Under the pieces are notes generated by a model. The model searched no databases and was not told the DNA's origin. It was given only the letters and a program-made list of their open reading frames with translations. 50,964 bases of DNA from Candidatus Poribacteria bacterium (lineage in GTDB: Bacteria > Poribacteria > WGA-4E > WGA-3G), in assembly GCA_009841255.1 (NCBI GenBank), contig VXMD01000031.1, positions 1 to 50,964 of the forward strand. Reading direction: 5' to 3'. Below, piece after piece: positions 1-50,964 of this stretch (position 1 is its first letter; each line of letters starts with the position of its first letter). A program made the translations under genes and the position numbers.

Positions 1-308
1 AAGGCTAACATACATGATATAAAATGTAAACTTATTTATAGAATTTACTATATTTAGACGGGCAAAGAATTCTCCTGTGAAGTCAAAACAGTTCACCGGA
101 CACCTCCGCTGTAGTTGTAGGGAGTGGTGAGGCTAATTGGGGGCATCGGACCGAAGTGCCAACATCCAGAAACGTGGTCGCGACGACTGTCGTTAGCGGC
201 AAAATTTATATCATTTGAGGCATTCGATACCGAATTTCGGGCGGTTAACCCAAAAGATAAACTGTCAACACACTGGGGCAAATTGAAGAAACCCAATTAA
301 TGCATCTA
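1..308. other. Left-edge region without a convincing gene
   Basis: The first 60 bases are very AT-rich; the rest is of ordinary composition. Short open frames exist but none has a ribosome binding site plus a recognisable protein. It lies 3' of the minus-strand methyltransferase gene, so it may hold that gene's terminator, but no clear hairpin with a T-run was found. Confidence 0.4.
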
Positions 309-1433
309 CTACCGATGCAACACGGACACCCGAATCTGCTCCCATTTCCGTTTCGACCGATGCGTCGCAACCCGCCTTTTAAAGAGCGTCTCTTCCTTAA
401 ACCCAGCGTCAGCAATGATCCTTTCCAAATTCCCGATCGCTTTCGGTCCCGAGGCATCCGCATACCCCAACAAAATAACGCCATCCGGTTTCAGGAAATC
501 TGAGACTCGCGCAAAAAAACGTTTCACCGTCTCCTGTTTTTCATCGTGGATAGCGAGTTCCGCCCGGTTACGCACACGGGCAACAACCCACGGCGCATTG
601 AAAATAATCACATCGAATTGATGTGAAAGAAACGGGTCAAACAGGTCGCCAGCGGGCATCACGTGGACAGTGTCTGAACTGGGTAGAAGTCGTTGAAGGT
701 TGAGTTTCGTTGTTGCCACCGCTTCAGGGAGCAGATCGGATGCGTATAATTCAGCCTGTTCACCCAATTCCTGCCGTGCCAACAGTGTCAAACACCCACT
801 TCCACACCCGATGTCAGCAACGGTAGCGGGACCAGATTGACGGACATACTGGAGTGCCTCCTGAAAGCATTCGATTGTCTCTTGCGAGCGTGGCGCAAGG
901 ACGTTTTCGGAAGCAACGAGAGAGGCGTTGAGGGCACGGACGGGGTAGGTATCCGCCAACGCCTCTTGAATGTGTTGGATCTTTGTAAGGGATAGAAGGA
1001 ACGGTTTCCCTCGGTTTGCTCCCGCCGGTTCCCCGGCAAGTTCTAAGAGATACGGTATAACGGGTGCCGATTCCGCCTGTAAAATTCCATCGGCATCCGC
1101 CCAACACATCAATCTTACCAAGGCGGCTTGCAGAGCATCGCTTGCAGATCTCCGGCGCGAATCTCTGCGATCTCGGGATTTCGTCTCCCGCCGCGAGTGT
1201 TGGATTAAGTCCTGCCGGTGCCGTTGAATGTAATCCATCAGTGCCGTAATCTGTTCCCATTTACCCTCCACAATCGCAGCACCGCCGTGTCGGATATGCG
1301 TGAAGATCCGATTGAGGTGTCCTAATTCCTGATGTGCAAACAGTTTAGCACGTGCGCGCGCAAAAACGGCGTCCCGACACTCAGCAGGGATGTAAAGTTC
1401 ACCGATGTTGCTAATGGAATAGAAGGAATTCAT
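309..1433 (-). CDS. Class I SAM-dependent methyltransferase, PrmC/HemK-like
   Basis: A 374-residue protein whose C-terminal half is a Rossmann methyltransferase. Motif I, VADIGCGSG, is at about residues 205-213, an acidic motif II region (YASDLLPEAV) follows, and a catalytic-loop motif NAPW is at about 279-282. In release-factor glutamine methyltransferases and many N6-adenine methyltransferases this loop is NPPY, so the sequence suggests an amino-group methyltransferase but not securely PrmC itself. The first 165 or so residues are an arginine-rich helical region that I do not recognise. The ATG at 1433 has no good Shine-Dalgarno sequence upstream. It is last in a run of minus-strand genes, separated from the oxidoreductase gene by a dispersed repeat element. 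Confidence 0.75.
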   Translation of the reverse strand: MNSFYSISNIGELYIPAECRDAVFARARAKLFAHQELGHLNRIFTHIRHGGAAIVEGKWEQITALMDYIQRHRQDLIQHSRRETKSRDRRDSRRRSASDALQAALVRLMCWADADGILQAESAPVIPYLLELAGEPAGANRGKPFLLSLTKIQHIQEALADTYPVRALNASLVASENVLAPRSQETIECFQEALQYVRQSGPATVADIGCGSGCLTLLARQELGEQAELYASDLLPEAVATTKLNLQRLLPSSDTVHVMPAGDLFDPFLSHQFDVIIFNAPWVVARVRNRAELAIHDEKQETVKRFFARVSDFLKPDGVILLGYADASGPKAIGNLERIIADAGFKEETLFKRRVATHRSKRKWEQIRVSVLHR

Positions 1434-1494
1434 GTTTTTAGAGGATCGACAAGCGTTATATAGCTAAAAAAAACATAAAAATTCACCTAATAAA

Positions 1495-1583
1495 GTAGCC
1501 TGCAAAAACGGCGCGGGCGACCCGTGAGCAAGGCACCTCAAACATAAAATCCACTTCATTCCTCCGCAAGGAAACTTAAAAAA
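1495..1583 (+). repeat. Leader-type repeat element, copy 1 (hairpin plus CCGCAAGGAAACTTAAAAA tail)
   Basis: Starts GTAGCCTGC, loop AAAAACGGC, closing GCGGGC, and ends CCGCAAGGAAACTTAAAAAA. This copy lies against the coding direction: its tail runs into the last codons and stop of the oxidoreductase gene (stop at 1576-1578), so here it cannot serve as a translation leader. The hairpin stem has a G-T pair where other copies have a Watson-Crick pair. Confidence 0.75.
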
Positions 1584-2655
1584 TCGGGACAATCTTACCC
1601 GTTTTGACCGATTCCGCCTCTTTATAGCAGAGCAGCAACGCATCCCGCGCGCCGATCCCGGACAATGCCGCGGGTTCGTCCTCCCAGTCAATCGCGTCAA
1701 CGGCGTATTGAAGTTCTCCCGTGAAGGCATCAATCGGATCAACCTCTCCCAAATCGACCTCTTCAACCTCACCTTCGTCGTTCAGGAGTGTCAGTGGCAC
1801 TGCGGTAGATGCCTCACCCGCTAATGTCGAAAAGTCATAGAGGAGTGTCGCTTTTTCGAGGTAAATTTCAAACCCGTGTGAGAAAGCACGCCCACGCTGT
1901 GAGACGGCTCCAGAGGAACAACTCACGGAGAGTTCCTTATCGTTATAGATGTATTGGGTCGTCAGGTAATCGACATAATTGCCGCTGGCGAGTTTGCCCT
2001 GTGAAAACACTGCGTCCGGGACACCGCAAAGCAGTTGGATGAAGTGGGTATCGTGAATGTGCAAATCGATGCCGGGACCGCCGCTCTTTTCGATGTCGGC
2101 GACCTCTCGTGACCAACTCGGCTTAGAGATAATACGCTTGAAATGCGCACCGAGGAGTTCACCGTATTGCCCCTCTTCCACCACCCGTTTCGCATAAGCG
2201 TATTCAGCAAAGAAGGGTAGCACGTGTGCGACCATCAGGTAACATGGACCTTCATTGGCTGCTTTCCGCGCCGTGCCTATCTTTTCTGCGAGTTCGACGA
2301 GTTCATTGGCATCGTCAATAGAGATAGAAATCGGTTTCTCAACGAGGGTATGTTTTCCCGCTTCGAGGGATGCCATACTCACCGGTTTGTGCAAATGTGT
2401 CGGCAGGCAAATATCGACCAGTTCAACCTCTTCATCGGCAAGGAGTTCGTCAATCTCGTTATATTTTCGGACGTTTGAGAGATCTTCCATGCCCCCGCGG
2501 GGTCCGAAATTACCTTGAATGCCCGTCCAATCACCCGCGAGTTTCTTTGGATCTCGTGTGCAAATAGCAACCACTTCAGCACTGGTAATACGCTGAATGG
2601 CGTAGTAATGAATCATGCCCATAAACCCGATACCGACGATTCCGATTTTTGTCAT
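1576..2655 (-). CDS. Gfo/Idh/MocA family NAD(P)-dependent oxidoreductase
   Basis: A 359-residue dehydrogenase of the glucose-fructose oxidoreductase/inositol dehydrogenase family. The N-terminus KIGIVGIGFMG is the dinucleotide-binding Rossmann motif, and HTLVEKPIS about 110 residues in carries the EKP motif typical of the family. A later DLHIHDTHF segment fits the catalytic histidine region. The start at 2655 is preferred because the Rossmann strand begins immediately there and AGGGG lies about 9 bases upstream; a longer open frame to 2727 would only add an unrelated stretch that reads through an inverted repeat. The substrate, probably a sugar or cyclitol, cannot be told. It follows a LamG gene by 100 bp on the same strand. 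Confidence 0.9.
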   Translation of the reverse strand: MTKIGIVGIGFMGMIHYYAIQRITSAEVVAICTRDPKKLAGDWTGIQGNFGPRGGMEDLSNVRKYNEIDELLADEEVELVDICLPTHLHKPVSMASLEAGKHTLVEKPISISIDDANELVELAEKIGTARKAANEGPCYLMVAHVLPFFAEYAYAKRVVEEGQYGELLGAHFKRIISKPSWSREVADIEKSGGPGIDLHIHDTHFIQLLCGVPDAVFSQGKLASGNYVDYLTTQYIYNDKELSVSCSSGAVSQRGRAFSHGFEIYLEKATLLYDFSTLAGEASTAVPLTLLNDEGEVEEVDLGEVDPIDAFTGELQYAVDAIDWEDEPAALSGIGARDALLLCYKEAESVKTGKIVPIF

Positions 2656-2685
2656 TTTTTCGGTTTCCCCTATTTTATAGCAGAA

Positions 2686-2725
2686 GGCACAGATACCACT
2701 CCTTTTTACGGGTGATGCCTGTGCC
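2686..2725. repeat. Inverted repeat between the LamG and oxidoreductase genes
   Basis: GGCACAG at 2686-2692 pairs with CTGTGCC at 2719-2725, with imperfect further pairing inside. It sits just after the LamG stop and just before the oxidoreductase ribosome binding site, so it could attenuate or terminate between the two genes. There is no T-run of the usual length. Confidence 0.5.
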
Positions 2726-2755
2726 ATTGCGTCTTTTCTTTATGCGAGACGGCGT

Positions 2756-3547
2756 TTAGTATGTGCCGGTTCTCGACTTGATACTGCCCCACGTCGTTGT
2801 TGCTTTATCGCGCGCTGAAACTGCGAGGAACCCCTCGTTCATTATTTCTTGGATTTCCGCATCGCTGAGCGCACGCCGCCAGACTGCCGCTTCGTCGATA
2901 GAACCGTTCTCAAAGGTATAATTCGGACGATCTTTAGAGCAACCGATCCGCAAATCCTGATCATTGGTGCCTTTGAAATCAAACTTTTCGTCTTTCTCCG
3001 CCGCGACTTCGCCATCAACATAGACTTTCATGGTCGTCCCGTCATAAGTTCCAACGACGTGATACCATGTCTTCTCATCCAACCCATGCGGCTGACTCAA
3101 GGTCGGCCGACTGTTGCCGGTTCCCAAGAACATATTAAAATTCTGACCGCTGTTGAAAGCACCGATGCCGTAGGAGGAATGCTCACCCCCGTTATGACAG
3201 TTTTTGTCGAACCACTGCGCATCAGTTCCCCAAGAGTCCTGATTAATCCAAGCCGCCATTGTGATTTCACCCGTGATTTTCAGGTCATCAGAGGCTGGCA
3301 CATTCACACAATCCGCGCCTATACCTGTAATGCGAATCGCATCCCCGTATTTGCCCTTCACAATATCGGTATTGGCAATGATATCGGCGTCCAGTCCGTT
3401 ACCGGAATCGTCAACAATGGTCTTACCTTTGACGTTGTCAAACGTGAAATAAAGGACAAGTCCTTCCGCGAGATCTGCCGTGGCGTATCCGACTGCTATA
3501 AACATCAACGCGCTGATTAACATAGCGTAACCAAATAACTTTTTCAT
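2756..3547 (-). CDS. Secreted LamG (concanavalin A-like) domain protein
   Basis: A 263-residue exported protein. The start at 3547 has AGGAGG nine bases upstream, and the N-terminus MKKLFGYAMLISALMFIAVG followed by an alanine-rich cleavage region is a clear signal peptide. Residues about 28-240 form a LamG/ConA-like lectin fold: LVLYFTFDN near the start, AAWINQDSWG, TWYHVVGTYDG, and the family signature IDEAAVWRRALSDAEI near the end. Such domains bind carbohydrate or other ligands. The protein ends DKATTTWGSIK plus seven residues, a tail resembling those of the two other LamG proteins here. It lies between the PhyH gene and the oxidoreductase gene on the same strand; the ligand is unknown. 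Confidence 0.88.
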   Translation of the reverse strand: MKKLFGYAMLISALMFIAVGYATADLAEGLVLYFTFDNVKGKTIVDDSGNGLDADIIANTDIVKGKYGDAIRITGIGADCVNVPASDDLKITGEITMAAWINQDSWGTDAQWFDKNCHNGGEHSSYGIGAFNSGQNFNMFLGTGNSRPTLSQPHGLDEKTWYHVVGTYDGTTMKVYVDGEVAAEKDEKFDFKGTNDQDLRIGCSKDRPNYTFENGSIDEAAVWRRALSDAEIQEIMNEGFLAVSARDKATTTWGSIKSRTGTY

Positions 3548-3606
3548 CCTGTTTCGCCTCCTGTGGAATCTTGCATTCATACTGAATTAGGGAAATAAGT
3601 TTAGGT

Positions 3607-3672
3607 CTTGTAGGGGCAGGTCTTGTGCCTGCCCACAAACGCGCCAACCACAAGGTCAAAATAATCCTAAAA
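3607..3672. repeat. Dispersed hairpin repeat (GGGGCAGGTCTTGTGCCTGCCC type), copy 1
   Basis: GGGCAGG and CCTGCCC form a 7-bp stem around TCTTGTG. The hairpin plus about 40 bp downstream (ACAAACGCGCCAA...CAAGGTCAAA) matches 11972-12037 closely, so the mobile unit is about 65 bp. A shorter related copy is at 16862. Confidence 0.8.
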
Positions 3673-3756
3673 TCCACCATAAAAGATGTGAATTCGCTTG
3701 TTCGAAAGTAATCAGAGTATATCACGAGACCCATGAAGTATGCAACGTGTTTTTCT

Positions 3757-4581
3757 TTAGGAGGCAAGCACGGCGTTCATGAGTTCTTCCCATCTGCCCT
3801 CAAATTTCTCTCCAAACTCGGATTCTCCACCGGTTGCAAGGGGACCCCGGAGCATCGGTTTGGTTGCGTTACCATTCTCCCAAAGCTCCCTACCGCCGAA
3901 GTCGTTGTGGAGGAAATGGAGTGCCACACCAGCGCGTTCCTTATCGGAGAGGTTCGACTTCGTGCAGTGTGCCACGCCGTAGCAGAAGAAAAGCACACCC
4001 CCCGCCTTCAGTTCGATCGGGACAGCGCGTTCTTCGGGCGGATCACACCGAATATGGTGATCGCTCAACGGGTCGCGATAGTGCTCGTAACTCTCCCGAT
4101 GGCTACCCGGTATGACGTGCATGCAACCGTTTTCAACATTGGCGTCATGGATCGCAATCCACATCGCAGTGCCTCGTAACGGGTCCGCGATTCTGAAATA
4201 GGCGTTGTCTTGATGCCAACTCGTACCGATACCGACCTTAGGTGGTTTCCAGAACGCCTGATCCAGTTCCAGCATAAACTCATCTCCGATCAGTTGCTGA
4301 ACGGCGGAAACGACCTTCGGATGAAAGGGCAGTGCCTTGTGCAAGTCACTCCGGTTGTTGAGCGGGATTACCTGAAGGTTTTGCCGTTCACCCGCATCGT
4401 CTCGTTTCGTGCCATCTGCTTGCACCGCGCAATTGATACCGGTTCCGTTTTTGAGTTCAGTGTCGTAGATCCGTTCTAATTCCAATCGGAGCACCTTCGC
4501 CTCAACGGGATCGAAAAATCCTTCAATCGCAAGATACCCATTACTTCGGAATTCCGCGAGTTGCTTTTCACTGAGTCGCAT
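3757..4581 (-). CDS. Phytanoyl-CoA dioxygenase (PhyH) family Fe(II)/2-oxoglutarate oxygenase
   Basis: A 274-residue non-haem iron oxygenase of the PhyH family. SWHQDNAYF supplies the HxD iron-binding pair, PGSHRESYEHYRDP is typical of the family, and a distal histidine (GVAHCTKSN) followed by an arginine (KERAGVALHF) fits iron and 2-oxoglutarate binding. It probably hydroxylates an unknown small molecule. The start at 4581 gives the standard N-terminus (LSEKQLAEFRSNGYLAIEGF); AAAGGT lies about 13 bases upstream. The gene begins only 8 bp after the stop of the ATP-grasp-like gene, so the two are almost certainly co-transcribed and may act in one pathway. Confidence 0.88.
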   Translation of the reverse strand: MRLSEKQLAEFRSNGYLAIEGFFDPVEAKVLRLELERIYDTELKNGTGINCAVQADGTKRDDAGERQNLQVIPLNNRSDLHKALPFHPKVVSAVQQLIGDEFMLELDQAFWKPPKVGIGTSWHQDNAYFRIADPLRGTAMWIAIHDANVENGCMHVIPGSHRESYEHYRDPLSDHHIRCDPPEERAVPIELKAGGVLFFCYGVAHCTKSNLSDKERAGVALHFLHNDFGGRELWENGNATKPMLRGPLATGGESEFGEKFEGRWEELMNAVLAS

Positions 4582-4589
4582 AGTTAAAA

Positions 4590-6011
4590 TTACCTTTCTG
4601 CACACGGCACAATAATAGAATCCACCATGCCGTGTAGAATTTTCTTGTCCGCTGGACAGACTGCCGCTTGCATACCACCGAGTTTGACAGTGTTACCGAC
4701 AACGAAATAGTATGGACGGAGCAGTGGACGGCATGCCATCTCTTGAACATCACCCGCATCGAAATCGTAATATTGCATCCGTACCCGTTCGGCAGTGTGA
4801 AATTTCTGGAGGACGTGCGGATTCTTCTCAAAATTCTCAAGACTGTTTTCGATAACGGCTTCCCATTCCTCTGTCGGCAGATCGTGTCCGATCGCTACGC
4901 CGCGGCTCCCCCAGGCAAGCTCGGAAAAGCCGGATGGTTTGATAACCAACTCCCGTTGTTTCTGCGTCACGGAACCGAGTTGTCGCCAATCCGTTACGAC
5001 GTTTCCTTCCACCTCCAAATTCGGGATGACAGCATGTGGCGGTAGGGGACGGGCATCGATAATCCATGTCTCTGGAATCACTTGTTGTAGGAACGGGTAA
5101 CTCTTTTTACCGAGATGGCGTTTCCAAAACGGTTGCAGCGTCGGATGATGGAAAAGCGCGAGACATAATTTTTCTTCCAAATAGGATTTGGGTGGGGGTG
5201 TCATCACAACGGTGCGTTTCTTCGCACTATAAAACATTAACTCCGCTTTCGGGATATTCGGCAGATCGAACAGTTCATAGAAGCGATAGAGCACGTCAAC
5301 TTCCATCTTACCTTCTATCGTTTCGACAAGTAGCCCATCTTCCGTAAAAATTACCTCGTGCGGTTTGACCGTCCGGGTCTCCAGGCCCGCCTCACACAAT
5401 GCTGCGGCGAGCCAGACCATCTCCGCCCAATAATCTTCCGATTCGTCCGATACAACGATTGCAAGTGTAGGGTTATCCTTCTTCGCCAAAGCACGAATCA
5501 TTTCGGCATATCCGTTCACCATCCCGTCGCTGCCGCCGATGATGCGATAGCCGAGTTGGGCGTAGAGCTGCCCTAAGCACCCTGTCCCCCCAATAAATCC
5601 GGGAATCGAGTCGAGTTCGGTAATCGCCATGCCATTAGGGGTCGGGAGGATGTCGGGACGCAGCACGCCGGGGAGTTGGCTCTTAAAACGGTTCATCCGT
5701 CCATACTGGATAACGGGTTCAGGTTTGCCGAGTTCCAAGTACTCAGCGACCCAACCGGGCTGAATACCCCGCACGCTTTGGGAATAGAGTAAATTGCAGG
5801 CGCGATAGAAATTTAAAAGATGCGTTCCGAGTTCCTCAAACCATCTCAAATCCGATCCGGGAATCCAGAACGGTTCCGGGGAGATACGCCAAGAGGTGTT
5901 GCAATCAGGATGGACCTCCCGTTTCTCCGATTCAAAGAGTTTCGCCTTCGGGATTTCGTCATTAATAAATAGACATTTCTGTTTAGCATCCAATTTTAAT
6001 TTTTTAATCAT
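4590..6011 (-). CDS. ATP-grasp-like protein of unknown substrate
   Basis: A 473-residue soluble protein with no signal peptide. Features suggesting a (possibly circularly permuted) ATP-grasp fold are RPDILPTPNGMAITELD in the N-terminal third, LVIKPSGFSELAWGSRG near residue 375 with a lysine and glycine-rich loop, and a C-terminal RPYYFVVGNTVKLGG segment. If so it would ligate a carboxylate to an amine or thiol using ATP. I cannot assign a specific family and place this call at moderate confidence. The ATG lies inside a dispersed leader element: CCGCAAGG stands just before it, and its first codons (ATGATTAAAAAATTA) are element sequence. It is followed after 8 bp by the PhyH oxygenase gene, suggesting a two-gene modification pathway. 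Confidence 0.6.
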   Translation of the reverse strand: MIKKLKLDAKQKCLFINDEIPKAKLFESEKREVHPDCNTSWRISPEPFWIPGSDLRWFEELGTHLLNFYRACNLLYSQSVRGIQPGWVAEYLELGKPEPVIQYGRMNRFKSQLPGVLRPDILPTPNGMAITELDSIPGFIGGTGCLGQLYAQLGYRIIGGSDGMVNGYAEMIRALAKKDNPTLAIVVSDESEDYWAEMVWLAAALCEAGLETRTVKPHEVIFTEDGLLVETIEGKMEVDVLYRFYELFDLPNIPKAELMFYSAKKRTVVMTPPPKSYLEEKLCLALFHHPTLQPFWKRHLGKKSYPFLQQVIPETWIIDARPLPPHAVIPNLEVEGNVVTDWRQLGSVTQKQRELVIKPSGFSELAWGSRGVAIGHDLPTEEWEAVIENSLENFEKNPHVLQKFHTAERVRMQYYDFDAGDVQEMACRPLLRPYYFVVGNTVKLGGMQAAVCPADKKILHGMVDSIIVPCAER

Positions 6012-6088
6012 TCCTTGCGGTTAAACAACGTGCGTCTGGATTATCAAGTACGTTCCTTAAATCCGCCCTCCATTACATTACGGGCTCG
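5999..6088 (-). repeat. Leader-type repeat element, copy 2 (upstream of the ATP-grasp-like gene)
   Basis: Read on the minus strand it starts GAGCCCGTAATGTAATGGA-GGGCGGATTTAAGGAACG and ends CCGCAAGGAATGATTAAAAA. GCCC and GGGC form the hairpin stem. The final part supplies the ribosome binding site and the ATG of the 6011 gene. The GGCGGATTTAAGGAACG segment is shared with the copy at 38030. Confidence 0.8.
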
Positions 6089-6133
6089 GTTCTCGATGCT
6101 ACAAAGAATCTTTAATCATTCCCTGCCATTTGG

Positions 6134-7720
6134 TTATGCCAAGAAGACTTGCTTAACAAAATCAATCTTCTTCTGTTCAGCGATGGTTTGCAAGACATGC
6201 CGCGGCACCGGACTATCCACATTGATAAGCGTCACAGCCAGTTCCCATAAGCGCGAACGTCCGACAGTCATATCGGCAATATTGATACCGTGCTCTCCCA
6301 AAATCGTCCCCATCAACCCTATCATCCCCGGCTGGTCGCTATTATAGATGAGAAGGATATACCCGGTTGGTCTCACGTTTATATGATGTTGATCTATGCG
6401 AACGATGCGGATATCCTTTTTGCCGAAAGCCGTTCCTTCGATGACCGTTTCGCCTCTATCGGTTGTGATCGCAATCGCGATGGAGTTAGCAAAATCTGCT
6501 TCTGCCTCGCTCTTTGTCTCCGTAACGGCAATGCCGCGCTGCTTAATCAGGAAAGGGGCGTTTACATAGTTCACGTCCGTTAGCACGGGGGTCAAAAGCC
6601 CTTTCTGTAAAGCGACCGTTATCGGTGTAACGTCCTCTTGTTGGAAAAGCGAGCCATTGTAGTGGATTTTAATCCCAGAGATTTGACCCTCGACAATTTG
6701 CGCGTGAAAACTGCCGATCTTTTCGGCGAGTTCCAGATACGGACCCAAAATATCAAGCGTCCTCGGGTCAATTTTGGGTTGATTTACGGCATTCGCGACG
6801 GGCTGTCCGCGGAGCGCGTTCATTACCTGCTGTGCGACCTCAACAGCGACGTGCTCCTGCGCCTCTGATGTAGACGCCCCGAGATGTGGGAGTGCCAGCA
6901 CGTTCTCTAAATCCAGCAGTGGGGTATCCGTTGCCGGTTCGCTTTCAAAAACGTCAAGCGCAACACCGGCGAGCTGCCCAGTTTTCAAGGCGTGATAGAG
7001 CGCATCCTCATCAATAATGCCGCCACGGGCACAGTTAATCAGACGACAACTCGACTTCATCAACCCGAATTCCGACGCACCCACACTGTGATACGTTTCG
7101 GCGTTGAGATGCGTGTGGACCGAGATGTAATCGGATTCCTGAAAAAGCGTTTCCCGCTCGACGAGCCGGATGCCGATCTTTTCTGCCGCACTCGCCGAAA
7201 TATACGGATCGTAGGCGATGATTTGCATCCCGAAAGCCTGGGCACGTCGAGCGACCTCCCGTCCGATCCGCCCGAGCCCAATCGTGCCGAAAACCTTCCC
7301 GTATAACTCGACCCCGATGAAGTCATTGCGTTGCCACGTTCTGTTTCGGAGCGAAATCCCAGCAGGCACGATATTGCGTGCCAGTGCCAACAGCATAGCG
7401 ATGGTATGTTCCGCCGCTGCAATCGTATTTCCCGTTGGGGTGTTGACAACTAAAACGCCGTTTCGCGTTGCCGCTTGCACATCGATATTATCCACGCCGA
7501 CCCCGGCGCGCCCGATGACCTTTAACTGCTTCGCCTTGTCAATCACATCCGCAGTCACCTTCGTCGCGCTTCTAATAAGCAGGGCATCGTAGTCAGCAAT
7601 CCGGTCCAGCAATTCTTTATGAGAGAGGTTGAGGTCAACGTCCACCTCAAAATCTCCACTCTCTTCTAACACATCTAAACCTCGCTGCGACAGCAGGTCG
7701 CTGACCAGCACCTTGTTCAT
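6134..7720 (-). CDS. serA: D-3-phosphoglycerate dehydrogenase
   Basis: A 528-residue cytosolic enzyme that oxidises 3-phosphoglycerate to 3-phosphohydroxypyruvate, the first step of serine synthesis. It has the substrate-binding and NAD domain (about 1-310: GRAGVGVDNIDV, the Rossmann motif GTIGLGRIGREVA, NCARGGIIDE, and the catalytic histidine region LPHLGAST), an intervening ASB domain, and a C-terminal ACT domain (ILLIYNSDQPGMIGLMG) near 455-528. The length matches the long SerA form of Mycobacterium and Bacillus. The start at 7720 is chosen because GGAGG lies 11 bases upstream and the protein begins with the family strand NKVLVSDLLS. It heads the minus-strand gene run. Confidence 0.96.
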   Translation of the reverse strand: MNKVLVSDLLSQRGLDVLEESGDFEVDVDLNLSHKELLDRIADYDALLIRSATKVTADVIDKAKQLKVIGRAGVGVDNIDVQAATRNGVLVVNTPTGNTIAAAEHTIAMLLALARNIVPAGISLRNRTWQRNDFIGVELYGKVFGTIGLGRIGREVARRAQAFGMQIIAYDPYISASAAEKIGIRLVERETLFQESDYISVHTHLNAETYHSVGASEFGLMKSSCRLINCARGGIIDEDALYHALKTGQLAGVALDVFESEPATDTPLLDLENVLALPHLGASTSEAQEHVAVEVAQQVMNALRGQPVANAVNQPKIDPRTLDILGPYLELAEKIGSFHAQIVEGQISGIKIHYNGSLFQQEDVTPITVALQKGLLTPVLTDVNYVNAPFLIKQRGIAVTETKSEAEADFANSIAIAITTDRGETVIEGTAFGKKDIRIVRIDQHHINVRPTGYILLIYNSDQPGMIGLMGTILGEHGINIADMTVGRSRLWELAVTLINVDSPVPRHVLQTIAEQKKIDFVKQVFLA

Positions 7721-7882
7721 ACGTCTAAAATCCTCCACCCTCATGGCGTTAAAATCGCTGCTTGCCCTGTTCCAGTACCCCTAATTATAGCACCTCCGAA
7801 ACGTCCTGTCAATAACATTTTACTGGGTGTGTAAAGTTTTTGACCCTAAATGCGGCACGCCGTTTCTCATGCTTTGGACATA

Positions 7883-8041
7883 GCACCCCGCTGGGGTGCA
7901 AGAGGAATTTCCGCCTTTTCTATAGATATATTGCTCTGCTGGAGCAAGGAGGTATCTTTACATATGAACATTTCTTCACGCCAGCGGCGTGGTATGTCTA
8001 TAGCAATCAGGATTCTCCAGAGTCGCACTCCAGCGGAGTGC
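7883..8041. repeat. Array of four 17-nt hairpins spaced about 47 bp apart
   Basis: The units are at 7883-7899, 7931-7947, 7976-7992 and 8025-8041. Each has a 7-bp stem and a 3-nt loop: GCACCCC-GCT-GGGGTGC, TTGCTCT-GCT-GGAGCAA, TCACGCC-AGC-GGCGTGG and GCACTCC-AGC-GGAGTGC. The stems differ but stay complementary. The loop is GCT in the first two and its complement AGC in the last two. Spacers carry variants of CTATAG. Confidence 0.8.
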
Positions 8042-8201
8042 TATGTGTTTTTGGGGTAAACTGCCAAAATATTTACATACCTCATTTACTTTACAATCAG
8101 GATCACTCAGTTTTCTTTTTTGTAGCGTATCCTATTAGGAGGTTGCACCTCATACATACACAGGAGACCAACGGTTTCCCTACTACAAGCGGGTCCTGTT
8201 C

Positions 8202-8226
8202 GTAGTCGTGCGATTTATCGCACGTC
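8202..8226. repeat. Dispersed GTAGT...GTC hairpin, copy 1
   Basis: CGTGCGAT-TT-ATCGCACG flanked by GTAGT on the left and TC on the right. Relatives with different but compensated stems are at 28782-28806 and 36681-36705. Confidence 0.75.
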
Positions 8227-8280
8227 CGGATCGAAAGAAAAATGGAAAACTGAAGGGTTCCAAGTGAGGGATCAGGGTCA

Positions 8281-8376
8281 GTTATGGTAAATCCTATAGA
8301 TAAGTAGACATTGGCAAGTCAATGTGTCATGAGCAAGACCGTTAATTCCCGCCTGATAAGGGAGTGAGAGGGGTTA
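8281..8376 (+). other. Structured sequence, possible remnant of a transposon-associated RNA scaffold
   Basis: Contains the hairpin ACATTG-GCAAGT-CAATGT followed by TCATGAGCAAGACCGTT and TCCC...GGGA pairing before GAGTGAGAGG. The GAGCAAGACC block recalls right-end sequences of IS200/IS605-type elements as I remember them, but no transposase or TnpB gene is present. This is a weak, memory-based resemblance. Confidence 0.25.
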
Positions 8377-8721
8377 AGTCATCAACTGTTTTGTAGTTGT
8401 ATTAAGTCTTATTATTTTTAATTTGAAAAATTTATAAAATTGTCTTATTATAACAATACAGTCCTTCAACCACAACGGTCCACGCAAAACTTTACAAAGG
8501 TGACGATCCTGCCAAACGTACACATCAATGCCAACATCAATAAAACGATTTCCGTCGCGACAGGAGTCGGTATCTCCCAAGACCCAGCACCGCGTCGCCC
8601 CCTCGCGTCGTCCTTGAAGACTGCTAACAAACCGTTAGGCTGCCCCCCCCCACTTTACAAACAGTAAGTAATATCCTTCATAATACAGTATCAGCAGTGA
8701 TTGCGCTGCTCGATGCTTCGC

Positions 8722-8772
8722 GCCCGCGCCGCCTCCGTCTCGCACGGAGTGTCTCGTCGCGGGCTATTTTTG
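8722..8772 (+). terminator. Terminator-like branched hairpin upstream of the FN3 gene
   Basis: GCCCGCG (8722-8728) pairs with CGCGGGC (8758-8764), enclosing an inner hairpin CTCCGT-CTCGC-ACGGAG (8733-8749); a TATTTTTGTT tract follows. It reads as a plus-strand intrinsic terminator, yet no plus-strand gene ends nearby, so it may end an unrecognised transcript. Confidence 0.5.
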
Positions 8773-8826
8773 TTGTCATACGACACACCAAAACACCGAT
8801 TCTAAAAACGACAAGGAGATTTAAAC

Positions 8827-10413
8827 ATGAAAATAATCATATCTTTGCTCATCCTCATGAGCCTCTTGATAACTGAAGCCGTCGCTCAACTTCCTGCACC
8901 TGGTCCCCCTATAGGGCTTAGAGCAACGCCAGGTGACCGCCAATTTAAGCTGACGTGGACACATCCAAGCGGTATAAGCGTTGACGATATTGACGCGTAT
9001 AAAGTAGAATGGTATGACTCGGCCGGTCAAACGACGGGTGATAACATTTTATGGGAGAACTCTAATCCTACTGTTGTTGAAGCAAATCCACATCACACAT
9101 TCGAACGCAGGCACAACGGAACACAATATATTTTTAAGATGAGAGTTTATATGAAGAGCACCGCGGGTTACAGCGACCGGAATGGAGCATTCTCCCCGCT
9201 TAGAAAAGTAACGCCCATGATGCCTGCTCCAACAGATTTCACCGCAACTCTGGATGCCCCAACTACAGGGAGTAGGACAGTTACGCTGAGCTGGACAGCC
9301 ATACCTCAATTACCTTTTACCACCGCCAATCGTGACGTCACCGATTACGAATACAGTCAAAATGGTGGAGCCTCTTGGACATCTACAGGTAGTACCAGCA
9401 CGACCAAAACTGTATCTGGATTGCAAAATGGAAGGTCATATGCTTTCAGGGTCAGGGGTGTGCGTGCTTCTGAAGTAAAAGGACTCCCTTCTCGGACGGT
9501 AGTAGTAAGACCTTTGATAGATGCACCAGGGTCTCCGGGAACTCTTAACGTCCAAAGAGATGAGGATACCGCTACTTTAACGTGGAGTCCCCCAAGCGAC
9601 GAAGAATCAGGGGAGATTACCAGATATGAGTATTCCGATGATGGGGGATCGACGTGGCAATCTACAGGGAGCACCGCTACAACATATACCGTAACCGGAC
9701 TCGAAGCCGGAGAAACCTATACCTTCCTCGTCAGAGCCGTTTACGTAGATGGAACAACTTCACGAATTATCTCACCCCCAAGTCGTTCCTCTAACGCTGT
9801 AGTCATCAGCTTACCGAAACCGAAGCGGCGGATTGTCCAGGACTGTCCTGTCGGCTGGGTAAGATCCGACAGATTTGCGGGACGCAACCGCCGAGTCCTC
9901 ATCTATGAAGTCAAATTAGACATGAATTTACAGAACCGTACCTCTATCTATCAACCTGACTGGGTCGCTATCTATGTCCATCCAGACGAAGCACTTGAGA
10001 ACTTGGAGGGGTGGAAACTACAGGTCGCAGTCCCCTATAATCACCATAGAGAGTATCTCCTCACGGCAGAGAACTCCGTTGTTGTCGATGCGGGATTTGT
10101 AGAGGGTGGCTTTGCGTTCATAGCAAACCCAGAGGAGAATCCCTTCCCGATGACAGGGGTCGGCTTTACGGGCTCGCCTGCACCAGGCTTTGATTATCGT
10201 CTCTATGATGACACGGGTCGAAGGATAGACTTTGGGATCTCCTGCTATAAGCGATTTGATATCTTTCAGGTGCTCAAGGATCTGGAGGATCCAAGAGTCT
10301 TACGGAATGTCTCTCTTAAAGATATTGACTGGAATGCCTCTTGGTTTATCAGAAGTGAGTGGACGGTTCCTGCCGTAGGACTTTACCCCAAAATTGGTAG
10401 GAGCGGTTTGTAA
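8827..10413 (+). CDS. Secreted protein with three fibronectin type III domains
   Basis: A 528-residue exported protein. The ATG has AAGGAG about 10 bases upstream, and MKIIISLLILMSLLITEAVA is a classical signal peptide. Three FN3 modules follow at about residues 25-130, 133-232 and 235-330; the second and third carry the DYEYSQNGGASWTSTGS and YEYSDDGGSTWQSTGS repeats with TVSGLQNGRSYAFRVRG and TVTGLEAGETYTFLVRA. Residues about 340-528 form an unrecognised C-terminal domain beginning IVQDCPVGWVRSDRFAGRNR. FN3 arrays usually mediate adhesion or space domains on the surface. The last residues and the stop codon are encoded by a dispersed hairpin repeat, so the natural C-terminus may have been altered. 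Confidence 0.82.
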   Translation: MKIIISLLILMSLLITEAVAQLPAPGPPIGLRATPGDRQFKLTWTHPSGISVDDIDAYKVEWYDSAGQTTGDNILWENSNPTVVEANPHHTFERRHNGTQYIFKMRVYMKSTAGYSDRNGAFSPLRKVTPMMPAPTDFTATLDAPTTGSRTVTLSWTAIPQLPFTTANRDVTDYEYSQNGGASWTSTGSTSTTKTVSGLQNGRSYAFRVRGVRASEVKGLPSRTVVVRPLIDAPGSPGTLNVQRDEDTATLTWSPPSDEESGEITRYEYSDDGGSTWQSTGSTATTYTVTGLEAGETYTFLVRAVYVDGTTSRIISPPSRSSNAVVISLPKPKRRIVQDCPVGWVRSDRFAGRNRRVLIYEVKLDMNLQNRTSIYQPDWVAIYVHPDEALENLEGWKLQVAVPYNHHREYLLTAENSVVVDAGFVEGGFAFIANPEENPFPMTGVGFTGSPAPGFDYRLYDDTGRRIDFGISCYKRFDIFQVLKDLEDPRVLRNVSLKDIDWNASWFIRSEWTVPAVGLYPKIGRSGL

Positions 10414-10420
10414 CCGCTCC
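10400..10420. repeat. Hairpin repeat supplying the stop codon of the FN3 gene
   Basis: GGAGCGGTT (10400-10408), loop TGT, AACCGCTCC (10412-10420): a 9-bp perfect stem. The TAA stop of the upstream gene is 10411-10413, inside the repeat. A related form, GGTGCGGTT-TCT-AACCGCATC, is at 30814-30834. Confidence 0.75.
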
Positions 10421-10439
10421 GGATTTGGATATAACAACG

Positions 10440-10670
10440 CTATTTAGATGAATGCAACGCTATAAACTCGTCGACTTCCAGTCGTGCTTGTCTGATAATG
10501 CTGCGCAGAGTGCCTTTATCTAATTCTTTATGATTCGGCACAACAACCTGGGTGAGCGGATGATCGCGACGCAAAATTAGGTGGCTGCCACGCTGTCGCC
10601 TTAGATAAAAACCTACTTTGGCGAGCGTTTTCATACACGCTTGCCCAGAAATTAGCGGTAACCCACTCAT
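10440..10670 (-). CDS. hicA: HicA-type toxin (mRNA interferase)
   Basis: A 76-residue protein of the HicA/YcfA family, a dsRNA-binding-fold mRNA interferase that halts translation when freed from its antitoxin. It shows the family core: VGFYLRRQRGSHLILRR containing the catalytic histidine in GSH, then VVVPNHKELDKGTLRSIIRQA. Length is normal for HicA. The start codon overlaps the hicB stop as ATGA, so the two genes are translationally coupled with the antitoxin first. Confidence 0.9.
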   Translation of the reverse strand: MSGLPLISGQACMKTLAKVGFYLRRQRGSHLILRRDHPLTQVVVPNHKELDKGTLRSIIRQARLEVDEFIALHSSK

Positions 10671-10873
10671 ACTGCTAACACGAATGCCTCAAAGCGTTCT
10701 TCGGGAATTGGTAACCCATCTTCTTCAAGCACAGCAATATAGCCTTCAATCGCTTCTCTTATATTATCAACCGCTTCCTGCTTCGTTTTCGCTTGACTAA
10801 TGCAACCCGGTAAACTAAGGCATTCTGCAATCCAATAGCCGTTTTCTCCTGGGTAAATAACAACTTGTCTCAT
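10667..10873 (-). CDS. hicB: HicB-type antitoxin
   Basis: A 68-residue protein matching the partial RNase H-like fold of short HicB antitoxins: VVIYPGENGYWIAECLSLPGC, then the conserved QEAVDNIREAIEGYIAVLEEDG helix. It should bind and neutralise HicA; a C-terminal DNA-binding domain is absent, so autoregulation may need another factor. The ATG at 10873 is preferred, with GAAGGT a few bases upstream; a TTG one codon earlier is possible. A nested stem-loop sits directly in its 5' leader. Confidence 0.88.
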   Translation of the reverse strand: MRQVVIYPGENGYWIAECLSLPGCISQAKTKQEAVDNIREAIEGYIAVLEEDGLPIPEERFEAFVLAV

Positions 10874-10883
10874 CAATACCTTC

Positions 10884-10922
10884 GGGCTTGAAACCCTATG
10901 CTTTAGCGTGGGGAGGAAGCCC
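10884..10922. other. Nested stem-loop resembling an IS200/IS605 right end
   Basis: The outer stem GGGCTT/AAGCCC (10884-10889, 10917-10922) encloses CCCTATGC-TTTA-GCGTGGGG (10894-10913). The GCTTTAGC-type loop followed by GGGGAGGAAG resembles the 3' hairpin of IS605-family elements and their guide RNAs, but no transposase or TnpB gene is nearby. It overlaps the leader of hicB on the other strand. Confidence 0.4.
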
Positions 10923-10971
10923 GCCTCCTTTATATTGTATTACACTTATCGTAAATACTATACGACAAAAA

Positions 10972-11002
10972 CAACTAAAAGTCAACTAAAAGTCAACTAA
11001 AA
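10972..11002. repeat. 11-bp tandem repeat (CAACTAAAAGT, about 2.8 copies)
   Basis: Two full copies and one partial copy of CAACTAAAAGT in an AT-rich intergenic stretch upstream of both hicBA (minus strand) and tatA (plus strand). It could be a protein-binding site or slippage-derived; nothing else is seen in 10923-11221 beyond AT-rich sequence. Confidence 0.7.
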
Positions 11003-11221
11003 AACGCAACTGATTAACCTTGCCTTCTTTTTCTTTAACACTGTTCTATACACCGTCGTCCTACGATACTACAATCACTTTCCCAACTATCCTCCCTGAC
11101 TGCTGATTACCGACAACTGAATACTATTGGACATATTTTTTATTCTGTGGTAATATATATGCCAATATCCATCGTGCATCCGCACAGAGCACGAACGACG
11201 AAAAAACATGGAGGCATCAAT

Positions 11222-11434
11222 ATGTTAGGCTTGGGTCCTTGGGAACTATTGATTGTGTTGGCTGTTGTGTTACTCATATTTGGCGGAAAACGTCTGCCCG
11301 AATTGGCGCGTGGGCTTGGAAAGAGCGTTACAAACTTTAAAGCGGGACTCAATGAGGAACAGTCAGAGGAAACCGAAACTACAACGCACGCACAACAGGA
11401 GAATGGAGCACCGCCAAAAGGGAAAACTGGATAG
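11222..11434 (+). CDS. tatA: Twin-arginine translocase subunit TatA/TatE type
   Basis: A 70-residue membrane protein. The start at 11222 has GGAGG about 8 bases upstream and gives the canonical TatA N-terminus: a short LGLGPWELL periplasmic stretch, one membrane helix (LLIVLAVVLLIFGGKRLPEL), then the amphipathic helix ARGLGKSVTNFKAGL and an acidic, unstructured tail. The FGGKRLPEL hinge is typical. TatA oligomers form the conduit for folded proteins carrying twin-arginine signals. No tatB or tatC lies nearby, so the rest of the system must be elsewhere. A longer frame to 11147 is unlikely since it would place 25 polar residues before the membrane helix. Confidence 0.93.
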   Translation: MLGLGPWELLIVLAVVLLIFGGKRLPELARGLGKSVTNFKAGLNEEQSEETETTTHAQQENGAPPKGKTG

Positions 11435-11596
11435 AGAAACACCGGATCTCGGCTGTGTTCTCCCCTACTTGTAAGCGTATATACCGCTCGCAATTTCTAT
11501 ACCCTTCTTAACTCACAACCGATAACCTTACCCATCAACTCGCTCTGATTAGATTTGTTTAAGGCACGAGTTTATGGGTAAAACTGAAAACTAACT

Positions 11597-11917
11597 ATGC
11601 AAGATAAATTACCCGATTTCCTTCAGAACGTCATCGAAGAATACCCCGATGTTTGGAAAGCGTATCAGGCACTCGGTGAAGCGTGTGGTACCGCTGGCCC
11701 GCTTGATCAGAAAACCGTCCGGCTTGTTAAACTCGCGCTCGCGATCGGCGCGAAGTCTGAAGGCGCTGTACACTCACACGTCCGACGCGCACTCCGAGAA
11801 GGCATTACGCCCGAGGAGTTACAACAGGTAGCCCTGCTCGCCGTGACTTCTATCGGCTGGTCTTCGAGCATGGCGGCATTGTCTTGGATTCAAGATGTCG
11901 TGGACAAACAATCATGA
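11597..11917 (+). CDS. Carboxymuconolactone decarboxylase (CMD/AhpD-like) family protein
   Basis: A 106-residue all-helical protein of the CMD family (LDQKTVRLVKLALAIGAKSE, then AVHSHVRRALREGITPEELQQVALLAV). AhpD-type peroxidase members have a CxxC pair next to the conserved histidine; here the equivalent segment is GAVHSHVRRA with no cysteine, so a thiol peroxidase role is unlikely and a decarboxylase-like or uncharacterised role is more plausible. The start has only a weak ribosome binding site. It stands alone, 160 bp after tatA. Confidence 0.85.
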   Translation: MQDKLPDFLQNVIEEYPDVWKAYQALGEACGTAGPLDQKTVRLVKLALAIGAKSEGAVHSHVRRALREGITPEELQQVALLAVTSIGWSSSMAALSWIQDVVDKQS

Positions 11918-11971
11918 TTTAAAGGTTGTTTAATTATGAACTATGGTGAATTATATAAATGAAGTGGACAT

Positions 11972-12037
11972 CTTGTAGGGGCAGGTCTTGTGCCTGCCCA
12001 CAAACGCGCCAATCACAATGTCAAAGTAATCATAAAA
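11972..12037. repeat. Dispersed hairpin repeat (GGGGCAGG type), copy 2
   Basis: Nearly identical to 3607-3672 over about 65 bp, including the 7-bp hairpin and the downstream ACAAACGCGCCAATCACAA. It lies just before the TPR gene start at 12046; an apparent longer reading frame from 11959 is made of this repeat and is rejected as coding. Confidence 0.8.
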
Positions 12038-12045
12038 CTTCAAGT

Positions 12046-13311
12046 ATGAAACCTGCGTTAGTGCTCCGCAAGATAAAATTAAACACCTATCGGATTCTAA
12101 TCCTCACGGCTATCCTCCTATGGACCACCTCCACTGTCAGCAGAACCGAAACGACAGCCACGTTTCAGCAGGGCGTTGAATACGTCAAACTTCGGCTCTA
12201 TCCACAAGCGGCGGATACCTTTAAATCGATCCTGTCCCGCAATCCGACAGATGTAAACGCCCTTTTCCAACTGGCGAACGTCTATAGATTACAAGACGAA
12301 TTAGAATTAGGAATCGAGACGTTCAACAAAATTTTGGCAATTACAGTGCCAGAAGACTCACCAATAAGTCGCAAACTCTACGGATTAACCCATCTCGCCC
12401 TGTCAGAAATCTATTGCAAACAGAGTCAATTGGACCTCGCAGAACAGCACGCCAAAGAAGCCGTTCAGAGGTATCCGACGGACGCAAATACACATTATCG
12501 GCTCGGTTATATCTACACACACCAAGCCAAATTTGACGCCGCACTCGCCGCCTTCAAACACACCCTCGCACACAACCCCGATTTCGCCGAAGTTTACGAA
12601 TGGCTCGGTTTAATCGCGCTCATGCAACAGAACCCGCAGCAAGCCGTGGGGCATTATCAAAAGGCAATCGCCAGAAAACCTTATGTTCAGAGTGCCTACT
12701 ATAACCTCGCCAAGGCTTACCGACTCCTTGGGGATACAGCCGCCGCAACGGAACAACTTAAGCTGTTCCAGCAGATGAAAACCTATTACGATCGGACCTA
12801 CGCCATTGAAGGCGCTTTGACAGAAGATCCAATGAACACAACGCTTCGGCTTGAATTGGCGGAAGTCCACCTCGCACACAAACACATCTCCGCCGCGATG
12901 ACAACCTATCAAAGCCTGATTCGGCTGCATCCAGAGGTGGTGACCGGATACGATAAGATGGGGCGGCTCTATATGGATCTGAATATGCCACAGCGCGCCG
13001 TTCCGTTCTTTCTGAAAGTCCTTGAACTCAATCCAGACACCGTGGAAGCGCACGTCCGATTGGGTTGGCTTTACACCACATTGAAGGCGTTTGACAAGGC
13101 GGAATCGCATCTACAAGCCGCTATAGAGAAGATGCCTGGACTCACCTTGGCATACCACGGGTTAGCCGAAATTTACACAAAACAGGGGCGTTTGCAGCGG
13201 GCGATAGACGTCTACCGACACATCACAGAAATCGCACCCGACGATAACGACGCTTGGCAAGCATTACAGAACTTAGAGCATTTAAAGAAGAACCCACAAA
13301 CGACGCGGTAA
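12046..13311 (+). CDS. Tetratricopeptide repeat protein, membrane-anchored or exported
   Basis: A 421-residue protein with an N-terminal hydrophobic segment (YRILILTAILLWTTSTVS) acting as signal peptide or anchor, then about ten TPR motifs filling the rest (for example ALFQLANVYRLQDELELGIE, AEVYEWLGLIALMQQNPQQA, LAYHGLAEIYTKQGRLQRAI). TPRs form a superhelix that binds partner proteins. The start at 12046 is chosen because everything upstream in frame is repeat sequence; a strong ribosome binding site is not evident. It ends 10 bp before the FG-GAP/UnbV gene, so the two are probably one transcript and may work together at the cell surface. Confidence 0.85.
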   Translation: MKPALVLRKIKLNTYRILILTAILLWTTSTVSRTETTATFQQGVEYVKLRLYPQAADTFKSILSRNPTDVNALFQLANVYRLQDELELGIETFNKILAITVPEDSPISRKLYGLTHLALSEIYCKQSQLDLAEQHAKEAVQRYPTDANTHYRLGYIYTHQAKFDAALAAFKHTLAHNPDFAEVYEWLGLIALMQQNPQQAVGHYQKAIARKPYVQSAYYNLAKAYRLLGDTAAATEQLKLFQQMKTYYDRTYAIEGALTEDPMNTTLRLELAEVHLAHKHISAAMTTYQSLIRLHPEVVTGYDKMGRLYMDLNMPQRAVPFFLKVLELNPDTVEAHVRLGWLYTTLKAFDKAESHLQAAIEKMPGLTLAYHGLAEIYTKQGRLQRAIDVYRHITEIAPDDNDAWQALQNLEHLKKNPQTTR

Positions 13312-13321
13312 ATTTCTCCTT

Positions 13322-15007
13322 ATGCGGAAAACGAACCTGAATGAAATCCCGTCCCTCTATCGCCTTTTCGTATTTGCACTGATAAGCCTTCAGTATTGCA
13401 CAATCGCCGCCACAGAACCGATTTTCGTTGACGTTACGGAATCCGCAGGCATCACATTTGTGCATACCGACGGCAGAAGCGGTGCGCGGCTCTTCAATGA
13501 ATTCCTCGGATCCGGCGGCGGGTTTTTCGATTATGATGGCGACGGCGATCTCGATATCTACCTCCTCAACGGTGCAATTCAGATAGGAGACAGGCAGGAC
13601 CAAACACCGCATAACGTCCTCTACCGAAACAACGGCGATAACACCTTCACCGATGTTACCGACGCCGCTGGGGTCGGAAGTCGCGCATACGGCACGGGCG
13701 CCGCTGTCGGCGATTACGATAACGATGGCGATATAGATCTGTATGTTACCAATTTCGGCAAAGATCAGCTCTATCGGAATAATGGCGATGGCACCTTCAC
13801 CGACATGACAACACACGCCCAGGTTGGCAATCCGAACTGGGGCACCAGTTGCGCCTTTGCCGATGTAGATAACGACGGACATTTGGATCTCTATGTGGCA
13901 AACTACGCCGCGTATACACCCGAGAACGACATCCGATGCGAAGAACGTGGTGTTCACGTTTATTGCGGTCCGCATGCGTATCCAGCGGTTCATGGTACGT
14001 TCTACAAGAATAACGGAGACGGCACCTTCACCGATATCTCAACTGTGTCCCGTCCCGCCGACCTGATGCCGCAGCACGGGTTAGGCGTAACGTTCGGCGA
14101 TTACGATGCCGATGGAGACGCCGACCTCTACGTCGCAAACGATCAGGATCCGAATTTTCTGTTCCAAAACAGTGGAGACGGCAATTTTTTCGAGGTTGCA
14201 TTAATTTCCGGCGTGTGCTATAATGATATGGGGAAAGAGGAAGCCGGAATGGGTACCGATTTCGGGGACTATGACAACGACGGATGGCTCGATCTCACCG
14301 TCAGCAACTACCAGACCGAAACCAATACCGTTTACCACAACCATGACGGCACCTTTTTTACCGACAATACGATTACGTCAGGTATCGCAGAAGTAACGCA
14401 CGGCTATCTCGGATGGGGCATCAAGTTTTTCGATTACGACAACGATGGATACCAAGATATCTTCGTCGCCAATGGGCACTTGATGGATAACATCACCCGA
14501 CTTGAGAAGCATGTAACCTACCCCCAAAGAAATTTGTTGTTCAGGAATCTGGGTGATGGTAAATTTGCCAATGTCTCGTCAGAGACGGATGGTTTGGCAC
14601 TGGAAAAGGTGAGTCGCGGTGCGGCTATCGGCGATTACGACAACGACGGTGACCTTGATATCCTTGTCACCAACTGCAATCAACGACCGGATCTGCTCCA
14701 AAACGCAATCGGGAATCGAAACAATTGGATACAGATTCAGGTCGTCGGACAGAAGAGCAACCGCTCCGGAATTGGCGCGAAGATTAAGGTCGTCACCGGA
14801 ACACACGTCCAATATAGGGAGGTGCAGAGTGGCGGGAGTTATCTCTCTTTCCACGACCTGCGTGCCCATTTTGGCGTTGGTAAAGCGGAACAGATTGACG
14901 TCCTTGAAATTCGCTGGCTCAGCGGACACACTGACCGAGGAACACAACTCCCTGTCAACCGGAAGTTTCTGGCAGTTGAAGGGAATGAGATTGTTCCAAT
15001 GCGTTAG
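13322..15007 (+). CDS. FG-GAP/VCBS repeat protein with C-terminal ASPIC/UnbV domain
   Basis: A 561-residue exported protein related to CRTAC1/UnbV. A signal segment (LYRLFVFALISLQYCTIAA) is followed by a beta-propeller of about seven FG-GAP repeats, each with an aspartate-rich calcium loop such as FDYDGDGDLDIYLL, GDYDNDGDIDLYVT, VDNDGHLDLYVANY and GDYDADGDADLYVA. The C-terminal 75 or so residues (IQIQVVGQKSNRSGIGAKIK ... EIRWLSGH) are a textbook ASPIC/UnbV domain. Such proteins are surface or outer-membrane associated and often paired with TPR proteins, as here. The ATG 10 bp after the TPR stop has no clear ribosome binding site, suggesting coupled translation. A stem-loop terminator follows. 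Confidence 0.92.
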   Translation: MRKTNLNEIPSLYRLFVFALISLQYCTIAATEPIFVDVTESAGITFVHTDGRSGARLFNEFLGSGGGFFDYDGDGDLDIYLLNGAIQIGDRQDQTPHNVLYRNNGDNTFTDVTDAAGVGSRAYGTGAAVGDYDNDGDIDLYVTNFGKDQLYRNNGDGTFTDMTTHAQVGNPNWGTSCAFADVDNDGHLDLYVANYAAYTPENDIRCEERGVHVYCGPHAYPAVHGTFYKNNGDGTFTDISTVSRPADLMPQHGLGVTFGDYDADGDADLYVANDQDPNFLFQNSGDGNFFEVALISGVCYNDMGKEEAGMGTDFGDYDNDGWLDLTVSNYQTETNTVYHNHDGTFFTDNTITSGIAEVTHGYLGWGIKFFDYDNDGYQDIFVANGHLMDNITRLEKHVTYPQRNLLFRNLGDGKFANVSSETDGLALEKVSRGAAIGDYDNDGDLDILVTNCNQRPDLLQNAIGNRNNWIQIQVVGQKSNRSGIGAKIKVVTGTHVQYREVQSGGSYLSFHDLRAHFGVGKAEQIDVLEIRWLSGHTDRGTQLPVNRKFLAVEGNEIVPMR

Positions 15008-15026
15008 TTAATTTAAAAAAAATACG

Positions 15027-15046
15027 CCTGCTTAAGGCAGGTTTTT
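15027..15046 (+). terminator. Intrinsic terminator after the FG-GAP/UnbV gene
   Basis: CCTGC (15027-15031), loop TTAAG, GCAGG (15037-15041), then five T residues. It separates the TPR/FG-GAP operon from the LamG gene whose ribosome binding site (GGAGG) begins only a few bases later. Confidence 0.7.
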
Positions 15047-15058
15047 AATGGAGGAAAA

Positions 15059-15832
15059 ATGAAAACCCTATTTATAATGCTAACACTTGTCGCGTTTACG
15101 GCATCTTTTGCCTACGCGTTGAACGAACCGGAGGATTCGATGATCCTCTACTTCTCTTTCGATGAAGTCGATGGGAAAAATGCCATCGACCATTCGCTCT
15201 ATGAGAACCATGGTGAACTCATCGGCGGTCCAAAACTCGCTGAAGGCAAATTCGGTAAAGCCTTGGAACTTAACGGCAAAGACCAGTGGGTTGTCGTGCC
15301 GCATCACGAGATTCTCACCGTTGATGAGAGCGTCACCGTCATGGCTTGGATCAATACCGAAAGACACCAAGGACCTGCTGGGCAGCGGTGGCAAGGCATT
15401 GTAGCAAAGAGCAACAACCCCCGTTCCTACAGTTTCTACACCGAATTTCCGAGTGAATGTCTGCACCTTAGCGTCGGTGGTGGAAGCGTTTGCAATAAAA
15501 AGGTTCCCTTAGAGGAATGGGTACACGTCGTCGCACAGGTAGATGGCGGCTCGACGCACAAGTATTGGGTCAACGGTGAAGCGGCTGGCGAATTCGGCGG
15601 GAAAAATAACCCGCCCGGCAAAGCCGATACGGCGGACGTTCTTGTCGGTAGAACACACGAAGGCAATCGCGAATTTCTTGGACTCATTGACGAGGTCCGG
15701 ATTTGGAACCGCGCTCTTGATGAGGACGAGGTTATTGACCAGATGGAGAAAGGCTATTTCGAGCTTTTCGCCGTTGATCCGCGCCAAAAACTCGCCACAA
15801 CTTGGGGACTCTTAAAGAAATCACAGCGATAA
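15059..15832 (+). CDS. Secreted LamG domain protein, tandem paralogue A
   Basis: A 257-residue exported protein. GGAGG lies seven bases before the ATG, and MKTLFIMLTLVAFTASFAYA is a signal peptide. Residues about 24-235 form a LamG/ConA-like domain (MILYFSFDEVDGKN, VTVMAWINTERHQGP, EWVHVVAQVDGGSTHKYWVN, LIDEVRIWNRALDEDEV). The central 130 residues are almost identical to the next gene, while both ends diverge, pointing to a recent duplication or gene conversion. The C-terminus RQKLATTWGLLKKSQR is the clearest copy of the C-terminal tail shared by several secreted proteins here. Its carbohydrate or peptide ligand is unknown. Confidence 0.88.
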   Translation: MKTLFIMLTLVAFTASFAYALNEPEDSMILYFSFDEVDGKNAIDHSLYENHGELIGGPKLAEGKFGKALELNGKDQWVVVPHHEILTVDESVTVMAWINTERHQGPAGQRWQGIVAKSNNPRSYSFYTEFPSECLHLSVGGGSVCNKKVPLEEWVHVVAQVDGGSTHKYWVNGEAAGEFGGKNNPPGKADTADVLVGRTHEGNREFLGLIDEVRIWNRALDEDEVIDQMEKGYFELFAVDPRQKLATTWGLLKKSQR

Positions 15833-15892
15833 AATTCGTCTGAGTGCGCGCTTCTGCGGAAACGTGGTCCAGAGTTATGATTGATGTGATTA

Positions 15893-15966
15893 TCATAGTC
15901 CATCATGGTAAATCATGGTAAATCATAGTCTATCATGGTAAATCATAGTCTATCATGGTAAATCCT
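15893..15966. repeat. Tandem 20-bp repeat (TCATAGTCTATCATGGTAAA)
   Basis: About three and a half copies, one lacking its first half, between the two tandem LamG genes. A single GTTATGGTAAATCCT occurrence at 8282 resembles one end of the unit. The function is unknown; slippage during replication is the likely origin. Confidence 0.85.
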
Positions 15967-16025
15967 GGTCAAAATCCGATTTTCAGCGCGCACTCGCTAT
16001 CTACAGCCAAACAATAGGAGGATGT

Positions 16026-16787
16026 ATGAAAACGCTCTTTCTTATCCTTATGATTGCCGCCTTTGTGGCACCTGTTGCCTACGCGACAGATACATCTGAT
16101 GAATCCCTCATCCTTTACTTCTCTTTCGATGAACTCGATGGGGACACGGTTACCGATCATTCACAGTATGGAAACGATGGCACGATTGCTGGGGCACCTG
16201 AATTAGTCGCTGGTAAGTTCGGCAATGCGCTTAAACTGAACGGTCAGACCGACTGGGTCGAAGTGCCGCACGCAGAGATTCTTACCGTTGATGAGAGTGT
16301 CACCGTCATGGCATGGATTAACGCCGAAAGACACCAAGGTCCGAACGATCAACGGTGGCAAGGCATTGTTGCGAAGAGCAACAACCCGCGTTCTTATAGT
16401 TTCTACACGGAATTTCCGAGTGAATGTTTGCACCTCAGTGTCGGGGGTGGAAGCGTTTGCGACAAAAAGATTCCGTTAAACGAATGGGTACACGTCGTCG
16501 CACAGGTAGATGGCGGCACGACTCACAAGTATTGGGTCAACGGTGAAGCGGCTGGCGAATTTGATGGCAAAAATAACCCACCCGGTGCCGCCGATACCGC
16601 GACTCTCCTCGTCGGGAAGACACACGAAAACAACCGTGAATTCCTCGGACTCATTGACGAGGTTCGCATCTGGAACCGTGCCCTCAGCGAAGACGAAGTC
16701 CTCGCGGAAATGGAGACATCGCTGACACCTGTTGAGCCACTTGGAAAATTGTCCATCACTTGGGCAGCACTGAAATCCCAAAAGTAA
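16026..16787 (+). CDS. Secreted LamG domain protein, tandem paralogue B
   Basis: A 253-residue exported protein with AGGAGG six bases upstream and the signal peptide MKTLFLILMIAAFVAPVAYA. It has the same LamG architecture as the gene at 15059 (LILYFSFDELDGDT, VTVMAWINAERHQGP, WVHVVAQVDGGTTHKYWVN, LIDEVRIWNRALSEDEV). The segment around SNNPRSYSFYTEFPSECLHL is identical in both paralogues. It ends GKLSITWAALKSQK, a variant of the shared tail. The two genes presumably make functionally related surface or periplasmic proteins, possibly a heteromeric pair. Confidence 0.88.
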   Translation: MKTLFLILMIAAFVAPVAYATDTSDESLILYFSFDELDGDTVTDHSQYGNDGTIAGAPELVAGKFGNALKLNGQTDWVEVPHAEILTVDESVTVMAWINAERHQGPNDQRWQGIVAKSNNPRSYSFYTEFPSECLHLSVGGGSVCDKKIPLNEWVHVVAQVDGGTTHKYWVNGEAAGEFDGKNNPPGAADTATLLVGKTHENNREFLGLIDEVRIWNRALSEDEVLAEMETSLTPVEPLGKLSITWAALKSQK

Positions 16788-16861
16788 ATGCAATTTTCAG
16801 AGTTGGTGTGGTTTCATGAGGTTTAAATAAATATCTCGGTAATTTTATCCCCAAAATACCT

Positions 16862-16891
16862 GTGTAGGGGTAGGTCTTGTGCCTGCCCACG
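16862..16891. repeat. Dispersed hairpin repeat (GGGGCAGG type), short copy 3
   Basis: GTGTAGGGGTAGGTCTTGTG followed by CCTGCCCACG: same family as 3607 and 11972 but with a G-T mismatch in the stem and without the 40-bp downstream part. Confidence 0.7.
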
Positions 16892-16969
16892 CATTACCGA
16901 ATTAAATTCTTAATCTTCATCAAACCACACCTATCTCTTTATCTTTTCAAAAGGAGAATCCATAACGTC

Positions 16970-17371
16970 ATGAACGGAAAATTTATTGCGTCTGCCAACG
17001 TAGAACGAGACGAACTCGACTGGGGAACAATCGGTTGGCTCAGTCGTCCAGAAAGCACAGGCGCGAAAGACATCGTCGCCATGGAAGTCAGTCTCTCCCC
17101 CGGATACGGACACGATTTCCATAGACATCCCGACCAAGAAGAGGTCATCTACGTCATAGAAGGCAGCGTCGAGCAATGGCTTGAGGATAAGAAACAGACA
17201 CTTAACGCTGGAGACTCTGTATTCATCCCAGCGGACATGGTTCACGCCTCCTTTAACGTCTCCTCTGCGTCAGCGAAGTTATTCGTTACCCTGAGCCCCA
17301 GCAAAGGCGAAGAGGGGTATCAACTCATCGACGTCTATGATCAGGCACCGTGGAATACGCTCCGCTCGTAA
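16970..17371 (+). CDS. Single-domain cupin protein
   Basis: A 133-residue cupin beta-barrel. Motif 1 is HDFHRHPDQEEVIYVIEG with the HxH metal ligands and the glutamate, and motif 2 is PADMVHASFN with the distal histidine. A metal-dependent enzyme or sugar- or small-molecule-binding role is possible and the sequence does not decide. The ATG at 16970 has AAGGAG about 13 bases upstream; a longer frame from 16877 would include repeat sequence. It ends 11 bp before the methyltransferase gene and is probably cotranscribed with it. Confidence 0.88.
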   Translation: MNGKFIASANVERDELDWGTIGWLSRPESTGAKDIVAMEVSLSPGYGHDFHRHPDQEEVIYVIEGSVEQWLEDKKQTLNAGDSVFIPADMVHASFNVSSASAKLFVTLSPSKGEEGYQLIDVYDQAPWNTLRS

Positions 17372-17382
17372 GAGTTTAAAAA

Positions 17383-18222
17383 ATGATTGGAACGCCAGTC
17401 CCTGAAAGGTTAATGTCAGTTCGCGAGCGGATGCGTGAGTTCTACGAAACATCGGAGACCTATAAAGGGCTTCTCTCCGCGCACGATGAAGCCTATCTCC
17501 GACACTACGTAGAATTGGTGATCCGCCACGCACCCCCACGTTCCAAAATCCTTGACCTCGGGTGCGGGAACGGTATCTCGGCGCGGTTGCTCAATCAGGC
17601 GGATTTTGATGTCGTCGGCACCGACATCTCCCCGCTCTTTCTTGAAGAGGCACGCGCTTGGGAAAATCCGAAGCTCCGCTATCGGGTGTGCGATGTGATG
17701 GAACTCCCCTTTGAAAGCGATTCATTTGACGTTATCTGTTCAAACGAATTGATTGAACATCTGCCCGATGTAGAAACGGCGTTAACCGAGATGATACGGG
17801 TCGTGCGCAAGGGCGGGAGAATTGTGCTCTCTGGACCGAATCTCTGCTCACCTTTAATCCCTGTTCTTGATTGGATCAACCTGATGTCTGGCAAGCCCGG
17901 CAGACCCGTCTGGGGTGAGACGAAACGGCAGGCGTTGCAGCAGTTTACGCGCAACTGTAGACTCTACGTTCAGAAGCGGTTCTTGACACCCGCGACAGTG
18001 GCACCGAAATTCATTTACCGTGAACCCGATTTACAGGCGGATGCCATCGGTGGTGATGCAGACAGTGCCTATTATGCAAGCCCTATTGATCTCGCCCAAT
18101 TTTTCCGATCACACGGGTGCAGGATCGTTAAGAAAGCCGTTGGCTTCGGGATGAAAGGCAGGATTATCGCCGGCGCGTTTCCGTACCTGAGCCCTTATAT
18201 CACCATGGTCGTCGAAAAATGA
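17383..18222 (+). CDS. Class I SAM-dependent methyltransferase (Methyltransf_11 type)
   Basis: A 279-residue methyltransferase. Motif I, ILDLGCGNGISARLL, is at about residues 56-70, with VVGTDISPLF (acidic motif II) and FDVICSNELIEHLPDVETAL (motif IV and post-motif helix). This pattern is typical of UbiE/Methyltransf_11 enzymes acting on small molecules or glycans. Residues 150 onward include LDWINLMSGKPGRPVWGE and a YYASPIDLAQFFRSHGC segment that fits a substrate lid. The stop overlaps the next methyltransferase start as ATGA, so the pair is translationally coupled. Confidence 0.88.
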   Translation: MIGTPVPERLMSVRERMREFYETSETYKGLLSAHDEAYLRHYVELVIRHAPPRSKILDLGCGNGISARLLNQADFDVVGTDISPLFLEEARAWENPKLRYRVCDVMELPFESDSFDVICSNELIEHLPDVETALTEMIRVVRKGGRIVLSGPNLCSPLIPVLDWINLMSGKPGRPVWGETKRQALQQFTRNCRLYVQKRFLTPATVAPKFIYREPDLQADAIGGDADSAYYASPIDLAQFFRSHGCRIVKKAVGFGMKGRIIAGAFPYLSPYITMVVEK

Positions 18223-19040
18223 ACATCCGTCCGGGCGATTTTGTCTTAGAAATAGGGAGCGGTCATAATCCGAAAGCACGCTCGGACGTCTTATGCGATA
18301 AATTTATAGCCGATGACGAACAACGCGGTGGCACAATCGTCGCGGACCGACCGATAGTGGAAGCGGATGGGCAGTTTCTACCGTTCGCCGACCACGCATT
18401 TGACTACGTTATCTGTTCGCATGTATTAGAACACGTCGAAGACCCTGCGCAACTCATCGCTGAATTAGAGCGCGTCGCACGCCGTGGGTATATTGAAACC
18501 CCCTCTGAAATAGGAGAGCGCATCTACGGGTGGCACTATCACAACTGGGTCGTCAACTTAGTCGATGACTGTTTGATGTTACGGAAAAATGAAAGGGATC
18601 CCCAGTTCGGACAACTCTTCCATAGGTTAGCAGCGACAGACAAACATTGGAAACGGTTTCATCTCACACATCATAACCTCTTCCTAGTCCAATATGAATG
18701 GGAGGAGAAAATAAACTACGAGATACTTCCCGATCAGAAACCGGCACTGAATTTAGAATGTCCGGATACCCTTGAAAGGCTCATCGTATCGGAGAATGAC
18801 GCTTCCGGACAGCGTGAATGGCTGCTACTTCTTAAAAGCGTAATTCCGCGGCGCATTGTCTCTCAGGCAAAATCGTTTTCAGCGAGGGGAAACCAACGTC
18901 GCCAGACGAAAACACTGCATGAGATTCTCGTGTGTCCGCAGTGTAAAGGTGAGATTACATGGGAGGAACAACGTCTTCACTGCGAAGCGTGTGAACGGTA
19001 CTACCCAATTATCGACGGAATTCCAAGATGCACTTTTTAA
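18219..19040 (+). CDS. SAM-dependent methyltransferase with C-terminal Trm112-like zinc ribbon
   Basis: A 273-residue protein. The N-terminal methyltransferase has VLEIGSGHNP as motif I and FDYVICSHVLEHVEDPAQLI as the motif IV and helix region. The C-terminal 45 residues are a Trm112/YcaR-like zinc ribbon with CPQC and CEAC pairs, followed by YYPIIDGIPR. Fusions of this kind occur in methyltransferases near glycan or natural-product genes; the substrate is unknown. It overlaps the preceding methyltransferase gene by four bases. Confidence 0.85.
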   Translation: MNIRPGDFVLEIGSGHNPKARSDVLCDKFIADDEQRGGTIVADRPIVEADGQFLPFADHAFDYVICSHVLEHVEDPAQLIAELERVARRGYIETPSEIGERIYGWHYHNWVVNLVDDCLMLRKNERDPQFGQLFHRLAATDKHWKRFHLTHHNLFLVQYEWEEKINYEILPDQKPALNLECPDTLERLIVSENDASGQREWLLLLKSVIPRRIVSQAKSFSARGNQRRQTKTLHEILVCPQCKGEITWEEQRLHCEACERYYPIIDGIPRCTF

Positions 19041-19139
19041 TTTATGAGGTCTCTACCCCGCTCTTCATTCCATTACGAGCGGGTTTCTGGCTCAATCGTA
19101 AGCAAAATAAGGGTATATACGGCATCGCATCAGAAATCA

Positions 19140-19245
19140 AGCCTGCAACATCGGCGCAGGCGACTCGAACACGGAAACTGTAACGTTACATTGACTATCA
19201 CTTATCCGCAAGGAAACTTAAAAATCCGCAAGGAAACTTAAAAAA
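19140..19245 (+). repeat. Leader-type repeat element, copy 3 (directly before the Ldh2-type gene)
   Basis: AGCCTGC-AACATCGGC-GCAGGC hairpin, then GACTCGAACACGGAAAC, then ATCCGCAAGGAAACTTAAAA present twice in tandem and ending exactly at the ATG of 19246. The GACTCGAACACGGAAAC segment is shared with the copy inside the cyclase gene at 45225. Confidence 0.85.
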
Positions 19246-20223
19246 ATGAATGTCGTACCGAAAAAATTTATCCGCGTGATGCCGGATGCAATGCGCGCAT
19301 TCGTCAGTGAAGCGTTCCAAAAGGCAGGGACCTCGGAGGCAGACGCCGCACACATAGCGCATCTGTTGGTTCTCACCGATCTACGGGGTGTGTTCAGCCA
19401 CGGCACATGGCAAACCCCCGGATATGTCGGCATGATGCTTGACGGGAAAGTAAACCCACGTCCAAATGTCCGCTGCATCGACGAATCCCCGACAACAGCG
19501 GTCTACGACGGTGATGGCGGTATGGGACATTTTGCCGCATACCATGCCGCAACAGTAGCCGTCAAAAAAGCCAAAGAGATGGGACTCGGTGCCGCAACGA
19601 GTCGGAACCACTTCCATTTTGGGAGTGCAGGCAAGTATACACGGCTCGCACTTGAAGCGGACTGTGCCGGGTTCGCGGTTTCCTGCCACCGTTTCCGACA
19701 CAGTACCGAGGCTCCAATCGCCACCGCAACAGGTGCCTCACCGATGAGTTTCGCGATCCCAGCAGGCAACCAGCCGCCTATTGTCGTCGATATGGCAACC
19801 GGCATTGATGCCAAGTTGCCGTTAGAAGAAGCGTTTGAACAGAGTCCCGCCGCGTTCTTCAAGATGTTGGGCTTGAGTCACGTGAGCCATGCGCTCGGTG
19901 GGTTTATGGCAGGCATCTGGCTATTCGATAAACCCCCGGATCCCCCAGAAATCTGGGAAGGCGCCAATCAGGGTGCTTTCATTGCTGCGATTGACATCTC
20001 CCGATTCCGACCGATTGACGCGTATAAGACAGAAATCGATCAACATATCCACGATGCCCGACAGATGCAACCGGCACCGGGGTATGATCGATCCGATCTG
20101 CCCGGCGGCTTAGAGTGGGAGCGCGAACGGGAATGGGCGGAAATCGGCATCCCGGTTGGCGAGGCACATCAGGAACAGTTGAAAACAGTCGCTGAACGCG
20201 TTGGCATCCCGTTTCCATTCTAA
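19246..20223 (+). CDS. Ldh2/malate-lactate dehydrogenase family oxidoreductase
   Basis: A 325-residue NAD(P)-dependent dehydrogenase of the Ldh2/YlbC/YiaK family, unrelated in fold to classical lactate dehydrogenase. Family signatures are TDLRGVFSHGTWQTPGYVG, VYDGDGGMGHFAAYHA and ATSRNHFHFGSAGKYTRLAL, the last two lining the cofactor and substrate site. Members oxidise malate, sulfolactate, ureidoglycolate or keto-sugars; the sequence does not choose. Length is slightly short for the family. The ATG directly follows a tandem-duplicated CCGCAAGGAAACTTAAAA tail, whose AAGGAA acts as ribosome binding site. Confidence 0.88.
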   Translation: MNVVPKKFIRVMPDAMRAFVSEAFQKAGTSEADAAHIAHLLVLTDLRGVFSHGTWQTPGYVGMMLDGKVNPRPNVRCIDESPTTAVYDGDGGMGHFAAYHAATVAVKKAKEMGLGAATSRNHFHFGSAGKYTRLALEADCAGFAVSCHRFRHSTEAPIATATGASPMSFAIPAGNQPPIVVDMATGIDAKLPLEEAFEQSPAAFFKMLGLSHVSHALGGFMAGIWLFDKPPDPPEIWEGANQGAFIAAIDISRFRPIDAYKTEIDQHIHDARQMQPAPGYDRSDLPGGLEWEREREWAEIGIPVGEAHQEQLKTVAERVGIPFPF

Positions 20224-20226
20224 TAT

Positions 20227-20249
20227 AGTTATCGGTTGTCAGTTAACGG
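20227..20249. repeat. Heptad-periodic degenerate repeat
   Basis: AGTTATCGGTTGTCAGTTAAC reads as 7-nt steps (GTTATCG, GTTGTCA, GTTAACG). The same 7-nt periodic theme recurs at 38114, 41083, 42043 and 46866 and inside several genes. Confidence 0.55.
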
Positions 20250-20293
20250 ACAACTATCCAGTCAGTTAACGCCTGGCGCAAAATTAAAAAATT

Positions 20294-21256
20294 ATGAATA
20301 CTAATACAAACAACAGAGAAGATCGAAATATTGTGATTATTGGCGGTGGCACCGCTGGGTTCGCCGCGGGCGTCTATACGTCCCGGGCAATGCTTGAACC
20401 TGTTCTCATTACAGGAGACGCACTCGGCGGGCAACTCTCTTTGACACTCGACCTGGAAAACTATCCCGGTTTCTTCGGTAACGAAGCGGGGGTCTTCATA
20501 CAAGGCATGCAAGAACAGGCAGAGCGGTTCGGCACCGAGGTCAAATTCGACACCGTAACGGCTGTCGACTTTTCGCAACATCCGTTTGCTGTCACTACCT
20601 ATGAAAAAGAATACCGTGCAAAATCCGTGATTATATGCACGGGTGCATCGCCGCGCACGCTCGATATTCCCGGTGAAGAGGAATACGGCGGACGGGGGGT
20701 CTCCTACTGTGCAACCTGCGATGGATTCTTCTTCCAAGATCAACGGCTCATTGTCGTTGGCGGTGGTGATGCCGCATTGGAGGAAGGCATCTTCCTAACC
20801 AAGTACGCCTCCGAGGTGTATATCGTCCACCGTCGGGATCAGCTCCGGGCAAGCCAGATTATGCAGGAACGCGCCTTCAAAAACGATAAAATTAAGTTTA
20901 TCTGGGACACTGTTGTCGAAGAAATCAACGGCGACGCAGAAAAAGTGACAGGTGCTACCCTCAAAAACGTTAAAACCGGTGAGACGCAACCCTTCCCCAT
21001 CGACGGCGTGTTTATCTTTATTGGACATATCCCGAACACAGAACTCTTCACAGATGTCATAAGTATGGACGATCAAGGGTATATCATCGTAGACGATATG
21101 CAGCGCACAAACGTAAACGGGGTCTATGCCGCAGGCGATGTACACGACCACGTGTTCCGCCAAGCGATTACTGCCGCAGGCGCCGGTGCCGCAGCTGCGA
21201 TCGCCGCTGAAAAGTTCGTCGCAGAATTAGAGAACCGCGCCTATCCGGGGAATTGA
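20294..21256 (+). CDS. trxB: Thioredoxin reductase
   Basis: A 320-residue cytosolic flavoprotein that passes electrons from NADPH to thioredoxin. The FAD-binding start is NIVIIGGGTAGFAAGVYTSR, the redox-active disulfide is C139-A-T-C142 in YCATCDGFFF, the NADPH-binding motif is IVVGGGDAALEEG, and the C-terminal FAD motif is VNGVYAAGDVHDHVFRQAI. All key elements and the length fit low-molecular-weight TrxB. GIFLTKYASEVYIVHRRDQL is also typical. The ATG is preceded by GCGCAAAATTAAAAAATT, similar to the tail of the leader elements but without a good Shine-Dalgarno core. Confidence 0.95.
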   Translation: MNTNTNNREDRNIVIIGGGTAGFAAGVYTSRAMLEPVLITGDALGGQLSLTLDLENYPGFFGNEAGVFIQGMQEQAERFGTEVKFDTVTAVDFSQHPFAVTTYEKEYRAKSVIICTGASPRTLDIPGEEEYGGRGVSYCATCDGFFFQDQRLIVVGGGDAALEEGIFLTKYASEVYIVHRRDQLRASQIMQERAFKNDKIKFIWDTVVEEINGDAEKVTGATLKNVKTGETQPFPIDGVFIFIGHIPNTELFTDVISMDDQGYIIVDDMQRTNVNGVYAAGDVHDHVFRQAITAAGAGAAAAIAAEKFVAELENRAYPGN

Positions 21257-21285
21257 TCTACTGAATAAATGAACTGTAAAGAAGG

Positions 21286-21315
21286 TTGATATTCGTCAAC
21301 AAATTAGAGTACAAT
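21286..21315 (+). promoter_or_regulatory. Candidate sigma-70 promoter upstream of the FGGY kinase gene
   Basis: TTGATA at 21286-21291 and TACAAT at 21310-21315 with an 18-bp spacer, about 60 bp before the GTG start. Seen by eye only. Confidence 0.4.
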
Positions 21316-21376
21316 GTTCACGGGCATGGATGATGATCATCAATAAAATTAATCTAAGGAGAAGGGAACTGTTTCA

Positions 21377-23047
21377 GTGAATAAACACCCACGACTCGCG
21401 CTCGGTTTAGATTCAAGCACGCAGAGCCTATCCGCTGTCGTCATTGATATAGACACAGCCGAAAAGTGCTTCGAGCATTCGCTTGACTATCGCACCGATG
21501 CACGCCTCAATCACTTCGGTATCGGAGAAGACTATATTTTACCGCCGAGAGAGGAAGGCGAAGCCGAACAACCACCGCTGATGTACCTCGCCTCACTTGA
21601 CGCGCTGTTTGCTGACATGCGCGCCGCGGGTATTCCACTGGAGAACATCCGTCTCATCAACACATCCGGACAGCAGCACGGGCATGTCTATCTGAACCGA
21701 GATGCCGACGCTTTGCTATCACAACTCGCACGTAGGGGCGCGGTCACCTCGCCCCTACAAACCCTACTAAAAGATGCCTTTGCGTATCCGAATGCCCCCA
21801 TCTGGATGACGGCGAATACGACCGCACAAACGGAGGCTGTCCGAAACGGGGTCGGTGGAAAATCGGAGATGATTGAGCTTTCGGGTTCGGATGCACCCCT
21901 CCGCTTCACAGGTGCCGTTGTGCGCCGTGTCGGAGAACAGTTCCCTGAATGTTATGCCGCAACAGCAAAAGTCCAATTGATCAGCAGTTTTATCCCCGCA
22001 GTGCTGACCGGTAACGTCGATGTGCCTATCGATTACGGAAACGGATGTGGGATGTCGCTCATGAACTACCGAAGCAAGGTGTGGGATCCCGCACTGTTGG
22101 CGGCAACCGCGGCTGGTCTACCGGGGGGGGGCGAAGCGCTCTCATCGAAATTGCCTGCGCTCGCACGTCCAGATGCCGTTGTCGGTAGTCTCGCTGCGTA
22201 TTACACAGAGAAGTATGGCTTCGATGGTCGCTGCGCGGTAATCGCGGGGTCCGGCGACAATCCGCAGTCGAAGGTCCCCGTTGCCGGAGATTTACTCAGC
22301 CTCGGCACCAGTTTCGTCAACATGGTATCAACCGATGGAAATACGCTCGATCCAGAGGGATTTGCCAACGCCATGTATGACGGCATTAACCGTCCCTTTA
22401 TGTTCGGATGTCGTACAAACGGTGCCATGGTATGGGATGCCGTGAGGAGTCATTACGGTTTGACGAAAGAGGAATACGCACCCGCGGAAGCGGCGTTGCA
22501 GACCGTTGCTCCCGGACAGTTTATGACATTTTGGCAACCGAGGGCTGAATCCTTCCCCGTCTCTGGTGCGTTTGAGCTCATCCGATCCACCGCACAATCC
22601 ACGTTGGCTGAGGACTATACCGGTATTATTGAAACGAGTCTCGCCGCGCTTTACATCTACTCCGCCGTCTTTACAAAACAGACGCAGGAACCGTTGTTTG
22701 TAACGGGCGGCGCAACAGACAGTCCTGAAATCATGCGGCGTGTCGCGGGAATCTGGAACAGACCGACGCTACCCGTAGAAAAAGGCGGCGCCGCACTCGG
22801 AGCGGCTGTTGCCGGTGTCAAAGCCCTTTTTGATGCAGCTTGCAAGTCAAAACTTGCTATTGAGAAGGACGACGCGGATGCCGACAGGGAAGCAGAATCC
22901 TTTGATGTTGAGGCGTTCAGTGCCGCGGTCTTGAAACGTGGCAAATCCATCCAGCCGAATCCTACAGACGTTGCCGCCTATCATGGTGAAGGGAAATACC
23001 TCCAGCAGTTTCAGGAACAATACGAAAAAATCATGGCAAATTCTTAA
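21377..23047 (+). CDS. FGGY-family carbohydrate kinase, xylulokinase-like
   Basis: A 556-residue sugar kinase. The N-terminus LALGLDSSTQSLSAVVID is the phosphate-1 loop; SGQQHGHVYL is close to the xylulokinase substrate motif; VAGDLLSLGTSFVNM and LFVTGGATDSPEIMRRVAGI are the ATP-binding regions. D-xylulose is the best guess, but some FGGY members use other ketoses. Translation starts at a GTG with AAGGAGAAGGG upstream. Two oddities stand out: a 27-bp palindrome sits in frame at about residues 119-127, and a run of nine G occurs at 22123-22131, a possible slippage site. Confidence 0.87.
   Translation: MNKHPRLALGLDSSTQSLSAVVIDIDTAEKCFEHSLDYRTDARLNHFGIGEDYILPPREEGEAEQPPLMYLASLDALFADMRAAGIPLENIRLINTSGQQHGHVYLNRDADALLSQLARRGAVTSPLQTLLKDAFAYPNAPIWMTANTTAQTEAVRNGVGGKSEMIELSGSDAPLRFTGAVVRRVGEQFPECYAATAKVQLISSFIPAVLTGNVDVPIDYGNGCGMSLMNYRSKVWDPALLAATAAGLPGGGEALSSKLPALARPDAVVGSLAAYYTEKYGFDGRCAVIAGSGDNPQSKVPVAGDLLSLGTSFVNMVSTDGNTLDPEGFANAMYDGINRPFMFGCRTNGAMVWDAVRSHYGLTKEEYAPAEAALQTVAPGQFMTFWQPRAESFPVSGAFELIRSTAQSTLAEDYTGIIETSLAALYIYSAVFTKQTQEPLFVTGGATDSPEIMRRVAGIWNRPTLPVEKGGAALGAAVAGVKALFDAACKSKLAIEKDDADADREAESFDVEAFSAAVLKRGKSIQPNPTDVAAYHGEGKYLQQFQEQYEKIMANS
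21732..21758. repeat. Palindrome embedded in the FGGY kinase gene
   Basis: GTAGGGGCG (21732-21740) and CGCCCCTAC (21750-21758) form a 9-bp stem around CGGTCACCT. The total of 27 nt adds nine codons without breaking the frame. It resembles the intergenic GTAGGGG hairpins. Confidence 0.75.
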
Positions 23048-23091
23048 TTATTCGTAAAGTGCTAAAGCGAATTTAAGGGAAATTCAGAACC

Positions 23092-23186
23092 GTAGCCCGT
23101 AATGTAATGGAGGGCGGATATAAGGAAGAGACGTCAAAGTTGAAAATGAACGTCATTCCTCCGCAAGGTAAGATTAAAAAATTAAC
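23092..23186 (+). repeat. Leader-type repeat element, copy 4 (overlapping the moaC 5' end)
   Basis: GTAGCCC-GTAATGTAATGGA-GGGCGGATA hairpin, then CATTCCTCCGCAAGGTAAGATTAAAAAATTA. The hairpin loop type matches copy 2 (5999-6088). The tail runs into the first conserved codons of moaC. Confidence 0.8.
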
Positions 23187-23667
23187 GCACTTCGACGAAA
23201 AAGGCAATACACGGATGGTGAATGTCGGTGGCAAAGACGAGACACTCCGTATCGCCATCGCTCGTGGACATATTACGGCCCGTCCTGAAACACTCCGTCT
23301 CATCGCTGAACAGGGCATGAAGAAAGGTGATGTCTTAGAGGTCGCGCGGCTTGCAGGTATCATGGCGGCAAAACGCACTGGTGAACTCATCCCATTGTGC
23401 CACCCCCTCGCATTGACTTCAATTCGCGTTGAACTCGCCATCGCAGATGATGCACCACAGGTCGACATTGAAGCAGAAGTCCAGACGGTGGGTCGCACAG
23501 GCGTAGAAATGGAAGCACTCACCGCAGTGTCAGTCGCTGCCCTGACCGTTTATGATATGTGTAAGGCAGTGGATAGAGAAATGGTTATCAGTGAAGTCCA
23601 ACTTGTTAAAAAGACAGGCGGCAAAAGTGGCACTTTCACAAGAGATACACAAGGTTCCAGTCCCTAA
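23107..23667 (+). CDS. moaC: Cyclic pyranopterin monophosphate synthase
   Basis: MoaC converts the MoaA product into cyclic pyranopterin monophosphate in molybdenum cofactor synthesis. The body is clear: KLTHFDEKGNTRMVNV at the start, LIPLCHPLALTS with the active-site histidine, and GVEMEALTAVSVAALTVYDM with DREMVISEVQLVKKTGGKSG at the end. The reading frame of 186 residues is longer than the usual 160 because its first 22 or so codons lie in a repeat element. The true start is uncertain: ATG 23107, ATG 23146 (with AAGGAAGAG about 15 bases upstream), or a rare ATT at 23173, which follows CCGCAAGGTAAG and would give the normal family N-terminus. No other moa genes are nearby. Confidence 0.92.
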   Translation: MEGGYKEETSKLKMNVIPPQGKIKKLTHFDEKGNTRMVNVGGKDETLRIAIARGHITARPETLRLIAEQGMKKGDVLEVARLAGIMAAKRTGELIPLCHPLALTSIRVELAIADDAPQVDIEAEVQTVGRTGVEMEALTAVSVAALTVYDMCKAVDREMVISEVQLVKKTGGKSGTFTRDTQGSSP

Positions 23668-23691
23668 CCGTCCCAAACAAGGAATATAACG

Positions 23692-26600
23692 ATGAATAAA
23701 AAAATGCCTCAGATACTCATCATAATCCTTGCAGTTTGTCTAATTTCCACGGTTTCTTTTGCGGCGGATCACGTCCTCATCATTGGAGGTGTTGCCGGTG
23801 AAAAATCCTTTTACGACGCATTCTGGGATGCCACCTCCCGGTTCCATGAGTTGCTCACCACTGAATACGGCTACACACCCGACCAGATTACTTTTCTCTT
23901 TGAGGACACAGGCGATACACATCAAAGCGGGCAAGGCGCGTTAGAACGGGTTGACGCAGAATCAAATCGCGAACAGGTTTTAACCGCATTCGATCAACTC
24001 GCGAAGACTCTGCAACCCTCAGACAGGTTTCTACTGTTCATGCTTGGACACGCCTCCCGCACCGGTAGAGGCAGTATAAAGTTTAATCTGCGCGGACGGG
24101 ACATTACAGAAGCAGAGTATGTAACGCTCATTAACAACGTGCCGACCGAGAATCAGATCCTAATTTTCGGTTTCCCTTATAGTGCGCGGTTTGTACCGCA
24201 ACTGAGCGCACCCGGACGCATCATCCTCACCTCAAGTTCACCAAATGAAGGCTATTCACTACAGGCAGGGTTCGGCGATATCTTTGTTGATGCTTTCTCC
24301 ACCGCAGATAACGATATAAACGGCGATAGAGATATCTCAGTGTTAGAAGCGTTCCTATCGCTACAGACACGGACGAAGGAGTGGTATGAGAACGACGGCA
24401 CTATTCAGTCCGAACATCCGCATCTCGATGATAACGGTGATGGAAATGCCACGCGAAACCTAACGATTGACCCTGAGGCTTCACGTGTAGAAGGGACAGA
24501 TGATGGCGCACTCGCCGGAAAGAGCTTTTTAGGGAAACGTCGTTCCGCCTTACCCGACAGTCAGCGACTTTCGGACAGCGGAGCGGAAGATGGGAAAACG
24601 GAACACCCACCCTCCCTATCCCCTCACAATCGGGAACTGACAGCAGAGACCCCTTCCTCCGACAGCCGAGAACCCACAACCGATAGCCGTTCTGAGAATC
24701 GTCCCTCGGCACTGCCTTACGACTATATCAGCAAGGCAGACGAGAAAGTCATTCAAGACGCCATTGACACGGCACCCGCTCAAGAGGACTATCCAAAAGA
24801 CGGTGCCGTCGTTCTTTGGGAAAGCGTTGACGTTGACATCGACGAAAAGAGCCGTTATATATATTCCACACGGCGCGTCGTCAAAATCCTCAATGAAGAT
24901 GGCGCAGACCTCGGCGAAATTAGCATCCCCTATATGCGTGGAAAAGACGATGTCACGATCCATCATGCCCGGACATTTACGCCCGATGGTAAAGTTGTTG
25001 AACTGGATTTGAACGCCGTGATAACCGATATCCCACCACCGAGTGCCGTGGACGCAGGGTTATACGTCGATGCACGCTTGATGTACTTCACACTTCCAGA
25101 AATCTCTGACGGTTGCATCATAGACTACGCCTATTCCACGAACAATCTTGGGCACGTCATGCGCGGCGAGTTTTGGCGTAAGGTCTACTTCCAAGGATCA
25201 CAACCCGTGCAGTATTATCGGTTCACCGTACATATCCCGAAGAAAAAGCAACTCTACTACCAGATTTCAGGCGCGCCGGAGATTACAACAGGTTTACCAT
25301 CAAATGCCGCCTTCCTTAATATTGAACCCACTGTCACCGAGAATAACTACATCCGCACCTATATCTTTGAAGCGCAAAATGTGCCACCCTTGAATGAGGA
25401 GTACCTGATGCCTGCGCCGCAGGATCTCGCTTATAGCATTAGCATCTCCTCAATCGATTCGTGGGATAAATTAGTGACATGGTATGCAACACTGATTCGG
25501 GAACAGGATACGATTACACCCGAAATTACGAAAAAGACATCGGAAATCCTTCGCGGTGCCTGGTCCCGAAAAGAGAAAGTGAAACGGCTTTATGAATACG
25601 TCGCGACGAACATCCAGTATCTCGGCTATGAACTCGGAATTTGGGCGATTAAGCCGTATCCAGCCGACTTCGTTCTGAAAGTCGGGAAAGGGGATTGTAA
25701 GGACAAAACGACACTCCTCTCCACGATGCTTTCCTCTGCGGGTATTAATTCCTATCCTGTCCTCATTTCCGCTGGCGATACACGCGGCGTTAATGCTCAC
25801 CTCCCAGACGGGGGTTCGGAAGTCGAGGCGGTCCCCTCACTCGCCTATTTCAATCATATGATCCTTGCTGTGGATGGCGGAAACCAAGATGATGAATTCA
25901 TCTGGCTCGATCCGACAGCAGAGACGTGCGCTTTCGGGGATTTCCCCGCAGGTGACCAAGATAGATGGGCACTCATCATTAATCCACGGTTCCTAACGGA
26001 AAATAAAGCCTCTGACATAGAAAATTCAGATGATAGTGCGGCAGCGGATCGTATGGAAAACAGGCTCTATCTCTTTCGGAGGAGTCCCTCTATAGATGCG
26101 ACATCAAATCTGAAACGGGTTCACACCCGCGTAGAGGTGAAAAGGGATATGAGCGTCTCTGTTGACCAAGAGCTGACAGCAACGGGGATTTTCAACATGA
26201 AACTCCGAAGTCAACTCGCCCACCTACAGACTTCCGAGGAGAAGGCGGAATTCTTTCATAAAGCGTTGGAATTGGACGAACGCGCCAAGGTGACGGACGT
26301 CAAAATCTCTGGGCTTTCAAAGCTGGAAGGCGAGTTGAAGGTCGAAGTCACGTGGACATGTAAGGAGTATTTATACGCGATTGGCAGTCAATTTGTCCTT
26401 GAATTGCCGATCGTCAAACATCCCTATGCCGAACTATTGAGTGAGGAACGCCGAGTGTATCCCGCTGTCATCGGTAAGGCACTCACGCTTGAGGACAAAA
26501 TCAACGTCAGCACGGAGGCACCGTTTCGGATTAGCACCGTTCCTGAGGAGCAGACACTGGAGACCGAGGTCGCCGACATTCAGATCCGCTATTCGCAATC

Positions 26601-26736
26601 CAAACGGAAAGCCGAGATGCATCAGACGATCCGTTTTCTAACACCGCGGGTCACACCGGACAACATTTACGATCTCAAAGACGTCGTCAGAATCGCCTCA
26701 AACCGAGGACCGAAACGATTTATATTAACACAGTAA
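23692..26736 (+). CDS. Exported fusion of a degenerate caspase-like domain and a DUF3857/transglutaminase-like domain
   Basis: A 1014-residue protein with a signal peptide ([18 protein letters not shown]). Residues about 24-230 resemble a caspase/C13-C14 fold: [12 protein letters not shown] carries the expected histidine, but the strand that should hold the catalytic cysteine reads [12 protein letters not shown], with no cysteine. A repeat-rich linker follows (about 270-345). Residues about 355-560 match DUF3857, then a transglutaminase-like core with Cys669 ([11 protein letters not shown]), His722 (FNHMILAVD) and Asp740 (WLDPTAE), an intact triad. The C-terminal 250 residues are a beta-rich DUF3858-like region. 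It probably acts in the periplasm as a cross-linking enzyme or peptidase; the caspase-like half is likely a binding module. The linker has heptad-periodic sequence at 24657-24696. Confidence 0.82.
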
Positions 26737-26909
26737 ATAAGGAGTTATCAGGTTTTCCGCTATGGAACCCATTGAAAATTTACTGCACAGATTCTCAGAC
26801 TCAGTTGGAATTGACCGAGAACCTGCGCGTAATGAAATTATGCCTTAAATGGCATAATTTGTCTTTGCTTTACATTTGGAGCGCAGTCCAGGAGGCCATA
26901 CTTAAAAAA

Positions 26910-27917
26910 ATGCCAGCAACAGAAGAAGTTCAAGCAATAGAAGAATTGATGAAAAGCCAAGAACTAATCTTGGAACAACTCAAAAAAGTAATCGTTGGGC
27001 AAGAGGAAGTTATCAACCAAATGTTGATGGCACTCTTTGCTGGGGGCCACTGCTTATTAGAGGGTGTCCCAGGGCTTGCCAAAACCCTCATGATTAGGAC
27101 ATTGGCACAAATTCTAAACCTTAAATTTAAGCGGATCCAGTTCACGCCTGATCTCATGCCCGCCGACATCACGGGAACCGATGTGCTCGAAGAAGACCGC
27201 ACGACCGGGCATCGCACGATCCGATTTATTCAGGGACCCATTTTCGCGAATATCCTCCTTGCCGATGAGATTAATCGGACACCGCCGAAGACACAAGCCG
27301 CCCTCTTAGAAGCGATGCAGGAGTATCAAGTTACCGCCGGGGGTACCGAATTCGCATTGGAACAGCCCTTTTTTGTGCTCGCTACACAGAACCCGATCGA
27401 GCAGGAGGGAACATACCCACTCCCAGAAGCGCAGTTAGATCGGTTCATGTTCAAAATTGTCATCGATTACCCCACAGAGACGGAGGAGACGGACATCGTT
27501 TCGGCAACGACGGGTGCAGAGATACCTGAACTTGACACCCTACTGTCTGGGCACGTTATCGTAGCACTCCATGATATTGTGAGGCGTGTACCTGCCGCCG
27601 ACAACGTCGTGCAATACGCTGTGAAAATCGCGCGCGCAACCCGTCCGAAAGAGGAGGACGCTCCCGATTTCATCCAGCAATGGGTCCGATGGGGCGCAGG
27701 TCCCCGTGCGGGTCAGTACCTCATCTTAGGGGCAAAAGCCCGTGCGATTCTACGCGGTCGCTACAACGCCTCTTGTGAAGACGTGAAATCTGTCGCCCCT
27801 GCGGTGCTACGCCATCGCGTCTTAACCAATTTCCATGCCGAAGCCGAGGGTGTTGACTCTGACACCGTCATTCAACGTCTACTCGACACAGTCCAGGAAC
27901 CCGCTGTAAGATTGTAG
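26910..27917 (+). CDS. MoxR-family AAA+ ATPase
   Basis: A 335-residue AAA+ protein. Walker A is [11 protein letters not shown], Walker B is [10 protein letters not shown], sensor 1 lies in [20 protein letters not shown] (a MoxR signature), and LDRFMFKI follows. MoxR ATPases act as chaperones for metalloenzyme or membrane-complex assembly, usually beside DUF58 and von Willebrand A-domain genes, none of which are present here. The start at 26910 is chosen for the AGGAGG upstream at 26891-26896; an upstream frame from 26772 encodes nothing recognisable. The last codons (about 27894-27918) are duplicated 125 bp downstream, just before the glycosyltransferase start. Confidence 0.92.
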
Positions 27918-28043
27918 ACTTCATCAACGTCTATCCTCTGGTGACGGGATCCCCGAATTCTGATAAAGCCTTCTTCGCATTGGATTTTAGCGTTTGCGGG
28001 GCGACATTTGTGTAGAAACAGGAACCCGCTGTAAGGTTGTAGA
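27894..28043. repeat. 25-bp direct repeat flanking the MoxR-glycosyltransferase junction
   Basis: CAGGAACCCGCTGTAAG, one variable base, then TTGTAGA occurs at 27894-27918 (end of the MoxR gene) and again at 28019-28043 (up to the first base of the glycosyltransferase ATG). The 100 bp between them holds no recognised gene. Confidence 0.8.
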
Positions 28044-28765
28044 TGTCATCACAAAAAATTTCGGTCATCATTCCAGTCCTCAATGAGGAAAACGCCATTG
28101 CCAAAGTCATCACCGATATTCCGAAGACCGTGCGAACCCTTGACGGGAAGACCGAAGCCACAGTCCAAGAAATTATCGTCGTTGACAACGGCTGCACGGA
28201 CAACACCGTCGCAATCGCACGCCGAAACGGGGCAAAAGTGATAACCGAACCGCGACGGGGATATGGATCCGCCTGTCTCGCCGGAATTGCCGCACTCACG
28301 ACAACCGAGCCGGACATCGTCGTTTTTCTCGATGGCGACTATAGCGACTATCCAACAGACATGCCGCACCTCCTCCACCCGATCCTGGACGGCAGAACCG
28401 ACTTTGTCATCGGGGCGCGAAGCGCGGACGATGCACGCGACGCCTTGTTACCGCAGGCACGATTCGGCAATTGGCTCGCCTGTTTCTTGATAAAGTGTTT
28501 CTACGGCGTGCGCTACACGGATTTAGGACCCTTCCGAGCGATCCGGTATCCGCAGCTCCTCGCTCTGAACATGCGAGACAAAACCTTCGGATGGACCGTC
28601 GAGATGCAGCTCAAAGCCGCGAAACAGGGAATCCCTGCCTGTGAAATCCCCGTCCGTTATCGCAAGCGGATCGGCGTCTCTAAAATCACCGGCACCCTCA
28701 CCGGCACCCTCAAAGCCAGCTATAAGATCCTCACCACTCTCATCTACCACCGTTTTTTGACATAA
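28043..28765 (+). CDS. Glycosyltransferase family 2 protein
   Basis: A 240-residue GT-A fold enzyme, similar to dolichol/polyprenyl-phosphate sugar synthases. It shows ISVIIPVLNEENAI, IIVVDNGCTDNT, the metal-binding VVFLDGDYSDYP and IGVSKITGTL near the C-terminus. There is no C-terminal membrane segment, so it probably acts at the membrane surface or on a soluble acceptor. The ATG lies directly after the second copy of the direct repeat, which contributes the 5' leader, and there is no clear ribosome binding site. Confidence 0.88.
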   Translation: MSSQKISVIIPVLNEENAIAKVITDIPKTVRTLDGKTEATVQEIIVVDNGCTDNTVAIARRNGAKVITEPRRGYGSACLAGIAALTTTEPDIVVFLDGDYSDYPTDMPHLLHPILDGRTDFVIGARSADDARDALLPQARFGNWLACFLIKCFYGVRYTDLGPFRAIRYPQLLALNMRDKTFGWTVEMQLKAAKQGIPACEIPVRYRKRIGVSKITGTLTGTLKASYKILTTLIYHRFLT

Positions 28766-28781
28766 CAAAGCCGTTCTGTTT

Positions 28782-28806
28782 GTAGTAGGGCAATTCATTG
28801 CCCGTC
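28782..28806. repeat. Dispersed GTAGT...GTC hairpin, copy 2
   Basis: GTAGTA, GGGCAAT (28788-28794), TC, ATTGCCC (28797-28803), GTC. Compared with the copy at 8202, two stem positions differ and both are compensated on the opposite arm. Confidence 0.75.
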
Positions 28807-28936
28807 AATTAGGTACACCGCTGGTGAGGTTTCCTAACCTCGTCTTTCCTTTTTTCCACCAAAATGACACCCATTCGTAGCGTAAACTTTTAGTTTGCGC
28901 ACTCGATTGAATGACGCTACCATGCTATTCTTTCAC

Positions 28937-28965
28937 TTGCAACTTCCCCACATTAATGATATACT
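28937..28965 (+). promoter_or_regulatory. Candidate sigma-70 promoter for the toxin-antitoxin pair
   Basis: TTGCAA (28937-28942), a 17-bp spacer and TATACT (28960-28965), about 30 bp before the antitoxin ATG. Box sequence and spacing are good; no operator was identified with confidence. Confidence 0.5.
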
Positions 28966-28995
28966 CATTATTGAAAGCGAGTATGGAGGAATAAA

Positions 28996-29256
28996 ATGAT
29001 GGAAAGAAAAAAAATAAAAGCAACATACAGAAATGGTGTGATTGAACCGCTGGATAAGATCGATCTTCCCGAAGGACAAGCACTTGAGATCGAGTTCAGA
29101 GTTCTCCTAAAAACGCCTCATGAACTTTCTCGAGAAGAAAAAAAAGACTTGATTCAGAAGATGAGTGGCTCAATGAAAGGGATATGGGGAAGCACTGTCG
29201 AAGAAATTGATGCTTATATCGAGTCAGAAAGACAATCATGGGATCGAAAATTTTAG
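28996..29256 (+). CDS. DUF104/AF2212-type antitoxin
   Basis: An 86-residue protein with the start KIKATYRNGVIEPLDKIDLPEGQALEIEF, the signature of the DUF104/AF2212-like antitoxin family (a small barrel that usually pairs with PIN toxins). The C-terminal half, rich in glutamate and lysine, probably wraps the toxin. GGAGG is nine bases upstream of an ATGATG start. It overlaps the PIN toxin gene by 19 bases, so the two are coupled with the antitoxin first. Confidence 0.85.
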   Translation: MMERKKIKATYRNGVIEPLDKIDLPEGQALEIEFRVLLKTPHELSREEKKDLIQKMSGSMKGIWGSTVEEIDAYIESERQSWDRKF

Positions 29257-29714
29257 ATCTCCCGGCAGCAAATTCTCATATAACATCAGTGTTGTTGGAC
29301 ACCTCTGTTTTGATATACTACCTTGAAGGGATCGAACCTTACAACCTTCTGGCACAGGAAATATTTCAAGATATTGTTGATGAAAACATTAGAGGTTCTC
29401 TCTCGGCGATATCGGTAACTGAATTTGTAGCGAAACCCCTTGGAACCGAAAAAGTAATAGACGTTGAAGGTTTTAAGCAGTTTCTCGTTTCACTACCAAT
29501 TCAGGTGCTTGAAATTAACTATGAGATAGCAGAGCGAGCGGGGAAACTCCGTTCGCAATATCCAAGTGTTCCAACACCAGATGCTTTAATTGTTGCGACA
29601 GCATTAGAAAATGATTGCGATGTATTTGTCACGAACGACAAACGCCTAAAAAAGCTAGAAGTCTATGGATTAACTGTAATTGTACTTAAGGATTTCGTTG
29701 AGTCGCATCCCTAA
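29238..29714 (+). CDS. VapC-type PIN domain ribonuclease toxin
   Basis: A 158-residue PIN domain protein with all four expected acidic residues: LLDTSVLIYYLEG (first aspartate), VTEFVAKP (glutamate), TPDALIVATALEND and VFVTNDKRLKKL. Such toxins cleave tRNA or rRNA when not held by the antitoxin. The ATG at 29238 lies inside the antitoxin gene; an N-terminal stretch of about 16 residues precedes the PIN core, so translation could also begin later. Confidence 0.9.
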   Translation: MGSKILDLPAANSHITSVLLDTSVLIYYLEGIEPYNLLAQEIFQDIVDENIRGSLSAISVTEFVAKPLGTEKVIDVEGFKQFLVSLPIQVLEINYEIAERAGKLRSQYPSVPTPDALIVATALENDCDVFVTNDKRLKKLEVYGLTVIVLKDFVESHP

Positions 29715-29766
29715 GAGAATTGGTCGCGAACATGAACAAACTACCTTCGTCAAACAGCGGAATAAT

Positions 29767-30750
29767 ATGTTAGCAAAATTTTGGATGATAATTACAGCAG
29801 TAACGGTTCTTACTTCACCGGTGATCGCTGATGAGATAAAGATCGCCACTTGGAATATACAACAACTCGGTCAAACAAAAGCGGGAATTAATGAGAGTAA
29901 AAATGAGAAGACCAAAGCCCGTACTGAATATCATAAGGCGAATGACACCATAGGCAAGATAGCAGAGATTATAAAAAAGGGCAAATTTGACGCAGTCGCT
30001 ATCCAAGAGGTTCAAGATAAAGATCTTAAAACCTTACCAAAACTGTTGGAGACTTTAGGCGCGAATTGGAAGTATATCGAGAGCAAGAGAACCGGTAGAG
30101 GGAGACAAGAACAATATGCTATATTTTTTAACCCGGTAAAGTTAGCATCAAAAGACACTATACATCTCTATGATGATATGGAAGATAACTGGGATAATTT
30201 CTCAAGGGACCCTGGATACGCGAGTTTTTCATATCAGGATTTTGAGTTTATCATCATTACGTGCCACTTAGATCCCCAGCAACACGCTGCTTATGAAGCA
30301 GAGCGTTTAGATGATGTTTATGAAGCCGTGAAATGCCAAACAGGTAACTCAAATATCTTTGTATTAGGGGATTTCAATTTAGAAGAGGGTCCAGCGGATA
30401 TAGCATTCCAAGATGCGGGTCTTTTAGATGAAAAAAATTACCCTGAAATGAAGGCGGTTTTAGACGCGACTCAGGATACAACGGTCGCCGGTGAAAATGA
30501 CGAAACGACTTTTGATAATATCCTGTTTGATTCTGGTCAATTTGATTTAAAAGAAAAAGGGGTGTATCGTTTCGATGACGAATTAGGTGAAGGTTATAAT
30601 AAAGATATCTCCGATCACTATCCTGTGTCGGCGATCTTTGAGATACGGGATATCGATGATGATACCGATGCTCTTCCATTGGCACCACCAGCCCCTTCCA
30701 TAGCAAAAATCAAACTATCCACATGGGCTTTTCTCAGAAATATAGATTAG
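29767..30750 (+). CDS. Secreted endonuclease/exonuclease/phosphatase-fold protein
   Basis: A 327-residue exported protein with the signal peptide MLAKFWMIITAVTVLTSPVIA and a DNase I-like fold: IKIATWNIQQLG, VAIQEVQD (metal-binding glutamate), ITCHLDPQQ, LGDFNLEEG (catalytic aspartate and asparagine) and DISDHYPV (catalytic histidine). It could be an extracellular DNase or a phosphodiesterase/phosphatase. The start at 29767 is preferred because the signal peptide begins there; upstream frame codons overlap the vapC gene end. The C-terminus, KIKLSTWAFLRNID, follows a proline-rich linker and resembles the tail of the LamG proteins, though the catalytic domains are unrelated. Confidence 0.87.
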   Translation: MLAKFWMIITAVTVLTSPVIADEIKIATWNIQQLGQTKAGINESKNEKTKARTEYHKANDTIGKIAEIIKKGKFDAVAIQEVQDKDLKTLPKLLETLGANWKYIESKRTGRGRQEQYAIFFNPVKLASKDTIHLYDDMEDNWDNFSRDPGYASFSYQDFEFIIITCHLDPQQHAAYEAERLDDVYEAVKCQTGNSNIFVLGDFNLEEGPADIAFQDAGLLDEKNYPEMKAVLDATQDTTVAGENDETTFDNILFDSGQFDLKEKGVYRFDDELGEGYNKDISDHYPVSAIFEIRDIDDDTDALPLAPPAPSIAKIKLSTWAFLRNID

Positions 30751-30811
30751 CGTTTTTCAACGACAATTCGCGGCAGAAAAGAATCCGATCGCACAACGCC
30801 TAATCACGGCA

Positions 30812-30836
30812 TAGGTGCGGTTTCTAACCGCATCCG
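30812..30836. repeat. Hairpin repeat (GGTGCGGTTTCTAACCGCATC)
   Basis: TGCGGTT (30816-30822), loop TCT, AACCGCA (30826-30832). Same loop-flanking bases as the hairpin at 10400 with a partly different stem. It lies between the secreted nuclease gene and the PIN gene. Confidence 0.65.
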
Positions 30837-30905
30837 TCTTTCATTGAATATCTCTGTGCTGTGGGGAGATTGTATTAATTTGATGTCTCAAAGAGCAACC
30901 AATTT

Positions 30906-31397
30906 ATGAAAGCTAAGCCCCGTATTTACATAGAAACTTCGGTTATTAGTTATCTTACTTCACGAGCAAGCCGAGACTTTATTATCTCCATGTGTCAACA
31001 AATAACTCGCTATTGGTGGGACAACATTGCGGATCGAAAATTTGAACTTGTCTCTTCAACTGTCGTTAGACAGGAAATCGGGCGTGGAAATAGGAATGCA
31101 GCACAACAGCGTCTTGAAGTATTAGAATCAATCACTTTACTGGAAACACCACTTGAGGAGATGTCCGCGCTTGCCGAGAACTTGGTTCTGGCAGGAGCAG
31201 TCCCCTTAAGGGCTAAAACAGACGCACTGCATATTGCTATCGCAGCTATTAATGGTGTAGAATATCTCGCAACATGGAACTTTAAACACATAGCAAACAC
31301 GAATAGGTTACCCTTAATACACAGAGTGTGCGAAACCGCAGGCTATACGCCTACAACTATTTGCACACCACTGGAACTCTTATGGGAGGTTTCTTGA
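30906..31397 (+). CDS. PIN domain protein, probable toxin
   Basis: A 163-residue PIN protein (PRIYIETSVISYLTSR ... VVRQEIGRG ... KTDALHIAIAAINGVEYLATWNFKHIAN). Two features depart from classical VapC: the first acidic residue is glutamate (IETSV) and the usual (S/T)xND motif is TWNFKH. Related proteins with these changes exist as a distinct PIN subfamily to my knowledge, so this need not mean inactivity. It is followed after one base by a 77-residue gene, which suggests a toxin-antitoxin pair with the toxin first. No clear ribosome binding site. Confidence 0.82.
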   Translation: MKAKPRIYIETSVISYLTSRASRDFIISMCQQITRYWWDNIADRKFELVSSTVVRQEIGRGNRNAAQQRLEVLESITLLETPLEEMSALAENLVLAGAVPLRAKTDALHIAIAAINGVEYLATWNFKHIANTNRLPLIHRVCETAGYTPTTICTPLELLWEVS

Positions 31398-31398
31398 A

Positions 31399-31632
31399 AT
31401 GTTGAAAGACCCAATTATTGAGGAAATTCATCGAATTCGCGATGAATGGGCTGCTTCTTTCCAGTATGATTTACGTGCCCTGTGTGAGGACATAAAACGC
31501 CAGGAAAAACGTGATTTCCTCACGGACGATGAAGGGAATTTCATAAAGGACGAAAAAGGTGGCTTGATTCTTAAACCCGAAGTCGCTGCTAAAAGCACAA
31601 CCAAAAACAGACAAAAATTGTCCAAACTTTAG
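31399..31632 (+). CDS. Small partner protein of the PIN gene, putative antitoxin
   Basis: A 77-residue charged protein, DPIIEEIHRIRDEWAASFQY then DLRALCEDIKRQEKRDF, ending in a basic lysine-rich tail. The helical N-terminus resembles short uncharacterised proteins often encoded beside such PIN genes. The start lies within GGGAGGTTTCTTGAAATG, so it has a good ribosome binding site (GGAGG) inside the end of the PIN gene. Antitoxin function is inferred from position only. Confidence 0.65.
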   Translation: MLKDPIIEEIHRIRDEWAASFQYDLRALCEDIKRQEKRDFLTDDEGNFIKDEKGGLILKPEVAAKSTTKNRQKLSKL

Positions 31633-32030
31633 TTAACGATAGCGAACACCGCGAAAACTTGGTATTCATTTTTGATTCTCAACCCATCCCAATATCAATC
31701 ATCCCGCTTGCATCGGAACGTTTTCCATAGCAAATCTTGATGGATACGGTGGCAGATCGCTACCCTACATAATTTTCTTTCATGCACCCATTTTTGCAAT
31801 TCGTCCTTGACTATGATATCCTATATATGTCATATCTTGGTGGCCCCGCCACCATCCCACCACCAATGAGATATAAAATTGAATGACACTGGTGAAACAA
31901 TGAAAAACACAAAACAAAACGGTAAAAGTATAGAATGAAAAATAACCTATTAGGGAACGGGTTAATACCCTATAGGAAACAGAAAAAATGAGGTTTATTT
32001 TTGATTCAATTACCAGAGCCAGCAAAACTG
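31633..32030. other. AT-rich intergenic region, no gene seen
   Basis: About 400 bp. The only clear structure is the hairpin GGTGGC-CCC-GCCACC (31839-31853). A minus-strand frame of 81 codons lacks a ribosome binding site and family resemblance. Confidence 0.55.
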
Positions 32031-32444
32031 CTAATCTTGACTTCTTGGAACTTCGACATGCGCTGTCCAGCCTGTAAAGTTTTTGCTTATCGGTATCAAC
32101 TCGACTTGCTTTTTTTCACCCGGCTCAAGATCCATCGCAGGCGTCGGACCGAGTTTTTCTCGGTTCGATAAGCGGGCTTCAACGCGGACGTCCTTCAAGG
32201 TTTTCTCGGTCATGTTTTCCACATGTCCTTTAAAGGCATTGCTCTGAGAATCGTAAGCCAAGACCAAGTGCGCACCGCCATGGGAGTGTTGGACGGGATC
32301 ACAACGCTCATTCAGCCCCATTTGGATGCTAAACCCTTGTCTGTTGAATTCGATGTACGGGGCGTTCATGCTTGAGCAACTACTCATCAAAGAAATCAAC
32401 AACACGATAAGAATCCCAGCCAGAGTGCTACATATACGACGCAT
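32031..32444 (-). CDS. Putative lipoprotein of unknown function
   Basis: A 137-residue protein. The start at 32444 has GGAG about ten bases upstream. The N-terminus MRRICSTLAGILIVLLISLM ends in a lipobox (LMSSC), so the mature protein would be lipid-anchored at that cysteine. The mature part has a histidine-containing stretch (DPVQHSHGGAHLVLAY) and a beta-rich C-terminal half (GHVENMTEKTLKDVRVEARL ... LEPGEKKQVELIPI), similar to FxLYD-like domains that occur in exported proteins. It is a single gene pointing left inside the accessory island. Confidence 0.7.
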   Translation of the reverse strand: MRRICSTLAGILIVLLISLMSSCSSMNAPYIEFNRQGFSIQMGLNERCDPVQHSHGGAHLVLAYDSQSNAFKGHVENMTEKTLKDVRVEARLSNREKLGPTPAMDLEPGEKKQVELIPISKNFTGWTAHVEVPRSQD

Positions 32445-32719
32445 CGAAAACCGCTCCTTCAAAACGTGATATATCTCGATGAAAACAGACATATCTTGTT
32501 TTACTGTTCCTGCTTTAACGTCCACCGCCTTCAATTGCTTTCCTATCCACCAGATACCTTGAGTATACCTGATTTTTGAGAAAAATATAACTGTTTTCCG
32601 CTAAAGGCTAAGACACCTTCTGCCCGAAACTGTGCAGTAATTGAACACTGAAAAATGACATATTCGGGCAATATCGGTGTAAACCCTTTTTTTAGGAGCA
32701 GATTGAAGGTGATTTGCTG

Positions 32720-32736
32720 TTGGCATGAAAATTGCA
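32720..32736 (+). promoter_or_regulatory. Candidate sigma-54 promoter
   Basis: TTGGCATGAAAATTGCA has the invariant GG and GC exactly ten bases apart and matches the -24/-12 consensus closely. It lies about 75 bp upstream of the truncated propeller gene at 32810. Transcription would require an enhancer-binding activator, not seen here. Confidence 0.5.
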
Positions 32737-32809
32737 CTATATCTATTTGAGAGTGCGTCCTCTAACACGTTTTGCTATATCTGACTTGAGATATAAGGGG
32801 GTAAAAACG

Positions 32810-33010
32810 ATGGGTATCCGGTTTTGTAAATCACTCATGTTCTTTGCAACTGTGGTAGGAATAGCCTCGGTAGCGGCATTGGATTCAGCAGTGGAGTGGG
32901 TCCATCTTGATAACGGCAGACCTATGGCGTATGTATCGGCACTCGAAGGCACAGAACGCCGACTCTACGCAGCCGTATCAGAGGGTATCTTTTTCTCTGA
33001 AATGGGCTGA
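32810..33010 (+). CDS. Truncated secreted beta-propeller-type protein
   Basis: A 66-residue frame with a good ribosome binding site (AAGGGGG) and a signal peptide (LMFFATVVGIASVAAL), followed by a single propeller-like blade (WVHLDNGRPMAYVSALEG then RRLYAAVSEGIFFSEMG). Proteins starting this way are usually several hundred residues long, so this looks like a 5' remnant ended by a TGA. A candidate sigma-54 promoter is intact upstream. Confidence 0.5.
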   Translation: MGIRFCKSLMFFATVVGIASVAALDSAVEWVHLDNGRPMAYVSALEGTERRLYAAVSEGIFFSEMG

Positions 33011-33082
33011 TATGAAACGGATAGCTCCTAAAGGCGATTGATAAGTTTTCTACTGACTGCCGAAATGTTTGGAGGTTTTATC

Positions 33083-33589
33083 ATGAAGATGCACATGAAT
33101 CCTTTGGGTCGAAGTTTGCGGATTTCGTATATGACCCTGATCTGTATTTTCTATTTTTCCGCTGCCGCGTTTGCCCTTGAACCCATTGGCAGTATCGGAG
33201 AACCGCTTGTTGAGAAGCATGCTTTTCTTTCCAATGAAACCATCCTACGCGTGCTTTACAGCCACATCCAAGTCGTTGAGGCGGATACAGGTTCGGTTAT
33301 TGATGCGTTCGGCGAGCGAAACGACATCAGCGATGTTATTTTGAGTCCGACTGTCTCACATCTGGCGATCCTTAATTATTCTCGTGATTCAAAGACAACG
33401 ACCATAGATATTTGGGATACGCATGCCCGGCAGCAGATAGTGCAATGGGAGATGACAGGTCTCATCAGACTCGCAGCATTCAGTCGAACCGGTTCGCTGT
33501 TCGCTGTCTCTTTTGATGATGAGATTACGCTCCATAACTATCAGACCGGGGCGTTTATAGGTAAGATGATTGACGAACGCCGTCCCTGA
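33083..33589 (+). CDS. Truncated secreted WD40-like protein
   Basis: A 168-residue protein. GGAGG is eight bases before the ATG, a signal peptide is present (ISYMTLICIFYFSAAAFA), and two or three WD40-like blades follow (VSHLAILNYSRDSKTTTIDIWD, LAAFSRTGSLFAVSFDDEITLHN). WD40 propellers need about seven blades, and this frame stops after GAFIGKMIDERRP, where restriction-enzyme sequence begins in another frame. It is therefore probably a 5' fragment left by a deletion. Confidence 0.6.
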   Translation: MKMHMNPLGRSLRISYMTLICIFYFSAAAFALEPIGSIGEPLVEKHAFLSNETILRVLYSHIQVVEADTGSVIDAFGERNDISDVILSPTVSHLAILNYSRDSKTTTIDIWDTHARQQIVQWEMTGLIRLAAFSRTGSLFAVSFDDEITLHNYQTGAFIGKMIDERRP

Positions 33590-33591
33590 GT

Positions 33592-34359
33592 GTATCCGAA
33601 TTTGCGCTCTGCCTTTCGGACATTGTGTCAAATCCCTGGCAGGCAGCTCGCATTGCTGAAGAATTAATTGAAGATCTCAAAACAAACTGCGAAACCGATG
33701 AGAACATCTACGATAGACGTTCTTATCTCATACCTACATTGCAGGAACACGTAACTGGTGAAGTAGAAAATCAGTCAGAGCAAATTTTTCGTAAAAAGTT
33801 GGAAAACGGAGAAATCCGATTTGGCTTGGAGGTAGGTAAACCCAATTATAAACTGCGACAAAATTATAAAATTGAGGTTCACGCCAATCAAAATCTACTT
33901 ACAAAATACGGTAAACCTGTCCAATTTAGTCTGTTTGAACCGATGTATGAGTATTCCTCAGATAATGAATTGGAAAAGAACTTTGCACATTTTCTTGATG
34001 GTGAAAAGGCACTTCAATGGTGGCATCGGGTCGTGGCGCGTCAACAGGGTGAGTATTACGTGCAAGGTTGGAATAAACAGAGGATCTATCCAGACTTTGT
34101 TGCGATGGCGAAGGAAGTTGAAGGCATGACGCGCGTCCTAATTTTTGAGACCAAGGGACAACAACTGGAAGGCAACCGTGACACCAAGTATAAACAAAAA
34201 GTGTTAAAAACACTTGAAGCAGCGTTCAATGCCACCAGCGATATGAAAATACGTGAAGTCCCAACACAGACAGGCATCTTTCGATTGGTATTCAGCAAAC
34301 AAGAGTTTCCAGAAATTTCCGCACAGTTGAATGATGGTAGGTATTCAACGGAAAGTTAG
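33592..34359 (+). pseudogene. C-terminal fragment of a type III restriction enzyme Res subunit
   Basis: About 250 residues. NPWQAARIAEELIEDL near the start and NELEKNFAHFLDGEKALQWW, then RIYPDFVA and LIFETKGQQ, match the C-terminal part of type III restriction subunits: the PD-(D/E)xK nuclease motif is PDF...ETK. The helicase domain, normally several hundred residues upstream, is missing, and no Mod methyltransferase is present. The frame opens directly after the truncated WD40 gene, with GTG at 33625 as the only plausible start. This is a remnant, although the nuclease domain itself still looks intact. Confidence 0.72.
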
Positions 34360-34409
34360 CATAGCGCGGCACGAGAATTTCACGTTAGGATATGCTACGG
34401 ATTAACGTT

Positions 34410-34438
34410 TTGCCTTTTCAGGTCAAATGTGCTATTAT
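34410..34438 (+). promoter_or_regulatory. Candidate sigma-70 promoter of the PARIS-like operon
   Basis: TTGCCT (34410-34415), a 17-bp spacer and TATTAT (34433-34438), about 70 bp before the ATPase start. Seen by eye only. Confidence 0.4.
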
Positions 34439-34510
34439 TTTAACTACTGATTGCATAGAGCAGGATTAGAAGGTCCTAAAAGTTTGTCGCTAAACAAAAG
34501 GGGACGTGTT

Positions 34511-35809
34511 ATGCGTAACTATTTTATTGAGTCCTTCAAGATAACTAAACTATGGGATTATCGAGATATTGACCTAACTTTTAACAACGATGTGAATATA
34601 TTGATAGGTCCGAACGGCTCTGGCAAAACTACCATTTTGAACCTTCTCTATTCTATCTTATCGGGCGATCTACGAAGTGTCTTAAACGTTAACTTTAAGC
34701 AAGCAAAGATCCGATTGAGAGGCTTTAAAGGTAGTTCTGTCCGAACGATTAAGGTTGATATTACGGATAAATCTTTGATACTCAAGGTAGGACAGAGAGA
34801 ATACAGTGCTCCTATAGATATTTTTTCTCGCCGAAGGTCCATCCGACCACCTCTGGCTTATTTTTATGAAAGAGAAAACGTTATTAGCCATATACTATCA
34901 GACGAAATTGATGGAGAATCAACTTCTTTGGTTCCTCTGGTTTGGCTCCCCGTAAGCCGTCGTTTACCAATAAGAGAAGATGAAGAAGAAAGGTATACAA
35001 GAAAAGAACCTTTGGAATCGGCAGACTTACGGCTTGAGGAATTATTGGAAGATATCTCTCGCTATCATTCCATTTTAAACGCCCAACTCTCTGATCGTTA
35101 TAGGGAGTTTGAACATCAAGTCTTATCGATGATACTTTATAGCAAAGAACATGATCAACTTAAATCAATTCGTAATTCAGTTTTTCACTCGTTGCCAACA
35201 GAAGCAGAAAAAGATCAATTATTGGATGCTTTCGAGGATGCGGGGTTTTTAGACGAAGTAATGCAGAACAGAATTGACGATCATTTTGCTGCGTTAGCTG
35301 TTGCAGAACAAGTATTTAGCCGAATTCATGAAGGAAAAGATATTCCTGCGGAATTTGAAGACATTTTTGTAATTCCACTTATCGGACGAACGAAAGCTAT
35401 GGTGGAATATGCCAAGAAACTTGAAAAAGATAAAGAAGATATTTTCGTCTCTTTACGCCGTTATGAAGAAATCGTTAATTCATTTTTGAGTAACAAGTCG
35501 ATTAAGTTTGATGAGAGGGGACATTTAAAAATCGAGACTTCTTCGCCGGCAGACATAAATCCGCGCCTTCTTTCATCAGGAGAGAAACAAATTCTAATTT
35601 TCCTCACCGAAGCCCTACTCCGGATTGAAAAGCCTGTGGTTTATGTCGCGGATGAACCTGAATTGTCGCTTCATGTCACTTGGCAAGAAAAACTGTTGGA
35701 ATCTTTAGTGACGCTCGGTGGACAGATGCAAGTAATAGTCGCAACGCACTCTCCCGATATTATTGGTAATTTTCAAGATAAAGTGATAGATTTGGGGAGA
35801 GAAAGTTAA
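34511..35809 (+). CDS. ABC/SMC-type ATPase of a PARIS-like defence pair (AriA-like)
   Basis: A 432-residue ATPase. Walker A is GPNGSGKT at residues 33-40, the signature region is LLSSGEKQILIFL, Walker B is VVYVADEPELSLH, and the switch histidine lies in VIVATHSPDII. The middle third is helical and coiled, as in OLD/RecF-like ATPases. The start at 34511 is preferred (AAGGGG nine bases upstream; MRNYFIESFKITKLWDYRDID is a typical N-terminus). It overlaps the DUF4435 gene by one base (TAATG). In the known PARIS system AriA forms a large ATPase scaffold that senses phage anti-restriction proteins; the assignment rests on length, motifs and the partner gene. Confidence 0.82.
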   Translation: MRNYFIESFKITKLWDYRDIDLTFNNDVNILIGPNGSGKTTILNLLYSILSGDLRSVLNVNFKQAKIRLRGFKGSSVRTIKVDITDKSLILKVGQREYSAPIDIFSRRRSIRPPLAYFYERENVISHILSDEIDGESTSLVPLVWLPVSRRLPIREDEEERYTRKEPLESADLRLEELLEDISRYHSILNAQLSDRYREFEHQVLSMILYSKEHDQLKSIRNSVFHSLPTEAEKDQLLDAFEDAGFLDEVMQNRIDDHFAALAVAEQVFSRIHEGKDIPAEFEDIFVIPLIGRTKAMVEYAKKLEKDKEDIFVSLRRYEEIVNSFLSNKSIKFDERGHLKIETSSPADINPRLLSSGEKQILIFLTEALLRIEKPVVYVADEPELSLHVTWQEKLLESLVTLGGQMQVIVATHSPDIIGNFQDKVIDLGRES

Positions 35810-36684
35810 TGTCGTTGTCCCGGACTCCCTCGGGGTTAGCTGCGGAACATCTCTTTTATCAAGAAATCCTTGTTTATGTTGAAGGCCCCACTGACATTCC
35901 TTCCTATAATGAAGTTCTCCAAAACTACAATTGCCGGATAATATCAAAAAAAGGAAAAGCAGAATGTGAGAAATTCGCAGCACTTCTCGAACAAGGGAAT
36001 TACCCCTACGTTGTTGTTCTTGATGGAGATTATGAGATTTTAGAGCACACTCGCAGTCCACATCGGAGAATTGTTTGGCTTCATCGACATTCTTGTGAAA
36101 ACTACCTTCTTGAGGAAAAGCCGATAGAAAAGTTCCGCCATTACCGTGCTCCTTTAGAAGATAGTTTAGAAAGATTGCCAAGCAGTTTTAAGGAAATCGT
36201 TGAAGATACAGAACTCAATTTTAAGGAACTATTAGTCTTAGATGTGGCGCATCAGCGCGCAAAAACGGGCTATCAGGTGTTTCCCAAGGGAGCAGATCAA
36301 TTTTTTGCTGGACCCAAGACAACGGATTTCCAAGATAGCAGAATTCAGGAACGACGCAGTGAGGCGACTCTGTATATTGATGAACAAAGTATTGAGGAAG
36401 CCAGAACTTTGGTTCGAGGGTTTTTGAAAAATCATCGTTTCATTGATTTACTCCCTGGACACTTCGCTTTTAGCATTATAAGGCGTTGGATAAACCATAC
36501 TGTCAATGTAAGTCGAAGAATTTTAGAAGAAGATATCAGAGTGTTCCTTTCAACAGAAGTATGGCGATCGGTAAAAACCCGCGACCATAACAGTTTGAAA
36601 AGGCGATTGCGGCGTGCAGTTCGGGAAGCAGAACAAATACGTCAGTCCAGTGGCAATCCAGTCCAATCAAACGCAGGTTCGTAG
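35809..36684 (+). CDS. DUF4435/TOPRIM-like effector of a PARIS-like pair (AriB-like)
   Basis: A 291-residue protein with a TOPRIM-like N-terminal half: ILVYVEGPTDIPSYNEVL (glutamate), VVVLDGDYE (DxD) and WLHRHSCENYLLEE, the hallmark of DUF4435. In PARIS, AriB is the effector held by AriA and released as a tRNA nuclease during infection; the same role is inferred here. The C-terminal half is helical and basic. The gene is translationally coupled to the ATPase through TAATG. Its stop codon is the TAG in a dispersed GTAGT hairpin, so the last residues may be repeat-derived. Confidence 0.82.
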   Translation: MSLSRTPSGLAAEHLFYQEILVYVEGPTDIPSYNEVLQNYNCRIISKKGKAECEKFAALLEQGNYPYVVVLDGDYEILEHTRSPHRRIVWLHRHSCENYLLEEKPIEKFRHYRAPLEDSLERLPSSFKEIVEDTELNFKELLVLDVAHQRAKTGYQVFPKGADQFFAGPKTTDFQDSRIQERRSEATLYIDEQSIEEARTLVRGFLKNHRFIDLLPGHFAFSIIRRWINHTVNVSRRILEEDIRVFLSTEVWRSVKTRDHNSLKRRLRRAVREAEQIRQSSGNPVQSNAGS

Positions 36685-36705
36685 TCGTGCGGTTCATCGC
36701 ACGTC
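36681..36705. repeat. Dispersed GTAGT...GTC hairpin, copy 3
   Basis: GTAGTC, GTGCGGT, TC, ATCGCAC, GTC. One pair of the stem is a G-T wobble. The first TAG supplies the stop of the DUF4435 gene. Confidence 0.75.
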
Positions 36706-36802
36706 AAAGATAAAATGAAACCTGAAACCCCTGACAATCCAAAAGATATTACTATTTCCAAGTAACTTATGGATATAATGATCCCGCCTAAACACACAAA
36801 AA

Positions 36803-37034
36803 TTTCATAGTAACCCCCAAAAATTACGCCGTTTCCAAAAGTGCTATAAACCCACACCATGACTGACTTTTCAAAGGGTATTCTGAGAACTTGAAAATTA
36901 AGTTTCATAGTAACTGCGAAAAAACACCGAGTTTCAAAAGTGGCTGAGATCTCACGCAGTGCCTTGCTTCCGGGCAGTTTTCGTCGTAAGGTTTTCCAAA
37001 CCTTACTATGAAATACTATGAAATACTATGAAAT
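36803..37034. repeat. Repeats upstream of the Crp-like regulator gene
   Basis: Two imperfect copies of a TTTCATAGTAAC unit of about 43 bp, 100 bp apart (36803 and 36903), a hairpin AAGGTTT-TCC-AAACCTT (36988-37004), then three exact copies of ACTATGAAAT (37005-37034) followed by TTCAT, giving the palindrome ATGAAATTTCAT. No protein gene lies in 36685-37195. The ACTATGAAAT copies are the reverse complement of the TTTCATAGT core, so they could be one binding-site family. Confidence 0.7.
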
Positions 37035-37114
37035 TTCATAAAAATCCGCGATTCAAACAATAACCACCAACTCCGATAATTGACCGCCATAATCCTGCCC
37101 CAACCATATTTTTC

Positions 37115-37143
37115 TTGCTTTATTGGCAACCTTTTGATATAAT
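37115..37143 (+). promoter_or_regulatory. Candidate sigma-70 promoter of the Crp-like gene
   Basis: TTGCTT (37115-37120), a 17-bp spacer and TATAAT (37138-37143), about 50 bp before the ATG at 37196. The perfect -10 box argues against any coding start further upstream. Confidence 0.6.
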
Positions 37144-37195
37144 TAAGCAGAAAGAAATCATCGCCATTAAACACAGAAACAGCAAAAACCGTAGC

Positions 37196-38080
37196 ATGGT
37201 AACACAACAAAAAATCCCAGAGAGATTCTGGTGCGTTAAAGGGATAGACATCTTCCGAGACCTTTCCGAAACAGATGCCGACGCGCTTGCACGAATAACG
37301 ACTTTCGCTGAATTAAAATACGGAGACACGCTCTCTGACGAAGGCGTTTATCTGTTGAAAGAAGGTCGCATCAAGATTTATCAAACACCGCCGGAAGGAG
37401 AGGCTATCACCTTAGACGTGTTAGAACCCGGCGAATTCTTTGGGGCGGTGAAATGGGAAGATAACGACGCACATCCGAACGTCACCACTGAGACACTCAC
37501 AGAGGTTGTGGTTGGAATCGTTACCGTCCAAAACTTCCAATATTTTTTGAAACGAAAACCCCACTTAGCGTTGCCACCACAGAGAACGATAGGAAGTCTT
37601 ATAAAGCGGTATCTACCCTGGCGTGCGGCGGCACCAGCGAATTACAATCTCGTAACCTCACGTCAGAAACAGCGTCGGAGACTGACGAACCCTTTTCTAA
37701 ACATCGCGTTCCGAAGTCCCGCATCGCGACTCGCGCTTCTGCTACAAAACTACGCCGACGCACTGGAACACAGAGGCACAGCGATGGGACGGAGCTCGCA
37801 GTGTGTCTTACGTAAACTCTCGACAAAGCGGTTGGCACAATTAATCGGCTGCTCCGTTGAGAAGATGGTAGCACTCCTGAACCAGTTCAAACAGCATCAG
37901 ATCATAGAGAAACGGTTTCGGCGGATTCAGATACTTGACCCGTGGCAACTCAAAAAGATTACCAACGCAAGAATGGAAACACTACCACCTCTTCAAACGC
38001 AGTCGGATTCCAACTTTCTACCAGACACGCAGCCTGCAACATCGGCGCAGGCGGATTTAAGGAACGCCGTTGATAGTTGA
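37196..38080 (+). CDS. Crp/Fnr-family transcriptional regulator
   Basis: A 294-residue regulator. The N-terminal cyclic-nucleotide-binding-type barrel is shown by LKYGDTLSDEGVYLLKEGRI then VLEPGEFFG, without the arginine and serine pair typical of true cAMP binding. The C-terminal winged helix is at about residues 200-255, with CVLRKLSTKRLAQLIGCSVE and MVALLNQFKQHQIIE. The ligand is unknown. The last 16 residues (from about 279) and the stop codon come from a dispersed repeat element, so the native tail has been replaced. The ACTATGAAAT repeats and a strong promoter lie directly upstream and may allow autoregulation. Confidence 0.83.
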   Translation: MVTQQKIPERFWCVKGIDIFRDLSETDADALARITTFAELKYGDTLSDEGVYLLKEGRIKIYQTPPEGEAITLDVLEPGEFFGAVKWEDNDAHPNVTTETLTEVVVGIVTVQNFQYFLKRKPHLALPPQRTIGSLIKRYLPWRAAAPANYNLVTSRQKQRRRLTNPFLNIAFRSPASRLALLLQNYADALEHRGTAMGRSSQCVLRKLSTKRLAQLIGCSVEKMVALLNQFKQHQIIEKRFRRIQILDPWQLKKITNARMETLPPLQTQSDSNFLPDTQPATSAQADLRNAVDS

Positions 38081-38110
38081 AACAGACGTTATTCCTCCGC
38101 AAGGTAAAAT
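38030..38110 (+). repeat. Leader-type repeat element, copy 5 (ends the Crp-like gene)
   Basis: AGCCTGC-AACATCGGC-GCAGGC hairpin, GGATTTAAGGAACG, then ATTCCTCCGCAAGGTAAAAT. The element's first half is translated as the C-terminus of the Crp-like protein; the TGA stop is inside it. A heptad-periodic stretch follows (38114-38138). Confidence 0.8.
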
Positions 38111-38160
38111 AGCAATTAGCAGTCGGTTGTCGGTTAAGAGGACTTCGTTATATCAAGTCC

Positions 38161-38258
38161 GTAGCCTGCAACATCGGCGCAGGCGAGTCTACGTAAAGGC
38201 ACATTATTTATCAAATTCACCTGACCGAACCGCAAGGTATAATTAAAAAATTAAAAAT
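38161..38258 (+). repeat. Leader-type repeat element, copy 6 (directly before the M28 peptidase gene)
   Basis: GTAGCCTGC-AACATCGGC-GCAGGC hairpin, then CTGACCGAACCGCAAGGTATAATTAAAAAATTA and the ATG at 38260. Two copies lie within 130 bp of each other here. Confidence 0.85.
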
Positions 38259-38259
38259 T

Positions 38260-39639
38260 ATGAGCAAGAAGAACCCCTATTTGCAACTCGACCAACAGAT
38301 GGTCGGTGACATCTATACTTCGCAAGAAGTAATGGAAAATTTGACAGTCCTATGCGATGAATACGGTGCTCGGTTCGCCGGGACACCTGAGGAATATGAA
38401 GCCGCGAACTTTATCGCCGCCTGTTTCAAACGTTACGGACTCCAAAACGTCAATCTTGAGACATATCCTTACGCTGGCTGGACGCGTGGCACAGCGACGC
38501 TTGAGGTTATCGAACCGATTCGTCGAACTCTGCACTGCATCTCGTTGCCCTACTGCCCCGCCGCCGACGTCACCACCGAACTTGTCTCTGTTGGATGTGG
38601 AAGTCCTGACGAATACACCGCACTCGGTGATACAGCAACCGATAAACTGGTTATGGCGCAGAGCGCCTCACCCCCCGATCTCGGGAGATGGGTACACCGC
38701 AAGGAGAAGTTTGAACGTGCTGTACTTGCGGGTGCAAGCGGATTCATTTTTGTCAGCGAACACCCGGGGGTCGGACCCGAAACGGGGAGCCTTCAAAACG
38801 ACAGACGCGCCCCTATCCCCGGCATATCCGTTTGCAGAGAAGATGGCGAATTCCTGGCACGGTTGATCGCACGAGAAAACGGCAAGGTAACACTCAAACT
38901 CCAAACGACGGATATCAATGAACCGCGGACCTCGTGGAACGTCGTCGCAGATTTGCCCGGTAATGAAAATCCCGAAGAGATGGTGGTCGTCGGGTGCCAT
39001 TACGACGGACACGATATCTCACAAGGCGCGCACGACCCCGCTTCAGGAATGGTATCCGTCATAGAAGCCTCGCGTGTCCTATCCACTTATGCCGCCGATT
39101 CGCTCAAGTGTACCGTCCGTTTCATCGCTTTCGGAACGGAAGAAATCGGACTGACCGGAGCGTTCCGTTATGTCGATGCACACGCCTCGGAGTTGGATAA
39201 CATTCGGTTCATGCTCAATATGGATGCCGCAGGCGGTGCAAGTCGTAAGGGCATTGTCCTCCACTGCTGGAACGCATTGGGCCCCTTCTTTAACACCGCA
39301 CGTGAGCAGATGCACACCGAAATGCCGGTTGGACAGAAAGTGCATTCCTATTCTGACCATTTTCCGTTTTTCCTTAAAGGGGTGCCTTCAAGTCACATGG
39401 GCGACCCAGACGCGCCGCCTGCCGGTAGAGGTTTCGGTCATACGGCTTACGACACACTGGACAAAGTGGAATTGGAGAATCTACGGGCTGCCAGTTCAGT
39501 CGGTGCAAGAGTCGCACTCCGCTGCGCGAATGCCGACCATTTTCCTGCCAAACGCCGAACATCGGAAGCGGTTCAAGAGATTGTTGATACGGACCCAGGG
39601 TTAGAAGGATACCGCATCTCTCTCAAATTGACAAGCTAA
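38260..39639 (+). CDS. M28-family zinc aminopeptidase-like protein
   Basis: A 459-residue metallopeptidase with two-zinc M28 motifs: VVVGCHYDGHD (zinc histidine), AHDPASGM (bridging aspartate), GTEEIGLTGA (catalytic and zinc glutamates), MLNMDAAGG (zinc aspartate) and GFGHTAYDTLDK (zinc histidine). A PA-like inserted domain (about residues 130-220) lies before the catalytic core. No signal peptide is evident, so it is probably cytoplasmic. It would trim N-terminal residues from peptides. The 3-bp gap to the htrA-like gene suggests an operon for protein turnover. Confidence 0.9.
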   Translation: MSKKNPYLQLDQQMVGDIYTSQEVMENLTVLCDEYGARFAGTPEEYEAANFIAACFKRYGLQNVNLETYPYAGWTRGTATLEVIEPIRRTLHCISLPYCPAADVTTELVSVGCGSPDEYTALGDTATDKLVMAQSASPPDLGRWVHRKEKFERAVLAGASGFIFVSEHPGVGPETGSLQNDRRAPIPGISVCREDGEFLARLIARENGKVTLKLQTTDINEPRTSWNVVADLPGNENPEEMVVVGCHYDGHDISQGAHDPASGMVSVIEASRVLSTYAADSLKCTVRFIAFGTEEIGLTGAFRYVDAHASELDNIRFMLNMDAAGGASRKGIVLHCWNALGPFFNTAREQMHTEMPVGQKVHSYSDHFPFFLKGVPSSHMGDPDAPPAGRGFGHTAYDTLDKVELENLRAASSVGARVALRCANADHFPAKRRTSEAVQEIVDTDPGLEGYRISLKLTS

Positions 39640-39642
39640 GTT

Positions 39643-41073
39643 ATGGGCACTACACATTATCCAATTAAACTCTTAATCCTTATTTCAATACTTGTCGGCG
39701 CACTTTGGACCCCTGCCTATAGCGCAGGGGCTAATAGAGAAGCGAGGTCGGGAAATCCCACCAGCGACGCAGTCACAGCATCGCGGCGCACAGCAATTGT
39801 CGTAGCAGTAGCGAATGCAAGTCCCGCAGTCGTCAATATCAGTGCTGTCCGGAGCGTTGAGACACGCACATCCTTTGATGAATGGTTCTGGGGCGAGATT
39901 ACGCTTCCGCGTAGGCGGCGTGCCTTACGAGAGGTCGGTTCCGGGGTTATCGTTGATAGAAATGGACATATCCTGACAAATTATCACGTCATCAGAGATG
40001 CCGATAAAATTACCGTCACTGTCCCTGATGGACGGGAATTTGAGGCACAGATCGTCGGATATGATCTTTTCTCAGATCTCGCCCTTTTGGAGGTCGAAAC
40101 AGACGGGGTATCCCTCCCAGAAATTCAGTGGGGAAACTCAGATTCGCTTCTGATAGGTGAATGGGTCGTCGCAATCGGAAATCCGTTCGGTTTGTCGTTA
40201 GGCGACGCGCAACCTACAGTCACAGCGGGTATCGTGAGCGCGACAAAACGCACGCTTACCGTCGAAGACCTGTATCATGAGGATCTGATTCAAACAGACG
40301 CCTCCATTAATCCAGGCAACAGTGGCGGTGCGTTGGTAAACACACACGGTGAACTTATCGGTATCAACACCGTCATCCGTTCAACCAGCGGTGGGTCACA
40401 AGGCGTCGGTTTTGCGATTCCCGTCAATAAGGCGAAGCGGGTCGTCCAACAGATTACCGAGTATGGCAGCGTTATTTCCCCCTACTTTGACGTGGAGGTA
40501 CAGCCCGTAACTGAAGAGTTGGCAGAAAAGTTGTCAATGCCGCACAACATCGGGGTTTTGGTGTCGGAAGTAGGGAAACGCAGCCCTATTGCTGATGCAG
40601 GCATTAAACGAGGAGATGTCATTGTTGCGATTTCAGAGCAACGCATCAAAGACGAACAGGACTTTAACGCACGCACGCGTCTGCTGCCACTCAATCAACC
40701 CGTCCAATGCGAGTTCATCCGCCGTGGGAAAAGACGGCAGACCGAATTCACATTGAAAACGCTACAGTGGAATTATACACCCCCCGGATGGGGGATAACG
40801 GTTGCTCAACCCGATAAGGCGATGGCACAGAAATATAAGCAGCGTGGTGTTATTGTCATGCGCATCGAAAAAGACAGTGGATTGGCAAGCGCGCTGGAAC
40901 GTGGGGATTTTATCTACCAAATCGACGATACCCCCATCCATTCGCTTGAGATCTTCAAAATTGTTGATGACCATATCCGCACCCAAAATAGGACGCAAGT
41001 TTATTTTGAGCGAGACGGCATCTATCAAGCCGTTCCCGTCACTTTTTTTAATAGAAACAATCGGCGGAGATAA
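39643..41073 (+). CDS. HtrA/DegP-like periplasmic serine protease with two PDZ domains
   Basis: A 476-residue exported protease. The signal peptide is IKLLILISILVGALWTPAYS. The trypsin-like domain has the triad His115 (TNYHVI), Asp145 (SDLALLEV) and Ser227 (INPGNSGGALVN), all intact. Two PDZ domains follow, the first with GVLVSEVGKRSPIADAGIKR and GDVIVAIS, the second near RGVIVMRIEKDSGLASALER. This is the DegP/DegQ arrangement for degrading or refolding misfolded envelope proteins. It is encoded 3 bp after the M28 peptidase gene, so both are probably one transcript. Confidence 0.94.
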   Translation: MGTTHYPIKLLILISILVGALWTPAYSAGANREARSGNPTSDAVTASRRTAIVVAVANASPAVVNISAVRSVETRTSFDEWFWGEITLPRRRRALREVGSGVIVDRNGHILTNYHVIRDADKITVTVPDGREFEAQIVGYDLFSDLALLEVETDGVSLPEIQWGNSDSLLIGEWVVAIGNPFGLSLGDAQPTVTAGIVSATKRTLTVEDLYHEDLIQTDASINPGNSGGALVNTHGELIGINTVIRSTSGGSQGVGFAIPVNKAKRVVQQITEYGSVISPYFDVEVQPVTEELAEKLSMPHNIGVLVSEVGKRSPIADAGIKRGDVIVAISEQRIKDEQDFNARTRLLPLNQPVQCEFIRRGKRRQTEFTLKTLQWNYTPPGWGITVAQPDKAMAQKYKQRGVIVMRIEKDSGLASALERGDFIYQIDDTPIHSLEIFKIVDDHIRTQNRTQVYFERDGIYQAVPVTFFNRNNRRR

Positions 41074-41082
41074 GTGTTTTAT

Positions 41083-41120
41083 AGTCGTCAGTTAACAGTT
41101 TTCAGTTTTCGGTTACAAGA
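41083..41120. repeat. Heptad-periodic degenerate repeat
   Basis: AGTCGTCAGTTAACAGTTTT then CAGTTTTCGGTTACAAG, reading in 7-nt steps (GTCGTCA, GTTAACA, GTTTTCA, GTTTTCG, GTTACAA). Confidence 0.6.
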
Positions 41121-41148
41121 GACTTCAGTTAACCAAAACCCAAATCGC

Positions 41149-41236
41149 GTAGCCTGCAACAACGGCGCAGGCGGATAACGCAAAGAAACGAGAATATCTT
41201 AACCCATCTGACCGAACCGCAAGGAACATTAAAAAC
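41149..41236 (+). repeat. Leader-type repeat element, copy 7 (directly before the TPR gene)
   Basis: GTAGCCTGC-AACAACGGC-GCAGGCGGAT hairpin, then CATCTGACCGAACCGCAAGG and AACATTAAAAAC ending at the ATG of 41237. Confidence 0.85.
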
Positions 41237-41953
41237 ATGAAATTGCAACTACCGACACTCATCGCCGTTTGCCTTGCCATCCTGCTCGTTGGGGGTATCT
41301 ACTTCTTCGGCAGGGACAAGGCAGAATTGGGAATCGCCGTTAATTTGGAAAGTGAGGAATTCAAGCAACTCCGAACGCACGCAACCGATGCGTTCAACGC
41401 CGGGAAATATCAACAAGCCATTGAACTTTACAGTGAAGCGTTAAAGATGCGTCCCGAAAACGCTGAAATCTATAATGACCTCGGGACCGTCTACTACGAG
41501 CAAGGCCTCAAATACGCCGGACCGAGTTGGCCCTCGTGGGAGAAGGAATTGCGAGAAGACTCAGTTAATGAAGCAATCGCTGAACTTAAAGTCGCTGTTG
41601 ACAAAACAGGTTCCGGTTCCATTATGCTCAAAACACGAGATGAAGCGGTCGCCGATGCTATTGAAGCAGAGGCAACACAACTCGATGGAGCGGTATATAG
41701 ACAACGTTGGGAAAATGAAACAACACTGAGTGTGCTGATTGGGCAAACGAAAATCTATATGCTGCGCGCCCGCGACCATTACATCCGCGCTTTGGATCTG
41801 AAACCGACGCATAGTGTCGCTTATCGTAACCTCGGTTCGTTTTATATGAAGGTAGGCAGAACCGATAAGGCACTCGATTATTATCAAGAGGCATACAAAT
41901 TGGATCCAAGAGATGCCGAGTTGGAAGAATACCTGAACCAGTTTAGAAAATAG
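41237..41953 (+). CDS. Membrane-anchored tetratricopeptide repeat protein
   Basis: A 238-residue protein with an N-terminal membrane segment (LPTLIAVCLAILLVGGIYFFG) and TPR units before and after an interruption: AFNAGKYQQAIELYSEALKM with YNDLGTVYYEQGLKYAG, then ALDLKPTHSVAYRNLGSFYM and KVGRTDKALDYYQEAYKLDP. The middle 80 residues contain no clear TPR. A scaffold role at the membrane is likely. Its ribosome binding site is the AAGGAA of a dispersed leader element just before the ATG. It lies downstream of the HtrA gene and could share function with it. Confidence 0.82.
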   Translation: MKLQLPTLIAVCLAILLVGGIYFFGRDKAELGIAVNLESEEFKQLRTHATDAFNAGKYQQAIELYSEALKMRPENAEIYNDLGTVYYEQGLKYAGPSWPSWEKELREDSVNEAIAELKVAVDKTGSGSIMLKTRDEAVADAIEAEATQLDGAVYRQRWENETTLSVLIGQTKIYMLRARDHYIRALDLKPTHSVAYRNLGSFYMKVGRTDKALDYYQEAYKLDPRDAELEEYLNQFRK

Positions 41954-41970
41954 TTTACAGTTTTCAGTGC

Positions 41971-42072
41971 GGGTTGCGTGGCAACCCTTTCGGGTGTCGG
42001 TTCTGGGTCACAAGAGGGTTTTTGTTAAACCCTATCCCTCTTTAACCGATAACTGAAAACCGATAACCAATA
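41971..42072. repeat. Hairpin and heptad repeat between the TPR and cyclase genes
   Basis: GGGTTGC-GTG-GCAACCC (41971-41987) is a perfect 7-bp hairpin. AACCGATAACTGAAAACCGA plus TAACCAATAA (42043-42072) shows 7-nt periodicity. Confidence 0.6.
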
Positions 42073-42085
42073 AACATTTAGAAAT

Positions 42086-45000
42086 ATGCATCACAAACGC
42101 TGCCCCAATTGTGGATTCTTGAACCCACCGTTCAAATTTTGCGGTGAATGTGGAACGTCCCTTGAAAGCTTCGCACGTCCACGCCAAATTCCAGCAGCCG
42201 ATACCGCTGTCATGGAACAAGAAGTACCGCATCGGGCAGAACACCGCCAGTTAACCGTCCTTTTCTGTGATATTGTTGACTCCACCGCCTTTTCTGAAAA
42301 ATTGGATCCCGAAGAACTTCGAAATCTTTTGGAGGTATACCGGACGTGTATCATGGAGGTGGTTTTAGCACAAAACGGACATATCGCGCGGTACTTTGGT
42401 GATGGTATCCTCGTCTACTTCGGCTACCCAATCGCACACGAAGACGCCGCACACCGCGCCGTCCGAGCCGCGTTGGGCATCGTCGCCGCCCTTGAGACAC
42501 TTAACCCCTATTTGCAGACCTCCTTTGGCGTGGAAATCAGCGTGCGACTGAGTATTGACACAGGACTTGTTGTCGTCTGGCACATATCCGCAGAAGAGTC
42601 TCCTGAAGCGATTGACATCGTCGGTAAAACACCGAATATCGCTGCGAGAATGCAAGCGTTAGCAACACCAAACAGCATTGTCATTGGGGATACAACCCAT
42701 CAATTGGTTGAAGGATTTTTTGAAACCGCTGCCCTCGGCACTTTCCCGATCCGCGGTATCTCACAACCTGTGAATGTGTACCAGGTATCAGGTGAAATTC
42801 CGGCACAGAGTCGCTTGGATATTGCTAGTGAAAGTGGATTGACACCCTTAATCGGACGGGAGCGCGAGGTTGAATCGCTCAAGCAAGGGTGGGCACACGT
42901 ACTCGCAGCCAAAGGGCAAGCCCTGCTGATTGAAGGGGAAGCCGGCATCGGAAAGTCAAGATGTTTGCAACTCATTCAAGAGCACGTCGAGCATGCTCCT
43001 GAAGCGGTGACCATGGAATGCAGGTGCTCGCCATATTATCAGAATAGTCCACTCTATCCTATTCTCTCGCTGTTCCAAGAGCACGTTGTGCAATTTGCTA
43101 GCTCCGATACCCCACAGACGCGCCTTGACAAACTTGAGAATTTACTGCGCGACTACAGCATCCCAACCGTCGGAGGTGATACAGCGTCCGTTTCAGATTC
43201 TGATCGTGACGCACAAGAGCATACGCCAGAGACACTACCTCTCCTTGCCGAATTATTGGAGATACCTTTTGAGATACAACAACAAACAGTAACCGGTGTA
43301 GGTCCGCGTCCCTACAATAGACCCGTTGAACAGGACACATATCCATCAGGCTGGGGACGCAGACAGCGTCGGCAGCAAACTCTGAAAGTCCTCGTCCAAG
43401 TCCTGTTAAAGATGGCTGAACAAAAGCCGATACTTTTGGTCGTTGAAGATCTCCACTGGATTGACCCTTCCAGTATCGAATTTCTTACACTCTTAATTAG
43501 ACGGATCGAAAATGCTCGGATCTTCGTGGTTTTGTCTTGCCGTTCTGGTACACAACACTTTCGACGCAGTTTACAGTCTGAAGAGGAGGGTCAACCCCAA
43601 GAAGATGAAATTTCCGATAGCGATCTTGAGAGTTCTGTCCTTGATAGAGAAATGCTGGAGCAACTTCTGCATCCAGAGTGGGCAAGTGAACTCATATTAG
43701 CCGCACTCACACCTCCGCAGGTTGAGGAGATGATCCAGCACGTTGCAGGAGACACAGCACTGCCATCAGCAGTATTGACACGGATTGTCGAAATGACCGA
43801 GGGAGTCCCGCTATTTGTTGAGGAACTCACCCAGATGATGCTCGAGAATGTATCGGGGTTACAAACCCCTCCCACATCTGAGGTCTCCGATCAAACAGAT
43901 CCACGCTCTCAGACAATGGAAGTGCCTGTAACGCTACAGGATTTACTGACTGCGAGATTAGACGAACTCGGTACTGCCAAAGAGATCGTTCAACTCGGTG
44001 CAACGCTTGGAAGGGAATGGACGGCTGAGTTATTACACAAAATCGCTTCTGGGCTCGATCTGGAAAACCATCTTTTCACGGATTTCGCATCGTTGCGGGG
44101 TGAATTGAACAAACTCGTAAACACCTACATCCTTAATCGCAACCAAGTCGCTGACAATCAACTCCGCTATACATTCCGACATCCACTCCTGCGCGAAACG
44201 GCGTATCAATCTCTGCTCAGGAGTAGACGTCAGCGGTATCATCAACGCATTGCAGAAGTATTGCAAGGCGAGAACGGTTTCCAACCCGAGTTGGTCGCTT
44301 ATCATTTCACAGAAGCAAACCTCCCTGAAAAAGCGATCGGCTATTGGCACCGTGCCGGACAACGCGCACTTGAGCGTTCCGCAAACGTGGAAGGTATTCG
44401 CCACATCACGCAGGGGCTTGCGGCTCTTGAGAAACTGTCGACGAACGTCAACACAATAGGGATGGAGGCTATTGCGCAACGAGAATTGGAGTTGCAAACG
44501 ATTCTGGGGAGCGCGCTCATCGCGACAAAAGGGTATGCTGCGCGGGAAGTCGAGGTCGCTTATACGCGAGCGCGGGAACTCTTAGAAACACTTGAAAGTA
44601 AGGAACCGACCATAGATGGAGATACGGATGCCTCGTTGGACAACATAAAAGATCGCCGCTTTCCGATTCTCTTTGGATTATGGCTCTCTCATCTTGTACG
44701 GGGACGCTTCCTCTCCGCACGTGAACTCGGCGAACAGTGTTTTGTAATTGCCAAGCAAGTCAGCGACCCAGCTTTTGAGGTAGAGGCACATCGCGCCCTC
44801 GGCTCAACGCTTTACTATTTAAGTGAATTCAAAAGTGCACTCGCACATCTTGAGGCTGGCATCGAAATCTATCAACCGCAACTTCATCCGGTCCCAACGT
44901 TCCTTCACTTCGTAGCCGATCCTGGGATGACATTGCTCGCCTATTCTGCCCCGCTTTTATGGTGTCTTGGCTATCCGCTGCAAGCCGAAGCACGACTTGC

Positions 45001-45826
45001 CGAATCCGCAAGAATTGGAAAGGACAGAAGTCATCCTTTCAGTGATGCCGTGCTGCTCTATTTTACAACCGTTCTTAACCAACATCAAGATGAAGTTGAA
45101 AAGGTGGAGACCGCTGCAACCGAGATGCTACAGATATGTCAAGAACACGGATTTTCCCTATGGGAAGCCGCCGCAACAGTGATGAAGGGCTGGGCACTTA
45201 CATCATCCAGTTTTAACGAAACCCAAGCCCGTAATGAAATGGAGGGCGACTCGAACACGGAAACCCCCAAAGAACAAGCCACTGATACTTATCCGCAAGG
45301 AACAATTAAAAAATCAGAAGAAGGGATTTCGATGATACGTAAAGGCATTGCCGCATGGGAAAAGACAAGGGCTGAATTGCAACTGCCCCTCTTTCTCGCA
45401 CTGCTCGCACAAGCATATCAACGCGCAGGACAGTATACATTGGCCCTGCAAACACTTGATTCTGCTTTGAGTGTCGTCACACGAACAGGCGAACGCGCCT
45501 ATGATGCAGAACTCACGCGGCGGAAAGGCGAACTCTGTCTCGTCCTCAGTACAGAAACCGAAACGGTTGGCGGAAAGGACACGACTGCTGCGATTGCAAA
45601 GGCTGAATCCTATTTTCAGGAGGCATTAGCGATCGCGCGCCGCCAAGGTGCGAAATCGTGGGAACTCCGAGCCGCTCTCAGTTTAAGCGAACTGTGGTGC
45701 ACGCAAGACCGTCGCAGGGAGGCGTACAATTTGCTGAGACCGATATATCTATGGTTTTCGGAAGGTTTTGATACGAAAGACCTCCGACACGCAAAACACC
45801 TGTTGGAAAAACTAAGACTACCTTAA
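42086..45826 (+). CDS. Zinc-ribbon/adenylate cyclase/AAA-type ATPase/TPR multidomain signalling protein
   Basis: A 1246-residue cytoplasmic protein. A zinc ribbon (Cys6, Cys9, Cys19, Cys22) opens it. A class III cyclase domain (about 50-235) has LTVLFCDIVDST with the metal-binding aspartates and ARYFGDGILVYFGYP. A signalling ATPase follows: Walker A GEAGIGKS at 284-291 and Walker B ILLVVEDLHWIDPSS. The remaining half is TPR-like. This layout is common in cyclase-ATPase regulators of many phyla; ligand and target are unknown. About 30 residues near 1047-1076 are encoded by an in-frame copy of the dispersed leader element, lying between TPR helices. GGGGTT-ACA-AACCCC (43855-43869) is another in-gene hairpin. 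Confidence 0.9.
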   Translation: MHHKRCPNCGFLNPPFKFCGECGTSLESFARPRQIPAADTAVMEQEVPHRAEHRQLTVLFCDIVDSTAFSEKLDPEELRNLLEVYRTCIMEVVLAQNGHIARYFGDGILVYFGYPIAHEDAAHRAVRAALGIVAALETLNPYLQTSFGVEISVRLSIDTGLVVVWHISAEESPEAIDIVGKTPNIAARMQALATPNSIVIGDTTHQLVEGFFETAALGTFPIRGISQPVNVYQVSGEIPAQSRLDIASESGLTPLIGREREVESLKQGWAHVLAAKGQALLIEGEAGIGKSRCLQLIQEHVEHAPEAVTMECRCSPYYQNSPLYPILSLFQEHVVQFASSDTPQTRLDKLENLLRDYSIPTVGGDTASVSDSDRDAQEHTPETLPLLAELLEIPFEIQQQTVTGVGPRPYNRPVEQDTYPSGWGRRQRRQQTLKVLVQVLLKMAEQKPILLVVEDLHWIDPSSIEFLTLLIRRIENARIFVVLSCRSGTQHFRRSLQSEEEGQPQEDEISDSDLESSVLDREMLEQLLHPEWASELILAALTPPQVEEMIQHVAGDTALPSAVLTRIVEMTEGVPLFVEELTQMMLENVSGLQTPPTSEVSDQTDPRSQTMEVPVTLQDLLTARLDELGTAKEIVQLGATLGREWTAELLHKIASGLDLENHLFTDFASLRGELNKLVNTYILNRNQVADNQLRYTFRHPLLRETAYQSLLRSRRQRYHQRIAEVLQGENGFQPELVAYHFTEANLPEKAIGYWHRAGQRALERSANVEGIRHITQGLAALEKLSTNVNTIGMEAIAQRELELQTILGSALIATKGYAAREVEVAYTRARELLETLESKEPTIDGDTDASLDNIKDRRFPILFGLWLSHLVRGRFLSARELGEQCFVIAKQVSDPAFEVEAHRALGSTLYYLSEFKSALAHLEAGIEIYQPQLHPVPTFLHFVADPGMTLLAYSAPLLWCLGYPLQAEARLAESARIGKDRSHPFSDAVLLYFTTVLNQHQDEVEKVETAATEMLQICQEHGFSLWEAAATVMKGWALTSSSFNETQARNEMEGDSNTETPKEQATDTYPQGTIKKSEEGISMIRKGIAAWEKTRAELQLPLFLALLAQAYQRAGQYTLALQTLDSALSVVTRTGERAYDAELTRRKGELCLVLSTETETVGGKDTTAAIAKAESYFQEALAIARRQGAKSWELRAALSLSELWCTQDRRREAYNLLRPIYLWFSEGFDTKDLRHAKHLLEKLRLP
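45225..45314 (+). repeat. Leader-type repeat element, copy 8 (in frame inside the cyclase gene)
   Basis: AGCCCGTAATGAAATGGAGG then GCGACTCGAACACGGAAAC, ending ACTTATCCGCAAGGAACAAT followed by TAAAAAA. It combines the hairpin loop of copies 2 and 4 with the GACTCGAACACGGAAAC body of copy 3. It adds about 30 codons without a stop. Confidence 0.85.
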
Positions 45827-45858
45827 AGCAGATAAGTTTAGAACGATAAACCAAAACT

Positions 45859-46003
45859 GTAGCCTGCAACAATACGCAGAAATACCCCGGGGAATGCCAC
45901 ACGGCATTCATACCGTTGATTCGCAAAAACACGCAGGCGGATATACGGAAAGTAACCTTCGTTACCCAATTACCCTAACCGAACCGCAAGGAAACTTTAA
46001 AAT
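45859..46003 (+). repeat. Leader-type repeat element, copy 9, interrupted in the hairpin loop
   Basis: GTAGCCTGCAACAA is separated from ACGCAGGCGGATA by about 55-60 extra bases that contain their own hairpin, GAATGCC-ACAC-GGCATTC (45892-45909). The element then ends CCGAACCGCAAGGAAACTTT just before the ATG of 46004. Confidence 0.8.
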
Positions 46004-46864
46004 ATGAAACTTGGTGTTGTTGGACTCTGTGGGGACTTTCGTACCCTCACATCGGATGAGATCGCAGAAATCAAAGCGTTAGCGTTTACCGGTTTAAGTT
46101 TCCATTTCCGCAGTGCAGAGATCCCATCTGTGCCGACAGAGGCTATTACCCGTTGTGTGCAAATGTTAGAAACCGCGGAACTTGACCTGGTGCAGTTCGG
46201 CATAACCTACGAGGAATGCCTTTTCCATCCAGATACCGATGTCCGAAAAGCAGGTATCACCAGTGTCCAACGCGGTATGGCAACCGCTGCCGCTCTCAAT
46301 GCACACCATTACCTGTTCCGAGCAGGCAGCCTCAATCCCGATGGCGCTTGGACCTCGCATCGAGATAACCACCTGCCCGAATCAATGGAGCGTCTGATTG
46401 AAACGTTGAAACCGATTGCAGCGCATGCCGAACAGAACGAACTGACCCTTGTTATGGAAACGCATGCAGTTTCAATTATGGATTCACCCGAAACCTGTCG
46501 GGAGGTCGTGGAACGTGTCGGTTCTGAAAGGCTTCGCATCGTCATGGATTTCGTCAATCATTTTCAAACGCTTCGGCAAGTCTACGAAAGCGAGGCACGG
46601 CTTAATCACATTTTTGATGTCATGGGACCGATCGCACCGATGGCACATATCAAAGACATCAGCGTCCAGAACGGTTTGGTCCTCCATCTCAATGAAGAGG
46701 TTCCTGGTGCGGGTGAATTGGCACTTGGCGTAGCCCTAAAGCGTTTTGACGCACTCTATCCGAATGGCTACGGATTGATAGAACATCTCCCTGCGGAGAA
46801 AATCCCACTTGCAAACGCGAATGTCCGGCGAATTGCCGCCGAAAACGGAGTCGATATTTTTTAA
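46004..46864 (+). CDS. Sugar phosphate isomerase/epimerase-like TIM-barrel protein
   Basis: A 286-residue AP-endonuclease-2/xylose-isomerase-like TIM barrel: KLGVVGLCGDFRTL at strand 1, LVMETHAVSIMDSPETCREV (metal-binding glutamate), IVMDFVNHFQTL, APMAHIKDISVQNG (histidine and lysine) and GYGLIEHLPAEKI near the end. Metal ligands of the family are recognisable. It probably isomerises or epimerises a sugar or sugar acid, like the enzymes used with Gfo/Idh/MocA dehydrogenases in cyclitol or uronate metabolism. Its ribosome binding site comes from the leader element directly upstream. Confidence 0.87.
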   Translation: MKLGVVGLCGDFRTLTSDEIAEIKALAFTGLSFHFRSAEIPSVPTEAITRCVQMLETAELDLVQFGITYEECLFHPDTDVRKAGITSVQRGMATAAALNAHHYLFRAGSLNPDGAWTSHRDNHLPESMERLIETLKPIAAHAEQNELTLVMETHAVSIMDSPETCREVVERVGSERLRIVMDFVNHFQTLRQVYESEARLNHIFDVMGPIAPMAHIKDISVQNGLVLHLNEEVPGAGELALGVALKRFDALYPNGYGLIEHLPAEKIPLANANVRRIAAENGVDIF

Positions 46865-46865
46865 T

Positions 46866-46891
46866 AGTTGTCAGTTGTCAGTCGTCGGTTT
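46866..46891. repeat. Heptad-periodic degenerate repeat
   Basis: AGTTGTCAGTTGTCAGTCGT then CGG: three near-exact 7-nt steps (AGTTGTC, AGTTGTC, AGTCGTC) right after the isomerase stop. Confidence 0.6.
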
Positions 46892-47006
46892 GCCTCGCAT
46901 TGTCCCGCAGGTTCCTCTATAGACTTGCGTAGAGTTAAGAGGCGCTCCTCAATCCCATCCCCCGATCAAGGGGTGAAATCTCTGTAGAAAAAATGGAGAC
47001 TTGATC

Positions 47007-49568
47007 ATGAAAGGCTTTATAAAAAATAGCAGTCAGCAAAGACGCAAGTGTTACGGAATGCCTCTTTCCATTACTGACAACCAACGGAAACCGATGGCTG
47101 ATAGCCATTTCATCGCATGCTTAATTCTTGTTTCGATCTTTTTTTTACTTCTGCACCCAGCGTTCGGACAAGAATCCAATGTCGTTGAGGAGGTCCAAAA
47201 ACAGGCGCGGAGTTGGTGGTCAAACTCACAAGTCTACGTCGGCGTCGTTCTTCTCGTCTTTATCATCAGTAGCATTGGATATGTCATCAGGCTCTTTAAA
47301 AAAGACAAACTCCTTAAGAAACTCCTGAATAAATACGTCGTTTTCCAGATGAAGGACGGCAGACGTTACCGAGGCACCATGCGGTTGGAAATCACAGGGA
47401 TGGAGATTATTTCTGAGGAATCCCGGCAACGCGGACACGCCCCAAGCTATATCTTCACCAATGAGGAACGGGATGAAGGGATTGTTGCATACATCCGTTA
47501 CCACGATTCAATGAATGAGCGTGAATTGAGAGAACGCGCGTGGGAACTTGAGCGGGTCTACCATCCGCCCCTCATCTACAAGATTGGGCGGAAAATCCGG
47601 AATATGTTCATCGCTCTCAACGAGGCATTGAAGGAAGCCATTAGCATGGCGTGGAGCAGTTTCAGAAAAGGAGCAGATAAACGTTTAGGGAGATACACCG
47701 AAGTATATGAAGAGGGGGGCGGCAATCTCGAACAACGGCTCGGTAGATTGGAAGAAGAATCTACAAGCTACCTCGAGCAGGAAAGCTACGAACGTTTGAT
47801 CGAACGCCTGATTGGAACACGGGTCAAAGTCCGAGTCCGTTTCGGTGAACATACCGCCGAGTACACGGCTATCCTCAAAGATTACAATAATAAACATATC
47901 GCGCTCATGGATGTAAAAGATAAGGACAACAACGGCTACGCAGACGAATGGGAATATGAACATGAATTTGGGAAGGATCTCGCAAAACTCAACCGTCGTG
48001 ATGATCGAGGGCTACGGTGTCGCGCAGAACACAACGTAATCATCTTTGAAAACAATACACCCTATACAATCCAACTGGGACGCATTCGCTTGACAGAGGA
48101 CTCGCCGAAGTGGGAAAAGGATTATGAGTACAAATACCATATTGGTGCCTTCAGTGTCCAAAGACTTGAGGTAGAACCTGTTGTTAAACATAACGTAGAA
48201 CCTTTCGAGCGCGTCGCTATTCGAGATACACGCGCTATAAACAATTACAAAAAAATTTGGTTCAAGTTTCGCTCCTTCCGAGACGCCGATATCGTTTTCC
48301 CGCGCCGCTACTGCATAATTGTTGAGAGCGCAGAGAAATACCAGCCTGAACTTTTCAGTCTTACCGGCTTGACAGACACCATTTTAGACATGCGTGATAC
48401 GGAAGACATCGCTATTACAGACAAAGATGGTAATGCTATCCACGGTATCAACGTTGTTCACGGATATGTGACAAACATCAATGAAGAACGTATTGATTTA
48501 AAGGCAATTGATGCAAGTTATAGTCGAAGATGGGACGTTGAAAACGCATTTCGCCGTTTTGATAACAAACTCCGTCATGGATTCCCTATCTACAACCGGA
48601 TTCTACCGATAAACCGCGCTCGGATTACAGCGCACGCTTCCCTCGTTGAGCAGATACACAGCAATCCAATCCGACACGCCGCATTAGCACCACTTGTTTA
48701 TCCACAGGCACGTGGTTTCCTAAATACTGCGGAACGGCGAACAAGGCACCTGAAACGGATGCGGAATCGAATCGTGCGGGGCATCAATGCTGCAATTTGG
48801 AAATCAGGAAACGGGCTTGCCAAAACGCCCGATATAAAACGTTCAGAAGTCCAGATCGCCATGCCCCTCAAACTTATGGCACTGACGGGAAATACATCTT
48901 CCGTCGAGTTCCCAGTGCTCGAACGGTTTGAATACGTCCAAGATCATCATATGATTTACAACGCCGTTCAAAATTTGCGAACCGATCGGCTGGCAAAAAC
49001 TGATATTTTATGGATCGGCAACGGCGAAATTTATAAATCCGGCTATCGGTTAAACATAGATACCGAACATCGAATTAAAAACTTCGTCAGCCAAGGCGGT
49101 GTCGTTATCGTCTCCGGACAAGATGTCAAAGCTAGTGCTAGACAACGCCGCGGCACGGGGTGGATTCCGGAACCGCTCACCGGCGTTGAATGTGAAGAGT
49201 CCTATCAACTCTCTCCCACATCGCAAGGGAAACGCTCTCGCATCTTCCAACACCCGAATCCGATTAATGGGAATCATGCCGATCCAGAAGCGCAGGATCA
49301 GCCCGTTATTCGACTCGATGATATGTGGTTGGACCCTCTTGGAAAATGGACATCTCTCGCCAAAATTAATACAGTTGCGGCGGGCCTCCCAAGGAATGGA
49401 TTTGAAAATGCATCAGCGCTGCTACTCCTGCCGTTTCAGAAAGGGTTATACATCGTCACCAGTTTGAAAAACGAGACCGAAGCAGATGTCCAAGTCAACG
49501 ATAAAATCATGGAAAATCTGCTCCACTTTTCCGTCAAATGGATCAACCGACACCGTCCGACCGTTTAG
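47007..49568 (+). CDS. Large membrane-associated protein of unknown function
   Basis: An 853-residue protein I do not recognise. A signal segment (FIACLILVSIFFLLLHPAFG) lies about 32-55 residues in, and a second membrane helix (YVGVVLLVFIISSIGYVIRL) at about 74-95. The region after it is charged and helical, with a calcium-loop-like DKDNNGYADEWEYE at about residue 312. The C-terminal 170 residues include TDILWIGNGEIYKSG and FVSQGGVVIVSGQDV, reminiscent of the class I amidotransferase-like domains (DUF4159/DUF4350) in exported bacterial proteins. ATG 47007 has GGAG ten bases upstream, but the first 30 codons contain a heptad-periodic stretch (47074-47108), so ATG 47095, which begins directly before the signal segment, is an alternative. 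Confidence 0.72.
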   Translation: MKGFIKNSSQQRRKCYGMPLSITDNQRKPMADSHFIACLILVSIFFLLLHPAFGQESNVVEEVQKQARSWWSNSQVYVGVVLLVFIISSIGYVIRLFKKDKLLKKLLNKYVVFQMKDGRRYRGTMRLEITGMEIISEESRQRGHAPSYIFTNEERDEGIVAYIRYHDSMNERELRERAWELERVYHPPLIYKIGRKIRNMFIALNEALKEAISMAWSSFRKGADKRLGRYTEVYEEGGGNLEQRLGRLEEESTSYLEQESYERLIERLIGTRVKVRVRFGEHTAEYTAILKDYNNKHIALMDVKDKDNNGYADEWEYEHEFGKDLAKLNRRDDRGLRCRAEHNVIIFENNTPYTIQLGRIRLTEDSPKWEKDYEYKYHIGAFSVQRLEVEPVVKHNVEPFERVAIRDTRAINNYKKIWFKFRSFRDADIVFPRRYCIIVESAEKYQPELFSLTGLTDTILDMRDTEDIAITDKDGNAIHGINVVHGYVTNINEERIDLKAIDASYSRRWDVENAFRRFDNKLRHGFPIYNRILPINRARITAHASLVEQIHSNPIRHAALAPLVYPQARGFLNTAERRTRHLKRMRNRIVRGINAAIWKSGNGLAKTPDIKRSEVQIAMPLKLMALTGNTSSVEFPVLERFEYVQDHHMIYNAVQNLRTDRLAKTDILWIGNGEIYKSGYRLNIDTEHRIKNFVSQGGVVIVSGQDVKASARQRRGTGWIPEPLTGVECEESYQLSPTSQGKRSRIFQHPNPINGNHADPEAQDQPVIRLDDMWLDPLGKWTSLAKINTVAAGLPRNGFENASALLLLPFQKGLYIVTSLKNETEADVQVNDKIMENLLHFSVKWINRHRPTV

Positions 49569-49637
49569 TCCTCCTGTAGGAGGGAACTCCGATTCCCGAT
49601 TCTTACTGATTGCGCTGCAAGCCGCGTGTGGGCTTGC
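49569..49637. terminator. Two hairpins between convergent genes, possible bidirectional terminator
   Basis: CCTCC-TGTA-GGAGG (49570-49583) and GCAAGCC-GCGTGTG-GGCTTGC (49617-49637) lie between the stop of the 47007 gene and the stop of lpxK on the other strand. Neither has a strong T-run. GCGGGACAATGCC after the second also occurs, inverted, near 46900. Confidence 0.5.
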
Positions 49638-49650
49638 GGGACAATGCCAT

Positions 49651-50877
49651 TCATCTGGAACCCAACAACACATCATTAAACTTCTTATGGCCCTCCGTAA
49701 TAACCAACGCAACCGCTAAGATCGCTATCGGAAGGTTCTGGTAGGGGCTGGGGGATTCAGTCTGGGAATAGACTGAATCCATTCCTTGTATTACATTCCC
49801 AGCCCCTACTAATTTCTGCTCGTCTTTCTGCGTTGTGACAATCAAGTCTGCCGCTGTTTCTTGGAAAGCCGTATATATCCGCCGTTTATCGGTTTCTGTA
49901 TAGACGTGATGATCGGGAAATGCCAGGAGTTCCACACTCGCAACAGCGCAGCGCATAAGGGTCGCAACAAAGGCGTCCGGATTTCCAATACCACAGACAG
50001 CGAGGACCCGTTTTCCCTTGAGTTCTTTTATATCATAGTTACCAGGGTCCAGGGTCCAGGGTCCAGTTAAAAGAGGTTCTCGTTTAATAAACACGCTCTG
50101 GTAACTGGTAACTGGTAACTGATAACTGGAAACCAATGGATAGAAATGCGTTGGGTGGTGAATGCTTTCCAAGATCGGTGCGTTGGGTACCAAGGGTTTC
50201 AGTAGTTTTTTGACATGTGCAGCTATGCCGGGTGTGTCCGCCTGCGTCAGTAAGATGAGATCGGCGCGTCGTAGGGCAGTGGGTGGCTCACGCAAGGTTC
50301 CGGCGGGTAGCAATTTCGCAGGACTACCGAAGGGATGTGTTGCTGGGATAGTAAGGATATCGACATCGCGCGCAAGTTGCCGATGCTGGAATCCATCATC
50401 TAAGAGCAAGACGTCTACCTTGAAACGTTCAAGCGCGACTCGACCTGCCCGATAGCGACATTTACCTACAAGAATCGGAACACCGCTGAGGTGTCTCGCC
50501 ATCATATAGGCTTCATCGCCGCTTTCTATAGGAGAGGCGCGTACTTTTTCGCCATCCGAGACGATTGTCACTTTTTCACGAACACGACGTTTATACCCAC
50601 GCAGCAGAATAGCAACACGTATTCCCTCTCTTTGAAGCTGTTTCGCAATAGCGATAACAGCAGGTGTTTTGCCCGTCCCCCCCACAACAATGTTACCGAC
50701 ACTGATGACTCGGCACGGCAACTTACGCGCCTTAAACACCCCACGTGTGTATAAGATATTCCGTAGGTGGACGCCTGCCGTATAAAGCCAACTCAATGGA
50801 ATCAATAAAAAACGTAGGGGGGTGTCGAGAATCTTCTGCTGTAGCGAAGCAAGGTCGCGAATGCGTGTCAATCTCAT
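49651..50877 (-). CDS. lpxK: Tetraacyldisaccharide 4'-kinase
   Basis: LpxK phosphorylates the lipid A precursor at the inner membrane. The N-terminal hydrophobic segment LRFLLIPLSWLYTAGVHLRN anchors it. SVGNIVVGGTGKTP is the characteristic P-loop, and LLLRGYKRR, LVGKCRYRAG, LLLDDGFQHRQLARDVDI and LAVCGIGNPDAF are all family hallmarks. At 408 residues it is longer than the usual 330 or so. Two extra stretches explain this: about residues 250-279, encoded by heptanucleotide repeats, and about 357-379, encoded by a 69-bp palindromic repeat. The gene supports an outer membrane with lipopolysaccharide, unless the enzyme has been inactivated by the insertions. No clear ribosome binding site is visible before 50877. 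Confidence 0.9.
   Translation of the reverse strand: MRLTRIRDLASLQQKILDTPLRFLLIPLSWLYTAGVHLRNILYTRGVFKARKLPCRVISVGNIVVGGTGKTPAVIAIAKQLQREGIRVAILLRGYKRRVREKVTIVSDGEKVRASPIESGDEAYMMARHLSGVPILVGKCRYRAGRVALERFKVDVLLLDDGFQHRQLARDVDILTIPATHPFGSPAKLLPAGTLREPPTALRRADLILLTQADTPGIAAHVKKLLKPLVPNAPILESIHHPTHFYPLVSSYQLPVTSYQSVFIKREPLLTGPWTLDPGNYDIKELKGKRVLAVCGIGNPDAFVATLMRCAVASVELLAFPDHHVYTETDKRRIYTAFQETAADLIVTTQKDEQKLVGAGNVIQGMDSVYSQTESPSPYQNLPIAILAVALVITEGHKKFNDVLLGSR
49741..49809. repeat. 69-bp nested palindrome inside lpxK
   Basis: GTAGGGGCTGGG (49741-49752) pairs with CCCAGCCCCTAC (49798-49809). Inside is GGATTCAGTCT-GGGAAT-AGACTGAATCC (49753-49780). The length is exactly 23 codons and the lpxK frame stays open through it. 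Confidence 0.85.
50042..50128. repeat. Heptanucleotide tandem repeats inside lpxK
   Basis: CCAGGGT occurs three times plus CCAG (50042-50066). GTAACTG occurs three times plus ATAACTG (50101-50128). Both sets are true 7-nt tandem repeats like the short tandemly repeated repetitive sequences of filamentous cyanobacteria. Confidence 0.85.
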
Positions 50878-50898
50878 CAGAATTGTTAACCAGTGCCG

Positions 50899-50926
50899 GT
50901 AGCACGCAACAACGGCGCGTGCGGAC
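50899..50926 (+). repeat. Leader-type repeat element, copy 10 (partial at the window edge)
   Basis: GTAGCACGC-AACAACGGC-GCGTGCGGA: the same loop as other copies with a different but fully compensated stem (GCACGC/GCGTGC instead of GCCTGC/GCAGGC). The tail would lie beyond the window end. Confidence 0.75.
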
Positions 50927-50964
50927 CTAAAGAAAAAACCGTTATCATTTCAACGGCTTACCTT

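What the first reader, a model, noticed from the sequence alone, without database searches (positions are those of the whole stretch)
38161..41236. A dispersed hairpin-plus-Shine-Dalgarno element that acts as a portable translation leader
Ten copies (1495, 5999 minus strand, 19140, 23092, 38030, 38161, 41149, 45225, 45859, 50899) share a 5' hairpin opening GTAG or AG, a conserved loop (AACAWCGGC or GTAATGTAATGGA) and closing GCGGAT or GCGA, a variable 40-60 bp body, and the tail (GAA)CCGCAAGGAAnnTTAAAAA. Five copies (minus strand at 6011; plus strand at 19246, 38260, 41237, 46004) end exactly at a start codon, so AAGGA becomes the ribosome binding site, and a sixth overlaps the moaC start. An RNA hairpin about 60-80 nt before the start suggests a regulatory leader that spreads between genes. 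I know of no described family with this layout.
Basis: partly seen in the sequence, partly recalled or inferred. Interest (0 to 1): 0.82.

Follow-up and report, generated by a model that had tools for sequence, protein, structure and literature searches.

The report
Mobile repeat that abuts start codons
Some sponge-symbiont bacteria (Poribacteria) carry hundreds of copies of a roughly 110-letter mobile DNA repeat whose tail looks like a ribosome-binding site, and about a third of the copies end at exactly the letter before a gene's start codon, as if the repeat replaces the gene's own translation start signal.

Summary
The genome is a Candidatus Poribacteria MAG. Its 5.73 Mb hold 308 exact tails (reversed control 0); a covariance model finds 143 copies in an 851-kb sample, about 950 genome-wide by extrapolation. 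It is abundant in nearly all 38 congeners and nearly absent outside the genus. The 4-bp stem is compensatory. It moves: 27 of 48 testable sites lack it in a related species, and some insertions are clean or nested. Copies cluster directly 5' of co-directional genes (56-71% within 60 nt, versus 12-17% of random intergenic points). Pooled over species, 141 tails have ATG exactly 20 nt after CCGCAAGG starts (17 at 19, 19 at 21), so the 20-nt tail abuts ATG. AAGG then lies at -16, inside the host's native SD range. So "portable translation leader" is partly right: a mobile repeat bringing a plausible ribosome-binding site. Regulation by the hairpin has no support. Two window copies are read in frame as protein. 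The mobiliser is unknown. It resembles mycobacterial MIRUs and GTAG-REPs but meets neither definition. Function is inferred only.

The parts
1494..1582 (+). element copy at the 3' end (stop codon) of the minus-strand ORF 1576-2727, antisense to it; insertion begins at about 1468-1471
   Evidence: CM hit 72 bits; exact empty site in L093
6002..6089 (-). element copy; the ATG of ORF 4590-6011 lies inside its tail; orthologous copy present in G083
   Evidence: sequence
12025..12084 (+). degenerate copy, mainly the tail (CCGCAAGATAAAATTAAACA)
   Evidence: CM hit E 6.5e-7
19137..19245 (+). element copy with a duplicated 20-nt tail; the second tail abuts ATG 19246
23091..23179 (+). element copy that replaced the native moaC start; read in frame from ATG 23107 into moaC
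38028..38115 (+). older element copy, overlapping the 3' end of ORF 37115-38080; its tail was split by the next insertion
   Evidence: stands alone next to the start codon in L052, L053 and L092
38160..38248 (+). younger element copy nested in the tail of the previous one, 30 nt (tail start) before ATG 38260
   Evidence: CM hit 89 bits; empty site in L053, L052, L092
38116..38159 (+). left flank of the nested copy, resembling one arm of another palindromic repeat family (GTCGGTTGTCGGTTAAGAGG)
   Evidence: inserted together with 38160-38248
41148..41235 (+). element copy abutting ATG 41237 (tail start + 20)
   Evidence: other species have other element types, tail relics or no element here
45223..45311 (+). 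element copy inside ORF 42086-45826, in frame (net +33 codons)
   Evidence: continuous coding sequence in relatives; translation
45859..46002 (+). element copy with an insert in its hairpin loop, abutting ATG 46004 (tail start + 20)
50898..50964 (+). element head and body, cut by the window end
   Evidence: CM hit cut at 3' end

Best explanation
A new family of non-autonomous, small mobile DNA repeat (about 110 bp), largely confined to one genus of Candidatus Poribacteria. From 5' to 3' it has a weakly conserved left flank of about 20-27 nt, GTAG plus a hairpin with one of two conserved loops, a body of nearly fixed length (about 45 nt), and a 20-nt tail, CCGCAAGG[A/T]AnnnTTAAAAA. In about a third of copies the tail ends at the letter before a start codon. 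There it stands in place of the old 5' untranslated region and its AAGG takes the place of the lost Shine-Dalgarno sequence. Carrying its own ribosome-binding site would let the repeat settle at gene starts without silencing genes, the logic proposed for mycobacterial MIRUs. Shown here: anatomy, stem covariation, presence/absence between species, nested and clean insertions, sense-strand start-codon abutment in several species, SD-zone position, in-frame copies inside genes. Inferred: that ribosomes use the tail, that this makes insertion near-neutral, and that an enzyme encoded elsewhere acts on the GTAG hairpin.
For: 308 exact tails, 0 controls; genus-restricted with copy numbers from 0 to 308 exact tails; 143 model hits in 851 kb; stem fully paired in 168 of 181 unselected copies against a shuffled mean of 85; 27 of 48 sites empty in a relative, with clean, nested and in-CDS insertions; ATG exactly at +20 in 39 of 105 tails here, 10 of 35 in G083, 57 of 172 elsewhere, and 56-71% within 60 nt 5' of co-directional genes against 12-17% of random intergenic points; 141 at +20 against 17 at +19 and 19 at +21; native SD range -18 to -8, element AAGG at -16, 98% against 53% of genes with an SD 4-mer; tail-only relics kept at ATG +20 in ORF 41237 orthologues.
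Against: No expression or ribosome data. AAGG at -16 is off the native optimum of -12. Most copies are not at a start codon. The mobiliser is unidentified: Y1 transposase loci carry no confident copies and their number does not track copy number. No constant target-site duplication. The extreme sharpness at 20 nt is not explained by selection for SD spacing alone.
Confidence: 0.68

Rival explanations
1. Spread by recombination rather than transposition: leader cassettes are copied from gene to gene by template switching or gene conversion at the shared AAAAATG(AAA) stretch, which would fix the 20-nt distance by descent.
For: The distance is exact and independent of the TTAAA register; bases after ATG are A-rich (60-67% A at the next three positions against 37-38% in native genes); whole 5' untranslated regions are replaced, not merely interrupted; left flanks differ between species for the same copy.
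Against: Clean insertions at places with no ATG (1494, 45223); most copies lie away from an ATG.
Confidence: 0.2
2. A regulatory RNA leader (riboswitch-like or protein-bound): the hairpin and body sense a signal and control translation of a regulon.
For: Compensatory hairpin with conserved loops, fixed-length body, sense orientation at start codons.
Against: No second conserved helix; copies inside coding sequence and antisense at gene ends; presence at a gene changes between species; truncated tails persist without the hairpin. Target genes were not tested for a common function.
Confidence: 0.07
3. A REP-type element of the GTAG superfamily, mobilised by a RAYT/Y1 transposase, which happens to carry an extended 3' part.
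For: GTAG directly 5' of a palindrome in about 70% of copies, hundreds of copies, alternative complementary stems, GT pairs, as described for GTAG repeats (PMC3733652).
Against: No confident element copy at the Y1 loci tested; Y1 number does not correlate with copy number, rho -0.09, p 0.6; one high-copy genome has no Y1 match and G080 with five has almost no copies; unit of about 110 nt and no inverted dimers.
Confidence: 0.2

Closest known systems
MIRU, mycobacterial interspersed repetitive units (PMC12548453, citing earlier work)
   Same: Small repeat, apparently mobile, inserted at start codons in a way thought to spare expression of the gene.
   Different: MIRUs carry a short ORF coupled to the gene with a -4 overlap; here an SD-like motif precedes ATG. 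A base A after ATG (ATGA) is enriched, but equally in body types whose frame cannot couple.
REP / GTAG-tagged palindromic repeats (PMC3733652)
   Same: GTAG next to a short hairpin with alternative complementary stems; hundreds of copies.
   Different: REPs are 20-40 bp, often dimers, linked to RAYT genes; this unit is about 110 nt with a conserved body and tail, oriented toward genes.
Rickettsia palindromic elements, RPE (PMC10969869)
   Same: Small repeats found in frame inside ORFs; two window copies behave so.
   Different: RPEs are about 150 bp and encode a conserved peptide; here in-gene copies are a minority and the two body lengths use different frames.
TAACTGA direct repeats of Beggiatoaceae (PMC4679880)
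   Same: Repeats within a few nucleotides upstream of start codons, suggested to act in translation.
   Different: Heptamer arrays, without hairpin or SD-like tail.
Pneumococcal BOX, RUP and SPRITE repeats (PMC3049150)
   Same: Small interspersed, probably mobile repeats, some with ORF potential.
   Different: Over-represented between convergent genes, the opposite of this family.

Membership tests
GTAG-REP | Palindrome of 20-40 bp tagged by GTAG at one end | tested here: inconclusive
   GTAG plus hairpin present in most copies, but it is one part of a larger conserved unit
GTAG-REP | Association with RAYT/Y1 transposase genes | tested here: not met
   No confident copy at six Y1 loci; no correlation over 38 genomes
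MIRU | Insertion at start codons | tested here: met
   141 copies with ATG exactly at +20
MIRU | Internal ORF coupled to the gene by overlapping stop/start | tested here: not met
   One frame open in 52 of 77 copies with 45-nt body, but ATGA equally frequent in both body classes (43/70 and 41/71)
RPE | In-frame insertion within ORFs as the usual location | tested here: not met
   About a tenth of copies are inside genes, 29 sense and 3 antisense; most are 5' of genes
MITE | Terminal inverted repeats and target-site duplication | tested here: not met
   No inverted ends; insertions show A-runs or small target losses, no constant duplication
MITE | Non-autonomous mobile repeat in many copies | tested here: met
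   No coding capacity of its own; presence/absence between species
Rfam cis-regulatory RNA | Match to a known family | tested here: not met
   No match at gathering score; one chance-level match at E 0.47 not overlapping any copy
Ribosome-binding site | SD-like motif in the position used by native genes | tested here: met
   AAGG at -16, native range about -18 to -8, peak -12
Ribosome-binding site | Ribosomes initiate at the abutted ATG by means of AAGG | not testable with these tools
   Needs ribosome profiling or reporter assays

The most novel reading that the evidence does not exclude
The element is aimed at start codons: its mobility mechanism recognises or copies the translation-initiation region itself and swaps in a self-carried ribosome-binding site at a fixed 20-nt distance, so that a selfish repeat has rewired translation initiation of roughly a tenth of the genes in some symbionts.
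Probability: 0.3. Interest if true: 0.85.

Novelty: new variant of a known kind. Interest (0 to 1): 0.62.

Why it matters
Some well-studied small bacterial repeats, such as those of the pneumococcus, are over-represented between convergent genes, away from gene starts. A family that settles exactly against start codons while bringing an SD-like motif would show how a parasite can make itself harmless, or useful, by supplying a translation signal. In the sampled sequence 52 of 556 ORFs carry the CCGCAAGG tail within 60 nt of their start, so it could influence protein output on a genome scale in an uncultured symbiont phylum. Copy numbers that differ from 0 to 308 exact tails between congeners make its effect on expression testable by comparison.

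Tried and rejected
(1) Second helix in the body: RNAalifold on all copies and on each type, and mutual information by type, gave only the head hairpin. (2) Y1 transposase as mobiliser: no association or correlation. (3) SINE-like retroposition with 5' truncation: tail-only and head-only copies both occur; one RT gene in the genome, no copy at its locus. (4) ATG as part of a target-site duplication: no matching ATG peak at the left end. (5) MIRU-like ATGA coupling: not dependent on body type. (6) A test of tail conservation at starts against elsewhere is discarded, because the loose head pattern admitted many false copies to the 'elsewhere' set. (7) The first covariance model R1 had two wrong pairs and was replaced by R2. 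(8) Alignment A1 was pre-selected for perfect stems, so its 100% pairing is biased; the unselected count is used instead. (9) A sigma-70 promoter inside the element: reading the sequence, TATAAT-like tails have no -35 box at proper spacing (inspection only, no scan run).

Full report
WHERE IT IS. The window is part of a 5.73 Mb, 87-contig genome. A scan of public genomes for the tail pattern returned mostly records named Candidatus Poribacteria (the few listed loci in other taxa hold single matches, taken as chance), and all 38 genomes of the window's own genus belong with them by kinship. Poribacteria are sponge symbionts (established knowledge). The exact tail CCGCAAGGNANNNTTAAAAA occurs 308 times in this genome and the reversed control never. 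Of 38 genomes of the genus 37 have it, with 1 to 308 copies; other genera are near zero. A corrected covariance model (R2) finds matches in all 38 (capped at 51 per genome; one congener has only 1), weak ones in two neighbouring genera, and a few isolated strong ones further out. In the 851-kb sample of this genome the model gives 143 hits, or about 950 genome-wide by extrapolation.

ANATOMY. Unrelated copies share an 89-nt unit from GTAG to TTAAAA (the dispersed matches start and stop there). The head is a hairpin with loop AACAACGGC or GTAAYGAARTGGA. In 181 copies not selected for pairing, 168 have all four stem pairs standard, against a mean of 85 and a maximum of 98 in 1,000 re-deals of the 3' arms; G-U pairs occur; the small inner pair of the second loop type is C-G or T-A in 88 of 89. 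The body is 43-46 nt in nearly all copies and comes in at least three sequence types. Upstream of GTAG a weak consensus, CAAAACC after a T-rich stretch, fades out at about -25. The two clean insertions without nesting start 23-26 nt before the hairpin. So the mobile unit is about 110 nt. Copies away from starts show that the conserved 3' end is position 20 of the tail: A at positions 16-20, mixed bases from 21 on.

IT MOVES. With flanks from this genome placed in related species, 48 sites could be compared; the relative lacks the element at 29, of which two are tandem artefacts. Copy 1494 has an exact empty site in L093. Copy 38160 and its left flank lie inside the tail of copy 38028, which stands alone in three related species. 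Copy 45223 interrupts a coding sequence that is continuous in the relatives compared. Tandem arrays occur, up to seven units of 142 nt in L172. No constant target-site duplication is seen: there are A-runs, or 12-23 target bases are missing.

START CODONS. In 106 exact tails of the 851-kb sample, 38 have the ATG of an ORF of at least 80 codons exactly 20 nt after the start of CCGCAAGG, and 48 within 12-26 nt, against 4.7% of random sites. By gene context, 62 of 105 tails lie within 60 nt 5' of a co-directional gene in this genome, 25 of 35 in G083 and 96 of 172 in other loci, against 17%, 13.5% and 12.5% of random intergenic points. Pooled, 141 copies have ATG at +20, 17 at +19 and 19 at +21; the distance stays 20 whether the TTAAA run starts at position 12 or 13. 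Native SD positions in this genome are spread from about -18 to -8, so selection for spacing alone would not be expected to give such a sharp value. Either insertion is aimed, or leaders are copied together with the ATG. Bases after ATG are unusually A-rich in these genes (natives), which fits joining within AAAAATGAAA.

WHAT THE TAIL MAY DO. Genes without the element carry an SD 4-mer in the last 25 nt in 53% of cases (background 21%), most often starting at -12. The element's AAGG starts at -16, at the long end of that range, and 98% of genes with the tail have an SD 4-mer. At some sites the relative has a native SD that the copy has replaced, for example GAGGAG before ATG in L082 against the element in L017. 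Orthologues of ORF 41237 in L063, L065, L066 and L076 keep only the last 20-40 nt of the element, still with ATG at +20. This is what a retained ribosome-binding site would look like, but no experiment shows use by ribosomes.

COPIES READ AS PROTEIN. Inside predicted genes, copies are sense in 29 cases and antisense in 3. Copy 45223 adds a net 33 codons in frame to a 1,246-aa ORF. Copy 23091 removed the native start of moaC, and the open frame now starts in the hairpin loop and passes through the element. One sense frame is open more often than in shuffles, but shared ancestry makes this inconclusive.

WHAT IT IS NOT. No Rfam family matches. It has the GTAG hairpin of REPs but not their size, dimer arrangement or transposase association (PMC3733652). 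It sits at start codons like MIRUs but without the coupled ORF (PMC12548453). Pneumococcal BOX, RUP and SPRITE repeats prefer sites between convergent genes (PMC3049150), the opposite pattern. Full-text searches found no description of such a repeat in Poribacteria; the library lacks most subscription journals.

VERDICT. The portable-leader idea is half right: a mobile repeat that carries a plausible ribosome-binding site and lands exactly at start codons. Regulation by the hairpin is unsupported, and the mobilising machinery and the cause of the exact 20-nt distance are open.

Noticed in passing
upstream of orthologues of ORFs 41237 and 46004 in L054, L072, L073, L075 and others; window 38116-38145: A second repeat family, palindromic (CAGTTATCGGTTAAGAGG...CCTCTTAACTGATAACTGATAACTATTAAAAA), also ends just before start codons; its right arm holds TAACTGA direct repeats like those described upstream of start codons in Beggiatoaceae (PMC4679880). 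A quick scan of 851 kb with a narrow pattern found 15, four near a start.
   Followed up: partly
window 45859-45930; L003, L007, L010, L014 and others: Element hairpin loops often hold inserts built from short units such as ACGCAGAAATACGCAG and CCCAAGCAAAAAC, as if the hairpin loop itself is a target for smaller repeats.
   Followed up: no
window 3609-3636, 11974-12001, 16863-16890: A 28-nt near-identical palindromic repeat, TGTAGGGGCAGGTCTTGTGCCTGCCCAC, three times.
   Followed up: no
window 15881-15980 and 37004-37043: Tandem 10-nt repeats (AATCATAGTC/AATCATGGTA; TACTATGAAA) between genes.
   Followed up: no
G018:C5:4933, G045, G046:C48 and C57: Isolated, strong element copies in genomes of other genera or families, which could be horizontal transfer or contaminating contigs.
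   Followed up: no
L172:2651-3522: Seven tandem 142-nt units of element plus left flank directly before an ATG (ABC-transporter-like gene), a possible hypervariable leader array.
   Followed up: partly
L005 about 11700-11800 and L036 about 1700-1770: Runs of ten N flanked by identical element copies suggest that assembly gaps fall at tandem copies, so copy numbers in draft genomes may be underestimates.
   Followed up: no
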